Positions 1 through 38,790 of a stretch of 38,790 nucleotides of DNA are shown one piece after another. The position numbers were made by a program, and so were the translations under genes. The stretch lies in the IMG/VR virus record IMGVR_UViG_3300028809_000005, positions 1 through 38,790 of that record. One strand, 5' to 3'. The DNA comes from a virus. The notes below the pieces were generated by a model. That model was given only the letters and a program-made list of their open reading frames with translations, had not been told where the DNA came from and made no database searches. How positions within the stretch are numbered: the first letter of the stretch is position 1; every line of letters starts with the position of its first letter.

Positions 1-127
1 AAAGTCGTAGTGCCATTCCCGCCCCTGCGGATCGGCCACACTTGTAAAGTAACAGGTAAGTACCATATTTGCATCTCCTGCCTTATTTCTTCCCTTGCGC
101 TCCGCTCCCTCTCTATACGGCACATAT
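1..127. repeat. Terminal direct repeat, copy 1 (circular-assembly overlap)
   Basis: Bases 1-127 are identical to bases 38664-38790. The repeat lies inside one continuous reading frame (the large glycosyltransferase) and that frame joins perfectly across it. A 127-base exact overlap is the usual signature of a circular contig from an assembler with a k-mer of 127; this is inference. A true short terminal repeat would look the same in sequence alone. Confidence 0.93.
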
Positions 128-801
128 TCCGCACTGTTCAGCCTAGATTCATAAATCGGCTTATTCCTCATGATCTGCGCCCGACGTTCCATGCCTGTAC
201 AGGTTGAAAAGCCTTCCTGATGTTCGTCGGCAGAATAGAACAACCCGGCGCTGTTTGCTACGTCCATGTAACGGAATGTGGTTAGGCCGGCGTTGTAGAT
301 ACGGTTGGATAGATCCGGGTGATCGTATCCCCATTTCCCAAACACTGGATCCATGCCCCCCACATATTGCAACACGGATGAATGGAAATACATCATGCAG
401 CCACGGGCATGGGAATAGGCGACGATCTTATCGTCCCTGTAAATCTCCACTGTGTCGTTTAATTTCTTGCCGGTAGCAAAATCCTTGAATATGTACATCA
501 AATGCGGTTGACCGGCATTAATATACGGCTCCCACCAATTATCTGCAATGGAATGGGTGTCATCATCAAAAAGAAAGATATGTTCGCAATCATCGAGCAG
601 TTCAAGGCACTTGTTTTTCGCTGCCGCCACACCTACATTTTTTTCAAAACGGAACGTAGCGCCCTCAATAGGTACTGGACTGGCGTCGTCCACAATCACC
701 AATTTGCAGTTTGGCGGCAAAAGCGGCTCCATCTTTTCAATCCATGTTTTCAAATATTCGTTGCGGCCGTGGCATGTAACGCCTATCCCAATTTTATCCA
801 T
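1..801 (-). CDS. Two-domain glycosyltransferase, N-terminal part (continues at 38663)
   Basis: This is the first 267 codons of a 480-residue protein interrupted by the window ends. The start is the ATG at 801, whose A is shared with the TAA stop of the upstream gene (TAATG). The N-terminal domain looks like a GT-A, family-2-like transferase: an opening strand with IGIGVTCHGR, VDDA at residues 37-40, and an acidic FLFDDDT at 76-82 that would hold the nucleotide-sugar metal ion. A later GMDPVFGKWGYDHPDLSNRI stretch resembles the acceptor-side motif of such enzymes. A cytoplasmic enzyme moving a sugar from a nucleotide donor is expected; the acceptor is unknown. The gene sits in a transferase cassette with a methyltransferase and a second glycosyltransferase. 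Confidence 0.8.
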   Translation of the reverse strand, partial: MDKIGIGVTCHGRNEYLKTWIEKMEPLLPPNCKLVIVDDASPVPIEGATFRFEKNVGVAAAKNKCLELLDDCEHIFLFDDDTHSIADNWWEPYINAGQPHLMYIFKDFATGKKLNDTVEIYRDDKIVAYSHARGCMMYFHSSVLQYVGGMDPVFGKWGYDHPDLSNRIYNAGLTTFRYMDVANSAGLFYSADEHQEGFSTCTGMERRAQIMRNKPIYESRLNSAEYVPYREGAERKGRNKAGDANMVLTCYFTSVADPQGREWHYDF

Positions 802-1199
802 TAAATTGATTTTAATCTGTAAATAACATCATCGGATGTATGTCCGTCATATTCTGGTGCCTGCTCTAATTCAACTGCATACCAGCAATTGCCCCATTCT
901 GAAATTGGCAAGTGATAGGTCACCTGTTCCCCCGGCTTGGAATTAATACCCATAATAAACCATCCATCCCAAACAGTTCCATCACTATGCGCCTTACTTT
1001 TCCATACTGATTTCCTGCCACCATACAAAGTATCGTTATCCGCCATCAATCGGCATGCAAGTTGAAACAGCGCTATCCTATGGACATACAGTTCGCCAAA
1101 GGTGTGATAGCCATCCGAAATGTCATTAGTATTGGAGCATTTTTCTTTTATAAGCCGATTAATGTAGTCAACGCCGGGGTTTAGTCTTATTTCGTCCAT
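801..1199 (-). CDS. Conserved phage protein of unknown function
   Basis: 132 residues. The segments SDGYHTFGELYVHRIALF, WKSKAHSDGTVWDGWFIMGI and VTYHLPISEW match, from memory, a protein widespread in tailed phages that is usually left as hypothetical. Typical copies share the order DGYHTF...LYEHR...W.SK.H.DG...DGWF.AGI...ITYHLP...W...E...APE.DGHT, and this protein ends the same way with EYDGHTSDDVIYRLKSI. I know of no established function. Its stop overlaps the start of the glycosyltransferase by one base, and about 90 bases separate it from the methyltransferase upstream. Confidence 0.75.
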   Translation of the reverse strand: MDEIRLNPGVDYINRLIKEKCSNTNDISDGYHTFGELYVHRIALFQLACRLMADNDTLYGGRKSVWKSKAHSDGTVWDGWFIMGINSKPGEQVTYHLPISEWGNCWYAVELEQAPEYDGHTSDDVIYRLKSI

Positions 1200-1288
1200 A
1201 ATCTCAAATTAAAAAAGGATTGGTTTCGCCGCCTCTACACGACTACTCCCAATCCCGGAATAATTTGTTTTTGTAGAGGAATACTAAG

Positions 1289-1927
1289 TTATGATTTCTT
1301 TTTGATAATTACGAGTTCCTTATATACATGGACATACTCGATGTCGTCATATAAGAACATCTCATCCTTATATTTTTCTTCTATAAAATCGCAGTTTACA
1401 GAGTGGAGTATTCGGCTGAAGAATCCCATTGCGGTACCTTTTGCCCCTGGCCGTGGGTCGCTATCCTCATAATACGGGTTATAACTTGAATGAAGATCTT
1501 CGACACAATACAAGCCGCCGGGCGCAAGCACAGGCCAAAGGTTCTTAAACGTGGCGATGATGTCGGCGTTTATGTGGCTTCCATCGTCGATGATGATATC
1601 TGATCCGATAACAAACGGATTTGTGGCTAATTGCGGATCTTTTGCATCGGAGTGGATGAATTTAATATTCTCAACGGGTCTTTTAGGCTCTATGTCTATC
1701 ATTGTGACATGCCCCAAATTTGCGAGACCTACGTTATATAAGCAAAACCATTCATCCCATGTCATGGCCGATGCTCCGTCTAAATAACCTATTTCTGTTA
1801 GTCTGAATGATGCAGTGTTTCGGTGGTTTATTGCATCCATAAAATACGGCTCGTAAATCCGGCAGTAATCATGTCCAAGGCTGGATTTGTCGCAGTTGTG
1901 TTTGATGGCGATTTGGTCGAGTGTCAT
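1289..1927 (-). CDS. Class I SAM-dependent methyltransferase
   Basis: About 212 residues. Motif I appears as LTEIGYLDGASAMTW, followed by an acidic MIDIEPK that would bind the S-adenosylmethionine ribose, HSDAKD, then DIIIDDGSHINADII (motif IV region) and a GGLYCVEDL strand. This arrangement resembles the sugar- or small-molecule O-methyltransferase group near TylF and cephalosporin-hydroxylase-like families. I chose the ATG at 1927 because it makes a four-base ATGA overlap with the stop of the upstream gene; an ATG at 1939 would add four residues. Placed among two glycosyltransferases, it plausibly methylates a sugar or a glycosylated surface, but the acceptor cannot be read from sequence. 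Confidence 0.75.
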   Translation of the reverse strand: MTLDQIAIKHNCDKSSLGHDYCRIYEPYFMDAINHRNTASFRLTEIGYLDGASAMTWDEWFCLYNVGLANLGHVTMIDIEPKRPVENIKFIHSDAKDPQLATNPFVIGSDIIIDDGSHINADIIATFKNLWPVLAPGGLYCVEDLHSSYNPYYEDSDPRPGAKGTAMGFFSRILHSVNCDFIEEKYKDEMFLYDDIEYVHVYKELVIIKKKS

Positions 1928-2139
1928 AATGAACCGCATTTAGATGACGAATCTTTTTTTTCAGGCTTTCCGTTTACTACATCGCAAAGCGCATCAAATG
2001 TAAGTAGCGGGTCACCTTTACCGCCTTCGTAAAATTGATCTTTTACTACAACTCCCAGCATTGCGGGCAATTCTACCCCATTTAAATAAACCCGATAAAA
2101 ATTTGAAACTGGATCAAACCATACTTGTAATTTTTTCAT
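1924..2139 (-). CDS. Small hypothetical protein
   Basis: 71 residues beginning MKKLQVWFDPVSNFYRVYLN, with no motif I can name. It lies between portal and methyltransferase, 17 bases after the portal stop, and overlaps the methyltransferase start by four bases. The C-terminus is polar and lysine/serine rich. The strand-like start suggests a small beta fold, nothing more. Confidence 0.55.
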   Translation of the reverse strand: MKKLQVWFDPVSNFYRVYLNGVELPAMLGVVVKDQFYEGGKGDPLLTFDALCDVVNGKPEKKDSSSKCGSL

Positions 2140-2156
2140 TGTAGAGGATTTTAAGG

Positions 2157-3617
2157 TTATAGAAGTCCTTCATCTTGGAGCCGCGTCATATCGGCGTCCA
2201 TGTCTTGCGAAGATACGTTAAGATCGTCAATAGTTACAAGATTTGACGGAACATAATATTTATCCATATTCGGATTATCACTGATTGGCTCGCCCTGTAT
2301 CTGCAATTTCTGATTAGGCGTATACCACCACGCCTTTTCCAACCATGTAACCTGACTTGCTTTAGTTTCTTCCAGTTCAGTAAACACTGTCATGTCGAAG
2401 TCAACCACCACGTTTTTACCTTTCAACCCCCAGTCAGTTTGGAATTTACGGTTTAGGCTGTCGCGCTCGCTAATAAGCAGCGGAAGTGCGCAACGAGTAG
2501 TCAATGCCCGTTCACCAGCGGATGCGTTTGCCTGGATCTTGTTTTCAGGGTCATTCATGAGCTGCGAAGGAACGCCCCATACGTTACACAACATTCGCAT
2601 GTCCCATTGTTCAGATGTAATCAAATCGAGATCAGCAGGAGAAAGCCTAATCCGGGTGTGTTTCCAAGGCGAATTAAGGATGCCAATAGAGCCAGCCCGG
2701 CGCGAACCTCCGTTAATGATGGCTTCTATGGTCTCCTTTTGTGCGCCCAATTGTTCCTTAGTAAGTGTATTTAAATACCTAATATATTCAGTATCGTTTG
2801 AATCAGGTGTTAAAATACTGTCAGCTCCGCCGTTTTGGAACTGCGCTAAGCCCTGGGTGACCCCCTCATTTGACCGCTGAATCCTGCGCCATGCTGCCTG
2901 AATTGGAGCAAGCCCGTAAAGCTGCCGCCCGGTCGCGTCCCAGTCGGGATTATAGTACTTCTCATGCAAAATTTCCTCCTTGGTATACGATATAATTGCC
3001 CCCATCTGCAATTCATAGCCAATTTCACGCATTGGGATGGTGTTGGACGCCTTGATAATCATATGCTGGCTCGGCATGTTGTCAATCGACAGCGGCAACC
3101 CTTTATTAAGCCCCCCTACGGCCAATTCGGCTAACTTGTACTTATCCCCTGTAATCAGCTTAAACCCAGCCGTTTCCTCCTGTAGGTCGCTCCATGTCTG
3201 ACTATCATTAGGGTATTTCAGTAATTCAGTTAGCCGGGCGTTGGCGGTATACGGCTTTAGAGCCTTCAGACGCAGCCCCATAACTGTTTTATAGTCCTTA
3301 GCCACCTCGACGGCCTCCGTTTCCCCAAACTGGCTGTAGTTCTTTGTACTCATGGCCCGGCACATGGCGAGGTAGTCGCTATACGCCTTTTCGTCCTCCA
3401 CTGTATATGCCCCCCACTCCGGAACCCGTACTTTGTTGGTTATTAGCCCAATAATTGAGTAGACGATATCATTGTACAGATACCCCTTTTTTATATATAG
3501 ATCCTTCTTATCAGGGTATATCATCACCTGACCGCCCAAATACAGAGAAGCGCCGCCAGGTACACCTGGTGACGCTTTAGTAAATAACCCCGCAATCTTT
3601 TGCCAAATATTTGCCAT
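2157..3617 (-). CDS. Phage portal protein
   Basis: 486 residues, the usual length for an HK97-like portal. Twelve copies would form the ring at the capsid vertex through which DNA is packaged. The identification rests on position (one base after terL), length, and recognisable portal features. These are an N-terminal YNDIVYSIIGLITNKV helix, a central segment with EILHEKYYNPDWDATG and YGLAPIQAAWRRI, then FQNGGADSIL and a GVPSQLMNDPENKIQANAS stretch typical of the stem and clip region. The C-terminus is acidic. The start ATG at 3617 follows terL closely and begins a hydrophobic-basic helix. Confidence 0.85.
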   Translation of the reverse strand: MANIWQKIAGLFTKASPGVPGGASLYLGGQVMIYPDKKDLYIKKGYLYNDIVYSIIGLITNKVRVPEWGAYTVEDEKAYSDYLAMCRAMSTKNYSQFGETEAVEVAKDYKTVMGLRLKALKPYTANARLTELLKYPNDSQTWSDLQEETAGFKLITGDKYKLAELAVGGLNKGLPLSIDNMPSQHMIIKASNTIPMREIGYELQMGAIISYTKEEILHEKYYNPDWDATGRQLYGLAPIQAAWRRIQRSNEGVTQGLAQFQNGGADSILTPDSNDTEYIRYLNTLTKEQLGAQKETIEAIINGGSRRAGSIGILNSPWKHTRIRLSPADLDLITSEQWDMRMLCNVWGVPSQLMNDPENKIQANASAGERALTTRCALPLLISERDSLNRKFQTDWGLKGKNVVVDFDMTVFTELEETKASQVTWLEKAWWYTPNQKLQIQGEPISDNPNMDKYYVPSNLVTIDDLNVSSQDMDADMTRLQDEGLL

Positions 3618-3618
3618 G

Positions 3619-4929
3619 TTAAACCGCCATTAAATTAAAGTGTGGCTTTAGGTCGAAATATTCCCTCATCATCAAAGTATCTGAAAAGTCGGGAGATCGG
3701 CCTATAATTTCTTTTACTTTTTCCTTTGGAACTATCGCATTTTTCCCATCCTTATCTATATCCTTTTTCTTCACTTGCTCCAGTTCCTCGATTATTAACT
3801 GTTTATCTGAATTGTCAACCTGCTCTATGAATAATCCACCGTCATTAATCCTCTTAGCAAGCGCCCAATAACATTGGCTTTTCAGATTAGCGTAGTTTGG
3901 CTTTTCACCCATTATAGTGACCGGCGAACTGCCATTTACAAATCCGGTACAGCCCATTATATCAACTACGCCGCCGCCAACGCCGTCCTCATCTACTATA
4001 ACCCGGCTCAAAGGTATTGAATTTTCTTGCCTTATAAATGCAAGCTTTTCGGCTACTTGGGTAACGGAAAGGCCTTTATATGACTGGATTCGTACACGAT
4101 ACCCTGACCAAACCCCTATAACTGTCTTATCCTGCCCAAACCGCGCAACGTCACAAGTTATGTATTTTTCACCCGTATTTACGTATGAATTAGTAAAGCA
4201 GTCTAAAATACTATCATAGCTTATCAATGCGGCAGGATCGTCGTCGTATTCCCAGTTACCGAACAATAGCCGCTCCTTGCTCTGTTTATCCAGTTTACCG
4301 AGGTTATCTACATAGTGCTTGCTAATATCTGGATTGTCAGTAACTAAAGCTTGAATGAATTTACGATAATTTTCAATATTGCCGTCTCTTGACGGGCGGT
4401 AGAATTGGGAGTAAACCCAATTTTTGGCTGGATTGCAGGTAATAAGCATCTTAGGAATTAGCCCGTATTCATCTAGCATATGCCGGATGCGGGAGAAAAG
4501 AACCGTTTTGGCCTTCTCTACCAGCTGATTGCCTTCATCGATAAAGGCGCCAGTTATTTCCAACGACCCCAGGCTATCAAACTCCGGATCCGACGGCGCA
4601 AATGAAAGATCCTTAAGAAGAATAACGGAGCCATTGGGGAACTCTATAAGGTTCTTAGGGTTGTCGTAGTACTTGTAGTGTAAGTTTGCCTGTAGGCCTT
4701 GTAATTTAGCCACCTTGAAGAATGTGACCAGTGTTGTTTGTTTGAGTGTTGTCAATTCAGATCGGCCCATAACCCAGCGAGTGCCTGGGTACTTGACGGC
4801 GCATTTGAGCAACCAATAACATCCCAATATGCTTTTCCCGCCGCCAGCCGCGCCCCCATAAAGGATTTCAGTGTTAAACTTATCCTCTAAGTAATCAAGC
4901 GCCCGCGTCTGCTTCAGGTTCAGAATCAC
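3619..4929 (-). CDS. terL: Terminase large subunit
   Basis: 436 residues. The ATPase domain has Walker A GGAAGGGKS at residues 25-33, Walker B GAFIDEGNQ with D131-E132, and the coupling motif ITCNPA near 163-168. The RNase H-like nuclease domain follows, with ITCDVARFGQDKT (D260), VIVDEDGVGGG (D313) and SPDFSDTL near the C-terminus supplying the acidic triad. The protein translocates DNA into the prohead through the portal and cuts concatemers. Its start overlaps the small subunit by 35 bases, so the two are probably translationally coupled. Confidence 0.93.
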   Translation of the reverse strand: MILNLKQTRALDYLEDKFNTEILYGGAAGGGKSILGCYWLLKCAVKYPGTRWVMGRSELTTLKQTTLVTFFKVAKLQGLQANLHYKYYDNPKNLIEFPNGSVILLKDLSFAPSDPEFDSLGSLEITGAFIDEGNQLVEKAKTVLFSRIRHMLDEYGLIPKMLITCNPAKNWVYSQFYRPSRDGNIENYRKFIQALVTDNPDISKHYVDNLGKLDKQSKERLLFGNWEYDDDPAALISYDSILDCFTNSYVNTGEKYITCDVARFGQDKTVIGVWSGYRVRIQSYKGLSVTQVAEKLAFIRQENSIPLSRVIVDEDGVGGGVVDIMGCTGFVNGSSPVTIMGEKPNYANLKSQCYWALAKRINDGGLFIEQVDNSDKQLIIEELEQVKKKDIDKDGKNAIVPKEKVKEIIGRSPDFSDTLMMREYFDLKPHFNLMAV

Positions 4930-5368
4930 TTTTGTATGTTTTGGTTTCTGCCCAGTTTACGGTCATGTTGCCGGTGTTATGCACCTCCGTTTTATCTCTC
5001 CATTTTTCAGGCTGGCGATTCATCAGCCAAAACCGGGTTGCCCGGAAGTCTTTTTGAGCAAATCGCTTGTTACGGAACTTCATAGGAGCGCCATTTTCGC
5101 CCATCGCCTCGGTTTCTTCCTCATAATGATACCCCAAAGCCTGATCGTACAAGCTGGCTGCTACCTTCATATCTGCATCCTCTTTTCCGCGCTTGATGGA
5201 CTCAACAAATGTATTATGCTTTAATTTCCAATTGTTTATAGTCGTTTCGGTTACATTAAAGAAGTTTGCAAGCTCTTTATCAGTAGCGCCCAATAAGCAT
5301 AGCTTAAAGGCTTGATCATCAAATTCTGGCCTATAATCTGTAGGCGCTCCCGGTTCACCATTAGCCAT
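4895..5368 (-). CDS. terS: Terminase small subunit
   Basis: 157 residues. A helix-turn-helix lies at about residues 28-51 (ATDKELANFFNVTETTINNW), followed by a segment including ASLYDQALGYHYEEE and RFWLMNRQPEKWRDK. This layout is typical of terminase small subunits that recognise the packaging site and stimulate TerL. The start is ATG 5368, about 20-25 bases downstream of the predicted transcription start from the promoter box at 5397-5404. It is the first gene of the late packaging operon and follows the terminator-promoter array. Confidence 0.85.
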   Translation of the reverse strand: MANGEPGAPTDYRPEFDDQAFKLCLLGATDKELANFFNVTETTINNWKLKHNTFVESIKRGKEDADMKVAASLYDQALGYHYEEETEAMGENGAPMKFRNKRFAQKDFRATRFWLMNRQPEKWRDKTEVHNTGNMTVNWAETKTYKSDSEPEADAGA

Positions 5369-5396
5369 ACATTGAAATTTTTCGATTAATAATACT

Positions 5397-5404
5397 CAAA
5401 TATA
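5397..5404 (-). promoter_or_regulatory. -7 box P1 (TATATTTG) for terS
   Basis: Read leftward the bases are TATATTTG, a perfect TAnnTTTG. The box lies eight bases past hairpin T1 and about 30 bases before the terS start. I see no clear TTTG -33 element, because that position falls inside the hairpin. It is the last promoter box of the array. Confidence 0.6.
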
Positions 5405-5412
5405 GAGAAAAT

Positions 5413-5434
5413 CCCCGACTTTTCAGGGCCGGGG
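5413..5434 (-). terminator. Hairpin T1, terminator-like
   Basis: Leftward transcript: CCCCGG...CGGGG stem followed by ATTTTCTC. The U-tract is weaker than in the other three array terminators. It is followed directly by the P1 box. Confidence 0.6.
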
Positions 5435-5473
5435 AGTAGTTCTACTTAAAAATGAGCGACACGTCCACTAAGG

Positions 5474-5481
5474 TAAATGTA
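5474..5481 (-). promoter_or_regulatory. -7 box P2 (TACATTTA)
   Basis: TAnnTTTa, seven of the eight consensus positions counting the two free ones. It lies about eight to nine bases past hairpin T2. Transcription from here would end at T1 after roughly 60 nt. Confidence 0.45.
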
Positions 5482-5490
5482 ATAAAAAAC

Positions 5491-5510
5491 CCCGAGTTTT
5501 TACGCTCGGG
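5491..5510 (-). terminator. Rho-independent terminator T2
   Basis: Leftward transcript: CCCGAG, loop GUAAAAA-type, CUCGGG, then a G and six U. The six-base GC-rich stem with a clean U-tract is a good intrinsic terminator. Confidence 0.75.
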
Positions 5511-5560
5511 CCTCGTCATCCCGGTGTAGATGGGACTGTTTTAGACCGGCCTGATATATT

Positions 5561-5568
5561 CAAAGATA
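5561..5568 (-). promoter_or_regulatory. -7 box P3 (TATCTTTG)
   Basis: Perfect TAnnTTTG read leftward, seven to eight bases past hairpin T3. A transcript from here would end at T2 after about 70 nt. Confidence 0.5.
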
Positions 5569-5575
5569 ATAAAAA

Positions 5576-5598
5576 AGCCGGACATTTTAAGCCCGGCT
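5576..5598 (-). terminator. Rho-independent terminator T3
   Basis: Leftward transcript: AGCCGG, 11-base loop, CCGGCU, then six U in total including the stem end. Good intrinsic terminator form. Confidence 0.75.
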
Positions 5599-5644
5599 GT
5601 GAAATGAGAACCCCTGGTTTGACGCCATGGAAAATTTCGCAGTT

Positions 5645-5652
5645 CAAATATA
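5645..5652 (-). promoter_or_regulatory. -7 box P4 (TATATTTG)
   Basis: Perfect TAnnTTTG read leftward, seven bases past hairpin T4. A transcript from here would end at T3 after about 65-70 nt. Confidence 0.5.
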
Positions 5653-5659
5653 CAAAAAA

Positions 5660-5677
5660 GGCCGGAATAAACCGGCC
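5660..5677 (-). terminator. Rho-independent terminator T4
   Basis: Leftward transcript: GGCCGG, short AU-rich loop, CCGGCC, then six U. This is the strongest stem in the array. Confidence 0.78.
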
Positions 5678-5736
5678 GGGGGAATCCTACTTACTTATCG
5701 ACTTGCGCCGGGCACTTGGCCGTTTCAGATTCGATA

Positions 5737-5767
5737 CAAATTTACAAAACTCCCCGGATTAGACAAA
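5737..5767 (-). promoter_or_regulatory. Bacteroidota-type promoter P5
   Basis: Leftward: TTTG (5767-5764), exactly 19 bases, then TAAATTTG (5744-5737), a perfect match to the Bacteroidota primary promoter consensus. The predicted start near 5729 is followed by terminator T4 at 5677-5660, with no gene between, so the expected product is an RNA of about 75 nt. Confidence 0.72.
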
Positions 5768-5807
5768 ACAGGGCTAACAATGATTCGTGTATTTGACCCA
5801 CACAAAA

Positions 5808-5822
5808 GCCGCGAAACGCAGC
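5808..5822 (-). terminator. Terminator T5 at end of accessory operon
   Basis: Leftward transcript: GCUGCG, UUU loop, CGCGGC with one G-U pair, then UUUUG. It lies just past the stop of the last small gene at 5831 and probably ends that operon. Confidence 0.65.
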
Positions 5823-5830
5823 ATTAAAAT

Positions 5831-5986
5831 TTATGAAATCATTACTACATCTTTGTTGTCTCCGGCTCTGAAATATATCCTTATTAATTCAGGGTCTATC
5901 CATTCGGGATATTCAGAATTGTATAATTTTACTTCCATATTCAATGGGAATTCCTTCAGCTTATCGATCAATTCTTTAACTGTCAT
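5831..5986 (-). CDS. Small MTVKEL-type phage protein (paralogue 2)
   Basis: 51 residues beginning MTVKELIDKLKEFPLNMEVK. Very small proteins with this start (a short helix, then a strand ending in D/E-x-E-V) are common in phages and have no known function. Its ATG forms an ATGA overlap with the stop of the neighbouring paralogue. It is the last gene of the leftward accessory operon, before terminator T5. Confidence 0.7.
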   Translation of the reverse strand: MTVKELIDKLKEFPLNMEVKLYNSEYPEWIDPELIRIYFRAGDNKDVVMIS

Positions 5987-6129
5987 ACTTCAAAATTTAC
6001 CGGTGTTATGAATACGGTTGTTTCGCTGGATGTCTGTTGCACTTCTTTCACTCCGCCAGATCCCTCTATGATAATTTCGGCATCCAGATTAAATTCGTGG
6101 AGTGTTTCAATTAATTCTCTTACTGTCAT
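5983..6129 (-). CDS. Small MTVREL-type phage protein (paralogue 1)
   Basis: 48 residues beginning MTVRELIETLHEFNLDAEII, clearly related over the first 20 residues to the next gene downstream. The C-termini diverge completely. The pair looks like a tandem duplication. The two genes overlap by four bases (ATGA). Confidence 0.7.
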   Translation of the reverse strand: MTVRELIETLHEFNLDAEIIIEGSGGVKEVQQTSSETTVFITPVNFEV

Positions 6130-6202
6130 ATTATGTAGTTTTAAATGTTAAATAATCGCCAAGGTAGATACCCCGGCCCTGTCATTGTATTCGATGAAAA
6201 CC

Positions 6203-6385
6203 CTATTTCAAATATTTAGCGTCTAACTTTATAAGAAGATATACTGCTGACACAATAATGAAGCTAAAGGCGATGAATCCCCTGACCTTTTCAGGCCAAC
6301 ACGCGATATTAAAATTAGCCTGTACAAAAGCCCCGACTAAATATAAAAATACTCCATATACTAATATTGGTAAGAATGTTTTCAT
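6203..6385 (-). CDS. Small two-helix membrane protein
   Basis: 60 residues with two hydrophobic segments (about residues 4-24 and 36-53) separated by a polar ACWPEKVRG loop. Its ATG overlaps the upstream stop as ATGA. Function unknown. The position in an accessory operon rather than beside the endolysin argues against a holin. Confidence 0.6.
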   Translation of the reverse strand: MKTFLPILVYGVFLYLVGAFVQANFNIACWPEKVRGFIAFSFIIVSAVYLLIKLDAKYLK

Positions 6386-6540
6386 TTTCTTGTTATTTGC
6401 GTTTCGTCAATTTCGTTAAATTCCCCATTTTCATATATATTTGGTTCTCCTGGCATCCACCATCCATTCCAAGTAGCTGCATATTCTGCAATAATCCATT
6501 TCCCATTGTGCTTCACCCAATAATACCCTGACTGTCTCAT
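6382..6540 (-). CDS. Small hypothetical protein, tryptophan-rich
   Basis: 52 residues starting MRQSGYYWVKHNGKWIIAEY and containing TWNGWWMPG. This pattern (x-GYYWVK-x-NGxWxIAxY...W) occurs in short phage proteins of unknown function related to the DUF551-like group. ATGA overlaps exist at both its start (6540) and its stop (6382), which supports it as a real gene despite its size. Confidence 0.7.
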   Translation of the reverse strand: MRQSGYYWVKHNGKWIIAEYAATWNGWWMPGEPNIYENGEFNEIDETQITRK

Positions 6541-6767
6541 TTGTTACTTTTTTTGTTTACGAGTTTAATTATTTTTTCTATATCCTTAACATTAAATCTC
6601 CAATCATGTACTAATATTTCCAATATTTCTGAATCATGATATCCACCCCGTTTTAAAATTGTTGTGGCTACTTCTCCTATCAAATCAGATATTTTCCCCA
6701 CTGTAGTTTCAAAAGAATAATCAGGTCTATGTTTTCCTTTTAAAATGGTACGTATTCTTCGCTTCAT
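6537..6767 (-). CDS. Hypothetical protein
   Basis: 76 residues. Basic N-terminus (MKRRIRTILKGKHRP), then alternating helices with LEILVHDWRFNVKDIEKI. No family recognised. It overlaps genes on both sides by four bases, as expected for this operon. Confidence 0.6.
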   Translation of the reverse strand: MKRRIRTILKGKHRPDYSFETTVGKISDLIGEVATTILKRGGYHDSEILEILVHDWRFNVKDIEKIIKLVNKKSNK

Positions 6768-6991
6768 TTCAGTTTGTTTAAAGCGTTTTCGATTTGTTCA
6801 TCAGTGAACTCCTGATCTCTTAATATCGTGATAATTCGGCCCATTGAAGATGCCTTTAAATCAAACAGGCACTTAGCCGACATATCGCACATCATCTGCA
6901 CAATCTCCTCTGTGCATAAATCCATGTCATGTTTGTAGGCATAGGTTGACGGGAAATGCGTTACAATTATATCAAGTGTTTTCTGCTTCAT
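6764..6991 (-). CDS. Hypothetical helical protein
   Basis: About 75 residues from MKQKTLDIIVTHFPSTYAYK. The C-terminal DQEFTDEQIENALNKLK helix is common in small phage proteins. I chose the ATG at 6991 because the longer start at 7015 would overlap the upstream gene by 44 bases; the shorter start still overlaps by 20. Function unknown. Confidence 0.55.
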   Translation of the reverse strand: MKQKTLDIIVTHFPSTYAYKHDMDLCTEEIVQMMCDMSAKCLFDLKASSMGRIITILRDQEFTDEQIENALNKLK

Positions 6992-7175
6992 GTTTATATA
7001 CGCTTTTTGATACAAGTTTCTTGACCTTTACTTTATCATTATCAATACACCAATCATAATATTTCCCGAAAGCCTCTGCTTCGCTATTAGCTTTAACGCT
7101 TGCATGAGTGTGAGAAATTTCCCATTTATCCCCTTTTATTTCAAAGAAAACAAGCGAAACAGAGTATAAATTCAT
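6972..7175 (-). CDS. Hypothetical protein
   Basis: 67 residues, MNLYSVSLVFFEIKGDKWEI followed by HTHASVKANSEAEAFGKYY. The strand then 'SEAEAFGK' helix recalls small alpha/beta phage proteins with a DUF-like ferredoxin-type shape, but I cannot name a family. It has a four-base overlap with the gene upstream (7172-7175). Confidence 0.55.
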   Translation of the reverse strand: MNLYSVSLVFFEIKGDKWEISHTHASVKANSEAEAFGKYYDWCIDNDKVKVKKLVSKSVYKHEAENT

Positions 7176-7588
7176 TTTATTGCATTTTTAAGTTTTTCGA
7201 TGTCGATTTGAAGTTCTTGGCCAGTGAGTGAATAATAGATATTTTGGAGTTGATGAAGGTTATCGCATGGAGCAGAATAAGCATTTATTCCGCACCTACT
7301 GATAGAAATATGATCGGTATTGATCCAAAATTGAAGTGATTGCTCTGTTTCTGTTTTATGGTCTCCAATTATCAACAACATAACTCTACTGCTTTCGTAT
7401 CTAAACTCAAACCCACACGCTTCAAGCACGGCCGGAGTAAGGGGGATGGGTTCTATTCCGGTATTAATTACAGAATAAGGAACGTCTCTTAGTTCTACTG
7501 AACCCAATCCTATAGCCTCAACAGTGCTTATTGAGCCATCTATAAACCTCACAATATTCTTCAATCTAAGTTCTTTAGTATCTATCAT
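7172..7588 (-). CDS. Conserved Bacteroidota phage protein of unknown function
   Basis: 138 residues. The order of segments (KELRLKNIVRF, then GIEPIPLTPAVLEACGFEFR, then DNLHQLQNIYYSLTGQELQI) matches a protein I recognise from many Bacteroidota phages and prophages: 'LRIGNWV ... PIPLTEEWLLKFGF ... VHQLQNLYFALTGEEL'. It has no established function. It starts with ATG at 7588, 25 bases after the upstream stop. Confidence 0.75.
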   Translation of the reverse strand: MIDTKELRLKNIVRFIDGSISTVEAIGLGSVELRDVPYSVINTGIEPIPLTPAVLEACGFEFRYESSRVMLLIIGDHKTETEQSLQFWINTDHISISRCGINAYSAPCDNLHQLQNIYYSLTGQELQIDIEKLKNAIK

Positions 7589-7613
7589 TTTTTACTTTTT
7601 ATCGGTTAAAGAT

Positions 7614-8504
7614 TCAGGAAGGGGGTCTATGTGAATCATCCAAACAATCAATACATGTAGCTTCACTAGGCAAACCATGAATACATTTAAATTCCGGCTT
7701 CGTCTCTCCGGATGACAGGCGGGGAATTTTACCTGTTCCATTACAAGTATCACAAGCATGATCCTCGCGAGTTCCAAATTTTATGAAATACCCATGTCCA
7801 TTACAATCATTGCACATTTTTGTTAAATTAATAGGTTGATTTGATTGCTCTAAAATGGACAACCCGTTTATTTTAAAAAAATATTCTATACGATTACGCA
7901 AAATATCGTCGTATTTAGGCTCTTGTGGGAAACCTTCACTATCTGTATTGGCCTCCCAGTAAACACCACGTAGTATCTTTACCGCCTCATCCCTCTGGCG
8001 CTGCGCCTCTGCAAGCTGGGTGTTGAGTGATTCGATTTGTTTGAAACATTCCGTTTCAACAGATGCGGCCTTAATGATTGATTTTCTTGCTTCTTCAAGG
8101 GCAATTATTAAGTTGTTATTGCCGTTTTCTTTGGCTTCCAGCTCCTTCCGCAGTTCTTCCGCCTTGTCCTTTTGGTACTTTATCGCCCCGTTTACGGTAG
8201 TTAATAGCGTTCCAAGTTGTTCGCACTCATGCCGAAGTTCTGCGGTTGCGTGTTCGACCTGCTGGGCAGCATGTCTAGCGCCGAAATCAACCACCATTCC
8301 GAAAAGGTCGCGCGGTATTTGCTGCGCCCGCATTGGAAACATTGTTTCAAGTGCTTCGTGAGCCTCGTTTACCTGATCTGCTGTCAGTTTCTCGTTTTGT
8401 TCGCTTTTAGGCAATGGCTGGCACCCACATCCCCCTGCTTTTACCGTTTCTTCGTTGCACGGCGTGGGATTGGGGGTAGACCAGCATTCTTTTTGTTCGC
8501 TCAT
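7614..8504 (-). CDS. Coiled-coil protein with DnaJ-like zinc-finger motifs
   Basis: 296 residues from MSEQKECWST. A longer frame opens at 8663, but its first 53 codons run through the upstream gene (8515-8760) and look like its shadow, so I prefer the ATG at 8504. The protein has cysteines near the start, a long predicted coiled coil (about 80-178, rich in E, Q, A, L), then two CxxCxGxG repeats at 231-238 and 251-258, the zinc-binding pattern of DnaJ central domains. A final CIHG...CIDC pair lies at 274-287. The J-domain is absent. It may be a metal-binding scaffold or adaptor; no known phage role can be assigned. Confidence 0.7.
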   Translation of the reverse strand: MSEQKECWSTPNPTPCNEETVKAGGCGCQPLPKSEQNEKLTADQVNEAHEALETMFPMRAQQIPRDLFGMVVDFGARHAAQQVEHATAELRHECEQLGTLLTTVNGAIKYQKDKAEELRKELEAKENGNNNLIIALEEARKSIIKAASVETECFKQIESLNTQLAEAQRQRDEAVKILRGVYWEANTDSEGFPQEPKYDDILRNRIEYFFKINGLSILEQSNQPINLTKMCNDCNGHGYFIKFGTREDHACDTCNGTGKIPRLSSGETKPEFKCIHGLPSEATCIDCLDDSHRPPS

Positions 8505-8514
8505 GGTGTTGTTT

Positions 8515-8760
8515 TTACGGCACAAGGCCCAGTGATTGAAGTTGTTGTTCGCAAACCGATACTTCGGCGAATCCACCGCCTGATACATGGATAAAACCCT
8601 TTCTGTAAGCCTCCGCTTCCTGCTGTAGGGAAAGACGGGCGATCGGCTCACACCTTTTGGCAATTCTTTCGAGGGTGTAACCTTTGGACTTAGGATTTGT
8701 GATTAAGGCTATTTCCTCCGCCCGCTCCCTTACTTTCTGTTCGTATTTTGTCTGCTCCAT
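8515..8760 (-). CDS. Hypothetical protein
   Basis: 81 residues, highly charged and helical at the start (MEQTKYEQKVRERAEEIAL), then a QQEAEAYRKGFIHVSGGG stretch. The pattern 'EAxAYxxGF' occurs in short phage proteins without known role. It lies two bases from the upstream gene and eleven from the next. Confidence 0.6.
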   Translation of the reverse strand: MEQTKYEQKVRERAEEIALITNPKSKGYTLERIAKRCEPIARLSLQQEAEAYRKGFIHVSGGGFAEVSVCEQQLQSLGLVP

Positions 8761-8761
8761 G

Positions 8762-8968
8762 TTATTTCTTTTTCAGTTTTTTTATTGATAATTTTTTTTC
8801 ATCACCAACTAACCATGAATCATTCTTCCCAACATAATCTATATTTAGCCTGACCCATACAAATTTTCCTTCTAAATATGTTATTGTTCCCGAAACCCTC
8901 CTATTGTTATATTTTCCAGAAATAAAATCCCCAACTTTCATTTCTTTTTCGGTTTGATGATGAAACAT
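8762..8968 (-). CDS. Small beta-barrel-like hypothetical protein
   Basis: 68 residues from MFHHQTEKEMKVGDFISGKY; the later part reads as alternating strands (VSGTITYLEGKFVWVRL) and a lysine-rich tail. A GTG start at 8998 would add 10 residues, but the ATG at 8968 has a rare strong Shine-Dalgarno sequence (GGAGGA, about six bases upstream). The 'KVGDF..G.......GTI..LEG..V.V' order recalls small KOW/SH3-like barrels; function unknown. Confidence 0.6.
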   Translation of the reverse strand: MFHHQTEKEMKVGDFISGKYNNRRVSGTITYLEGKFVWVRLNIDYVGKNDSWLVGDEKKLSIKKLKKK

Positions 8969-8985
8969 AGTTTGTCCTCCGGGAA

Positions 8986-9117
8986 CTATTTTATCCACAG
9001 TGCAGGATTATAAATAGCAAAAATCCGGTTTTCAGGGCTATTAAATAGGTATATTGTTTTACCCATCGTAATATCGGCTGATATCTTTTCTTTAGTATCT
9101 AAATATGTTTCTTTCAT
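8986..9117 (-). CDS. Very small hypothetical protein
   Basis: 43 residues: starts MKETYLDTKEKISADITMGK and ends ...AIYNPALWIK. The ATG at 9117 overlaps the stop of the upstream RHH-like gene region by a few bases, and the frame ends at TAG 8986. Good codon use and tight packing support it; no family recognised. Confidence 0.5.
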   Translation of the reverse strand: MKETYLDTKEKISADITMGKTIYLFNSPENRIFAIYNPALWIK

Positions 9118-9118
9118 A

Positions 9119-9265
9119 TCACTTCATTTTATCCTTAACCTTCATCAGCAACATCCTGGCGTACGTCGATGGATTTACGCCTTGGTTGCGACCGTTCTTA
9201 ATCAGCCATTCCCAAAGATCCTTATCCATCTTTACCGTGCGCGGCTTTAGTATCTTTTCTTTCAT
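9119..9265 (-). CDS. Small ribbon-helix-helix-like DNA-binding protein
   Basis: 48 residues: a basic start, a strand RTVKMDKDLWEWL, then NPSTYARMLLMKVKDKM. The strand-helix-helix order with a positively charged strand resembles CopG/Arc-type repressors, here near minimal length. Its ATG is embedded in the upstream stop (TAATG). It may regulate the adjoining promoter region at 9445-9540; this is inference. Confidence 0.6.
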   Translation of the reverse strand: MKEKILKPRTVKMDKDLWEWLIKNGRNQGVNPSTYARMLLMKVKDKMK

Positions 9266-9444
9266 TATCTTACTTTTTGAACATTCTTATCATTATTTCT
9301 TTTCCCAGCGTTACCGGCCTTTTTCCCATAGAGTGTAGTATAAATCTGGAAAACTAATTTATCATCTTTAGTAAGCGGTTCACACCGTTTCAGTTTATCG
9401 ATTACCGCTTCACCGTCCATCTTTATTTTTTCAAGCGTTGTCAT
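9265..9444 (-). CDS. Small hypothetical protein
   Basis: 59 residues, MTTLEKIKMDGEAVIDKLKR then TKDDKLVFQIYTTLYGKKAG and a lysine/asparagine-rich tail. First gene after the 96-base intergenic region that holds a promoter box and a 10-bp tandem repeat. It shares one base with the next gene (TAATG). Confidence 0.6.
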   Translation of the reverse strand: MTTLEKIKMDGEAVIDKLKRCEPLTKDDKLVFQIYTTLYGKKAGNAGKRNNDKNVQKVR

Positions 9445-9462
9445 GTTTCAATTTTTATACAT

Positions 9463-9470
9463 CAAATGTA
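9463..9470 (-). promoter_or_regulatory. -7 box TACATTTG upstream of the small-gene cluster
   Basis: Perfect TAnnTTTG read leftward, 19 bases before the ATG at 9444. A TTTG lies upstream but only 15 bases away, shorter than the usual 19-21, so the -33 element is doubtful. Confidence 0.5.
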
Positions 9471-9476
9471 AGACAA

Positions 9477-9496
9477 AAAGTAATACAAAGTAATAC
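9477..9496. repeat. 10-bp tandem direct repeat in promoter region
   Basis: The ten bases AAAGTAATAC occur twice in a row, just upstream of the TACATTTG box. This is a possible operator for a small regulator, such as the RHH-like protein at 9119-9265. Confidence 0.6.
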
Positions 9497-9540
9497 TATA
9501 GAGAAAATTTATAGTGTGTTGGAACATTTAATTACGTTTT

Positions 9541-9903
9541 CTATATCTTAAATTGTTCATAATCAATTATTGAGACTGAAATTCCTTTAGATCTGGCCGT
9601 TTCTATCATGTGTTTTGTCCCCCTTGATTTACCATCCCAAAATGCGATCATTGCATCCGCTTCTCGTGACATCAATTCATTACGTATAGGGCCGGCTGAT
9701 TTACCATACTTATCCCATTCAGCTGGGAATTTCATAACAGGTATATTATTTTCAGCTGCCCATTTCTCACCTAGTGTATCGGCCCCTGTTGCGCAGCCGG
9801 ATATAACACACGTTATTTTGTCAACGTCATTTAATACCTTCATGCTCCGCTTTAATAAATCGTAGTCTTTAAATGTCCTAGTGCCAGAAATGATAACCTT
9901 CAT
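9541..9903 (-). CDS. DUF2493 / SLOG-superfamily protein
   Basis: 120 residues with the hallmark order of the DUF2493 (YspA/CpYpsA-like) group: IISGTRTFKDYDLL, VISGCATGADTLGEKWA, FPAEWDKYGKSAGPIRNELM, then ADAMIAFWDGKSRGTKHMIE. The Rossmann-like fold is thought to bind nucleotide-derived ligands. Members are common in phages, but their reaction is not settled. The length is typical for the family. It is the last gene of the run starting at 11172, and the promoter box at 9463 follows it. Confidence 0.85.
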   Translation of the reverse strand: MKVIISGTRTFKDYDLLKRSMKVLNDVDKITCVISGCATGADTLGEKWAAENNIPVMKFPAEWDKYGKSAGPIRNELMSREADAMIAFWDGKSRGTKHMIETARSKGISVSIIDYEQFKI

Positions 9904-9908
9904 AAAAA

Positions 9909-10208
9909 TTAGTTAAGTTTCCAATCCTTCAACCTCATAATGCCCATTTTTGGCCAATCTACCGGCGTTTGGGTGGTCGCGGGTCGGTAATATGGTTCGC
10001 ACCCTTCGTCTGTGCTTAGCCAGCATTTAACCTCCGTTCTGCCGTATTCATATATGGATTTATACCCGAAAAACTGGTATATCCTGGAGGCGATCTTATC
10101 GTAATCGTTCTTACGAATAGATTTATCCAGCAAGCCCATTTGCTTCAGGCCCGGCACGTCGAAATTCTGCTCGATGAACATTTTTAGCTTTAGTTGTTCG
10201 TAAGTCAT
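9909..10208 (-). CDS. Hypothetical protein
   Basis: 99 residues. Start MTYEQLKLKMFIEQNFDVPG, then DKIASRIYQFFGYKSIYEYG and CWLSTDEGCEPYYRPATT. No family recognised. The mixed helical start and aromatic-rich middle suggest a compact soluble protein. One base separates it from the gene upstream, so they are co-transcribed. Confidence 0.55.
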   Translation of the reverse strand: MTYEQLKLKMFIEQNFDVPGLKQMGLLDKSIRKNDYDKIASRIYQFFGYKSIYEYGRTEVKCWLSTDEGCEPYYRPATTQTPVDWPKMGIMRLKDWKLN

Positions 10209-10209
10209 A

Positions 10210-10392
10210 TCAATCTTGTTTATCGGGGTTGTTCAATTCCTTCAGGGCGATAACGGCGGTGTAGATTATCTCAATAAGCGAGTGATCTACAATGTATCCA
10301 CGTTGAGAAAAAAATGCTTTAATAGCATCAATTCTTTTACCTGTTATGGATTCCTGAATCTTATCGTCTAATTGGTCTTGCGTGATGTTCAT
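10210..10392 (-). CDS. Small hypothetical protein
   Basis: 60 residues, acidic and helical (MNITQDQLDDKIQESITGKR ... EIIYTAVIALKELN). The ATG at 10392 lies 42 bases after the upstream HTH gene. No function recognised. Confidence 0.5.
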   Translation of the reverse strand: MNITQDQLDDKIQESITGKRIDAIKAFFSQRGYIVDHSLIEIIYTAVIALKELNNPDKQD

Positions 10393-10434
10393 GTGGTTGT
10401 TTTAAGTGGTTAGTGTTTTCAAAATATTTACATA

Positions 10435-11172
10435 CTATTTGAAATTTACGATCCTCCCTAAGTGGAATTTTACCCCTCCATTACATAAAGAGTAAGTACA
10501 ATTATAAAAGGGCCGATTTTGTTCAGCAAAAGCTATTTTAGCCTGCGTAGATCCTTTTACTTCATAAAATGATTGCTGATACTCGTAAGTCACTTTATTA
10601 AGCTGTAAAAGCCTATAAAGGGCCTTATTCGCTGTTGCATGAGACATTCCTATTACTTTAGCTATTGACCTGGAAGAAGTGCGAACCTCTTTAACACCGA
10701 ATGCACGAAACGAAGCGCGGTTTTTAACCCACGATAATGCTTTGGAGGCTCGCAACCCCTTTGCTTTAACTCCGCTTTCAAATAGACAGTCACCCGTTAT
10801 TAAAAAGTCTTGATTCTTCAGATTGTTATATGCTACCGCTGCTCGAATGTTTTCTTTTGTTTCTTGTAGGTTTTTGCCCCTGGTGATAGAAATATATCTA
10901 CCACTTTCACCAAAGAGCATGGTGAATACTGTCTTATAAGAAGCAACGCAATAATTGCCGCCTCCATCGATTCGAATGAAACCTTTTTTCTGGCACTCAT
11001 TGAAGTACTTTATGTAAGTATTAATAGACATCCCGCATTCCCTAGCCACTACGTGGTTTTTAGTCCTATGCCAAATGCATGAGGATATAAACCTACGCTT
11101 GACTAAAATAATAAATGCTAATATATCTATGGATGATTTCAATGCAGCGCCGCCAGCAACGAGCCGGCCCAT
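10435..11172 (-). CDS. Protein with two helix-turn-helix segments (regulator or replication-type)
   Basis: 245 residues. One HTH-like segment lies at about 38-62 (ARECGMSINTYIKYFNECQ) and a second at about 165-194 (SRSIAKVIGMSHATANKALY), the latter of the 'SxxxIAxxxGxSxxTAxxxL' kind. Between them is a basic region. A DNA-binding role is well supported. Whether it is a transcription factor or a replication-initiation factor is not clear. A perfect 14-bp palindrome (11194-11207) lies 22 bases upstream of the ATG and is a natural candidate for its binding site. Confidence 0.65.
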   Translation of the reverse strand: MGRLVAGGAALKSSIDILAFIILVKRRFISSCIWHRTKNHVVARECGMSINTYIKYFNECQKKGFIRIDGGGNYCVASYKTVFTMLFGESGRYISITRGKNLQETKENIRAAVAYNNLKNQDFLITGDCLFESGVKAKGLRASKALSWVKNRASFRAFGVKEVRTSSRSIAKVIGMSHATANKALYRLLQLNKVTYEYQQSFYEVKGSTQAKIAFAEQNRPFYNCTYSLCNGGVKFHLGRIVNFK

Positions 11173-11193
11173 GAAAGTAGAAACTAATCTTTA

Positions 11194-11207
11194 AACACTC
11201 GAGTGTT
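11194..11207. promoter_or_regulatory. Perfect 14-bp palindrome AACACTCGAGTGTT
   Basis: Perfect dyad, 22 bases upstream of the start of the two-HTH gene and on its promoter side. Possible autoregulatory operator; no second copy was noticed. Confidence 0.5.
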
Positions 11208-11211
11208 AGCG

Positions 11212-11295
11212 CTATTTGTCGGGCTTGTCCCGACTACCATTGTATTTGTAAGCTCCCATCAAGGCTACTGCATACCTGTAGAATGGAACCGGCAT
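11212..11295 (-). CDS. Possible 27-residue ORF after the tRNA
   Basis: A frame starting MPVPFYRYAVALMGAYKYNG and ending ...DKPDK, between the tRNA and the two-HTH gene. Its 3' part contains a six-base-pair hairpin (11218-11234). The composition looks protein-like, but the size makes this uncertain. Confidence 0.3.
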   Translation of the reverse strand: MPVPFYRYAVALMGAYKYNGSRDKPDK

Positions 11296-11316
11296 GCTAA
11301 GTTTCAACCATTCTCG

Positions 11317-11389
11317 TGGTTCCTACACGATTTGAACGTGTGACCTTCAAATTATGAGTTTGCTGCTCTACCAACTGAGCTAAGGAACC
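11317..11389 (-). tRNA. tRNA-Met (CAU anticodon)
   Basis: A full cloverleaf reads leftward: acceptor GGTTCCT / AGGAACC, D-arm GCTCAGTTGGTAGAGC, anticodon loop CTCATAA giving CAU, and T-arm ACACG-TTCAAAT-CGTGT. The discriminator is A at 11317 and CCA is not encoded. Position 1 pairs with 72 and the anticodon stem lacks the three G-C pairs of initiators, so it is an elongator tRNA-Met. A tRNA-Ile2, where C34 is changed to lysidine, cannot be excluded. The outer anticodon-stem pair (27-43) is a mismatch. Confidence 0.92.
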
Positions 11390-11729
11390 AATCCGGGCCT
11401 TTCACCCGACCGATCGGCTAACCATTCGGCTCCGACTAACGGTTTTTTTGCTGATCCGCTTACAGCTTTAAAATGCCTGCGTCCAGGCGGCGTACTTTTT
11501 AACGTGGCTTTCCGCCTTCCTCCCACATAATTTTTAAACTACTCCGCCCATTTCCAGCTGGGATAAGCTATATGAAGATCCCGTTACTCTATTCATATAC
11601 TTCTGACTACACGAACAAGTCGCTTACCTCTCCAATGAACGCCGCTACTGGAATAGCTGTAATAATTGACAGTGTTTAGTTTTAGTTACAATGGGAGCGA
11701 CCCCGTCACTGACGTTTTTACACCTCTGG
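11390..11729. other. Gene-sparse stretch, content unassigned
   Basis: No convincing gene in 340 bases. On the leftward strand there are only very short frames (9-19 codons) or frames without ATG. The sequence is GC-richer than its surroundings in places and contains short dyads such as CGTCACTGACG at 11704-11714. It could hold a structured RNA joined to the tRNA transcript, but I cannot fold one convincingly by eye. Confidence 0.4.
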
Positions 11730-11810
11730 CTATATCAATTTAGCAGCTTTCTGTCTATTACCGTCCATCTTCAAGCAGAGTAGTATCAGGGCCGCGATTT
11801 CCACTCGCAT
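11730..11810 (-). CDS. Possible 26-residue ORF with Fis-like end
   Basis: Starts MRVEIAALILLCLKMDGNRQ and ends KAAKLI. The GNRxKAAxLL-type end is the start of a Fis-family HTH, cut off by a stop before the recognition helix. It may be a truncated remnant or chance. Confidence 0.3.
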   Translation of the reverse strand: MRVEIAALILLCLKMDGNRQKAAKLI

Positions 11811-11842
11811 AGCGTTGTACGTTCGCGGGTAACCTGAATTAT

Positions 11843-11965
11843 TTATAAAAATCTTAATCCATAACCTTTACATTGATTCTTTCTAAGGAATTCAATGCAT
11901 TCTTTATACGATCCTTTAAACATCTGAACTTCTGGAATTGTTTTACTATAAACCTCGTATTCCAT
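11843..11965 (-). CDS. Very small hypothetical protein
   Basis: 40 residues, MEYEVYSKTIPEVQMFKGSY then KECIEFLRKNQCKGYGLRFL. A strand followed by an amphipathic helix makes this the most credible tiny gene of the sparse region. An overlapping rightward frame at 11873-12082 encodes a low-complexity aromatic/basic peptide and looks like its shadow. Confidence 0.5.
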   Translation of the reverse strand: MEYEVYSKTIPEVQMFKGSYKECIEFLRKNQCKGYGLRFL

Positions 11966-12101
11966 AAAATGAAGTTAAGAAATTGTGCGAGTTCCCGTAC
12001 ATCGCACTACCTACAGAAGGCTGTCGGAGCCTTAACTAATAGTAAACGGCCGTTTTCTCCGATCATTGAAGTATTGTCATGAAACGAGTTAAAAAGAAAA
12101 A

Positions 12102-12131
12102 CCCGCCGTATCGTGCAACTGAACAGGCGGG
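12102..12131 (-). terminator. Terminator of the 15135-12195 leftward operon
   Basis: Leftward transcript: CCCGCC, 18-base loop, GGCGGG, then UUUUUCUUUUU. It is an intrinsic terminator 64 bases past the last gene. The loop contains one arm of a separate 13-bp inverted repeat. Confidence 0.75.
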
Positions 12132-12178
12132 TGTTGTTTCTATCCATTTCTGGAAATATCTTTATTGTTCAGTTGCAC
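12113..12178. repeat. Perfect 13-bp inverted repeat interlocked with the terminator
   Basis: GTGCAACTGAACA at 12113-12125 and its exact reverse complement at 12166-12178, with 40 bases between. The left arm forms most of the terminator loop. In RNA the two helices would cross as a pseudoknot, or compete, rather than nest. Confidence 0.75.
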
Positions 12179-12194
12179 AACAAACATACAACAT

Positions 12195-12425
12195 TTACTC
12201 CAAATCCAAAAGTTTTTTCTCACTTTCTTTTAAAATAATTTTTATGGCTTGCTGAATTTCTTCATAACAAAATTGGCTTGATGACAAAAACTGCGTCATT
12301 GTCATATTACTATCAACATATTTACATAGATAATACGCCGCATGCACCATCATCATTTTCTTAACCGGCCCAGCGTTCTCGCCCAGGAGCAGGCCGTACA
12401 TATCGATAAAATTCTGTGTTGTCAT
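12195..12425 (-). CDS. Hypothetical protein
   Basis: 76 residues, helical and methionine-rich (GPVKKMMMVHAAYYLCKYVD ... EEIQQAIKIILKESEKK). It is the last gene of the operon, just before the terminator. Function unknown. One base separates it from the upstream gene. Confidence 0.55.
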   Translation of the reverse strand: MTTQNFIDMYGLLLGENAGPVKKMMMVHAAYYLCKYVDSNMTMTQFLSSSQFCYEEIQQAIKIILKESEKKLLDLE

Positions 12426-12426
12426 A

Positions 12427-12849
12427 TTAACGTTTTTTGTACATTAAGCAGTTGTTGGCCTTGCAGGTTGATATTGTAAGTTCGTTTCGATGTGACATAT
12501 TTACGATCGCCCATTTCGTAAAACTATGTTCTATACCAAATTCCGTCTGAATATCCGAAGCGATTTCAATTGCAGTTTTAAACTTATCAAGCTTTGAAAC
12601 ATACTGATGTATTTTAATGTATTCATCGCCCCTCCAATTTGTCGGCTTTTTAAAATCTGATGCTGCGTAATTAATCTCATCGCTTTCAACTACGCGCCAT
12701 ATTGCACTAACAATTTCCCCCACGTGATTTTTTTCAGCATATACGAGATCCTTTATAAGCGGATGCGTGATCTTGTCACATCTATTTTTAATATGGTTGG
12801 ATACATACATTTCAGCGTCCAATAGCGTATCGAATAAATGTAGGCTCAT
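12427..12849 (-). CDS. Hypothetical protein
   Basis: 140 residues starting MSLHLFDTLLDAEMYVSNHI, with a middle NWRGDEYIKIHQYVSKLDKF and an end TKWAIVNMSHRNELTISTCK. Mixed alpha/beta composition, no family recognised. The upstream frame-broken gene, if repaired, would stop one base before this start, in keeping with the packing of the operon. Confidence 0.6.
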   Translation of the reverse strand: MSLHLFDTLLDAEMYVSNHIKNRCDKITHPLIKDLVYAEKNHVGEIVSAIWRVVESDEINYAASDFKKPTNWRGDEYIKIHQYVSKLDKFKTAIEIASDIQTEFGIEHSFTKWAIVNMSHRNELTISTCKANNCLMYKKR

Positions 12850-12850
12850 A

Positions 12851-12976
12851 TTATGGTTTTTTGAAGGTGATGGGGAAAGTGCCGATATATGTTTCTAATT
12901 TATCTGCTTTTAGTGCTGTTTCTTTCTTAGCGTAACCAACTGATGTACCAACTTCAAAGGAAATTGAATCATTGAC
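12851..12976 (-). pseudogene. Detached 3' part of the gene at 12910-13233
   Basis: An open frame without any start codon reads NDSISFEVGTSVGYAKKETA then LKADKLETYIGTFPITFKKP and stops at 12851-12853, one base before the next gene's ATG. It lies in the -1 frame relative to the upstream part, and a preceding in-frame TAA at 12977-12979 closes it. Good protein character and exact fit to operon spacing indicate it is the true end of the upstream gene. Confidence 0.65.
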
Positions 12977-13233
12977 TTAACATGAATTACTTCATCAACT
13001 ATTCTTCCATCCATCGTTATAACCTTCTCACCATTAAGCGCCCGCTCCAAATCAAACGGCTCCGGCTTTGGATCGCCATGTTCTAGGATCTCACAGTCAT
13101 ATGACATGATAGTTCCGCCAATACCAATTACATCATAATTACCATGGTTATTCAATTTACATGATAATATTGATCCTATTTGATCTTTGTACCAAAAATC
13201 ATTTTCTGTACATTTAACGATTCTCACTTTCAT
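12910..13233 (-). CDS. Hypothetical protein, 3' end out of frame (probable frameshift)
   Basis: 107 residues as read. The segment PFDLERALNGEKVITMDGRI matches a motif common in short phage proteins (FDLERALAGEPVVTRDGR). After VIDEV-type residues the frame changes character and ends in MIQFPLKLVHQLVTLRKKQH, which is simply another frame's sequence. Inserting a single A in the AA at 12977-12978 (leftward strand) would continue the protein into the open frame down to 12851. The native protein was therefore probably about 128 residues. Whether this is a mutation, an assembly error or recoding cannot be told here. Confidence 0.6.
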   Translation of the reverse strand: MKVRIVKCTENDFWYKDQIGSILSCKLNNHGNYDVIGIGGTIMSYDCEILEHGDPKPEPFDLERALNGEKVITMDGRIVDEVIHVKSMIQFPLKLVHQLVTLRKKQH

Positions 13234-13424
13234 TTTGCTTCTTTTAAAGTGTCAAGAATAAAGTTTGCTATTTGTTCAAGTTCTTTATGATTGCAGTTAA
13301 AATATACATCCTCTGGGAAATCTCCTTTAGCATCTGTTATGAAATGAATTTGTGACAAATCATCTGTAAGATAAATTTCGAACACTCCATTATCATCTTC
13401 TAATAACAAGCTTTTTCTATTCAT
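13230..13424 (-). CDS. Small hypothetical protein
   Basis: 64 acidic residues, MNRKSLLLEDDNGVFEIYLT then a C-terminal ELEQIANFILDTLKEAK helix. Four-base overlap with the next gene. Strand-rich start then a helix; no family recognised. Confidence 0.55.
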   Translation of the reverse strand: MNRKSLLLEDDNGVFEIYLTDDLSQIHFITDAKGDFPEDVYFNCNHKELEQIANFILDTLKEAK

Positions 13425-13433
13425 AAAAATTAT

Positions 13434-13772
13434 TTAAAAGTTAGGAATGTAGGCCAATTTTTTTATGGAATAAACGGGATTTTCAAAATTTATAATATGC
13501 CAATCTCCGTAAACGAAGTTATACCACGCTAATTGAATACCATGTGATTCTGTTTGAACTAATACTAAATCTGTTAAATGCGGTTCGTCTGTTGATTCAG
13601 GAGGCAATTCATTCTTTGGATCAAACCACTTAGGGCGGTTGGCTTCCCATTCTGCACCGTACACAAAATAGTCTTCTAATAATCCAGGCGGAACCCAATC
13701 GTCCCCTCTATACACTATGTCATCACTTCTAAATCTTACCGCCGCTTCTTCTCTTAGCTGTTGAATGTTCAT
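13434..13772 (-). CDS. DUF551-like phage protein
   Basis: 112 residues. After an N-terminal helix (MNIQQLREEAAVRFR) comes KWFDPKNELPPESTDEPHLT, DLVLVQTESHGIQLAWYN and DWHIINFENPVYSIKKLAYI. The order W...LP......VLV........AWY....W........V..W/AYIP is the DUF551 pattern. Function is unknown, but the family is very common in phage accessory regions. Confidence 0.7.
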   Translation of the reverse strand: MNIQQLREEAAVRFRSDDIVYRGDDWVPPGLLEDYFVYGAEWEANRPKWFDPKNELPPESTDEPHLTDLVLVQTESHGIQLAWYNFVYGDWHIINFENPVYSIKKLAYIPNF

Positions 13773-13774
13773 AA

Positions 13775-14122
13775 TTAAGATATTAAATAGTTCATGAATT
13801 TTAATTGCAGCTTCATTTTTGTAATCCCCTCCTTTCTGTCATAATCCTTTACTTTCTTGCTCATTTCCGGGTTCTTATCGCTCCTATCAAGATCATACGG
13901 CGTCAAGTCAATTAACCTATCAATCCTATCTTTAGTCTGTGATATGGAAAGTTTCAAATAATCAGTGTTGGGTTCATTTATTAGATAATTTTCGGCCAAT
14001 TGAATAAATTGAATTCGCTTCTTTATTCTTGATATCTTTGATTTTTCAGTTATGACGCAAAGTTGTTTTGCTTCCTCACGAAGATTGTTTATCTCCATTT
14101 TCACATCCATTAGTGTTTTCAT
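13775..14122 (-). CDS. Helical coiled-coil-like hypothetical protein
   Basis: 115 residues, almost entirely helix-forming and basic (VKMEINNLREEAKQL, KIKKRIQFIQLAENYL-type, RKEGITKMKLQLKFMNYL). The start ATG at 14122 lies inside the end of the replication-like gene (47-base overlap). Could be a coiled-coil accessory to it; function unknown. Confidence 0.6.
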   Translation of the reverse strand: MKTLMDVKMEINNLREEAKQLCVITEKSKISRIKKRIQFIQLAENYLINEPNTDYLKLSISQTKDRIDRLIDLTPYDLDRSDKNPEMSKKVKDYDRKEGITKMKLQLKFMNYLIS

Positions 14123-14897
14123 TCTTTTCGTTTTGAAGTTTAAGTAATAGTTGTTTTACATGAATTGTTTTAACACGGGTGGAAATGTAACGCTGAACCT
14201 TTCTATCTTTACGCCAATCGATGCATTTAAGACGTTCTATTTCGGCTTTATCTTGTGGCGTTTGTGGATATTTCCGCTGTAGTATTGCCAATTCCTCTAC
14301 TCGGGCCTGATTAACTAATTCTTCATTGATCTCAATATTCCCATTACGTTTTAGCCAGTCGTAAAAGCATGTCCAAGGCGTCCACTCGTAGAAGGCGTTA
14401 TCTGGATCAAAGTTTTCGATGAGATTTTCCCATTCATCCGTCCAATCTTCTTCTCCTCGTGGAAGAGAATCTAATACGTCTGAAATTATCGTCACAGGCT
14501 TAAACCCCTTAACTTTCATCAATGCCCATTCTCGGTAAGCGTGGAAAATACGCCCGAAATATTCACAACTAAAATTCTCGTAACACTTCACATCCGCTAA
14601 CTCCAATTGCCCGGCGTAAGCGGATTCAAAAGCCACACGAATTTCCTCAATCCGGTGTGTTCCGTATTCCTGGCGAATCCAGTTTATGAGAACCTGTTTT
14701 TCCTCGTCAACTGGCATGTTATGAGCGCGAATACCTGACATGAGCATAGCAAGGCGTAGCTTCTCCTTTATATCCTCATCGCTGCAAAATCGTATTTGTC
14801 GGCTTTGCAACGCATCCGCTACTCCCCATTCACCACCCTTTGAGGGCGTCAAGTCTTGATTGTGATGTTCCTGTTTTGCCGGCTTGTTGTCCTCCAT
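14076..14897 (-). CDS. Putative replication-associated protein
   Basis: About 273 residues from MEDNKPAKQEHHNQDLTPSK; a longer frame from 14954 is possible but overlaps the upstream gene more deeply. The core segment EKLRLAMLMSGIRAHNMPVD with EIRVAFESAYAGQLELADVK and ENFSCEYFGRIFHAYREWA recalls proteins encoded next to replication and recombination genes in Bacteroidota phages. The acidic C-terminal part (DPDNAFYEWTPWTCFYDWLK) is of unknown role. Function is inferred mainly from position after a replisome-organiser-like ORF and opposite recT. Confidence 0.5.
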   Translation of the reverse strand: MEDNKPAKQEHHNQDLTPSKGGEWGVADALQSRQIRFCSDEDIKEKLRLAMLMSGIRAHNMPVDEEKQVLINWIRQEYGTHRIEEIRVAFESAYAGQLELADVKCYENFSCEYFGRIFHAYREWALMKVKGFKPVTIISDVLDSLPRGEEDWTDEWENLIENFDPDNAFYEWTPWTCFYDWLKRNGNIEINEELVNQARVEELAILQRKYPQTPQDKAEIERLKCIDWRKDRKVQRYISTRVKTIHVKQLLLKLQNEKNENTNGCENGDKQSS

Positions 14898-15135
14898 TGT
14901 TGTAATTTTTAGGTTCAAAAAGACCTTGCCATCCATTTCTAATAGAAGTCTCAATAATTTGCTCCCTTATATCTTCTGGATATTTGCAAAGCCATTTCAT
15001 GGCAGCTTCTTTAGACATCTCTGATTTATAAGGCTTCTTTATCTGTTTCCGATAGTCAATCCATCGAAACCATGCTTCCGTCCATGCCATAAGTTTATTT
15101 TTAAGCAATGTTAGGCGATATTTCGCAATAAACAA
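14830..15135 (-). CDS. Replisome-organiser-like C-terminal domain, stand-alone
   Basis: 101 residues. The segment TEAWFRWIDYRKQIKKPYKS then IIETSIRNGWQGLFEPKNYN resembles the C-terminal DNA-binding tail of phage DnaD/replisome-organiser proteins ('FxxAWxxWxxxRKxxKKP ... IxxSxxNGWQGLFxP'), and the last residues TSQSRLDALKGW match the usual terminus. The expected N-terminal winged helix is missing. It starts at or near the divergent promoter, at ATG 15135, with ATG 15090 as an alternative. It overlaps the next gene by 68 bases. Confidence 0.6.
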   Translation of the reverse strand: MFIAKYRLTLLKNKLMAWTEAWFRWIDYRKQIKKPYKSEMSKEAAMKWLCKYPEDIREQIIETSIRNGWQGLFEPKNYNNGGQQAGKTGTSQSRLDALKGW

Positions 15136-15150
15136 AATTTATTTGCGAAA
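15121..15150. promoter_or_regulatory. Operator-like dyad between divergent operons
   Basis: Near-perfect inverted repeat TTTCGCAATAAA / TTTATTTGCGAAA with one extra base in one arm. It lies at the junction of the leftward and rightward operons and covers the -33 TTTG of the rightward promoter. The half-site TTCGCAA recurs in the dyad at 15398-15411. Confidence 0.65.
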
Positions 15151-15174
15151 GTTGGCATTTTATTTTTACCTTAG
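15142..15174 (+). promoter_or_regulatory. Rightward early promoter
   Basis: TTTG at 15142-15145, 21 bases, then TACCTTAG at 15167-15174 (close to TAnnTTTG). The predicted start is only a few bases before the ATG at 15183, so the mRNA would be nearly leaderless. Confidence 0.5.
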
Positions 15175-15182
15175 CATAAAAT

Positions 15183-15383
15183 ATGAATATGAAAATAGCA
15201 GACAAATACGTGACAATGCAGGAAATGGCGCAAATGCTTGGCGTACCGGCGCGTACTCTTAATGAATGGATGAAAAGGGGATTAGAGATAGAAGGGGTGA
15301 AATCATACGAAAAACTTTACCCGTACAGGTCTAGCCCTTATATGATCGTTCCTGACCAAAAATATTTTGAAAAAAGTTCGTGA
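15183..15383 (+). CDS. Small HTH protein (excisionase/MerR-like)
   Basis: 66 residues. KYVTMQEMAQMLGVPARTLN followed by EWMKRGLEIEGVKSYEK is the winged-helix pattern of excisionase and MerR-type DNA-binding domains, followed by YMIVPDQKYFEKSS. It is the first gene of the rightward operon, between two operator-like dyads, and may be the regulator that binds them. No integrase was found, so a regulatory role is more likely than an excision role; this is inference. Confidence 0.65.
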   Translation: MNMKIADKYVTMQEMAQMLGVPARTLNEWMKRGLEIEGVKSYEKLYPYRSSPYMIVPDQKYFEKSS

Positions 15384-15387
15384 TTTA

Positions 15388-15419
15388 TTTGGTAGATTGC
15401 GAAACTTCGCATATCTTTA
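15388..15419 (+). promoter_or_regulatory. Promoter with central palindrome before the second rightward gene
   Basis: TTTG at 15388-15391, 20 bases, then TATCTTTA at 15412-15419. The spacer contains TGCGAAACTTCGCA (15398-15411), a dyad with the same half-site as the operator at 15121-15150. A protein on this dyad would block RNA polymerase. Confidence 0.55.
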
Positions 15420-15440
15420 CATCATCAAACAAAACAAGCC

Positions 15441-15653
15441 ATGAACGCACAAGAAATCCAATCCGTAAGAAATGAATACCACGCCGCCCCTAAAATGTCA
15501 GCCGGGAACACACATATCGCAGTGATCGTAGAAACCAAAATCAGCGCACGTAAGAAATGGGCGGGTGTGCAGTATTGGACGCCGGAAATGATCGCAGCAG
15601 CCGTGAGGATTAACGATGATCGTTCAGTATCTACATATATAGAAAATCTGTAA
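15441..15653 (+). CDS. Small hypothetical protein
   Basis: 70 residues, MNAQEIQSVRNEYHAAPKMS then SARKKWAGVQYWTPEMIAAA. Basic, mixed alpha/beta. First gene after the second rightward promoter. The GC-rich hairpin at 15660-15675 follows the stop. Function unknown. Confidence 0.6.
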   Translation: MNAQEIQSVRNEYHAAPKMSAGNTHIAVIVETKISARKKWAGVQYWTPEMIAAAVRINDDRSVSTYIENL

Positions 15654-15659
15654 TCACCC

Positions 15660-15675
15660 GGCCGGGCAACCGGCC
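15660..15675 (+). promoter_or_regulatory. GNRA-capped hairpin between small genes
   Basis: GGCCGG-GCAA-CCGGCC, a perfect six-base-pair stem with a GCAA tetraloop, seven bases after one stop and 13 before the next ATG. There is no U-tract, so it is more likely an mRNA stability or translation element than a terminator. Confidence 0.5.
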
Positions 15676-15688
15676 ACATATTTATCTT

Positions 15689-16042
15689 ATGAACACAGCA
15701 AAACGCGAACGCATCATTAAGAACCTTTATGATCTGCAATGTTTGGATAGCTGGGAGGATGGCAGCGACTTCATTGAGTGCATTAAATCAGTTCTGTCAA
15801 ATAATGGTTTTTCTTTTTATCCGCTGTATGTATTAACCGAAAATAGAAAACTTGATGTTATAAGAGTTTATCAAGAGCTTGGATATAATGCAAGAAATGA
15901 AGATTTTGATGAAGATCAATGGATTTCTTTTTATAATTCTTACAATTATTCAGAAGATGCTTTTTCGGATGAAACTAACTATAATTTAAGTTTTGAGCAA
16001 TTTAATAATTTATGTTATAAATACATAGATTTCGGGTTATGA
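15689..16042 (+). CDS. Hypothetical acidic protein
   Basis: 117 residues rich in D, E, Y and N (NARNEDFDEDQWISFYNSYN). The base composition becomes distinctly AT-rich after the first 30 codons. The strongly negative charge would suit a DNA-mimic or inhibitor role, but nothing proves it. The stop overlaps the next start as ATGA. Confidence 0.55.
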   Translation: MNTAKRERIIKNLYDLQCLDSWEDGSDFIECIKSVLSNNGFSFYPLYVLTENRKLDVIRVYQELGYNARNEDFDEDQWISFYNSYNYSEDAFSDETNYNLSFEQFNNLCYKYIDFGL

Positions 16043-16212
16043 TAAACTGGCACAAATTATCTGAATTGGCATTGGATGAGGCATTGCATTATTCGAGGCT
16101 TATTGATGATTCAAATAAGACGAATGTAATGATGCACTATGCAGATTTGGTAAATAAATACCTTGAAATACACAATTATTGCACAATACGACTTTTAAAA
16201 CATGTACAATGA
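16039..16212 (+). CDS. Very small hypothetical protein
   Basis: 57 residues, MINWHKLSELALDEALHYSR then HYADLVNKYLEIHNYCTIRL, entirely helical. ATGA overlaps at both ends support it. Confidence 0.6.
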   Translation: MINWHKLSELALDEALHYSRLIDDSNKTNVMMHYADLVNKYLEIHNYCTIRLLKHVQ

Positions 16213-16316
16213 CGCACTTTTATATCTGGCTTTGCGCCTTCACACCGGCCGCTTTATTCGTGGCCTACACAGTTCGGAAACACTTTTACGCTAACTTCAA
16301 AAAACATGGGAAATGA
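16209..16316 (+). CDS. Very small membrane protein
   Basis: 35 residues with one transmembrane segment (about residues 3-20, FYIWLCAFTPAALFVAY) and a basic tail (VRKHFYANFKKHGK). ATGA overlaps at both start and stop. Confidence 0.6.
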   Translation: MTHFYIWLCAFTPAALFVAYTVRKHFYANFKKHGK

Positions 16317-16582
16317 ACTACGAAAAGAAATTTACTCCCGGCCCATGGCATATAGATGATGATGGTGATGTCAGTTCGATAGACATGCGTACAATTTGTG
16401 AGATAGAGCCATTAAGTAGAAATGAATGGAAATTTAATTCTCACCTAATATCTTCTGCTCCAGAACTTCTGGATGCGATGATTGATGTTTTAGAATTGGC
16501 TTCAGCATATGGAATGAAAGGTTCAATTTATGATAAATGTATTTTATCAGTAAACAAAGCCCTCAACATTAAAAATTCTTAG
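16313..16582 (+). CDS. Conserved phage protein (TPGPWH family)
   Basis: 89 residues. The opening KFTPGPWHIDDDGDV and the later NSHLISSAPELLDAMIDVLE are the two hallmarks of a very common phage protein family ('xTPGPWxV ... ANAxLIAAAPELLEALE'). Function unknown in spite of its wide distribution. The start overlaps the previous gene as ATGA. Confidence 0.8.
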   Translation: MNYEKKFTPGPWHIDDDGDVSSIDMRTICEIEPLSRNEWKFNSHLISSAPELLDAMIDVLELASAYGMKGSIYDKCILSVNKALNIKNS

Positions 16583-16584
16583 TA

Positions 16585-16776
16585 ATGACCACAACGCAAA
16601 TCATATTCGGAACAATTTTAGGCATCGGCCTGTTATCATTCTTACTTTATATCTATGAAAGAACTAAATATCATCTTAACGTCCGTAAAAAACAATCCAA
16701 TTCTGTTGCTCCCAATAATCGTCTGCGGGTATCTTCTTTTGAAGTTAACGTGGATGACGTTTTTGGACGGAACTAG
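16585..16776 (+). CDS. Small membrane protein
   Basis: 63 residues: transmembrane helix at about 5-24 (QIIFGTILGIGLLSFLLYIY), then a basic soluble tail. Its second half shares DNA with another membrane-type frame at 16655-16828. Either one or both may be made. Confidence 0.5.
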   Translation: MTTTQIIFGTILGIGLLSFLLYIYERTKYHLNVRKKQSNSVAPNNRLRVSSFEVNVDDVFGRN

Positions 16777-16828
16777 ATTAGACGACACAAGATTAGATGA
16801 ACACGAAATCGAATCATATCATGACTGA
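16655..16828 (+). CDS. Small membrane protein overlapping the previous gene
   Basis: 57 residues: MKELNIILTSVKNNP, a transmembrane segment ILLLPIIVCGYLLLKL, then an acidic TRLDDTRLDEHEIESYHD tail with a short LDDTRLDE-type repeat. It overlaps the upstream gene by 122 bases in another frame. It overlaps the start of the next small gene by eight bases, which supports it as real. Confidence 0.5.
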   Translation: MKELNIILTSVKNNPILLLPIIVCGYLLLKLTWMTFLDGTRLDDTRLDEHEIESYHD

Positions 16829-16916
16829 ACAAAAACCGCGCAAAGGCTGGCAGATTGTGGAACTTATTCTTTCCATCGCTCCGGCTATTATTAACATATT
16901 CAAAAAGAAGAAATGA
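16821..16916 (+). CDS. Very small hydrophobic protein
   Basis: 31 residues, MTEQKPRKGWQIVELILSIA then PAIINIFKKKK: a short amphipathic or membrane helix with basic ends. The stop overlaps the next ATG as ATGA. Confidence 0.5.
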   Translation: MTEQKPRKGWQIVELILSIAPAIINIFKKKK

Positions 16917-17137
16917 CAAGGGAAGAATTTTTAAGCCTGAAGGAAGGTGATATTGTTTTAATTAATGATTTACATTCTCCTACCCATTCATTTGCTCCTG
17001 GCCAACGCGTCATATACAAAAATGTTGGAAGTTGGCCCGAACCTATAGATGGTTTGTTTTTAGGAACATCAAAATATACGGGTCATCAAATTATTCAGCG
17101 CCTTCACTTTTCTGAAATAATTATATTAAATGAGTAA
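16913..17137 (+). CDS. Small hypothetical protein, beta-rich
   Basis: 74 residues. LSLKEGDIVLINDL...FAPGQRVIYKNVGS suggests an SH3-like barrel start. No family recognised. The stop overlaps the next small gene (start 17130) by eight bases. Confidence 0.55.
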   Translation: MTREEFLSLKEGDIVLINDLHSPTHSFAPGQRVIYKNVGSWPEPIDGLFLGTSKYTGHQIIQRLHFSEIIILNE

Positions 17138-17240
17138 CAAGAAACCACACTACTACCTTGTTTATGAAACATGGGTATGGGCAACGTCGATGCCTGAAGC
17201 AATCAGGATTTATAACGAAATGTATGCTAAAATTCAATAA
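17130..17240 (+). CDS. Very small hypothetical protein
   Basis: 36 residues, MSNKKPHYYLVYETWVWATS then MPEAIRIYNEMYAKIQ: a strand and a helix. A 60-codon frame at 17158-17340 overlaps it and looks like a shadow. Confidence 0.5.
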   Translation: MSNKKPHYYLVYETWVWATSMPEAIRIYNEMYAKIQ

Positions 17241-17242
17241 GC

Positions 17243-17410
17243 ATGTTTTCATACTTACTCACCTTATCGGCTATCCTGTATACGCCATATACAAAGCTTT
17301 CATCAAAAGAAAGAATAAGAAGGGGACGCGTAATAGATAATATCTATTGTATTTTCTGGCTTGCTTTCGGTACTTTTATTGTCTGGTTAATCACAAAATG
17401 TAAATTATGA
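17243..17410 (+). CDS. Small two-helix membrane protein
   Basis: 55 residues with hydrophobic segments at about 2-14 and 36-51 and a basic loop (KERIRRGR) between. It overlaps recT as ATGA, so it is transcribed with it. Confidence 0.55.
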   Translation: MFSYLLTLSAILYTPYTKLSSKERIRRGRVIDNIYCIFWLAFGTFIVWLITKCKL

Positions 17411-18342
17411 CACAAGTTGCGTTAGTAACAGAAAGCAAACTTTTTGACTTTCTATCTCCCAAGAAATCAGACATCGTTCGATTCATGGGTGGAGAGGACA
17501 ACTATAAGCGAGAAGTATCTTTTGCTATTCAAGCTGCAAACTCCAACCCACAATTGCAGAAAGCAACACATGACAGCATTTGTAAAGCAATCTACAACCT
17601 GTCAATTACGGGTCTTTCTCTTAACCCAATCTTAAAACTTGCTTATTTAACGCCTCGTAAGAATGGAGAAGCGATTGAAGCGCTATTAATGCCTTCCTAT
17701 CAGGGATTAGTAAAGCTTTTGAAGGACAGCGGATGCGTTAAGCAAGTATATGCACATTGTAGGTTTGAGGGGGATAATTTCGAATATGCGCTGGGCAGTC
17801 AGGTAACAATCAATCACATCCCACTATTCAAATCAAAGGTAATTTTAGGCGTTTATGCGATCGCTGTACTGCCGGATGGTGAAAAGATCGTAGAGTACAT
17901 GCCGTTAGAGGAAGTTGAGGAAATTAGGAGTAGGTCGGATGGATATCGGGCATTCAAAAAAGGGCTTATTAAGTCCACACCGTGGGTTACAGACGAGGCG
18001 GAAATGTTCAGGAAAACAGCTATCCGGCGCATCTTTAAATATGTTCCAAAGACAAGTAATTATAACAAAATAGCGGAAGCCATCGCGCTGGATGAAAAGG
18101 AGTTCCCGGCAACGCTTGGGCAAGAACAATTTATCGAATCACTTGTTAAAACTTCAACCTACGACCACGACACGCAAGAAATGATTTTAGCTAAGATTGG
18201 AGAAATGACAAGCGGGGAAGCTGAAAACATAATTGCTGACCTTCATATGAACCAGGTTAATCCAATTACTGAAGGATCACCCGGCGCCGGATATAATCAA
18301 GGGGATATTAAGAAGCAGATAAAAGCACAGCATGAAGCCTAA
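17407..18342 (+). CDS. recT: RecT-family single-strand annealing protein
   Basis: 311 residues. The conserved core is clear: FAIQAANSNPQLQKATHDSI, LSITGLSLNPILKLAYLTPR, MPSYQGLVKLLKDSG, then EVEEIRSRSDGYRAFKKG and KTAIRRIFKYVPKT. RecT proteins coat single-stranded DNA and anneal complementary strands in phage recombination and replication. The C-terminal extension is variable, as usual. The partner exonuclease RecE is absent, but a nuclease gene overlaps the 3' end by 11 bases. Confidence 0.93.
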   Translation: MTQVALVTESKLFDFLSPKKSDIVRFMGGEDNYKREVSFAIQAANSNPQLQKATHDSICKAIYNLSITGLSLNPILKLAYLTPRKNGEAIEALLMPSYQGLVKLLKDSGCVKQVYAHCRFEGDNFEYALGSQVTINHIPLFKSKVILGVYAIAVLPDGEKIVEYMPLEEVEEIRSRSDGYRAFKKGLIKSTPWVTDEAEMFRKTAIRRIFKYVPKTSNYNKIAEAIALDEKEFPATLGQEQFIESLVKTSTYDHDTQEMILAKIGEMTSGEAENIIADLHMNQVNPITEGSPGAGYNQGDIKKQIKAQHEA

Positions 18343-18643
18343 AGAATCGCTATTTTTTATCCTTAAATCCATATTCGTTAATGAACTTTACACGGAATAC
18401 AAGTTTCATGAAACGCGCCGTTTTAGGTTCGATTACGCCGTGCCGATGTATAAAATAGCAGTGGAATACGAGGGCATAATGGGAGGTAAGGCTCGGCACA
18501 CAACAATAAAAGGGTATACAAAGGACTGCGAAAAGTACAATTTAGCGAATGAAATGGGTTGGCACGTATTCCGGTATACAGTGCTAAACGTCGATCAATG
18601 TTATAGCAATATTCAATCATTTTTGCGCCATAAACAGAAATAG
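18332..18643 (+). CDS. Restriction-endonuclease-fold nuclease (DUF559/VSR-like)
   Basis: 103 residues. RRFRFDYAVPMYKIAVEYEG supplies the D...ExE-type catalytic pattern of small PD-(D/E)XK nucleases, and HTTIKGYTKDCEKYNLANEM plus GWHVFRYT matches a known phage family with 'GGRH..GKGY..DCEKYNEA..LGW.V.R.T'. It overlaps recT by 11 bases, so it probably cuts DNA in the RecT pathway, for example as a resolvase or end-processing nuclease; this is inference. Last gene of the rightward operon. Confidence 0.75.
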   Translation: MKPKESLFFILKSIFVNELYTEYKFHETRRFRFDYAVPMYKIAVEYEGIMGGKARHTTIKGYTKDCEKYNLANEMGWHVFRYTVLNVDQCYSNIQSFLRHKQK

Positions 18644-18680
18644 CCATCCTAGAAAGGACAGCTATCACTACTTACTAACC

Positions 18681-18703
18681 GGCTCCGTTATTGCAACGGG
18701 GCC
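18681..18703. terminator. Hairpin between convergent operons
   Basis: GGCTCCGTT / AACGGGGCC, a nine-pair stem with one G-T, placed between the rightward nuclease stop and the leftward endolysin stop. U-tracts are weak on both strands, so termination strength is uncertain. Confidence 0.5.
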
Positions 18704-18705
18704 AT

Positions 18706-19200
18706 TTATATTAATACGATATACGGTGACTTCTCGACGAACTTACCGCTTTCATACAGCTTTTTCATATCTTGCCATTTAAGGCCAAATGTTTTTTCAA
18801 AGTGGGGGCCGTCTGGACTTTTCGTCCAATCACCGCCCCATGTCCAGCCGTATTTTTTGAATACCTTAACACACTCGATCCAATCAGCTTGCTTATCTCC
18901 GTCAAAGTCTTTTTCCATATCCCAAATGGCCTGCTTACCATCAACGATAAGGCAAATATCTATAGCTAATCCATAGTTATGATAGCTTTGTCCGGGCTTG
19001 GCATTAGTCTTCCAAGGGCCCTTAATGGTACGGCCAGATGCATAAAGTTGTGCTTGCTCGGCAAAGTCTCGTAAGGTATGAGTAAAGCGACAAATGGCAT
19101 TACCAGTCAGCGCCTCGCATATTTCGCCGTAAATGTCGCGCGCCTCCTGCCTGACGGCTGGGTGCAATAATTCAATACGTTTAAGGGTAATTTCATCCAT
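18706..19200 (-). CDS. M15-family peptidase endolysin
   Basis: 164 residues. SYHNYGLAID (H74, D81) and GPHFE (H133) form the zinc site of the VanY/L-alanyl-D-glutamate peptidase type (Peptidase_M15_4), with FTHTLRDFAEQAQLYASGRT upstream and KYGWTWGGDW between. The enzyme cleaves peptide bridges of peptidoglycan at the end of infection. There is no signal peptide, so it depends on a holin. It is the last gene of the structural/lysis operon. Confidence 0.9.
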   Translation of the reverse strand: MDEITLKRIELLHPAVRQEARDIYGEICEALTGNAICRFTHTLRDFAEQAQLYASGRTIKGPWKTNAKPGQSYHNYGLAIDICLIVDGKQAIWDMEKDFDGDKQADWIECVKVFKKYGWTWGGDWTKSPDGPHFEKTFGLKWQDMKKLYESGKFVEKSPYIVLI

Positions 19201-19256
19201 GTAAGTAGTTATTTGGCTTTTATTTTGTATGATGCAATGATTAGTTTCATAAGTAG

Positions 19257-19526
19257 TTATTTACGGTCTTCCTTGTCTTTTAGGAGAATCTTTATTTCGT
19301 AAATGCTGTTCATTATACGGTCAAACTTTTCGTTCTGGATCTTCATATCAATCTCCCTGTTTTCCTCAAGCTTTGTGATCCGCTGCCCGTGCTGCTGCTG
19401 CGTCATTTCCAGGCGTTCACTATCACGACCCTTTGACACTGCGAAGTTCCACGCGCCGGTAAGACTTACAACAATAGCTACCACCAGCCCTAATAATGCG
19501 TGCCATACTTTCAGCTGTTTTTCCAT
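19257..19526 (-). CDS. Membrane protein with coiled coil, lysis-associated
   Basis: 89 residues: transmembrane helix at about 8-27 (WHALLGLVVAIVVSLTGAWN), then a charged coiled coil (RLEMTQQQHGQRITKLEENR). This looks like XhlA or an inner-membrane spanin. It sits 56 bases upstream of the endolysin and overlaps the preceding gene by 16 bases. Confidence 0.6.
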   Translation of the reverse strand: MEKQLKVWHALLGLVVAIVVSLTGAWNFAVSKGRDSERLEMTQQQHGQRITKLEENREIDMKIQNEKFDRIMNSIYEIKILLKDKEDRK

Positions 19527-19918
19527 TTCCTGCCTTTTTTAAAATGTCGCCACCAAAATAAGCCGCCGCTAACCATCATAATCAATAACTCAACATATAA
19601 CACCCCTTCGCAGCGTTTAAACCATAATAAATAATGAGGCAAATCTATTGCCAATATGATAAAATATGCAGTGAATACGTCTTTAAAATCTCTGTCCTGC
19701 CGGTAATTACCCGTTATATATAGCCAGATTGCCCAAAAAATCATAAGCCAGGAAACAATATTTAAAACATCCTTTATATACCATTGTATATCCAGTTGTT
19801 CAGGTTCAAACATGAATGGAGTGATAACCTTTTCAGGCCGGTTATTTAGTACTCTATGAACTAAATTAACCGGCCATGAAAGGTACATCAGCAGCATTAT
19901 GTACGCTTTTCGGTTCAC
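19511..19918 (-). CDS. Multi-pass membrane protein
   Basis: 135 residues with about three to four hydrophobic segments (near 5-22, 50-68, 85-102, 107-123) and a basic C-terminus (WWRHFKKGRKWKNS). No family recognised. In the lysis region, so a holin or lysis-control role is possible. ATGA overlap with the gene upstream. Confidence 0.5.
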   Translation of the reverse strand: MNRKAYIMLLMYLSWPVNLVHRVLNNRPEKVITPFMFEPEQLDIQWYIKDVLNIVSWLMIFWAIWLYITGNYRQDRDFKDVFTAYFIILAIDLPHYLLWFKRCEGVLYVELLIMMVSGGLFWWRHFKKGRKWKNS

Positions 19919-20109
19919 GGCTTAGTGGGCGGTTTACTTGGGTTAGTTCCCCCAGGCCCTGTGCCTCCTTCGTTACCTGGATCATCGCCTGGAGCGACGT
20001 TGGCTGTTACATCACCATCAGGAATTTCAATTTCGTCACCAACTTGTACGCCTTGGTCAATTAAATCTGGATTCTGATCCAAATCCTCTTGTGTTACAAC
20101 TTTTTTCAT
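19915..20109 (-). CDS. Small acidic Pro/Gly-rich protein
   Basis: 64 residues: acidic start (VVTQEDLDQNPDLIDQGVQV) containing GDEIEIPDG, then a disordered DDPGNEGGTGPGGTNPSKPP tail. Possibly a virion decoration or linker protein; function unknown. Confidence 0.5.
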   Translation of the reverse strand: MKKVVTQEDLDQNPDLIDQGVQVGDEIEIPDGDVTANVAPGDDPGNEGGTGPGGTNPSKPPTKP

Positions 20110-20375
20110 GTGTTTTCAGTTTTATCTTGTTTAGCAGTAAACGAAAGGCCGAAAGTAGTGGCCAATGCTGCAAATATAACATCCATCCACTTAATTACCG
20201 CGTCAGGTACGTCTAAAATGCCATTAGCATCTAATGAATAAGCTGCCCCAGCGAGCGCGATCAATAAACCTGCGATGTATCGAAGCGCCACATACCTTTT
20301 GGGTGATTTCTCTTTAATTCCGTTGATAAAATCACGGAATATTTGCGTACTTAGAATGTATTTAAGAATATTCAT
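20106..20375 (-). CDS. Holin candidate
   Basis: 89 residues with two hydrophobic stretches (about 31-47, ALRYIAGLLIALAGAAYSL, and 61-78, AVIKWMDVIFAALATTFGL) and a charged C-terminal tail. The size, topology and position in the lysis cluster fit a class II holin that permeabilises the inner membrane for the endolysin; the assignment is inferred. Confidence 0.55.
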   Translation of the reverse strand: MNILKYILSTQIFRDFINGIKEKSPKRYVALRYIAGLLIALAGAAYSLDANGILDVPDAVIKWMDVIFAALATTFGLSFTAKQDKTENT

Positions 20376-20380
20376 AATTA

Positions 20381-20845
20381 TTAGTTGAAAAGTACCTCTA
20401 ATCCGGGATATGCTCTAAATGTGGGCGTACCGATTGTATTTACAGTTCGCATACGAAGCCAAGTATTTCGCGGTATTGTTCCCTTTAGGGTTACATGAAA
20501 AGTAAATGTTGGCATAAGAACGCCACCTGAAATAGAAGCAATCGCTGTATCAATTCCAGTCCATGCACTATTATCAGGAGAAGACTCTAAAATTATCATC
20601 CCTCCACTACCTGTTACTACTGTCGCATTACATGTAATTGTATTGCTATAAGCCACTATTGCACATCGTTGTTGACTAATCATAAAAGATGTATTAAGTG
20701 CGCGGGAAGCAGTATTATTTGCTATGGCTGGGGTATGTGAAAATCCGTTAGATTTTACCGACATGTTAACCCCAAGCGTAATGCCCATTACTGTTAGGAT
20801 GAAAATGGATACAATCCAAATAATGTTTCGTTTTATAAAAGCCAT
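20381..20845 (-). CDS. Fibre-associated protein with N-terminal membrane anchor
   Basis: 154 residues. N-terminal helix IIWIVSIFILTVMGITLG (about 8-25), then a beta-rich domain with SRALNTSFMISQQRCAIVAY and WLRMRTVNTIGTPTF ending GLEVLFN. The soluble part matches a phage tail-associated family I recognise ('SRSLNTAFQIS ... YYVRLRTVN..GTPTF...GQEVLL'), which normally has no membrane helix. It immediately follows the spike gene. The anchor is unusual and suggests display or storage in the host envelope. Confidence 0.6.
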   Translation of the reverse strand: MAFIKRNIIWIVSIFILTVMGITLGVNMSVKSNGFSHTPAIANNTASRALNTSFMISQQRCAIVAYSNTITCNATVVTGSGGMIILESSPDNSAWTGIDTAIASISGGVLMPTFTFHVTLKGTIPRNTWLRMRTVNTIGTPTFRAYPGLEVLFN

Positions 20846-20856
20846 AGGTAAAAAAT

Positions 20857-23403
20857 TTAATTAATCCACCATTGTGTTCCATCACTTTGAATTGTTATTG
20901 ATTGCAAATAAGTCGTTATAGAATATGGTGTAGATGAGCCTTCAATATTTTCAGATGCGTTAGGATCTACTGCAATTGTAAATGCATTATTGCTTATTTT
21001 CTTAATAACATAAACCCTTCCAGTACAAGTAGACGCAGCAGGTAGATTTATAGTAATATTAGCTGAATTATTCACATATATAGAATAGTTGGTAGCATTC
21101 AACGTACTTGTTCCCGATATTGTAGCGGGAGCAGCCGAAAAAGATCCTTTAACCTGAAGTGAGGTACTACCATCATCAGTTGCCGTTGAATTTACACCAA
21201 CTAATGCTCTAGTATTAAGCATCAATGGCGTGGCGGAAATTAACATAGGTTGTAGAGTATTAGTTCCGCCGCGGTCGAAAGACCATATATTAGCTGTTCC
21301 TGATTGCGCAAATAATTCTAGTCCATTACCATTTCTTATATTAGTAACGCCTGTTACCTTAACCATATTTGTAGTCACCCCATTATTTGTAGTAACTGTT
21401 TGTAAATCAATAGTATTTACTGGATTTAAGGTATACTGAACACTACTATATGAATACCGGATAGGCGCAAATGTTGCCTGCGCGCCTGGTGCGGAGACCG
21501 TAGGCAGATATGATTTAATCCGCCCTATAGATGCGAAACCAACTGTTCTAAATGCATTATTAGCAGTATCCACCATAACAGATCCGTAAAGGTGCAAGGT
21601 ATCAGCTATAGGACTTGCATTTATAAATACAGAATTATATACTTTATCCGAATTATTGTTAGATAGCCGTAAAGTCTTTAATGAACTATTAGAAATAGCA
21701 ACTGCTGTTAATAGTGAATCAAAAGAACTGTTGTTTACCTCCAAGGTATTAATTGCAGCCCCATTAATTGCTAAGCCCGTACTTTTACCAGGTTTACCAC
21801 CAACGTGTCTATAATTGTCTACTACCATTCTACGCACAATAGCACCTGTTTGTGTAACAATATCAGTATAATTATAGGTGGTGTCGGCAATCGTTTTTAT
21901 GTTCCGGGCCTGCATAATATCGATATCCGCCAATGGCTTGACTGTAATAGTTGTCCGGATGCTGTTATCTGGCTTTCGTATTACGTTGTCAATATATACC
22001 GAGCGGATTTTGTTGTTAAATGACAGATATTCATTATTCGAAATGTTATTCTGCATCTTCACATTGATATTCGAAATTGTAATATCACCAAAATTTCCAG
22101 TTCCCAGTCCATATGCGCTTACTTCAAGTAGGTTATCTGTAGCTGTTCCAGTTATATTATTTACAATAACTCTATCCATCAATGAAGTTGCTGACAAAAG
22201 TCTTACACCTTTCCTCGTCTCATTAAATATGATGTCATTTATTATAATGTCTGTTATATCTCCTTGGGTCAACCATGGCCCTTGTGGCACATCTTCAGTA
22301 TTAAAGGCAATTGCATCATCAAATGTTTTTAATATGCACCTTGAAACATTAATATGGTGAGCGGGCCCGTTGAAATGAAGTCCATCCTGGTTATGTAATG
22401 GTGGGTTATATACGCCTTGATCTATTTCCAACCCATGAAAATTACTATAATTTACGTTTGATGCAAATACGGCATATGTTTGAGTATTTATAATTCTACT
22501 TGGCGAAAAATCAAGATATTTAACTCCTGAAAATAAGAATCCTACTACAGGGGTTCCATCAGGCATAAATTTTATTTGATTATCTCCATTCCCAAACCAA
22601 TTCCCACCTGATATAGTTATCATTGAATCAACGATATTCATTGATAAAGGTGTCGTTTTATTTTTATTACTAACTAATGCACAGTTAGCCCCATTCATAA
22701 GGTATATTTTTGCCGAACCGCCATATATTTTTGTTCCTGTACTGACGATCAAGGTACTGTCAATATCATATTGTCCATTTCCATCAAATCCAACCCAAAA
22801 CCTACCCTGTGAATAGTCTATAGCTGCTTGTATAGCCAACCTATCCGATATCCCATCATTAGGAATAGCCCCAAACCATCTGGGATTTACCCACAATCCA
22901 CTATCTCTATATTGCTGTAATGTAATTGCATCATCAAGTGCTACGCCCTTATCAATTCTAATAGTTCCCTCAAAATAAGCAGATTTGTTTAAATATGAAG
23001 GTAATGTACCAATATTTAACGGCGCTGCCAATGGATTAGTTGTCGCAATTTTTAAAGTATTTCCAATTGTTCCATTCCCAGTTATATTAAAACTAGCATT
23101 TTGAGGAGATGTCCCATTTTTAATAAAATCATCTGGATCTATTGCTTGTGAGCCTAATATTGTCCATCCAAATCCATCATGCCCCCAAAATTTACCAAAT
23201 TGGTAAGCAATACGACCAGAATCCCCTACAGGAAGACCATTAAAAAGCATGTTGTTTTGTGCAGATGTATCACGCGGCACAATATGCACGCTATCTGACT
23301 TGGACGATCGCATCTTCCTGTTAGATGGATCAGATTGCCAAATTCCCTGCGCCATTGCGCCAGATGAAACAAAAAAAGTAAGTAGTATTAAAATGTATTT
23401 CAT
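20857..23403 (-). CDS. Beta-helix tail spike with Sec signal peptide
   Basis: 848 residues from MKYILILLTFFVSSGAMAQG, a textbook signal peptide with cleavage after AMA. I chose the ATG at 23403, which overlaps the upstream stop as ATGA. After a linker region comes PRWFGAIPNDGISDRLAIQA (about 175), the entry motif of pectate-lyase-like spikes, then long beta-helix repeats (NISRCILKTFDDAIAFNTED-type) to about 560. A C-terminal domain (ITINLPAASTCTGRVYVIKK, IQSDGTQWWIN) is typical of fibre tips. It probably binds or cleaves host surface polysaccharide. Confidence 0.82.
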   Translation of the reverse strand: MKYILILLTFFVSSGAMAQGIWQSDPSNRKMRSSKSDSVHIVPRDTSAQNNMLFNGLPVGDSGRIAYQFGKFWGHDGFGWTILGSQAIDPDDFIKNGTSPQNASFNITGNGTIGNTLKIATTNPLAAPLNIGTLPSYLNKSAYFEGTIRIDKGVALDDAITLQQYRDSGLWVNPRWFGAIPNDGISDRLAIQAAIDYSQGRFWVGFDGNGQYDIDSTLIVSTGTKIYGGSAKIYLMNGANCALVSNKNKTTPLSMNIVDSMITISGGNWFGNGDNQIKFMPDGTPVVGFLFSGVKYLDFSPSRIINTQTYAVFASNVNYSNFHGLEIDQGVYNPPLHNQDGLHFNGPAHHINVSRCILKTFDDAIAFNTEDVPQGPWLTQGDITDIIINDIIFNETRKGVRLLSATSLMDRVIVNNITGTATDNLLEVSAYGLGTGNFGDITISNINVKMQNNISNNEYLSFNNKIRSVYIDNVIRKPDNSIRTTITVKPLADIDIMQARNIKTIADTTYNYTDIVTQTGAIVRRMVVDNYRHVGGKPGKSTGLAINGAAINTLEVNNSSFDSLLTAVAISNSSLKTLRLSNNNSDKVYNSVFINASPIADTLHLYGSVMVDTANNAFRTVGFASIGRIKSYLPTVSAPGAQATFAPIRYSYSSVQYTLNPVNTIDLQTVTTNNGVTTNMVKVTGVTNIRNGNGLELFAQSGTANIWSFDRGGTNTLQPMLISATPLMLNTRALVGVNSTATDDGSTSLQVKGSFSAAPATISGTSTLNATNYSIYVNNSANITINLPAASTCTGRVYVIKKISNNAFTIAVDPNASENIEGSSTPYSITTYLQSITIQSDGTQWWIN

Positions 23404-24716
23404 ATCCAAAAAGTTATTGGCCGTGCATAGTTTTCGGGTCTTGCCTCATATCCGCCATTCGGCAACATAGCTTGTGAAGATCCTAAGTTGGGTTGCCCCG
23501 GTGTATTATCAGTATTTACAATTGTCGATTGACCATCGTTTTTAAGCAATTCATCATAATCTCCATTTGTATGGCTGTGCGCCTTGTTTTGGTTGCTTTG
23601 CTCGCTATTTAACCTAAATCCTAATCCCGCCGTTTGTCTGTCTTCGTCCTTGTTTTTACCCATGTCTAAGTTTCTAGGGAACCAGCCGCGCAGATCAGGT
23701 ATGTATATTGTGCCGCCACCTCTGCCCCATTGTAACTTATTGCTTCCAGCCCATGCACCAGGGCTTAAAATTGACCCGGCTAAATCCGTAGTTTCAAGGT
23801 AATCCAAATAATCGGCCAAAGAAGGAATGGTCGTTTCTAATACAGATTGCCCATTAGCCCAAATCTGATTTACTCCTTCTATACCTCCCGGGTTTTCGGC
23901 CCCTACTCTTTGCCATCTGTCACCGCGTGATAAAACACGCCAGTTATTACCAATCCTGATAAGTAGACAATGATCTGATTCGCCTAAAACGATTCTTGAC
24001 AAGTTCGTGCCGTCCCAAAGCTGCTGACCTCCCGGCGCCATAATTATGGCTTGTTTCATCGTGCCACCCCTCACCGTCTTGATAGGACAAATTACATTTT
24101 CGGGGTAGTTTGGATTTAAGGTATATGTAATTGCGGCAGCGGTTGCCCCGTTCAATATAATTAATTTCCTGTCATATGATGGCCCAGCGGCAACACTAGC
24201 CGTTACAATCTGCTCCCCATTTGTAAACCTACCAACAGCATCAGGGGTAACTATAACTGGTGATATTTGCGTTTTAAACTGTACTGCTATTTGATCTCCT
24301 ATAGCGAATTCATCTCCAAATACAACTAATCTAATGCCTCCGCCTGGGATATCATTTTGCCAGTTTACCCCCTTAAATCCGTATTCAAGGCCGCGCCTAA
24401 ATAAGCTGTATTCTTTACCATCCAAAAACGGGTCAATTATTACGTTATTGGTACCAGTAAAGCCAAAATCAACGCCGTTACCTATAGACGCTCCGGGTGG
24501 CATTGTATCAAAAGGATAATAATACCTATCCGGGATATTAGCAGCAGTTCCAAGTTCTGTAGATATGATTTGCGCAAGCGTAGAAATGGCAATCTTGTAG
24601 CCAACATCTCCGCCATTGAACCCAAAATATAACAAGTCATCAGCCGTTGGTGTGCCTACAGGGAATCCGAGTTCCTGCAACGTTAATAACAATACTTCAT
24701 CTACTAGTTTAGGCAT
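23400..24716 (-). CDS. Tail fibre protein with collar-type C-terminus
   Basis: 438 residues. The N-terminal 120 residues are variable. The C-terminal third has GGGTIYIPDLRGWFPRNLDM, a glutamine/histidine-rich QNKAHSHTNGD and GGYEARPENYARPITFWI, the hallmark of phage tail-collar fibre tips. It probably attaches the spike or directly contacts the host. Overlaps the spike gene by four bases. Confidence 0.8.
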   Translation of the reverse strand: MPKLVDEVLLLTLQELGFPVGTPTADDLLYFGFNGGDVGYKIAISTLAQIISTELGTAANIPDRYYYPFDTMPPGASIGNGVDFGFTGTNNVIIDPFLDGKEYSLFRRGLEYGFKGVNWQNDIPGGGIRLVVFGDEFAIGDQIAVQFKTQISPVIVTPDAVGRFTNGEQIVTASVAAGPSYDRKLIILNGATAAAITYTLNPNYPENVICPIKTVRGGTMKQAIIMAPGGQQLWDGTNLSRIVLGESDHCLLIRIGNNWRVLSRGDRWQRVGAENPGGIEGVNQIWANGQSVLETTIPSLADYLDYLETTDLAGSILSPGAWAGSNKLQWGRGGGTIYIPDLRGWFPRNLDMGKNKDEDRQTAGLGFRLNSEQSNQNKAHSHTNGDYDELLKNDGQSTIVNTDNTPGQPNLGSSQAMLPNGGYEARPENYARPITFWI

Positions 24717-25500
24717 AATATGGACTTGTTAATTGGTCATTGTCTAAATCAGGTGAAAGCCCTTCGTTATTATCAAGGTCAGGCGAAAGCCCCAAATCAG
24801 GTGCAGCTTGTGCAAATACAACATCTGGTATGTATGGCGCATTCCAATCGCTTGACAAAACGAAATCGCATCCCGTTTCCCCTAATGAAAGTGTCCAGTA
24901 TAGATTTTCTGAATAATTGTTATACCAGTCTACAACCTCATCTGCATTATTGGCCACGCCTATGAAAGTGCCGATATTATTCCCATCGTTTGTATACCAG
25001 AATACCGATACTGGATAAGGATTCGGACACCCAAACAACCGTACTTTATTCGCATCTGCCAAGTACACATTGGTTACTATATCTATGTATTCGGTCGTTT
25101 TTGGGCCACATCCTATTCCTACAGTACTAGCAGTAAATTCACCCCTAACCGGACTAGCCCAAGAATCATTAGTTAAAATAACAACACCAGAATGCACCAC
25201 CCCGGCTAAATTTTGATCTGAACCCTTCCAAGCTAGTTTGTCTCCATTATCAAAGGCCTCTATAACATCCACATAGCTAAATCCGTCATAATAACTTACT
25301 ACGGCGTCAAATTGAATAGTATACCCCTTGAATGTTGGTATATAATCCCTATCCTGTCCCTGCGGACCTGTTATTTCTAGCGTATCTCTCGTTCTTGTAA
25401 GCGTAAAATCAGTACAATAGCATGCCGGAGTGTAAACTCCACCTTTGTTAAAGTATAGAATAAAATCCCGACCGCGTATTGATCTGATTGCCATACTCAA
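24709..25500 (-). CDS. Tail tube-like / distal tail protein
   Basis: 263 residues. The N-terminal domain (DFILYFNKGGVYTPACYCTD, LTRTRDTLEITGPQ) resembles tail-tube folds in Bacteroidota phages. The C-terminus has a short tandem peptide repeat (LSPDLDNN/LSPDLDND). It lies between the hub-like protein and the collar fibre; a distal tail or adaptor role is inferred. Confidence 0.5.
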   Translation of the reverse strand: MSMAIRSIRGRDFILYFNKGGVYTPACYCTDFTLTRTRDTLEITGPQGQDRDYIPTFKGYTIQFDAVVSYYDGFSYVDVIEAFDNGDKLAWKGSDQNLAGVVHSGVVILTNDSWASPVRGEFTASTVGIGCGPKTTEYIDIVTNVYLADANKVRLFGCPNPYPVSVFWYTNDGNNIGTFIGVANNADEVVDWYNNYSENLYWTLSLGETGCDFVLSSDWNAPYIPDVVFAQAAPDLGLSPDLDNNEGLSPDLDNDQLTSPYYA

Positions 25501-25502
25501 AT

Positions 25503-27455
25503 TTAGCTTTTTTCTTCTTCAATATCCCATTGATCTACAACAATGTTGCCCCCTTCCTCCGGCAGTATTTCCATAATGCCTATTTGATGGACACATGTTC
25601 TATTATTATATGTGTCTCTAAACTGCATAAACCTTTTGCCGGGGATGTGCTGGAACTCTATAACCGAATAAAATTCAAACTGATTGCTATACACTGACCC
25701 AGCAAAAGACAGTATGCTCCTTGCGTATTGTTCAACATGGGCGCGCGCCATGTGATCCTCAATATCTCTTTCAATGCTTCCTGCCTTGGAAGTCTGCCAC
25801 CCTTCAGCCGGTTCTTGGGGTGCTCCCGTAAAGATAGTGTTTGAAATACCAGGATCTCCCATATCAATAAATGTAAAATCCTGTTGCGGCAAAACTTGCG
25901 AAAACTCCGCGTCGTTTGTCGCCCTTACATGCCTACCTTTAGAACTGGACTTTATAATAGCCAACTTTAAAGGATAAATATGTACTGAATCAACAAAAGG
26001 CCCATCCGGCGTATCACTGAATTGATCGGGCGGCCAAATGAGAATAACCATCCTATATGAATCTAAGGGAGGTGATCCGGGGGAGCCTACTGGCTGCATA
26101 GCAGGTATTGGGTCAGATTTTACTTTTATTGACCCCTTTTGCTTTCTTCCTGACCGCGTTACCTCTACCCTGTTAGTAAAGGTGATCCCAGCGCCGTCAC
26201 TTATCCACTGACCGCCGGATGTCATTTCCCATCCTCTATAATCCGATGTCTGACTATCCAAGTCAATTAAATACCCGAACCGTTTTGTATTAAAAAACTC
26301 GTAAGGGAATTCAATTTCTATTATATCTCCAGGCTGCACGTATACTTCGGGAGTTCCCATCCACCCCTGTGAAATATTATGTGTTAACACGGTATCATAT
26401 GGAATAATAGCCCTATACGGGTCTATAGTGGTGCCTGATCCAGTGCGGAAAAGAGACGGCGTTCCGGCCGCTCTATACCAATCGGTAAAATCTGATCCTG
26501 TAAAATTTTCCCAAAAAGAATTCGTTAAAATGTTTATCCCCTGGTACTGGGTTTCAAAAGAGGCTTTTTTAACTGCTCTTTTAGGTGAAATAACGCCGTC
26601 CAGGTTGACCGGAATCATGTCATGAGAAAATGCAGGCCCAGCTGAAATAAGCATATCGGGGACAGACACGGCCGTAACCGTTGTTGAATCGGTATACCTA
26701 TCCACGGTAAAAGATGGCAAATCTAAGTCCTGTGTACGGATAAACCATAATTCTCCCTTTGCCATAAACATTCTAGCCGTAAATGCTGTTGCGATTTTTA
26801 TAGCAGCACTCCTCACAGAGTTAGCCCCCTCAACAAAGTCATAGAAAATATCTGTATGGACAAACTCCCCAAATAGCATTTTTTCGCCCGGCTCAATATT
26901 AGTAGGATAAAGCGTACAAAGTACATTTACTGGCGTATTTGGCTCAATACATTGAAACAATCCCCGTGTTAAAAGTGCTTCATAAAGATTAATTTTCTCG
27001 TATTTCAGTAAGCCACCGTTATCCATATTGAACAACACGCCAGCCGCAAAAGACATTCCATCAACGGCTTTTATCTGCACTGCAAATGGTGTGGGATGAT
27101 AAGGATAAGTACAGAAATCAGGCTTTACCCAGTAAACACCATCTAACACGCCATTTTTCCTTACCTCAACTTTAAAACGCCGTTCCGATGCCTCAAAAAA
27201 TTCTGTAGGCAAGGGCTCGTTGGGCAATCCGCCGTATTTATAGGTTATGGTTATTTGGCGACCTATTATAGAAGTAAATTTATTTTCCTCGGTGTCAATT
27301 CGTTCGGTTATCAAACAATCACCTACGCCCTGTAAGGGAATCGGATTAACGTCAATACTCCCCTCACTATCCAATATATCAACCCGCCACGTTGCGGGTG
27401 TGTTGGCGTGTGCATCCTGAAACTCTAAATAATATTTTTGGTAGTAAGTCGCCAT
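25503..27455 (-). CDS. Tail hub / baseplate-like protein
   Basis: 650 residues, beta-rich. After tape measure, phages normally encode distal tail and hub proteins, and the N-terminal half (YYLEFQDAHANTPATWRVDI, GRQITITYKYGG, RRFKVEVRKNG) has the look of a hub or tail-associated scaffold. The exact family is not recognised. It shares one base with the tape measure stop (TAATG). Confidence 0.55.
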   Translation of the reverse strand: MATYYQKYYLEFQDAHANTPATWRVDILDSEGSIDVNPIPLQGVGDCLITERIDTEENKFTSIIGRQITITYKYGGLPNEPLPTEFFEASERRFKVEVRKNGVLDGVYWVKPDFCTYPYHPTPFAVQIKAVDGMSFAAGVLFNMDNGGLLKYEKINLYEALLTRGLFQCIEPNTPVNVLCTLYPTNIEPGEKMLFGEFVHTDIFYDFVEGANSVRSAAIKIATAFTARMFMAKGELWFIRTQDLDLPSFTVDRYTDSTTVTAVSVPDMLISAGPAFSHDMIPVNLDGVISPKRAVKKASFETQYQGINILTNSFWENFTGSDFTDWYRAAGTPSLFRTGSGTTIDPYRAIIPYDTVLTHNISQGWMGTPEVYVQPGDIIEIEFPYEFFNTKRFGYLIDLDSQTSDYRGWEMTSGGQWISDGAGITFTNRVEVTRSGRKQKGSIKVKSDPIPAMQPVGSPGSPPLDSYRMVILIWPPDQFSDTPDGPFVDSVHIYPLKLAIIKSSSKGRHVRATNDAEFSQVLPQQDFTFIDMGDPGISNTIFTGAPQEPAEGWQTSKAGSIERDIEDHMARAHVEQYARSILSFAGSVYSNQFEFYSVIEFQHIPGKRFMQFRDTYNNRTCVHQIGIMEILPEEGGNIVVDQWDIEEEKS

Positions 27456-29530
27456 TATCCGTTTATACTTGCAATTGAACCTTCAGCCTGTTTCAAAAGA
27501 ATAACTAAGTCAGTCCCGGAAACACGGGTTTCAGCTATTATTGCATTCCCTCCGCCAATACCCGCACCTTGGGCGATCTTTTTCAGTTGCAAATCGCTCA
27601 AAATATGTTCTTTTTGGGTGGTGTTATCCCCCGCTTGGATCATTTGAGATCCGTAAACCGTGCCGCCTGTAGCAAAAGACGGCGCCTTAGAAAGGGAGCT
27701 TTCAATGAGTGACCCCGCTGCCACAGCAATAATACCTGCGGCAACTGCGGCATAAGGGTTTTTGATAAGCGCCTTGGCCGCTATGGTTGCAGTACCGGCC
27801 GCAATCATGGATTCCCCCAACTGTTTGATAAAGCGTCCGAAAAGCCCAATGATACCATTAAACACATCGCCCAAGCTTTTTGCACCCGTTATTAGTCCTC
27901 CAATTGCTTCGCCGATACCAGACGCGATATTTGCTACACCTGAACGCAGGGCATTATTAAAATTATCGTTGAATCTTTTTTGAAAATCGGTCAGTTGCTC
28001 GAAATCTAAACTATCTACCAATGGTTTAAATGCTGCTGCCACATTTGATTGAGAGGGTGGAATAGGCTCAATGTTAACCGGGATTTTTAAGTTTACCGGA
28101 GTGCGAGCAAGCCCACTTTCTAGTTGCTTAATCCTTGCATCAATTTGCAAGAAAAGGTTATCGGTAGGCTTAATCCCCAATTCCCCTAAATCTTGTAGCG
28201 CCCGCTGTAATCTCTTTATCTTGTCGTTTGCCAAATCTGCGACATTGCCGCCAGTAGATTTAAAAACAAGATTAAGACCGTTTATATCTGATTCTAGTTT
28301 GGATATTATTTTTGATACTTCATCGATCTCTTTTGCCGCGTTTCCTCCGCCTTCCCCCGCAGGAGATTTAAAGGGATTTAACTGTACTTGAAGATTGGCT
28401 ATTTTTGTTCCCGTAGCGAATATCTGGTCATAAATAGCATTTTGTTGCTTAATTGCATTATTTGTTTCTAAAATTAGGTTGGCCCTTTCTCTACTCAATC
28501 TAACAACACGATCAAACCTGCTTTCCCCCTCAATGTCTCCGCCTGGCCTATTGGCCTCTGCAATGGCCTTATTAAGTTCATCAATCCTTTTTTTCCCATC
28601 TTCTCCCTGCTGTGCTAATTTCCCGTAAGCGTCTGCAAGATCTTGCACCTGCTTTTCATTCGACTTTATTAAGGCACTAACAAAAAGAGATTGGTTAAAT
28701 TGATCTAGTGCTTTACGCGCCTTTTCGGTATTGATAGTTTCAAGGCTAAGACTGTCCAAATATCCATCAGTTGCCGACTTTAATTCCCTAAGTGCGGCGG
28801 TTCTATCTTTCCTGCTTCTTGTTTCATCCTGGGCTATGCTAAAAAGCTGATTCAATACCGAAACCTCTTTTAAAGCATTGGCATTGCTTGTTTTTAAGGT
28901 CTGATTATAGTCTTTTTGAATATCAGAAAGGCTTTTTATCTGGTCGCCAGCATCTTTCGCTGCTTTTTCGGTGCCAAATAAATCATTGGCAAATATGGTT
29001 AGCAACGTTACCCCCAGTTGAATCACACCCCCTATAGAAAATAGGCTAGCGCCCAATCCCTTTAAAACGCCAATAAACCCATTACCGGATCTAATGGCAT
29101 TATTTACCGAATCTACAAATATCGGAATGTTATTTGACAGGGACAGAATACCAATACGTGCATCAATAGCAAAATTTGGAGTTTCCCGTAAAAGCTGGTT
29201 GAATGAATTTGTTACGCCAGATATAGCGCGGATATTAGGGGCTGACCTAGCTACATCACTACCAAATGTTTGAACTGCTCGCCCGGCGCTATTTACAGCC
29301 ATCCCAGTGGCAACAAACTGGGTTTCCCCCGTTTTAAGGCCAGCAACAAGCCCCTTTAAGTCCTTTTGTAAAGCGTCTATGTAGTTACTGGCCCCTTGAA
29401 TACGGACACCCGCCGCAACAATCCCCTTAGCTGCGTTATTTGCAGCCGTCTGCGCGTTACTCATGCCACGTTCAAACTGATTTACATCAGCCTCTAACAA
29501 AAACTTCATCCCTTCTTCAGTAACGGCCAT
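27455..29530 (-). CDS. Tape measure protein
   Basis: 691 residues. N-terminal MAVTEEGMKFLLEADVNQFE is typical. Long helical and coiled segments follow, with hydrophobic stretches near 150-185 (FIGVLKGLGASLFSIGGVIQ) and near 600-635 (YAAVAAGIIAVAAGSLIESS). It sets tail length; 691 residues implies a tail of roughly 100 nm by the usual 0.15 nm per residue rule. It directly follows the frameshifted chaperones, as in most siphoviruses. Confidence 0.85.
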   Translation of the reverse strand: MAVTEEGMKFLLEADVNQFERGMSNAQTAANNAAKGIVAAGVRIQGASNYIDALQKDLKGLVAGLKTGETQFVATGMAVNSAGRAVQTFGSDVARSAPNIRAISGVTNSFNQLLRETPNFAIDARIGILSLSNNIPIFVDSVNNAIRSGNGFIGVLKGLGASLFSIGGVIQLGVTLLTIFANDLFGTEKAAKDAGDQIKSLSDIQKDYNQTLKTSNANALKEVSVLNQLFSIAQDETRSRKDRTAALRELKSATDGYLDSLSLETINTEKARKALDQFNQSLFVSALIKSNEKQVQDLADAYGKLAQQGEDGKKRIDELNKAIAEANRPGGDIEGESRFDRVVRLSRERANLILETNNAIKQQNAIYDQIFATGTKIANLQVQLNPFKSPAGEGGGNAAKEIDEVSKIISKLESDINGLNLVFKSTGGNVADLANDKIKRLQRALQDLGELGIKPTDNLFLQIDARIKQLESGLARTPVNLKIPVNIEPIPPSQSNVAAAFKPLVDSLDFEQLTDFQKRFNDNFNNALRSGVANIASGIGEAIGGLITGAKSLGDVFNGIIGLFGRFIKQLGESMIAAGTATIAAKALIKNPYAAVAAGIIAVAAGSLIESSLSKAPSFATGGTVYGSQMIQAGDNTTQKEHILSDLQLKKIAQGAGIGGGNAIIAETRVSGTDLVILLKQAEGSIASING

Positions 29531-30222
29531 TTATTTTTTCTTTTTACTTCCAAAGTATCGGTTAGCAATCGCGTTTAATTCTTCTTGAGAAAGTTCTTCC
29601 TCTTTTTCTATTTTAGGCGCTGGCGGATCTGTTATAAGCGTAAACAACCTATTTTCTTTTACTCGTTTAGCACCTGCGGCAATCAATGCCCAGTAAGCCG
29701 TTTTCCTTATCCCCTCTAGGTATCTACATTGACGTATAATATACCCCTGCGCATGTCTTTGATAGTCACACCATGCCATAGCAAGAAATTCATCTGGCAT
29801 TAGCCCTATCTCACCTAACGCGAAGTCTTTCACGTCTTCCCACGTATTCGGCTCTTTTTTTTTGTCTGATTTTCAGCTATTTGCGCCAACTGTTCCACGT
29901 GAAACAACGGCCGATCTTCCTGGGATTTAAAAAACACCTTTAGTGCTGGGGCTAAATCCGCATCATTTGCAGATTCAAGCCAAATAGATACATCCTGGAC
30001 GGTAAAGTCTACGGGTTGCCGCATAAATCTGCAATTCCCCACAAGCCCACAAAAAACAACGTCTTCCGCTGCCGACGTATAGCTATCCTTCCACGTTTCG
30101 GCCAAGCGTTTTATAGCTTCTAGGGGGTCAATATCATATAATCGACCCAAAGCCTCCCGGAAATGACCATTAAAATTAACCGTGCGGACTTTGCCGCCCA
30201 ATTTTATATCAGCCGTATACAT
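29531..30222 (-). CDS. Tail assembly chaperone GT (made by -1 frameshift)
   Basis: Ribosomes slipping back one base on A-AAA-AAG (29860-29854) enter a frame that reads EPNTWEDVKDFALGEIGLMP and continues to 29531, giving about 230 residues. The downstream frame has no ATG; the only nominal start is GTG at 29833, in the middle of the natural protein sequence. G and GT chaperones keep the tape measure soluble and recruit tail tube subunits. The layout (tube - G/GT - tape measure) and slippery site match the classic siphovirus mechanism. Confidence 0.85.
29830..30222 (-). CDS. Tail assembly chaperone G
   Basis: 130 residues, the in-frame product of the same gene, ending TKKKSRIRGKT past the slippery site. 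Residues such as LGRLYDIDPLEAIKRLAETW are typical of the short chaperone. About 123 residues are shared with the frameshift product. Confidence 0.82.
   Translation of the reverse strand: MYTADIKLGGKVRTVNFNGHFREALGRLYDIDPLEAIKRLAETWKDSYTSAAEDVVFCGLVGNCRFMRQPVDFTVQDVSIWLESANDADLAPALKVFFKSQEDRPLFHVEQLAQIAENQTKKKSRIRGKT
29854..29863 (-). promoter_or_regulatory. Programmed -1 frameshift site A-AAA-AAG
   Basis: The leftward mRNA reads A9 then G. In the zero frame this is ACA-AAA-AAA-AAG, the canonical heptamer A-AAA-AAG (29860-29854). The -1 frame is open without interruption through the downstream gene. Confidence 0.85.
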
Positions 30223-30242
30223 GTTAGTAAGTAGTAGTTATA

Positions 30243-30695
30243 TTAGGTAGTAGCTGGCTCGACTTCTTCGGTCAGCGTCTCCAAGTCAAAAGTAAAAGTG
30301 AAAGTGCTTTCTTCAGCGGCCGGGTACGTTTCTTCCCATTCGCTTACGTAGCCCTCACCGGTATACGTCACATCTCCTTCAACGGGAGTGCCTGACGCAG
30401 GCCCAGAAACAACGGTGACACGCTGACCGGCTTTGATCATCTTGAACAAATCAACGGATGAATAAGCCGTGCCGGTGGTCGGATTGGTAAATAGCATGAT
30501 CTGGCCTTCCCCGGTAATCTGAAAATCCGGGTCACCTTGGGGGCTTTTCTTGCGACCGCACTTTGTATCTACGTTGGAAATTTCCTGGGATGCGGTGATA
30601 GTATGGGAGGTAAGGCACTTAATGGGGATCATCGGCGGCGTGCCGGTATCTACAAAAAGCCACACATTTTTCCCGATTACTGTTCTTTCTGCCAT
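30243..30695 (-). CDS. Major tail (tube) protein
   Basis: 150 residues, beta-rich: MAERTVIGKNVWLFVDTG, ISNVDTKCGRKKSPQ, then SEWEETYPAAEESTFTFTFD. The pattern of phage tail tube proteins of the TP901-1 type, in the standard position before the chaperones. Forms stacked hexameric rings around the tape measure. Confidence 0.8.
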   Translation of the reverse strand: MAERTVIGKNVWLFVDTGTPPMIPIKCLTSHTITASQEISNVDTKCGRKKSPQGDPDFQITGEGQIMLFTNPTTGTAYSSVDLFKMIKAGQRVTVVSGPASGTPVEGDVTYTGEGYVSEWEETYPAAEESTFTFTFDLETLTEEVEPATT

Positions 30696-30706
30696 TTTAT
30701 TATATT

Positions 30707-31117
30707 TTAATTTTCTTTAATAATGTGTTGAAACCGAATGATCCGGCGATAAACCTTGTATGTATCACTAAGCCCGTCTAACGTAGTGTCACTTATCTTC
30801 CGCGTACTTCCTGGAATGAATGTTAAGCCTATCGGCAATGGAAGTGCAGTATTTCTAATTTTAGGTATCAAAATATCCGCTACATCATCACACTGCACGC
30901 CACCGCTGTTATTTAGCGTTTTATGAAATATTTCAAAAGAGCCTATAACTGTATGTCCATTATCGCATTTATCAAGTTGCTCGCTATCTTCTTGGGCGGT
31001 TATGACTACGTATGTATCATCTGGCACGTCATCCGGAACAAAGCGGTCATATACAACTATATCAATTTCATTGCATAGTTGTACATAAGCTTTTCTTGTT
31101 TCCTTAATGACGTCCAT
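30707..31117 (-). CDS. Tail terminator/completion protein
   Basis: 136 residues. VYDRFVPDDVPDDTYVVITA and the C-terminal YKVYRRIIRFQHII fit the small alpha/beta tail completion group (DUF3168-like) that lies between the gp10-like protein and the tube gene. Joins tail to head. Confidence 0.65.
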   Translation of the reverse strand: MDVIKETRKAYVQLCNEIDIVVYDRFVPDDVPDDTYVVITAQEDSEQLDKCDNGHTVIGSFEIFHKTLNNSGGVQCDDVADILIPKIRNTALPLPIGLTFIPGSTRKISDTTLDGLSDTYKVYRRIIRFQHIIKEN

Positions 31118-31699
31118 TTATATTCGCTTTAGTTGTTTCCTTATTCGATCCACTATTTTAGGTGCCGTTTGCTCATAGGCCGGAATGAAAAAGGGCTGCG
31201 GATTCACACCATATTTTAAGATAGAGCGCATAATTAAATACGCTACCTCGTAATCTTGTTGCGCCTGGGTCTTTTTATTACCAGTCCTACGCCTCGTTTT
31301 AACTGAATACGTACCGGATATGCCCTTTCGCCTAACCCATGCTATCAGCCTATAAAAGAACTGCATTATATTGCCTCGTCCCGCCTTCCCCTTATATAAC
31401 CTTGCAAAATCCTCATATCCAGCTGGTATTTTCGTCTTTGTACCAGTTCCAAACTCCATGTAAGCAGACCAAAACACACTGGAAAAAAACTCCTTATGAA
31501 ATGGCTTTGAAATATCCGCGCCAATGCCGTTTCGCAATGTTCCTTCATCTACTGGCGCCCTTCGCTTCGCTATCCCGGCCATTTCTAATGCGCCGGCGGT
31601 AAGTTCATTATCTACTATTTCGGGCGCCTTTGCATTTAGCCTATCAATAGTTGACAGCATTTTATTAAGGCCGGTAACTTTTGCTTTGAATGCACTCAT
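31118..31699 (-). CDS. HK97 gp10-like protein
   Basis: 193 residues from MSAFKAKVTGLNKMLSTIDR; a longer frame from 31747 is open, but ATG 31699 forms the ATGA overlap with the upstream stop. RRAPVDEGTLRNGI and YMEFGTGTKTKIPAGY are the standard family motifs of HK97 gp10 ('AP.DTG.LR..I ... EFGT'). A role in head-tail joining or tail completion is known for the family. Confidence 0.85.
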   Translation of the reverse strand: MSAFKAKVTGLNKMLSTIDRLNAKAPEIVDNELTAGALEMAGIAKRRAPVDEGTLRNGIGADISKPFHKEFFSSVFWSAYMEFGTGTKTKIPAGYEDFARLYKGKAGRGNIMQFFYRLIAWVRRKGISGTYSVKTRRRTGNKKTQAQQDYEVAYLIMRSILKYGVNPQPFFIPAYEQTAPKIVDRIRKQLKRI

Positions 31700-32043
31700 G
31701 TGGTAACAGGATTTGCAATCGCCTGCATTGTCGCTGTAATATCCCAAAAACGGCCTGTTATATCTGAATCCTCAACCACGCTATTTATTACGTACTGGCG
31801 ACCATGATAAACGACTTTCATTTTAGTGTCCGGCATGAATCCTTGACGCCAGCGTATTCTAAAAGTAGTTGTGTTTTTAAGATTTAGTTGCGCTTCGGAA
31901 ACTGTTCTATTTGAGCGGATAGGATCTTTTTCGGCCCAGGTACTCAAAATGTCTACGGGGGTATCAATTGTCCCTCCGTAGCCGTCTTCCGTACTGGTAT
32001 AATCCCGAAATGTTATCCTATGCTTGAAGTTACCTATACCCAT
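31696..32043 (-). CDS. Head-tail adaptor (head closure) protein
   Basis: 115 residues: GIGNFKHRITFRDYTSTEDG, RIRWRQGFMPDTKMKVVYHG, QYVINSVVEDSDITGRFWDI. Matches the phage head-tail joining family (SPP1 gp16-like: 'L.HRITI ... VRIRYR..I.....V...G..Y.I..V'). Confidence 0.85.
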   Translation of the reverse strand: MGIGNFKHRITFRDYTSTEDGYGGTIDTPVDILSTWAEKDPIRSNRTVSEAQLNLKNTTTFRIRWRQGFMPDTKMKVVYHGRQYVINSVVEDSDITGRFWDITATMQAIANPVTT

Positions 32044-32582
32044 GTTACGCGCCTGTAAGGTTGTAAATTAGCCCATGCAATGCCGTCGTATTTATCTTTC
32101 CACTCATCGCCCCGGTTCTCAAACTGCGCCAATACCTTCGCACAAATGGCTATTTTCAAGCCCTCCGGCACTTCGGTAAATCCTGCGTCATAGGTGGCAA
32201 CATATGTTCCATAGCCTATAATACGGGGATAATCAGCGCCGATGTATTTGATCCCGGTTAACGTTGTGCCTGATTCGTTTTTCACTACGATACTAGCCAA
32301 AGGTGTAGTAACTGGGCCATACGGCAATTCAATCCTATTCACTGATTCAACCCACGCCGTTACCTCACGCGGTATGATAGAAATTGCCGCATGTTTTTCA
32401 GCCCATTCACGCGCCATTGTAATCAATCTTTCGATTACGTCGTCGTCATCCGGGTAATCAACGCGCATGTACTCCTTCACTTCTTCAAGCGTCACCGGCT
32501 CAACAATAGGGTCGGCGTATACAAATGACACGTCAATTACCTTGCTTTGGCCGCTTCTTATGCACTGGCTTTGATTGTACAT
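32034..32582 (-). CDS. Head-tail connector protein (HK97 gp6-like)
   Basis: About 182 residues. VEPVTLEEVKEYMRVDYPDD then DDVIERLITMAREWAEKHAA is the classic Phage_connect_1/gp6 opening, and YVATYDAGFTEVPEGLKIAI the usual C-terminal pattern. A TTG at 32588 would add two residues; ATG 32582 is preferred. A lysine-rich 32-codon frame overlaps its 5' end and is considered less likely. Confidence 0.85.
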   Translation of the reverse strand: MYNQSQCIRSGQSKVIDVSFVYADPIVEPVTLEEVKEYMRVDYPDDDDVIERLITMAREWAEKHAAISIIPREVTAWVESVNRIELPYGPVTTPLASIVVKNESGTTLTGIKYIGADYPRIIGYGTYVATYDAGFTEVPEGLKIAICAKVLAQFENRGDEWKDKYDGIAWANLQPYRRVTWV

Positions 32583-32637
32583 GGACAATTTTCTTTTCTC
32601 CCTTAGGCTTTATTTCTTTCTTCTCTTTCATAAGAGT

Positions 32638-32663
32638 AAGGGGAAGGCCGTAACCCTCCCCTT
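32638..32663. promoter_or_regulatory. Hairpin after the major capsid gene
   Basis: AAGGGGA-AGG / CC-TCCCCTT, a stem of about nine pairs with one mismatch, ten bases past the capsid stop. Leftward it has no U-tract, so it more likely protects the abundant capsid mRNA 3' end or attenuates weakly. Rightward it is followed by GGTTTTT. Confidence 0.5.
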
Positions 32664-32672
32664 GGTTTTTCA

Positions 32673-33881
32673 TTAGGTGATATTACCAAAGTCGCCTTTG
32701 ATGAAAGCATCCGGGTAGTAAACCGCGAATGCCGCCCTTTCTTCAGCAACAACAGTAACAAGGTTTTTAACTGCGTTGTCCTGATCTTGATCGTACCAAC
32801 GAACCGTCAGGCCTTTTTTCATTTTCATTTCCGCGCGGGTGAAGTCGCCCACAAGGTATTCATCTTGCAAGATGATCGGGTGCGGCATAATACGCATGCC
32901 CGCTACAGTCAGCGGCGCACCTGCGATAAGTGTCGGGTGGCTATAGATACCATCAGTTGATTTACGGGTAGCAAGGAACATCCAATCAATCGGGTTCACC
33001 ATAGACAGGTTAGGCGGCAACCATTTGTTCTGCTGTTGAGCAATTGCATCAGCCAGCAAATCCCAAGGCTCTCCAGTGCTTACGCCGCTGGAAGGCGTGT
33101 GCGTGGAAGCTTGGGTGATGATCCCGTTAAAGTGGCCAGTGGTGCCAGGGCCGCGAATGATTTCAAAATCCTCAACTTTCAGCACTTCTTCCGGCATGTA
33201 GTTGTTAATATAAGAGGTCATGCCCTCAATATCTTCAACCATTTCTTCAGGCATGCGAACGTGACCAGCGATTTTGATGACCGGCGCGGTCTTGCCGTCG
33301 AACTGAAATTGTACTTCAGGCTTCAGCTGACCGGGGGTAATGCCAGCAGCGGGGCCAGCGTTACCGGGCTTCAGCGTGGCAACTACATAATAGTAGGTGT
33401 TAGATGAAGTCGTGCCGACGCGGATAAGGCTGCGCATGTGAGGAACCTGGAAAGGTTGGCCGAAAATGTTCGGGTTGAAATCCGGCGCCACAACGGTGCC
33501 GGTGGTGTTATTACCAAAAGACATATCTTTTTGGGAATGATAGTCTTCCAACTCAAATTCCAGCGGCGTTTTCTTGTTCGCGGCCTGAATGGTTTTAGCA
33601 TTCTTTTCAACCAGATCACCAATCGCGCTTTCAAACGTAGCGGTCTTCTTCACCAGTTCTTTTTGCCCCCATTGTTTTTGCAATTCCTCCGCAAACTTGT
33701 TTACAGCTTGGATGTCCTCGGCGTTTTTCGCCAAATCTTCCTTGAAAGCCTTGATTTCGTCCTTAGTAGCGGAGCCATTTTGAAGCGCCTCTACACGGTC
33801 ATTGATGCTTTTGATACGATCTACCGCATCTTTCTGCATCGTATCGAGTGCTTTAGAAAGTTCTTTGATTTCTAATTCCAT
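32673..33881 (-). CDS. Major capsid protein (HK97 fold, with delta domain)
   Basis: 402 residues. The first 75 or so are a charged coiled coil (LEIKELSKALDTMQKDAVDR), the scaffolding delta domain removed by the protease. The mature domain starts around residue 110-120 and includes VVAPDFNPNIFGQPFQVPHM, GHVRMPEEMVEDIEGMTSYI and YSHPTLIAGAPLTVAGMRIM, the E-loop/P-domain pattern. Position after the protease is standard. Confidence 0.9.
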   Translation of the reverse strand: MELEIKELSKALDTMQKDAVDRIKSINDRVEALQNGSATKDEIKAFKEDLAKNAEDIQAVNKFAEELQKQWGQKELVKKTATFESAIGDLVEKNAKTIQAANKKTPLEFELEDYHSQKDMSFGNNTTGTVVAPDFNPNIFGQPFQVPHMRSLIRVGTTSSNTYYYVVATLKPGNAGPAAGITPGQLKPEVQFQFDGKTAPVIKIAGHVRMPEEMVEDIEGMTSYINNYMPEEVLKVEDFEIIRGPGTTGHFNGIITQASTHTPSSGVSTGEPWDLLADAIAQQQNKWLPPNLSMVNPIDWMFLATRKSTDGIYSHPTLIAGAPLTVAGMRIMPHPIILQDEYLVGDFTRAEMKMKKGLTVRWYDQDQDNAVKNLVTVVAEERAAFAVYYPDAFIKGDFGNIT

Positions 33882-33883
33882 CG

Positions 33884-34615
33884 TTATATTGATTTAATGG
33901 AGTTGTTGATAATTTTTGTTTTCAGCAGCAGCAGGCCAATGGCATCGTTTTTTTGCGGCTCCGGTGTTTGTTCAACGGCCGGGGTGCTAGATAAGTCAAG
34001 TATGTATTGGCTCATTTGCTTTATTTCGATCAGGAGCGTCTGAATTGTTTCATCAGTTGCGTCCGTGTTTCGGCAGAATTTTTCTACTAGGCCGATCCGT
34101 TTTTGCAAGCGCTCGGTTAGCTGCTCTTTGGTTTCAGACTTGCCATGTACTGTAATAGGCGTAAACTGATTGGCACCCCATGCGGTAAGGCCGGAGCCTT
34201 CTTTCAATTTAACCTGAAGCAGGTTGTTCCCTTCCGCAGTCATTTTTTGCCCACCCTTTACATTTTGGTAACCTATGGAGTGTTCCGTGATAATTCCAGA
34301 TTCTACCATTTTCAGGTAGTCCACACCCAAATCATGTGTGCCAGTATGGGCCACGTACAGCAGGCCGACATTATCCTCGTCAAGTTCTTTGATAACACCA
34401 GGTACCTGCAATGGGTCGTGATTCAGGAAATATTTAATGCGAGGGTGGGCAGACTTTGGGCCGTTCTCTTGGATAGACTTCAGAAATGCGCCTTTACGGG
34501 TAATGTCGCCGTCACTGTCCTTCACGTCAAAGGTGTTGAAATACCCCTTTACAATGCCTGACCGCGTGTCAACATCTTCAAATTTAGCCGGTATAGACTT
34601 GTAACCGTAAATCAT
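33884..34615 (-). CDS. Prohead maturation protease (Peptidase_S78)
   Basis: 243 residues. VKGYFNTFDVKDSDGDITRK opens the fold, FLNHD gives the catalytic histidine (H66) and EHSIGY the serine (S113), as in HK97 gp4-type proteases. It cleaves the delta domain of the capsid protein. The last 80 residues form a polar extension (ERLQKRIGLVEKF...) that could act as scaffold. First gene of the structural operon; start ATG 34615 lies about 10 bases after the predicted transcription start. Confidence 0.9.
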   Translation of the reverse strand: MIYGYKSIPAKFEDVDTRSGIVKGYFNTFDVKDSDGDITRKGAFLKSIQENGPKSAHPRIKYFLNHDPLQVPGVIKELDEDNVGLLYVAHTGTHDLGVDYLKMVESGIITEHSIGYQNVKGGQKMTAEGNNLLQVKLKEGSGLTAWGANQFTPITVHGKSETKEQLTERLQKRIGLVEKFCRNTDATDETIQTLLIEIKQMSQYILDLSSTPAVEQTPEPQKNDAIGLLLLKTKIINNSIKSI

Positions 34616-34630
34616 TTAGTCATGTTTGAA

Positions 34631-34661
34631 CAAATTTAATGATAATATTTTACCAGACAAA
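34631..34661 (-). promoter_or_regulatory. Structural operon promoter
   Basis: Leftward TTTG (34661-34658), exactly 19 bases, TAAATTTG (34638-34631), a perfect Bacteroidota consensus. It drives protease, capsid and tail genes. It has the same TAAATTTG box and spacing as P5 of the array. Confidence 0.78.
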
Positions 34662-34710
34662 TAATTGAGTATTGATAATGTTGATAAAATAACACTATAT
34701 AATTATTGGT

Positions 34711-34728
34711 ATTTATTTAGTAGATTGC
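34711..34728 (+). promoter_or_regulatory. Element shared with the early rightward operon
   Basis: ATTTATTTAGTAGATTGC matches ATTTATTTGGTAGATTGC at 15383-15400 in 17 of 18 bases. Both copies lie just upstream of rightward operons, so this is probably a promoter or regulator site; the exact role is unclear. Confidence 0.55.
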
Positions 34729-34732
34729 AGGC

Positions 34733-34900
34733 ATGAAAAGATTATTCCTCTACTCACTTATTATTATCAGTATATGGGTCGTTGCATTTGGCGGTATTTA
34801 TATACTAAATGGGCAACATGAACACAAGATATTATATGGATATGGTGTAATGTTTAGCATTTTACTAACCATTATAATGCTCTTAATAAGGAGAAAATGA
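34733..34900 (+). CDS. Small two-helix membrane protein
   Basis: 55 residues with transmembrane segments at about 4-24 (LFLYSLIIISIWVVAFGGIY) and 36-52 (YGVMFSILLTIIMLLI), joined by a GQHEHKI loop. First gene of the rightward insert; its stop overlaps the next start as ATGA. A superinfection-exclusion type role is possible but only a guess. Confidence 0.6.
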   Translation: MKRLFLYSLIIISIWVVAFGGIYILNGQHEHKILYGYGVMFSILLTIIMLLIRRK

Positions 34901-35097
34901 AAGAAAAAAAGAAGTTAGGCAGGCCGAAAACAAAGTGGCGTACTCCGCGAACGCTGCAAATTGATATAGAACTTTGTCAGGCTGAAGAACGTGGCGAGTT
35001 CCCTGAAGGACTTAGCGAGTTGGTAAACCAGCTGTTGCACAAGTACCGACAGGATAAGGCGGAGGCGTATTCTGACATTTTTAATCCTGAAGCATGA
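34897..35097 (+). CDS. Small basic protein, RHH-like
   Basis: 66 residues, KKKLGRPKTKWRTPRTLQID then GLSELVNQLLHKYRQDKAEA. The 'GRPK' hook plus strand and helices resembles ribbon-helix-helix or AT-hook DNA-binding proteins. Possible local regulator. ATGA overlap with the next gene. Confidence 0.55.
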   Translation: MKEKKKLGRPKTKWRTPRTLQIDIELCQAEERGEFPEGLSELVNQLLHKYRQDKAEAYSDIFNPEA

Positions 35098-35426
35098 TAG
35101 AGGATATGGACATATCCGGGCTGCGAATACCAGAAGAAACAAAACAGCGCGTTATGGAGTGCATTATGGAAGGGCGTCCGTTTGGTCTGCGGTCTAAAAA
35201 TGGGTTATCTGTATTCATGCCGGACAGGTTAGGTGCGGCTCTTTACTACAATGGTTGGCGCAGAAAATGCACATGGGTTCAATCAAACACGCGGCATGAA
35301 TTCAGAATGTCTATACAAATGGCGCTAGTTGGGCAAAGGGAGTTCGTTGATATATCGCGGGTGCTGGACTATGTGATGGAGTTTAACAAGATTGAATTAG
35401 AACGTAAATTGCTAAGGAATGGATGA
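35094..35426 (+). CDS. Hypothetical protein
   Basis: 110 residues: IPEETKQRVMECIMEGRPFG, LSVFMPDRLGAALYYNGWRR, then REFVDISRVLDYVMEFNKIE. Looks like a compact alpha/beta protein. No family recognised. Overlaps the next gene by eight bases. Confidence 0.55.
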   Translation: MIEDMDISGLRIPEETKQRVMECIMEGRPFGLRSKNGLSVFMPDRLGAALYYNGWRRKCTWVQSNTRHEFRMSIQMALVGQREFVDISRVLDYVMEFNKIELERKLLRNG

Positions 35427-35742
35427 CTTTTCATTGTATGTAAAAGACGGCGAAAATTGGGAGCCTTTAAAGTGTATCGTTGAATCGTACAATGTGCCAG
35501 ATGAAATTTATGCCACAGAACCATCATTTGAATTTAATGGCGAAATTTTAAGTACTCTTTATATGGCCGGATATGTAAAGATACATCCTGAAATTTTACG
35601 ATATCTATTCCCCGTCGAATACAAGGCTAAAAGATGGATCAAACGCGCAAAGAAGATAGGCAAAATGAACTCGCATCGGTTTTTGTGTGGCCATAACCGG
35701 CTAATTGAAAAACAACTTAAGGCTAAAAGAATATGGTTTTGA
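35419..35742 (+). CDS. Hypothetical protein
   Basis: 107 residues, MDDFSLYVKDGENWEPLKCI then KAKRWIKRAKKIGKMNSHRF with a basic C-terminus. Acidic first half, basic second half. No family recognised. Overlaps the next gene by ten bases. Confidence 0.5.
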   Translation: MDDFSLYVKDGENWEPLKCIVESYNVPDEIYATEPSFEFNGEILSTLYMAGYVKIHPEILRYLFPVEYKAKRWIKRAKKIGKMNSHRFLCGHNRLIEKQLKAKRIWF

Positions 35743-35975
35743 GGCAATTTGTAGCTATATACAGCCGGTTTCATTGTAACTATTTTTCTGATTTTAACAG
35801 CTTCGATGCCGCTAAAGGGTTTTTAGATAGAATGAGCGATCGCGAAGAATTATTCCCGCTATTGATATACGATTCATCAATAAGAGAAATAGCATGGCGG
35901 CATGATTACATTTATGAGCATGAGGCTAATGAGATCGTAGAAAAATACAAGAAAGGAGAAATAAAATACTTTTGA
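35733..35975 (+). CDS. Hypothetical protein
   Basis: 80 residues, FVAIYSRFHCNYFSDFNSFD then AKGFLDRMSDREELFPLLIY. The order 'Y......F.....A..FL......EELFPL.IYD' is reminiscent of small phage proteins of unknown function. One base before the next gene. Confidence 0.5.
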   Translation: MVLRQFVAIYSRFHCNYFSDFNSFDAAKGFLDRMSDREELFPLLIYDSSIREIAWRHDYIYEHEANEIVEKYKKGEIKYF

Positions 35976-35976
35976 T

Positions 35977-36201
35977 ATGGTTGTAATTCCCTTTATAGGC
36001 GGCCCGATGAATGGTAAAAGCATTTTGCGCGAACGTATCGCAAAGTCTTATATAATGCCTGTATTTGATAAAGATGACCCATTTTTATGCGTATTAGTAG
36101 TCGAATATCGGGCAAAAGATGGCGCATATGTCTTTCATTTAGACAAAAATGGGAAACTATGGCAAGAACAATCAAATCGTAATAACCTGCGTGATATTTG
36201 A
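35977..36201 (+). CDS. Hypothetical protein
   Basis: 74 residues, IPFIGGPMNGKSILRERIAK then VLVVEYRAKDGAYVFHLDKN. 'GGPMNGK' looks like a phosphate loop at first sight, but the rest matches a small beta protein rather than a P-loop NTPase. Its end overlaps the convergent MuF-like gene by 30 bases. Confidence 0.5.
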   Translation: MVVIPFIGGPMNGKSILRERIAKSYIMPVFDKDDPFLCVLVVEYRAKDGAYVFHLDKNGKLWQEQSNRNNLRDI

Positions 36202-37050
36202 TGGAGCGGGTCTTTGTACATAAATCCGCGATACGGGCGTTGTAATAAGGCGTCCGTTTTCGTCTCGGATTGCTTCATGAACCTCACAGCACCTACAATT
36301 ACAAATATTTCCGGGCGATCCCTTTGGGTCTGCCGGCCTGCTCAATAATTCTCCATTCACATTAAATGGTTCGCTCAAAGACAATTTTACTCCTTCCATG
36401 GCTCTGTGGTCAAATTTTGATTGTGGCAAATGTCTAACACGGTTATCCCTGGCGGTTAACCATTCGTGCGTCATGGCTAGTCCTGAACGCTTAGCGGCTT
36501 CTTGCGCTGCGTAGTTCATTGCGCCGGCCGTCTCTGTTCTGGCTATAAGCCGGGCGCGGGAGTTGTTTATATCGTTTTGCAGGATAGTCTGCAATATTTC
36601 ATCAATTGAATCACCGTGTTCAAGCCCCTTAATGACCATCTTCCTAATATACTCCTTAGTCGTATCCGTAACCTCCGTTACTTGCGTTGCGCCATCTGTC
36701 AGCATGTATTCACGCACTAGCTGAAGCCAATAAGCATTTGGCGTACCGAAAGCCTTTTGTTGTGCCATTTCTGCCCCGTAATCGTCGATTATCTGCTTTG
36801 CTGATATATTGGCGTACCTGGGGAATACGGAACGGAACAAGTTAGTTATAACGCGGCGGATCGGATCAGGCTTGACCAACACGTCAATTTGAGGTATGGC
36901 AATCATCAGTCCTTGATCCTTGGCAAAGTCAGTGAAGCCCCTCAATTGCTGTTTGAGCGCGAAAAGAATGCGAGGAATCCATATTGCCTCCTGTGCCTCC
37001 CGGAACCGGTTATATGCCCGCCAACGCTTATTTTTCTCCGCTGGTTTCAT
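36172..37050 (-). CDS. MuF-like minor head protein (SPP1 gp7 family)
   Basis: 292 residues. The C-terminal domain shows IARTETAGAMNYA (169-181), the central RDNRVRHLP (201-209) with S-x-x-DHRAMEG, and the closing ICNCRCC (249-255): the hallmark of phage Mu F/SPP1 gp7 proteins (PF04233). It is a few-copy head protein linked to the portal and possibly DNA ejection. Normally it follows portal directly; here five kb of transferase genes separate them. Confidence 0.9.
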   Translation of the reverse strand: MKPAEKNKRWRAYNRFREAQEAIWIPRILFALKQQLRGFTDFAKDQGLMIAIPQIDVLVKPDPIRRVITNLFRSVFPRYANISAKQIIDDYGAEMAQQKAFGTPNAYWLQLVREYMLTDGATQVTEVTDTTKEYIRKMVIKGLEHGDSIDEILQTILQNDINNSRARLIARTETAGAMNYAAQEAAKRSGLAMTHEWLTARDNRVRHLPQSKFDHRAMEGVKLSLSEPFNVNGELLSRPADPKGSPGNICNCRCCEVHEAIRDENGRLITTPVSRIYVQRPAPSNITQVITI

Positions 37051-37309
37051 ATCCTAATGTTTTCCCAATTGGAATGCTGGTTATTACCATTGGCACTGAC
37101 ATAGAAGCCCCACCACTTTCAAACTTACTCCTAACTTCTCCAAAATTAGGAGTTACCCGGTGCGCCCCATTGACGCGCCTAATCTCGTCTACCAGCAAGC
37201 TAACCGCCTGCTTGAAGTTCTCCCGCATGTATTTCGCCGTCATCTGCTTCGATGGGCAATTGCTTGGACACGGGAAAAGTTCGTTAGCCAGTTTGTCAAG
37301 TGTCATCAT
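37028..37309 (-). CDS. Hypothetical protein
   Basis: 93 residues: LDKLANELFPCPSNCPSKQM, then ENFKQAVSLLVDEIRRVNGA and VPMVITSIPIGKTLGYETSG. Has a CPSNC pair near the start. No family recognised. ATGA overlap with the glycosyltransferase upstream, and a 23-base overlap with MuF. Confidence 0.55.
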   Translation of the reverse strand: MMTLDKLANELFPCPSNCPSKQMTAKYMRENFKQAVSLLVDEIRRVNGAHRVTPNFGEVRSKFESGGASMSVPMVITSIPIGKTLGYETSGEK

Positions 37310-37839
37310 AACAAATGTTTAGCTGATAATGTCGGATCGCCAAGGCGGTATTTATGGAACACATAAAGCCCCTTGCATATTGCTAATTTACCGCCTTTTT
37401 GTTGAATTCGGCGGCAAAAGTCGGAATCGAATCGGGGGGAGTTCTCAATAAAGGGTGTTTCCTCCCAGGTTTTACGGCTGAAGAACATGCAGGCGGCGGC
37501 AATTGGTTTGATGGATGGCGTAACGATACTATAATACATTGCCCTTGTGTCATTTGCGTGCTGTATATGATGGGTAATATCTACATCCTCACTACGCCGA
37601 CTATTCAAAAGCTGGTGTATCCCTCCCAATCGGTTCATAGTTGCTCCGAAAACATCGTAAGTATGGCCGTTACGCTCAATAATATCCTCAATCTGCCGAC
37701 CGAAATCATCCGTTAGAAACATCACATCGCCATCAGTTATGCAAATCCAGTCATCCGGCGGTACCAATTCGCAAAAGCCGTTGATGTAACCACCGTAGTT
37801 CTTGCCGCTATCCCATATTGTGGTGTACCAGACTTTCAT
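37306..37839 (-). CDS. Small glycosyltransferase (family-2-like)
   Basis: 177 residues: WICITDGDVMFLTDDFGRQI supplies a D-x-D metal site, IKPIAAACMFFSRKTWEETP and FDSDFCRRIQQKGGKLAICK the acceptor-side pattern of short GT2-type enzymes. The start KVWYTTIWDSGKNYGGYING lacks the usual first Rossmann strand, so it may be a compact or truncated enzyme. ATGA overlaps at both ends place it in the same operon as the large glycosyltransferase. Confidence 0.7.
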   Translation of the reverse strand: MKVWYTTIWDSGKNYGGYINGFCELVPPDDWICITDGDVMFLTDDFGRQIEDIIERNGHTYDVFGATMNRLGGIHQLLNSRRSEDVDITHHIQHANDTRAMYYSIVTPSIKPIAAACMFFSRKTWEETPFIENSPRFDSDFCRRIQQKGGKLAICKGLYVFHKYRLGDPTLSAKHLL

Positions 37840-38015
37840 CTATCAAATACGTTGACAATAAAGCAATACATCAAAGTAATGGGCCAAAAAATAGCTGCTA
37901 ATATACCCATGCATCCATCCTTAAATGACGTTTCGCCCTCATTGTCAAATGTAATTATAATTCCAACGCAAATAAAAAATGCATATACTATGCAAAGTAT
38001 AATTAATAGTATCAT
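37836..38015 (-). CDS. Small two-helix membrane protein
   Basis: 59 residues: MILLIILCIVYAFFICVGII, a GETSFKDGCMG loop, then a second hydrophobic stretch ILAAIFWPITLMYCFIVNVF. It lies between the two glycosyltransferase genes, six bases after the larger one, and overlaps the next as ATGA. It might anchor or flip the product of the transferases; that is inference from position only. Confidence 0.6.
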   Translation of the reverse strand: MILLIILCIVYAFFICVGIIITFDNEGETSFKDGCMGILAAIFWPITLMYCFIVNVFDR

Positions 38016-38021
38016 AAATAA

Positions 38022-38790
38022 CTATTTATGTTTAAACCATGAGATGCCGTTATCTGCTTCGTACTTCTTAAACTCCGTATTAATCTGCTTACCGTGAATA
38101 ACGCGATCCTTGAAATATGTATAGCATACGTAATTATGTGCGCCCATGTCTGTAAGACCAGCGTTTGGTGATCGCTTAAGTTTAGCGTCATGTTCGCCCT
38201 CCTGGTACATATCTATCATGCGGGCCGTGTATTCTAGCATTATATCCACATCCCCGCCTACTAGACCAGCGTTCAAAAGTGGCAAGCCATAATTACGGGC
38301 AAAGAATCCTTTTAGCTTCGGGTGATTGTGATGTTTGTTTAGCCATACAGATCGTAATGTATCCGGCTCATCACCCACATACAATTTACCTTTCTCCATG
38401 TGGGGGAACGGATCGCGCAACATTTCTACGTCCGTGGCATCAACGCACCAAACATAATCTAATTCCGATTGATGTTCAATAAGCCATTCGCGATATGTGA
38501 CCCAGCGCTGAAAATAAGGGTTGATACTTGGTTTACGATATGGCAATGATCGGTCGTCTACAATAACGTCATTTTTCTTAACGCAGTCATGAAACACTAT
38601 GAACTTGTCCCCCGTTGGGCGATGGCCTTGCAAAACGCTTTCCGCCAACTTCAAAACAGGGTAAAAGTCGTAGTGCCATTCCCGCCCCTGCGGATCGGCC
38701 ACACTTGTAAAGTAACAGGTAAGTACCATATTTGCATCTCCTGCCTTATTTCTTCCCTTGCGCTCCGCTCCCTCTCTATACGGCACATAT
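38022..38790 (-). CDS. Two-domain glycosyltransferase, C-terminal part
   Basis: This is the continuation of the frame that runs off position 1; the true junction is 1/38663 and the stop is at 38022. The last 214 codons form a second transferase-like domain. It has a VWCVDATDVEML stretch (about residues 339-349 of the full protein) with a D-x-x-D acidic pair, and an LLNAGLVGGD stretch near the end, of the kind seen in GT8-like phage transferases. An ATG at 38786 opens an apparent 254-residue ORF, but this is only an internal methionine of the 480-residue protein. Two different sugar-transfer domains in one chain suggests two successive additions on one acceptor; that is inference. Confidence 0.78.
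   Translation of the reverse strand, partial: YVPYREGAERKGRNKAGDANMVLTCYFTSVADPQGREWHYDFYPVLKLAESVLQGHRPTGDKFIVFHDCVKKNDVIVDDRSLPYRKPSINPYFQRWVTYREWLIEHQSELDYVWCVDATDVEMLRDPFPHMEKGKLYVGDEPDTLRSVWLNKHHNHPKLKGFFARNYGLPLLNAGLVGGDVDIMLEYTARMIDMYQEGEHDAKLKRSPNAGLTDMGAHNYVCYTYFKDRVIHGKQINTEFKKYEADNGISWFKHK
38664..38790. repeat. Terminal direct repeat, copy 2
   Basis: This is an exact copy of bases 1-127. Removing one copy gives a 38,663-bp circle, and the leftward reading frame entering from position 1 continues at 38663 without a shift. Confidence 0.93.

Follow-up and report, generated by a model that had tools for sequence, protein, structure and literature searches.

Tandem terminator-promoter units upstream of the terminase genes of a Bacteroidota-type phage: a candidate small-RNA array with a recurrent layout

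Genomic setting and anatomy of the array

The genome examined here, IMG/VR record IMGVR_UViG_3300028809_000005, is 38,790 bases in length and was analysed as a whole (this entire stretch is referred to below as the window). Its first 127 bases are identical to its last 127 (a direct terminal repeat), so the record represents a complete, terminally redundant genome assembly. The phage is of the Bacteroidota type. An array of hairpins and promoter-like boxes lies on its minus strand, flanked by a small ORF (5986-5831) on one side and by terS (5368-4895) on the other. Upstream is a minus-strand run of small genes; downstream, terS is followed by terL and the portal gene. A tRNA-Met (CAT) gene is found at 11316-11389 (-) within the small-gene region, and this tRNA was the sole real match in an Rfam search of the window, the array giving weak chance matches. 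The features are as follows, in the direction of minus-strand reading:

5808..5822, minus strand: T0, weak hairpin GCTGCG-TTT-CGCGGC, then TTTTGTG (folded, -8.5 kcal/mol alone)
5737..5767, minus strand: P5 promoter, TTTG (5767-5764)-N19-TAAATTTG (5744-5737), an exact match in the sequence
5678..5736, minus strand: body of RNA 5, 59 nt to the hairpin; predicted RNA from about 5732 to 5653 (putative start)
5654..5677, minus strand: T1 terminator, GGCCGG-TTTATT-CCGGCC + TTTTTT (stem-loop 5677-5660, -11.9 kcal/mol)
5645..5652, minus strand: P4 -7 box, TATATTTG, 7 nt past the T1 stem (from sequence)
5599..5644, minus strand: body of RNA 4; predicted RNA from about 5640 to 5569 (putative start)
5571..5598, minus strand: T2 terminator, AGCCGGGCTTAAAATGTCCGGCT + T-tract (hairpin 5598-5576, -14.1 kcal/mol)
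5561..5568, minus strand: P3 -7 box, TATCTTTG, 7 nt past the T2 stem (from sequence)
5511..5560, minus strand: body of RNA 3; predicted RNA from about 5556 to 5483 (putative start)
5484..5510, minus strand: T3 terminator, CCCGAGCGTAAAAACTCGGG + GTTTTTT (hairpin 5510-5491, from the hairpin scan)
5474..5481, minus strand: P2 box, TACATTTA, imperfect as it ends in A, 9 nt past the T3 stem (from sequence)
5436..5473, minus strand: body of RNA 2; predicted RNA from about 5469 to 5405 (putative start)
5408..5435, minus strand: T4 terminator, TCCCCGGCCCTGAAAAGTCGGGGA + TTTT (hairpin 5435-5412, -13.7 kcal/mol)
5397..5404, minus strand: P1 -7 box, TATATTTG, 7 nt past the T4 stem; predicted start of the terS transcript
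4895..5368, minus strand: terS, terminase small subunit, the first gene past the array (phrog_309, E 8e-42)
3619..4929, minus strand: terL, terminase large subunit (PF03237, phrog_979)

The core of the array consists of four strong GC hairpins with T-tracts, each followed by a TAnnTTT box. The distances from stem to box are 7, 7, 9, and 7 nt, as in the original prediction (7-9 bases), and the boxes are spaced 92, 84, 87, and 77 nt apart. T1 to T4 have the GC-rich hairpin and T-tract of predicted intrinsic terminators, and they rank among the strongest hairpins genome-wide. Five terminators and five TAnnTTTG-type boxes had originally been counted; all of these elements are present, with two corrections. 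The fifth hairpin, T0 (5808), is weak: its stem of 6 bp includes one G-U pair and is closed by a triloop, it was missed by the genome hairpin scan, and no box follows it at array spacing. The boxes of P5, P4, P3, and P1 were upheld (the last three being the internal boxes that are exact TAnnTTTG), while the fourth internal box, P2, is imperfect.

P5 is indeed the perfect TTTG-N19-TAAATTTG promoter that had been proposed, and its layout agrees with that of the sigma-ABfr type -33/-7 promoter mapped in B. thetaiotaomicron (PMC7366714). Measured against this promoter (TAnnTTTG at -7 and TTTG at approximately -33), P5 is full, P4, P3, and P1 are limited to the -7 box, and P2 has an imperfect one; TTTG at -33 is absent from all four internal boxes. 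The strength of the internal boxes is uncertain because this -33 element is missing and because P2 reads TACATTTA. Within the hairpins, the nearest thing to a -33 element is TTG, which is loosely concentrated at -22 to -26 (12/39 units).

In a repeat search of the window, the junctions between units form a 40-nt repeat family whose members are 65-70% alike. The bodies between the junctions are mutually dissimilar, in agreement with the earlier statement that they differ in sequence; resemblance is confined to the junctions. Structure prediction suggests that the P5 and P3 bodies are partly folded. The P4 body (5632-5590, -) contains a 13-codon ORF, MASNQGFSFHSRA, that ends within the loop of the T2 hairpin; no similar ORF was noticed in other arrays.

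The alternation of terminators and boxes is real: all elements are on the minus strand, and their arrangement is non-random when compared with shuffled sequence. Strict composites, defined as a hairpin, at least 4 T in the gap, and an exact TAnnTTTG 5-9 nt after the stem, occur at only three places in the 38.8 kb (both strands), namely 5652, 5568, and 5404. Dinucleotide shuffles contain a mean of 0.05 such composites and a maximum of 1. A two-unit pattern likewise matches the window once, versus 0 matches in 100 shuffles.

Recurrence of the layout in other phages

TerS has no close relative in viral or genome contigs; therefore, we searched for the architecture rather than for homology. A DNA search with the window against phage records gave no match, and none of the relatives of TerS, TerL, or the portal protein shows the same array. 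The TerL relatives are at most 64% identical, and the phages carrying them have a different TerS and no array. Because TerL relatives of up to 64% identity to the window protein (genes at 3619-5368) are paired with an unrelated small TerS-like protein, the two terminase subunits seem to have separate histories of gene exchange.

An initial pattern of two units (a T-run and TAnnTTTG, then 50-80 nt and the same again) gave matches of which some, among those listed, have true hairpins before their boxes upon folding. The pattern was refined by requiring G/C before the second T-run and was scanned against the complete IMG/VR collection using three equally wide gap ranges, which gave 78 stretches at a spacing of 64-94 nt, 17 at 95-125, and 11 at 33-63. 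Hairpins were considered verified at -9 kcal/mol or better before both boxes. Tandem pairs passing this threshold make up 29/79 places at 64-94 nt, 1/20 at 95-125, and 0/14 at 33-63 (these places come from a re-scan, hence the slight mismatch with the stretch totals). The 29 verified places fall into 12 blastn clusters, two of which are linked via their common junction alone; thus, about a dozen unrelated phage families carry the layout (one locus, L338, is possibly a coding repeat and is to be discounted). A search of related phages for the hairpin-box spacing had been suggested as a check on the prediction; the alternation recurs in unrelated ones. What the clusters have in common is the T-tract/box junction (TTTTTTATTATATTTG) and not the bodies. 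Box spacing lies within 65-87 nt in the IMG/VR arrays, 65-82 nt for those of the scan, versus 77-92 in the window.

The refined pattern had 0 matches in 296 Bacteroidota genomes (roughly 2-7 Mb each), a comparison between phages and genomes that is indicative only, since it depends on how large a part of IMG/VR consists of Bacteroidota phages. A three-unit pattern applied to genome contigs was set aside, as it retrieved mostly type II-C CRISPR arrays and other repeats, the only hairpin array being the L285 repeat family. In a 75-kb phage contig (L133, 3316-4095), 57-nt units with TAAATTTG boxes form a long, imperfect tandem repeat that has no strong GC hairpins.

In the other families, composite units are rare per phage and are found mainly inside the array, on the late-gene strand; the neighbours of the arrays include capsid-like, terminase, head-protease, and other genes in several families. 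The last box is immediately before a gene in L122, L339, L350, L351, and L354. In L187/L211/L212, L104, and L335, the last promoter is followed by a body and terminator with no ORF directly behind. These arrays are hard to see as promoters of a downstream gene and fit short-RNA genes. Start codons are located 3-4 nt past the TAnnTTTG box in L122 (2935-2946), L339 (4608-4620), and L354 (12486-12498), which suggests that phage mRNAs may be leaderless or nearly so at these loci. Behind the array of L097, at 5236-5280, is the sequence GACGAGGGTTCGACTCCCTCCACCTCCACA, similar to a tRNA or tmRNA 3' end. ARAGORN found no gene there, and the sequence is possibly an attachment site.

Conservation and complementarity of the bodies

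The bodies differ from family to family and are conserved within two clades. All seven sequences of the L122 clade have the body GGTTCGTAATTGTTTTTT unchanged, and the preceding hairpin differs between two subclades. Members of the L350/L351 clade retain the body core CTTGGATTnnaTCTGTTTTCTATTAC and differ in their loops. L187 and L212 are 91% identical overall, too close for conservation to be judged.

Body 1 of the L350/L351 clade can pair with codons 4-14 of the gene that follows the array, with RNAduplex z scores of -3.4 to -5.4 relative to mononucleotide-shuffled bodies. Body and gene covary between the subclades (GATTGAC/GTCAATC to GATTTAA/TTAAAC). A further match to this body, 12-14 nt long, lies immediately before the start of orthologous MNYK... 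genes in three phages; a fourth has a gapped version of it. Body 2 is the reverse complement of the leader before many early-strand genes: for G008, G314, and G315, though not for G317, none of 60 dinucleotide shuffles reaches its mean match to early leaders, and no clear or comparable excess is seen against the late genes of L350/L351-type phages. As an alternative, body 2 may hold an opposite-strand copy of an early-gene leader. In all four of these genomes (L395-L396, L408-L413, L416-L419), many early-strand genes have a leader like TTCACT..TAAAAACAAAAC just before the ATG, possibly a translation or promoter signal.

Outside this clade, matches are isolated: body 2 of L097 matches where a 118-aa ORF begins, and the L340 body matches at a start codon. 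A pooled p value of 3e-6 for complementarity to gene starts was rejected as inflated, because ORFs antisense to the arrays themselves had been included; with these removed it is 0.017. When the L350/L351 clade is left out, pooled complementarity across families has p 0.28, significance being limited to that clade. Within the window phage, antisense targets of the four bodies are not significant (pooled p 0.56). The best match anywhere, of the P5 body to 18417-18433, ranks at about the 95th percentile of shuffles, uncorrected for the use of four bodies. Target prediction, which had been suggested as a check, thus pointed to no phage gene for the window, and the suggested decoy role for its RNAs gained no support.

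Comparison with known systems

The pR'-6S RNA-tR' region of phage lambda is a single late unit with a terminated leader of about 194 nt, controlled by Q. Both lambda pR' and the window array have a promoter firing into a terminator just before late genes, with a short RNA as the product (predicted in the case of the window); however, lambda has one unit under Q control, whereas the window holds several units, each of 60-80 nt, and no antiterminator is known for it. Sibling sRNAs such as LhrC of Listeria and Qrr of Vibrio are partly clustered and share sequence and targets. They resemble the array in comprising several short RNA genes, in part clustered, but the siblings are alike, whereas the bodies of one array here are unrelated.

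The FopS sRNAs of Bacteroides comprise 14 paralogues with a shared R1 seed; the report describing them mentions no tandem array, and it notes a FopS sequence in one Bacteroides-targeting Caudovirales phage (PMC11697453). The predicted likeness extends to the sigma-ABfr type of promoter (complete here at P5), single-stranded 5' seed, 3' terminator hairpin, and multicopy nature (PMC11697453). In contrast to the one shared seed of FopS, the bodies here differ, the units are in tandem, and it is the terminator-promoter junction that is shared. Searching Rfam with the window array (E up to 5) and with 15 array loci yielded neither FopS nor any other family, in an Rfam copy that may or may not hold a FopS model.

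Type II-C CRISPR arrays of Bacteroidota carry a promoter in each repeat (PMC10309648). Matches in our collection, 77-nt-period arrays in Bacteroidota genomes (L287, L220, L225, L246, and L261), have the box TTTTNNNTANNTTTG in every repeat and look like type II-C CRISPR with a promoter-like box embedded in the repeat. Their tandem 77-nt units and repeated box recall the window array; however, CRISPR repeats are near-identical and lack a terminator, whereas the window units differ and each ends in one. The window units are alike (60-75%) at the junction only, and no cas gene is present among the scanned proteins.

In the literature searched, we found no account of phage arrays made of tandem terminator-promoter units, although one may exist elsewhere. 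The new element is the recurrent layout; sRNA genes of phages and Bacteroidota are already a known kind.

Interpretation and alternative explanations

We interpret the locus as a tandem array of composite terminator-promoter units that would produce four short RNAs and reset transcription before the late operon, and assign this reading a probability of roughly 55%. The main rival, which we consider a good deal less probable, is an insulator with redundant late promoters: the terminators would block read-through to terS, the boxes would be spares, and the RNAs functionless by-products. The position of the array between the minus-strand small genes and terS, the exceptional strength of its hairpins, the five loci at which the last box directly serves a gene, and the lack of targets for the window bodies all agree with this. 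Yet one terminator and one promoter would be enough for such a purpose, three arrays finish with a terminator that no ORF immediately follows, and insulation leaves unexplained both the narrow unit length and the conserved bodies whose hairpins have been replaced. A switch similar to lambda pR'-tR', in which constitutive promoters fire until a phage antiterminator opens the late operon, would suit an array that precedes late packaging genes and that has the promoter-short leader-terminator order familiar from lambda. We regard it as improbable: the bodies of one array have no common recognition sequence or motif, several arrays elsewhere lead to no gene, and no antiterminator gene was identified among the subset of ORFs searched.

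Proximity to terS, and repeats about eight helical turns apart, would be in keeping with hairpin repeats read as DNA by TerS, that is, a packaging (pac/cos) or DNA-binding site; however, the same arrays adjoin many unrelated genes in other phages, and the T-tract and promoter box, needless for a DNA site, are always present, making this very unlikely. We give equally little credence to chance, by which T-rich sequence past terminators would mimic -7 boxes. T-richness is common to T-tracts and TAnnTTTG, and the internal boxes do lack -33 elements, but the shuffle results and the spacing specificity across the whole IMG/VR collection disfavour it.

In the small-RNA reading, each unit would be a hairpin whose T-tract leads straight into a -7 box of the Bacteroidota type. 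From one box, the host RNA polymerase would transcribe approximately 60-80 nt and stop at the next unit, so that each RNA would comprise a largely single-stranded 5' part and the next terminator hairpin. A length of about 60-75 nt had been proposed earlier. Four distinct short RNAs would result from the row, which would in addition stop transcripts of the upstream small-gene operon from reading through, and the last box would start the late terS/terL transcript. The anatomy, its non-randomness, its recurrence at one narrow spacing, and the conserved bodies of two other clades are shown; where transcription would begin and end, and what the array would regulate in the window phage, is inferred. 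Judging from the L350/L351-type clade, the RNAs would act by base pairing, perhaps with host mRNAs as targets. Of the readings considered, the one originally drawn, in which a small-RNA battery precedes a terS promoter, agrees best with the recurrence, the arrays without a following ORF, and the conserved and complementary bodies elsewhere, and is partly supported; targets in the window phage are the part for which it found no backing.

A broader proposal, which we offer tentatively and consider somewhat doubtful, is that tandem sRNA batteries, assembled from fused terminator-promoter units of about 65-90 nt, form a class common to Bacteroidota phages; that in at least one clade a late-strand RNA complementary to a common early-gene leader would shut down early translation late in infection; and that the window holds the longest array of distinct bodies found in the search.

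Significance

To our knowledge, the small RNAs of Bacteroidota phages are almost unexplored. The array looks like a type of phage small-RNA battery, or of transcription reset, that is widespread but has not been described before and, if this is true, it is a compact device in which terminator and promoter occupy one stretch of DNA. A recognisable layout with a defined unit length would allow such sRNAs to be found from sequence alone, and would permit testing of whether RNA batteries control early/late switching or host genes in gut and environmental phages.
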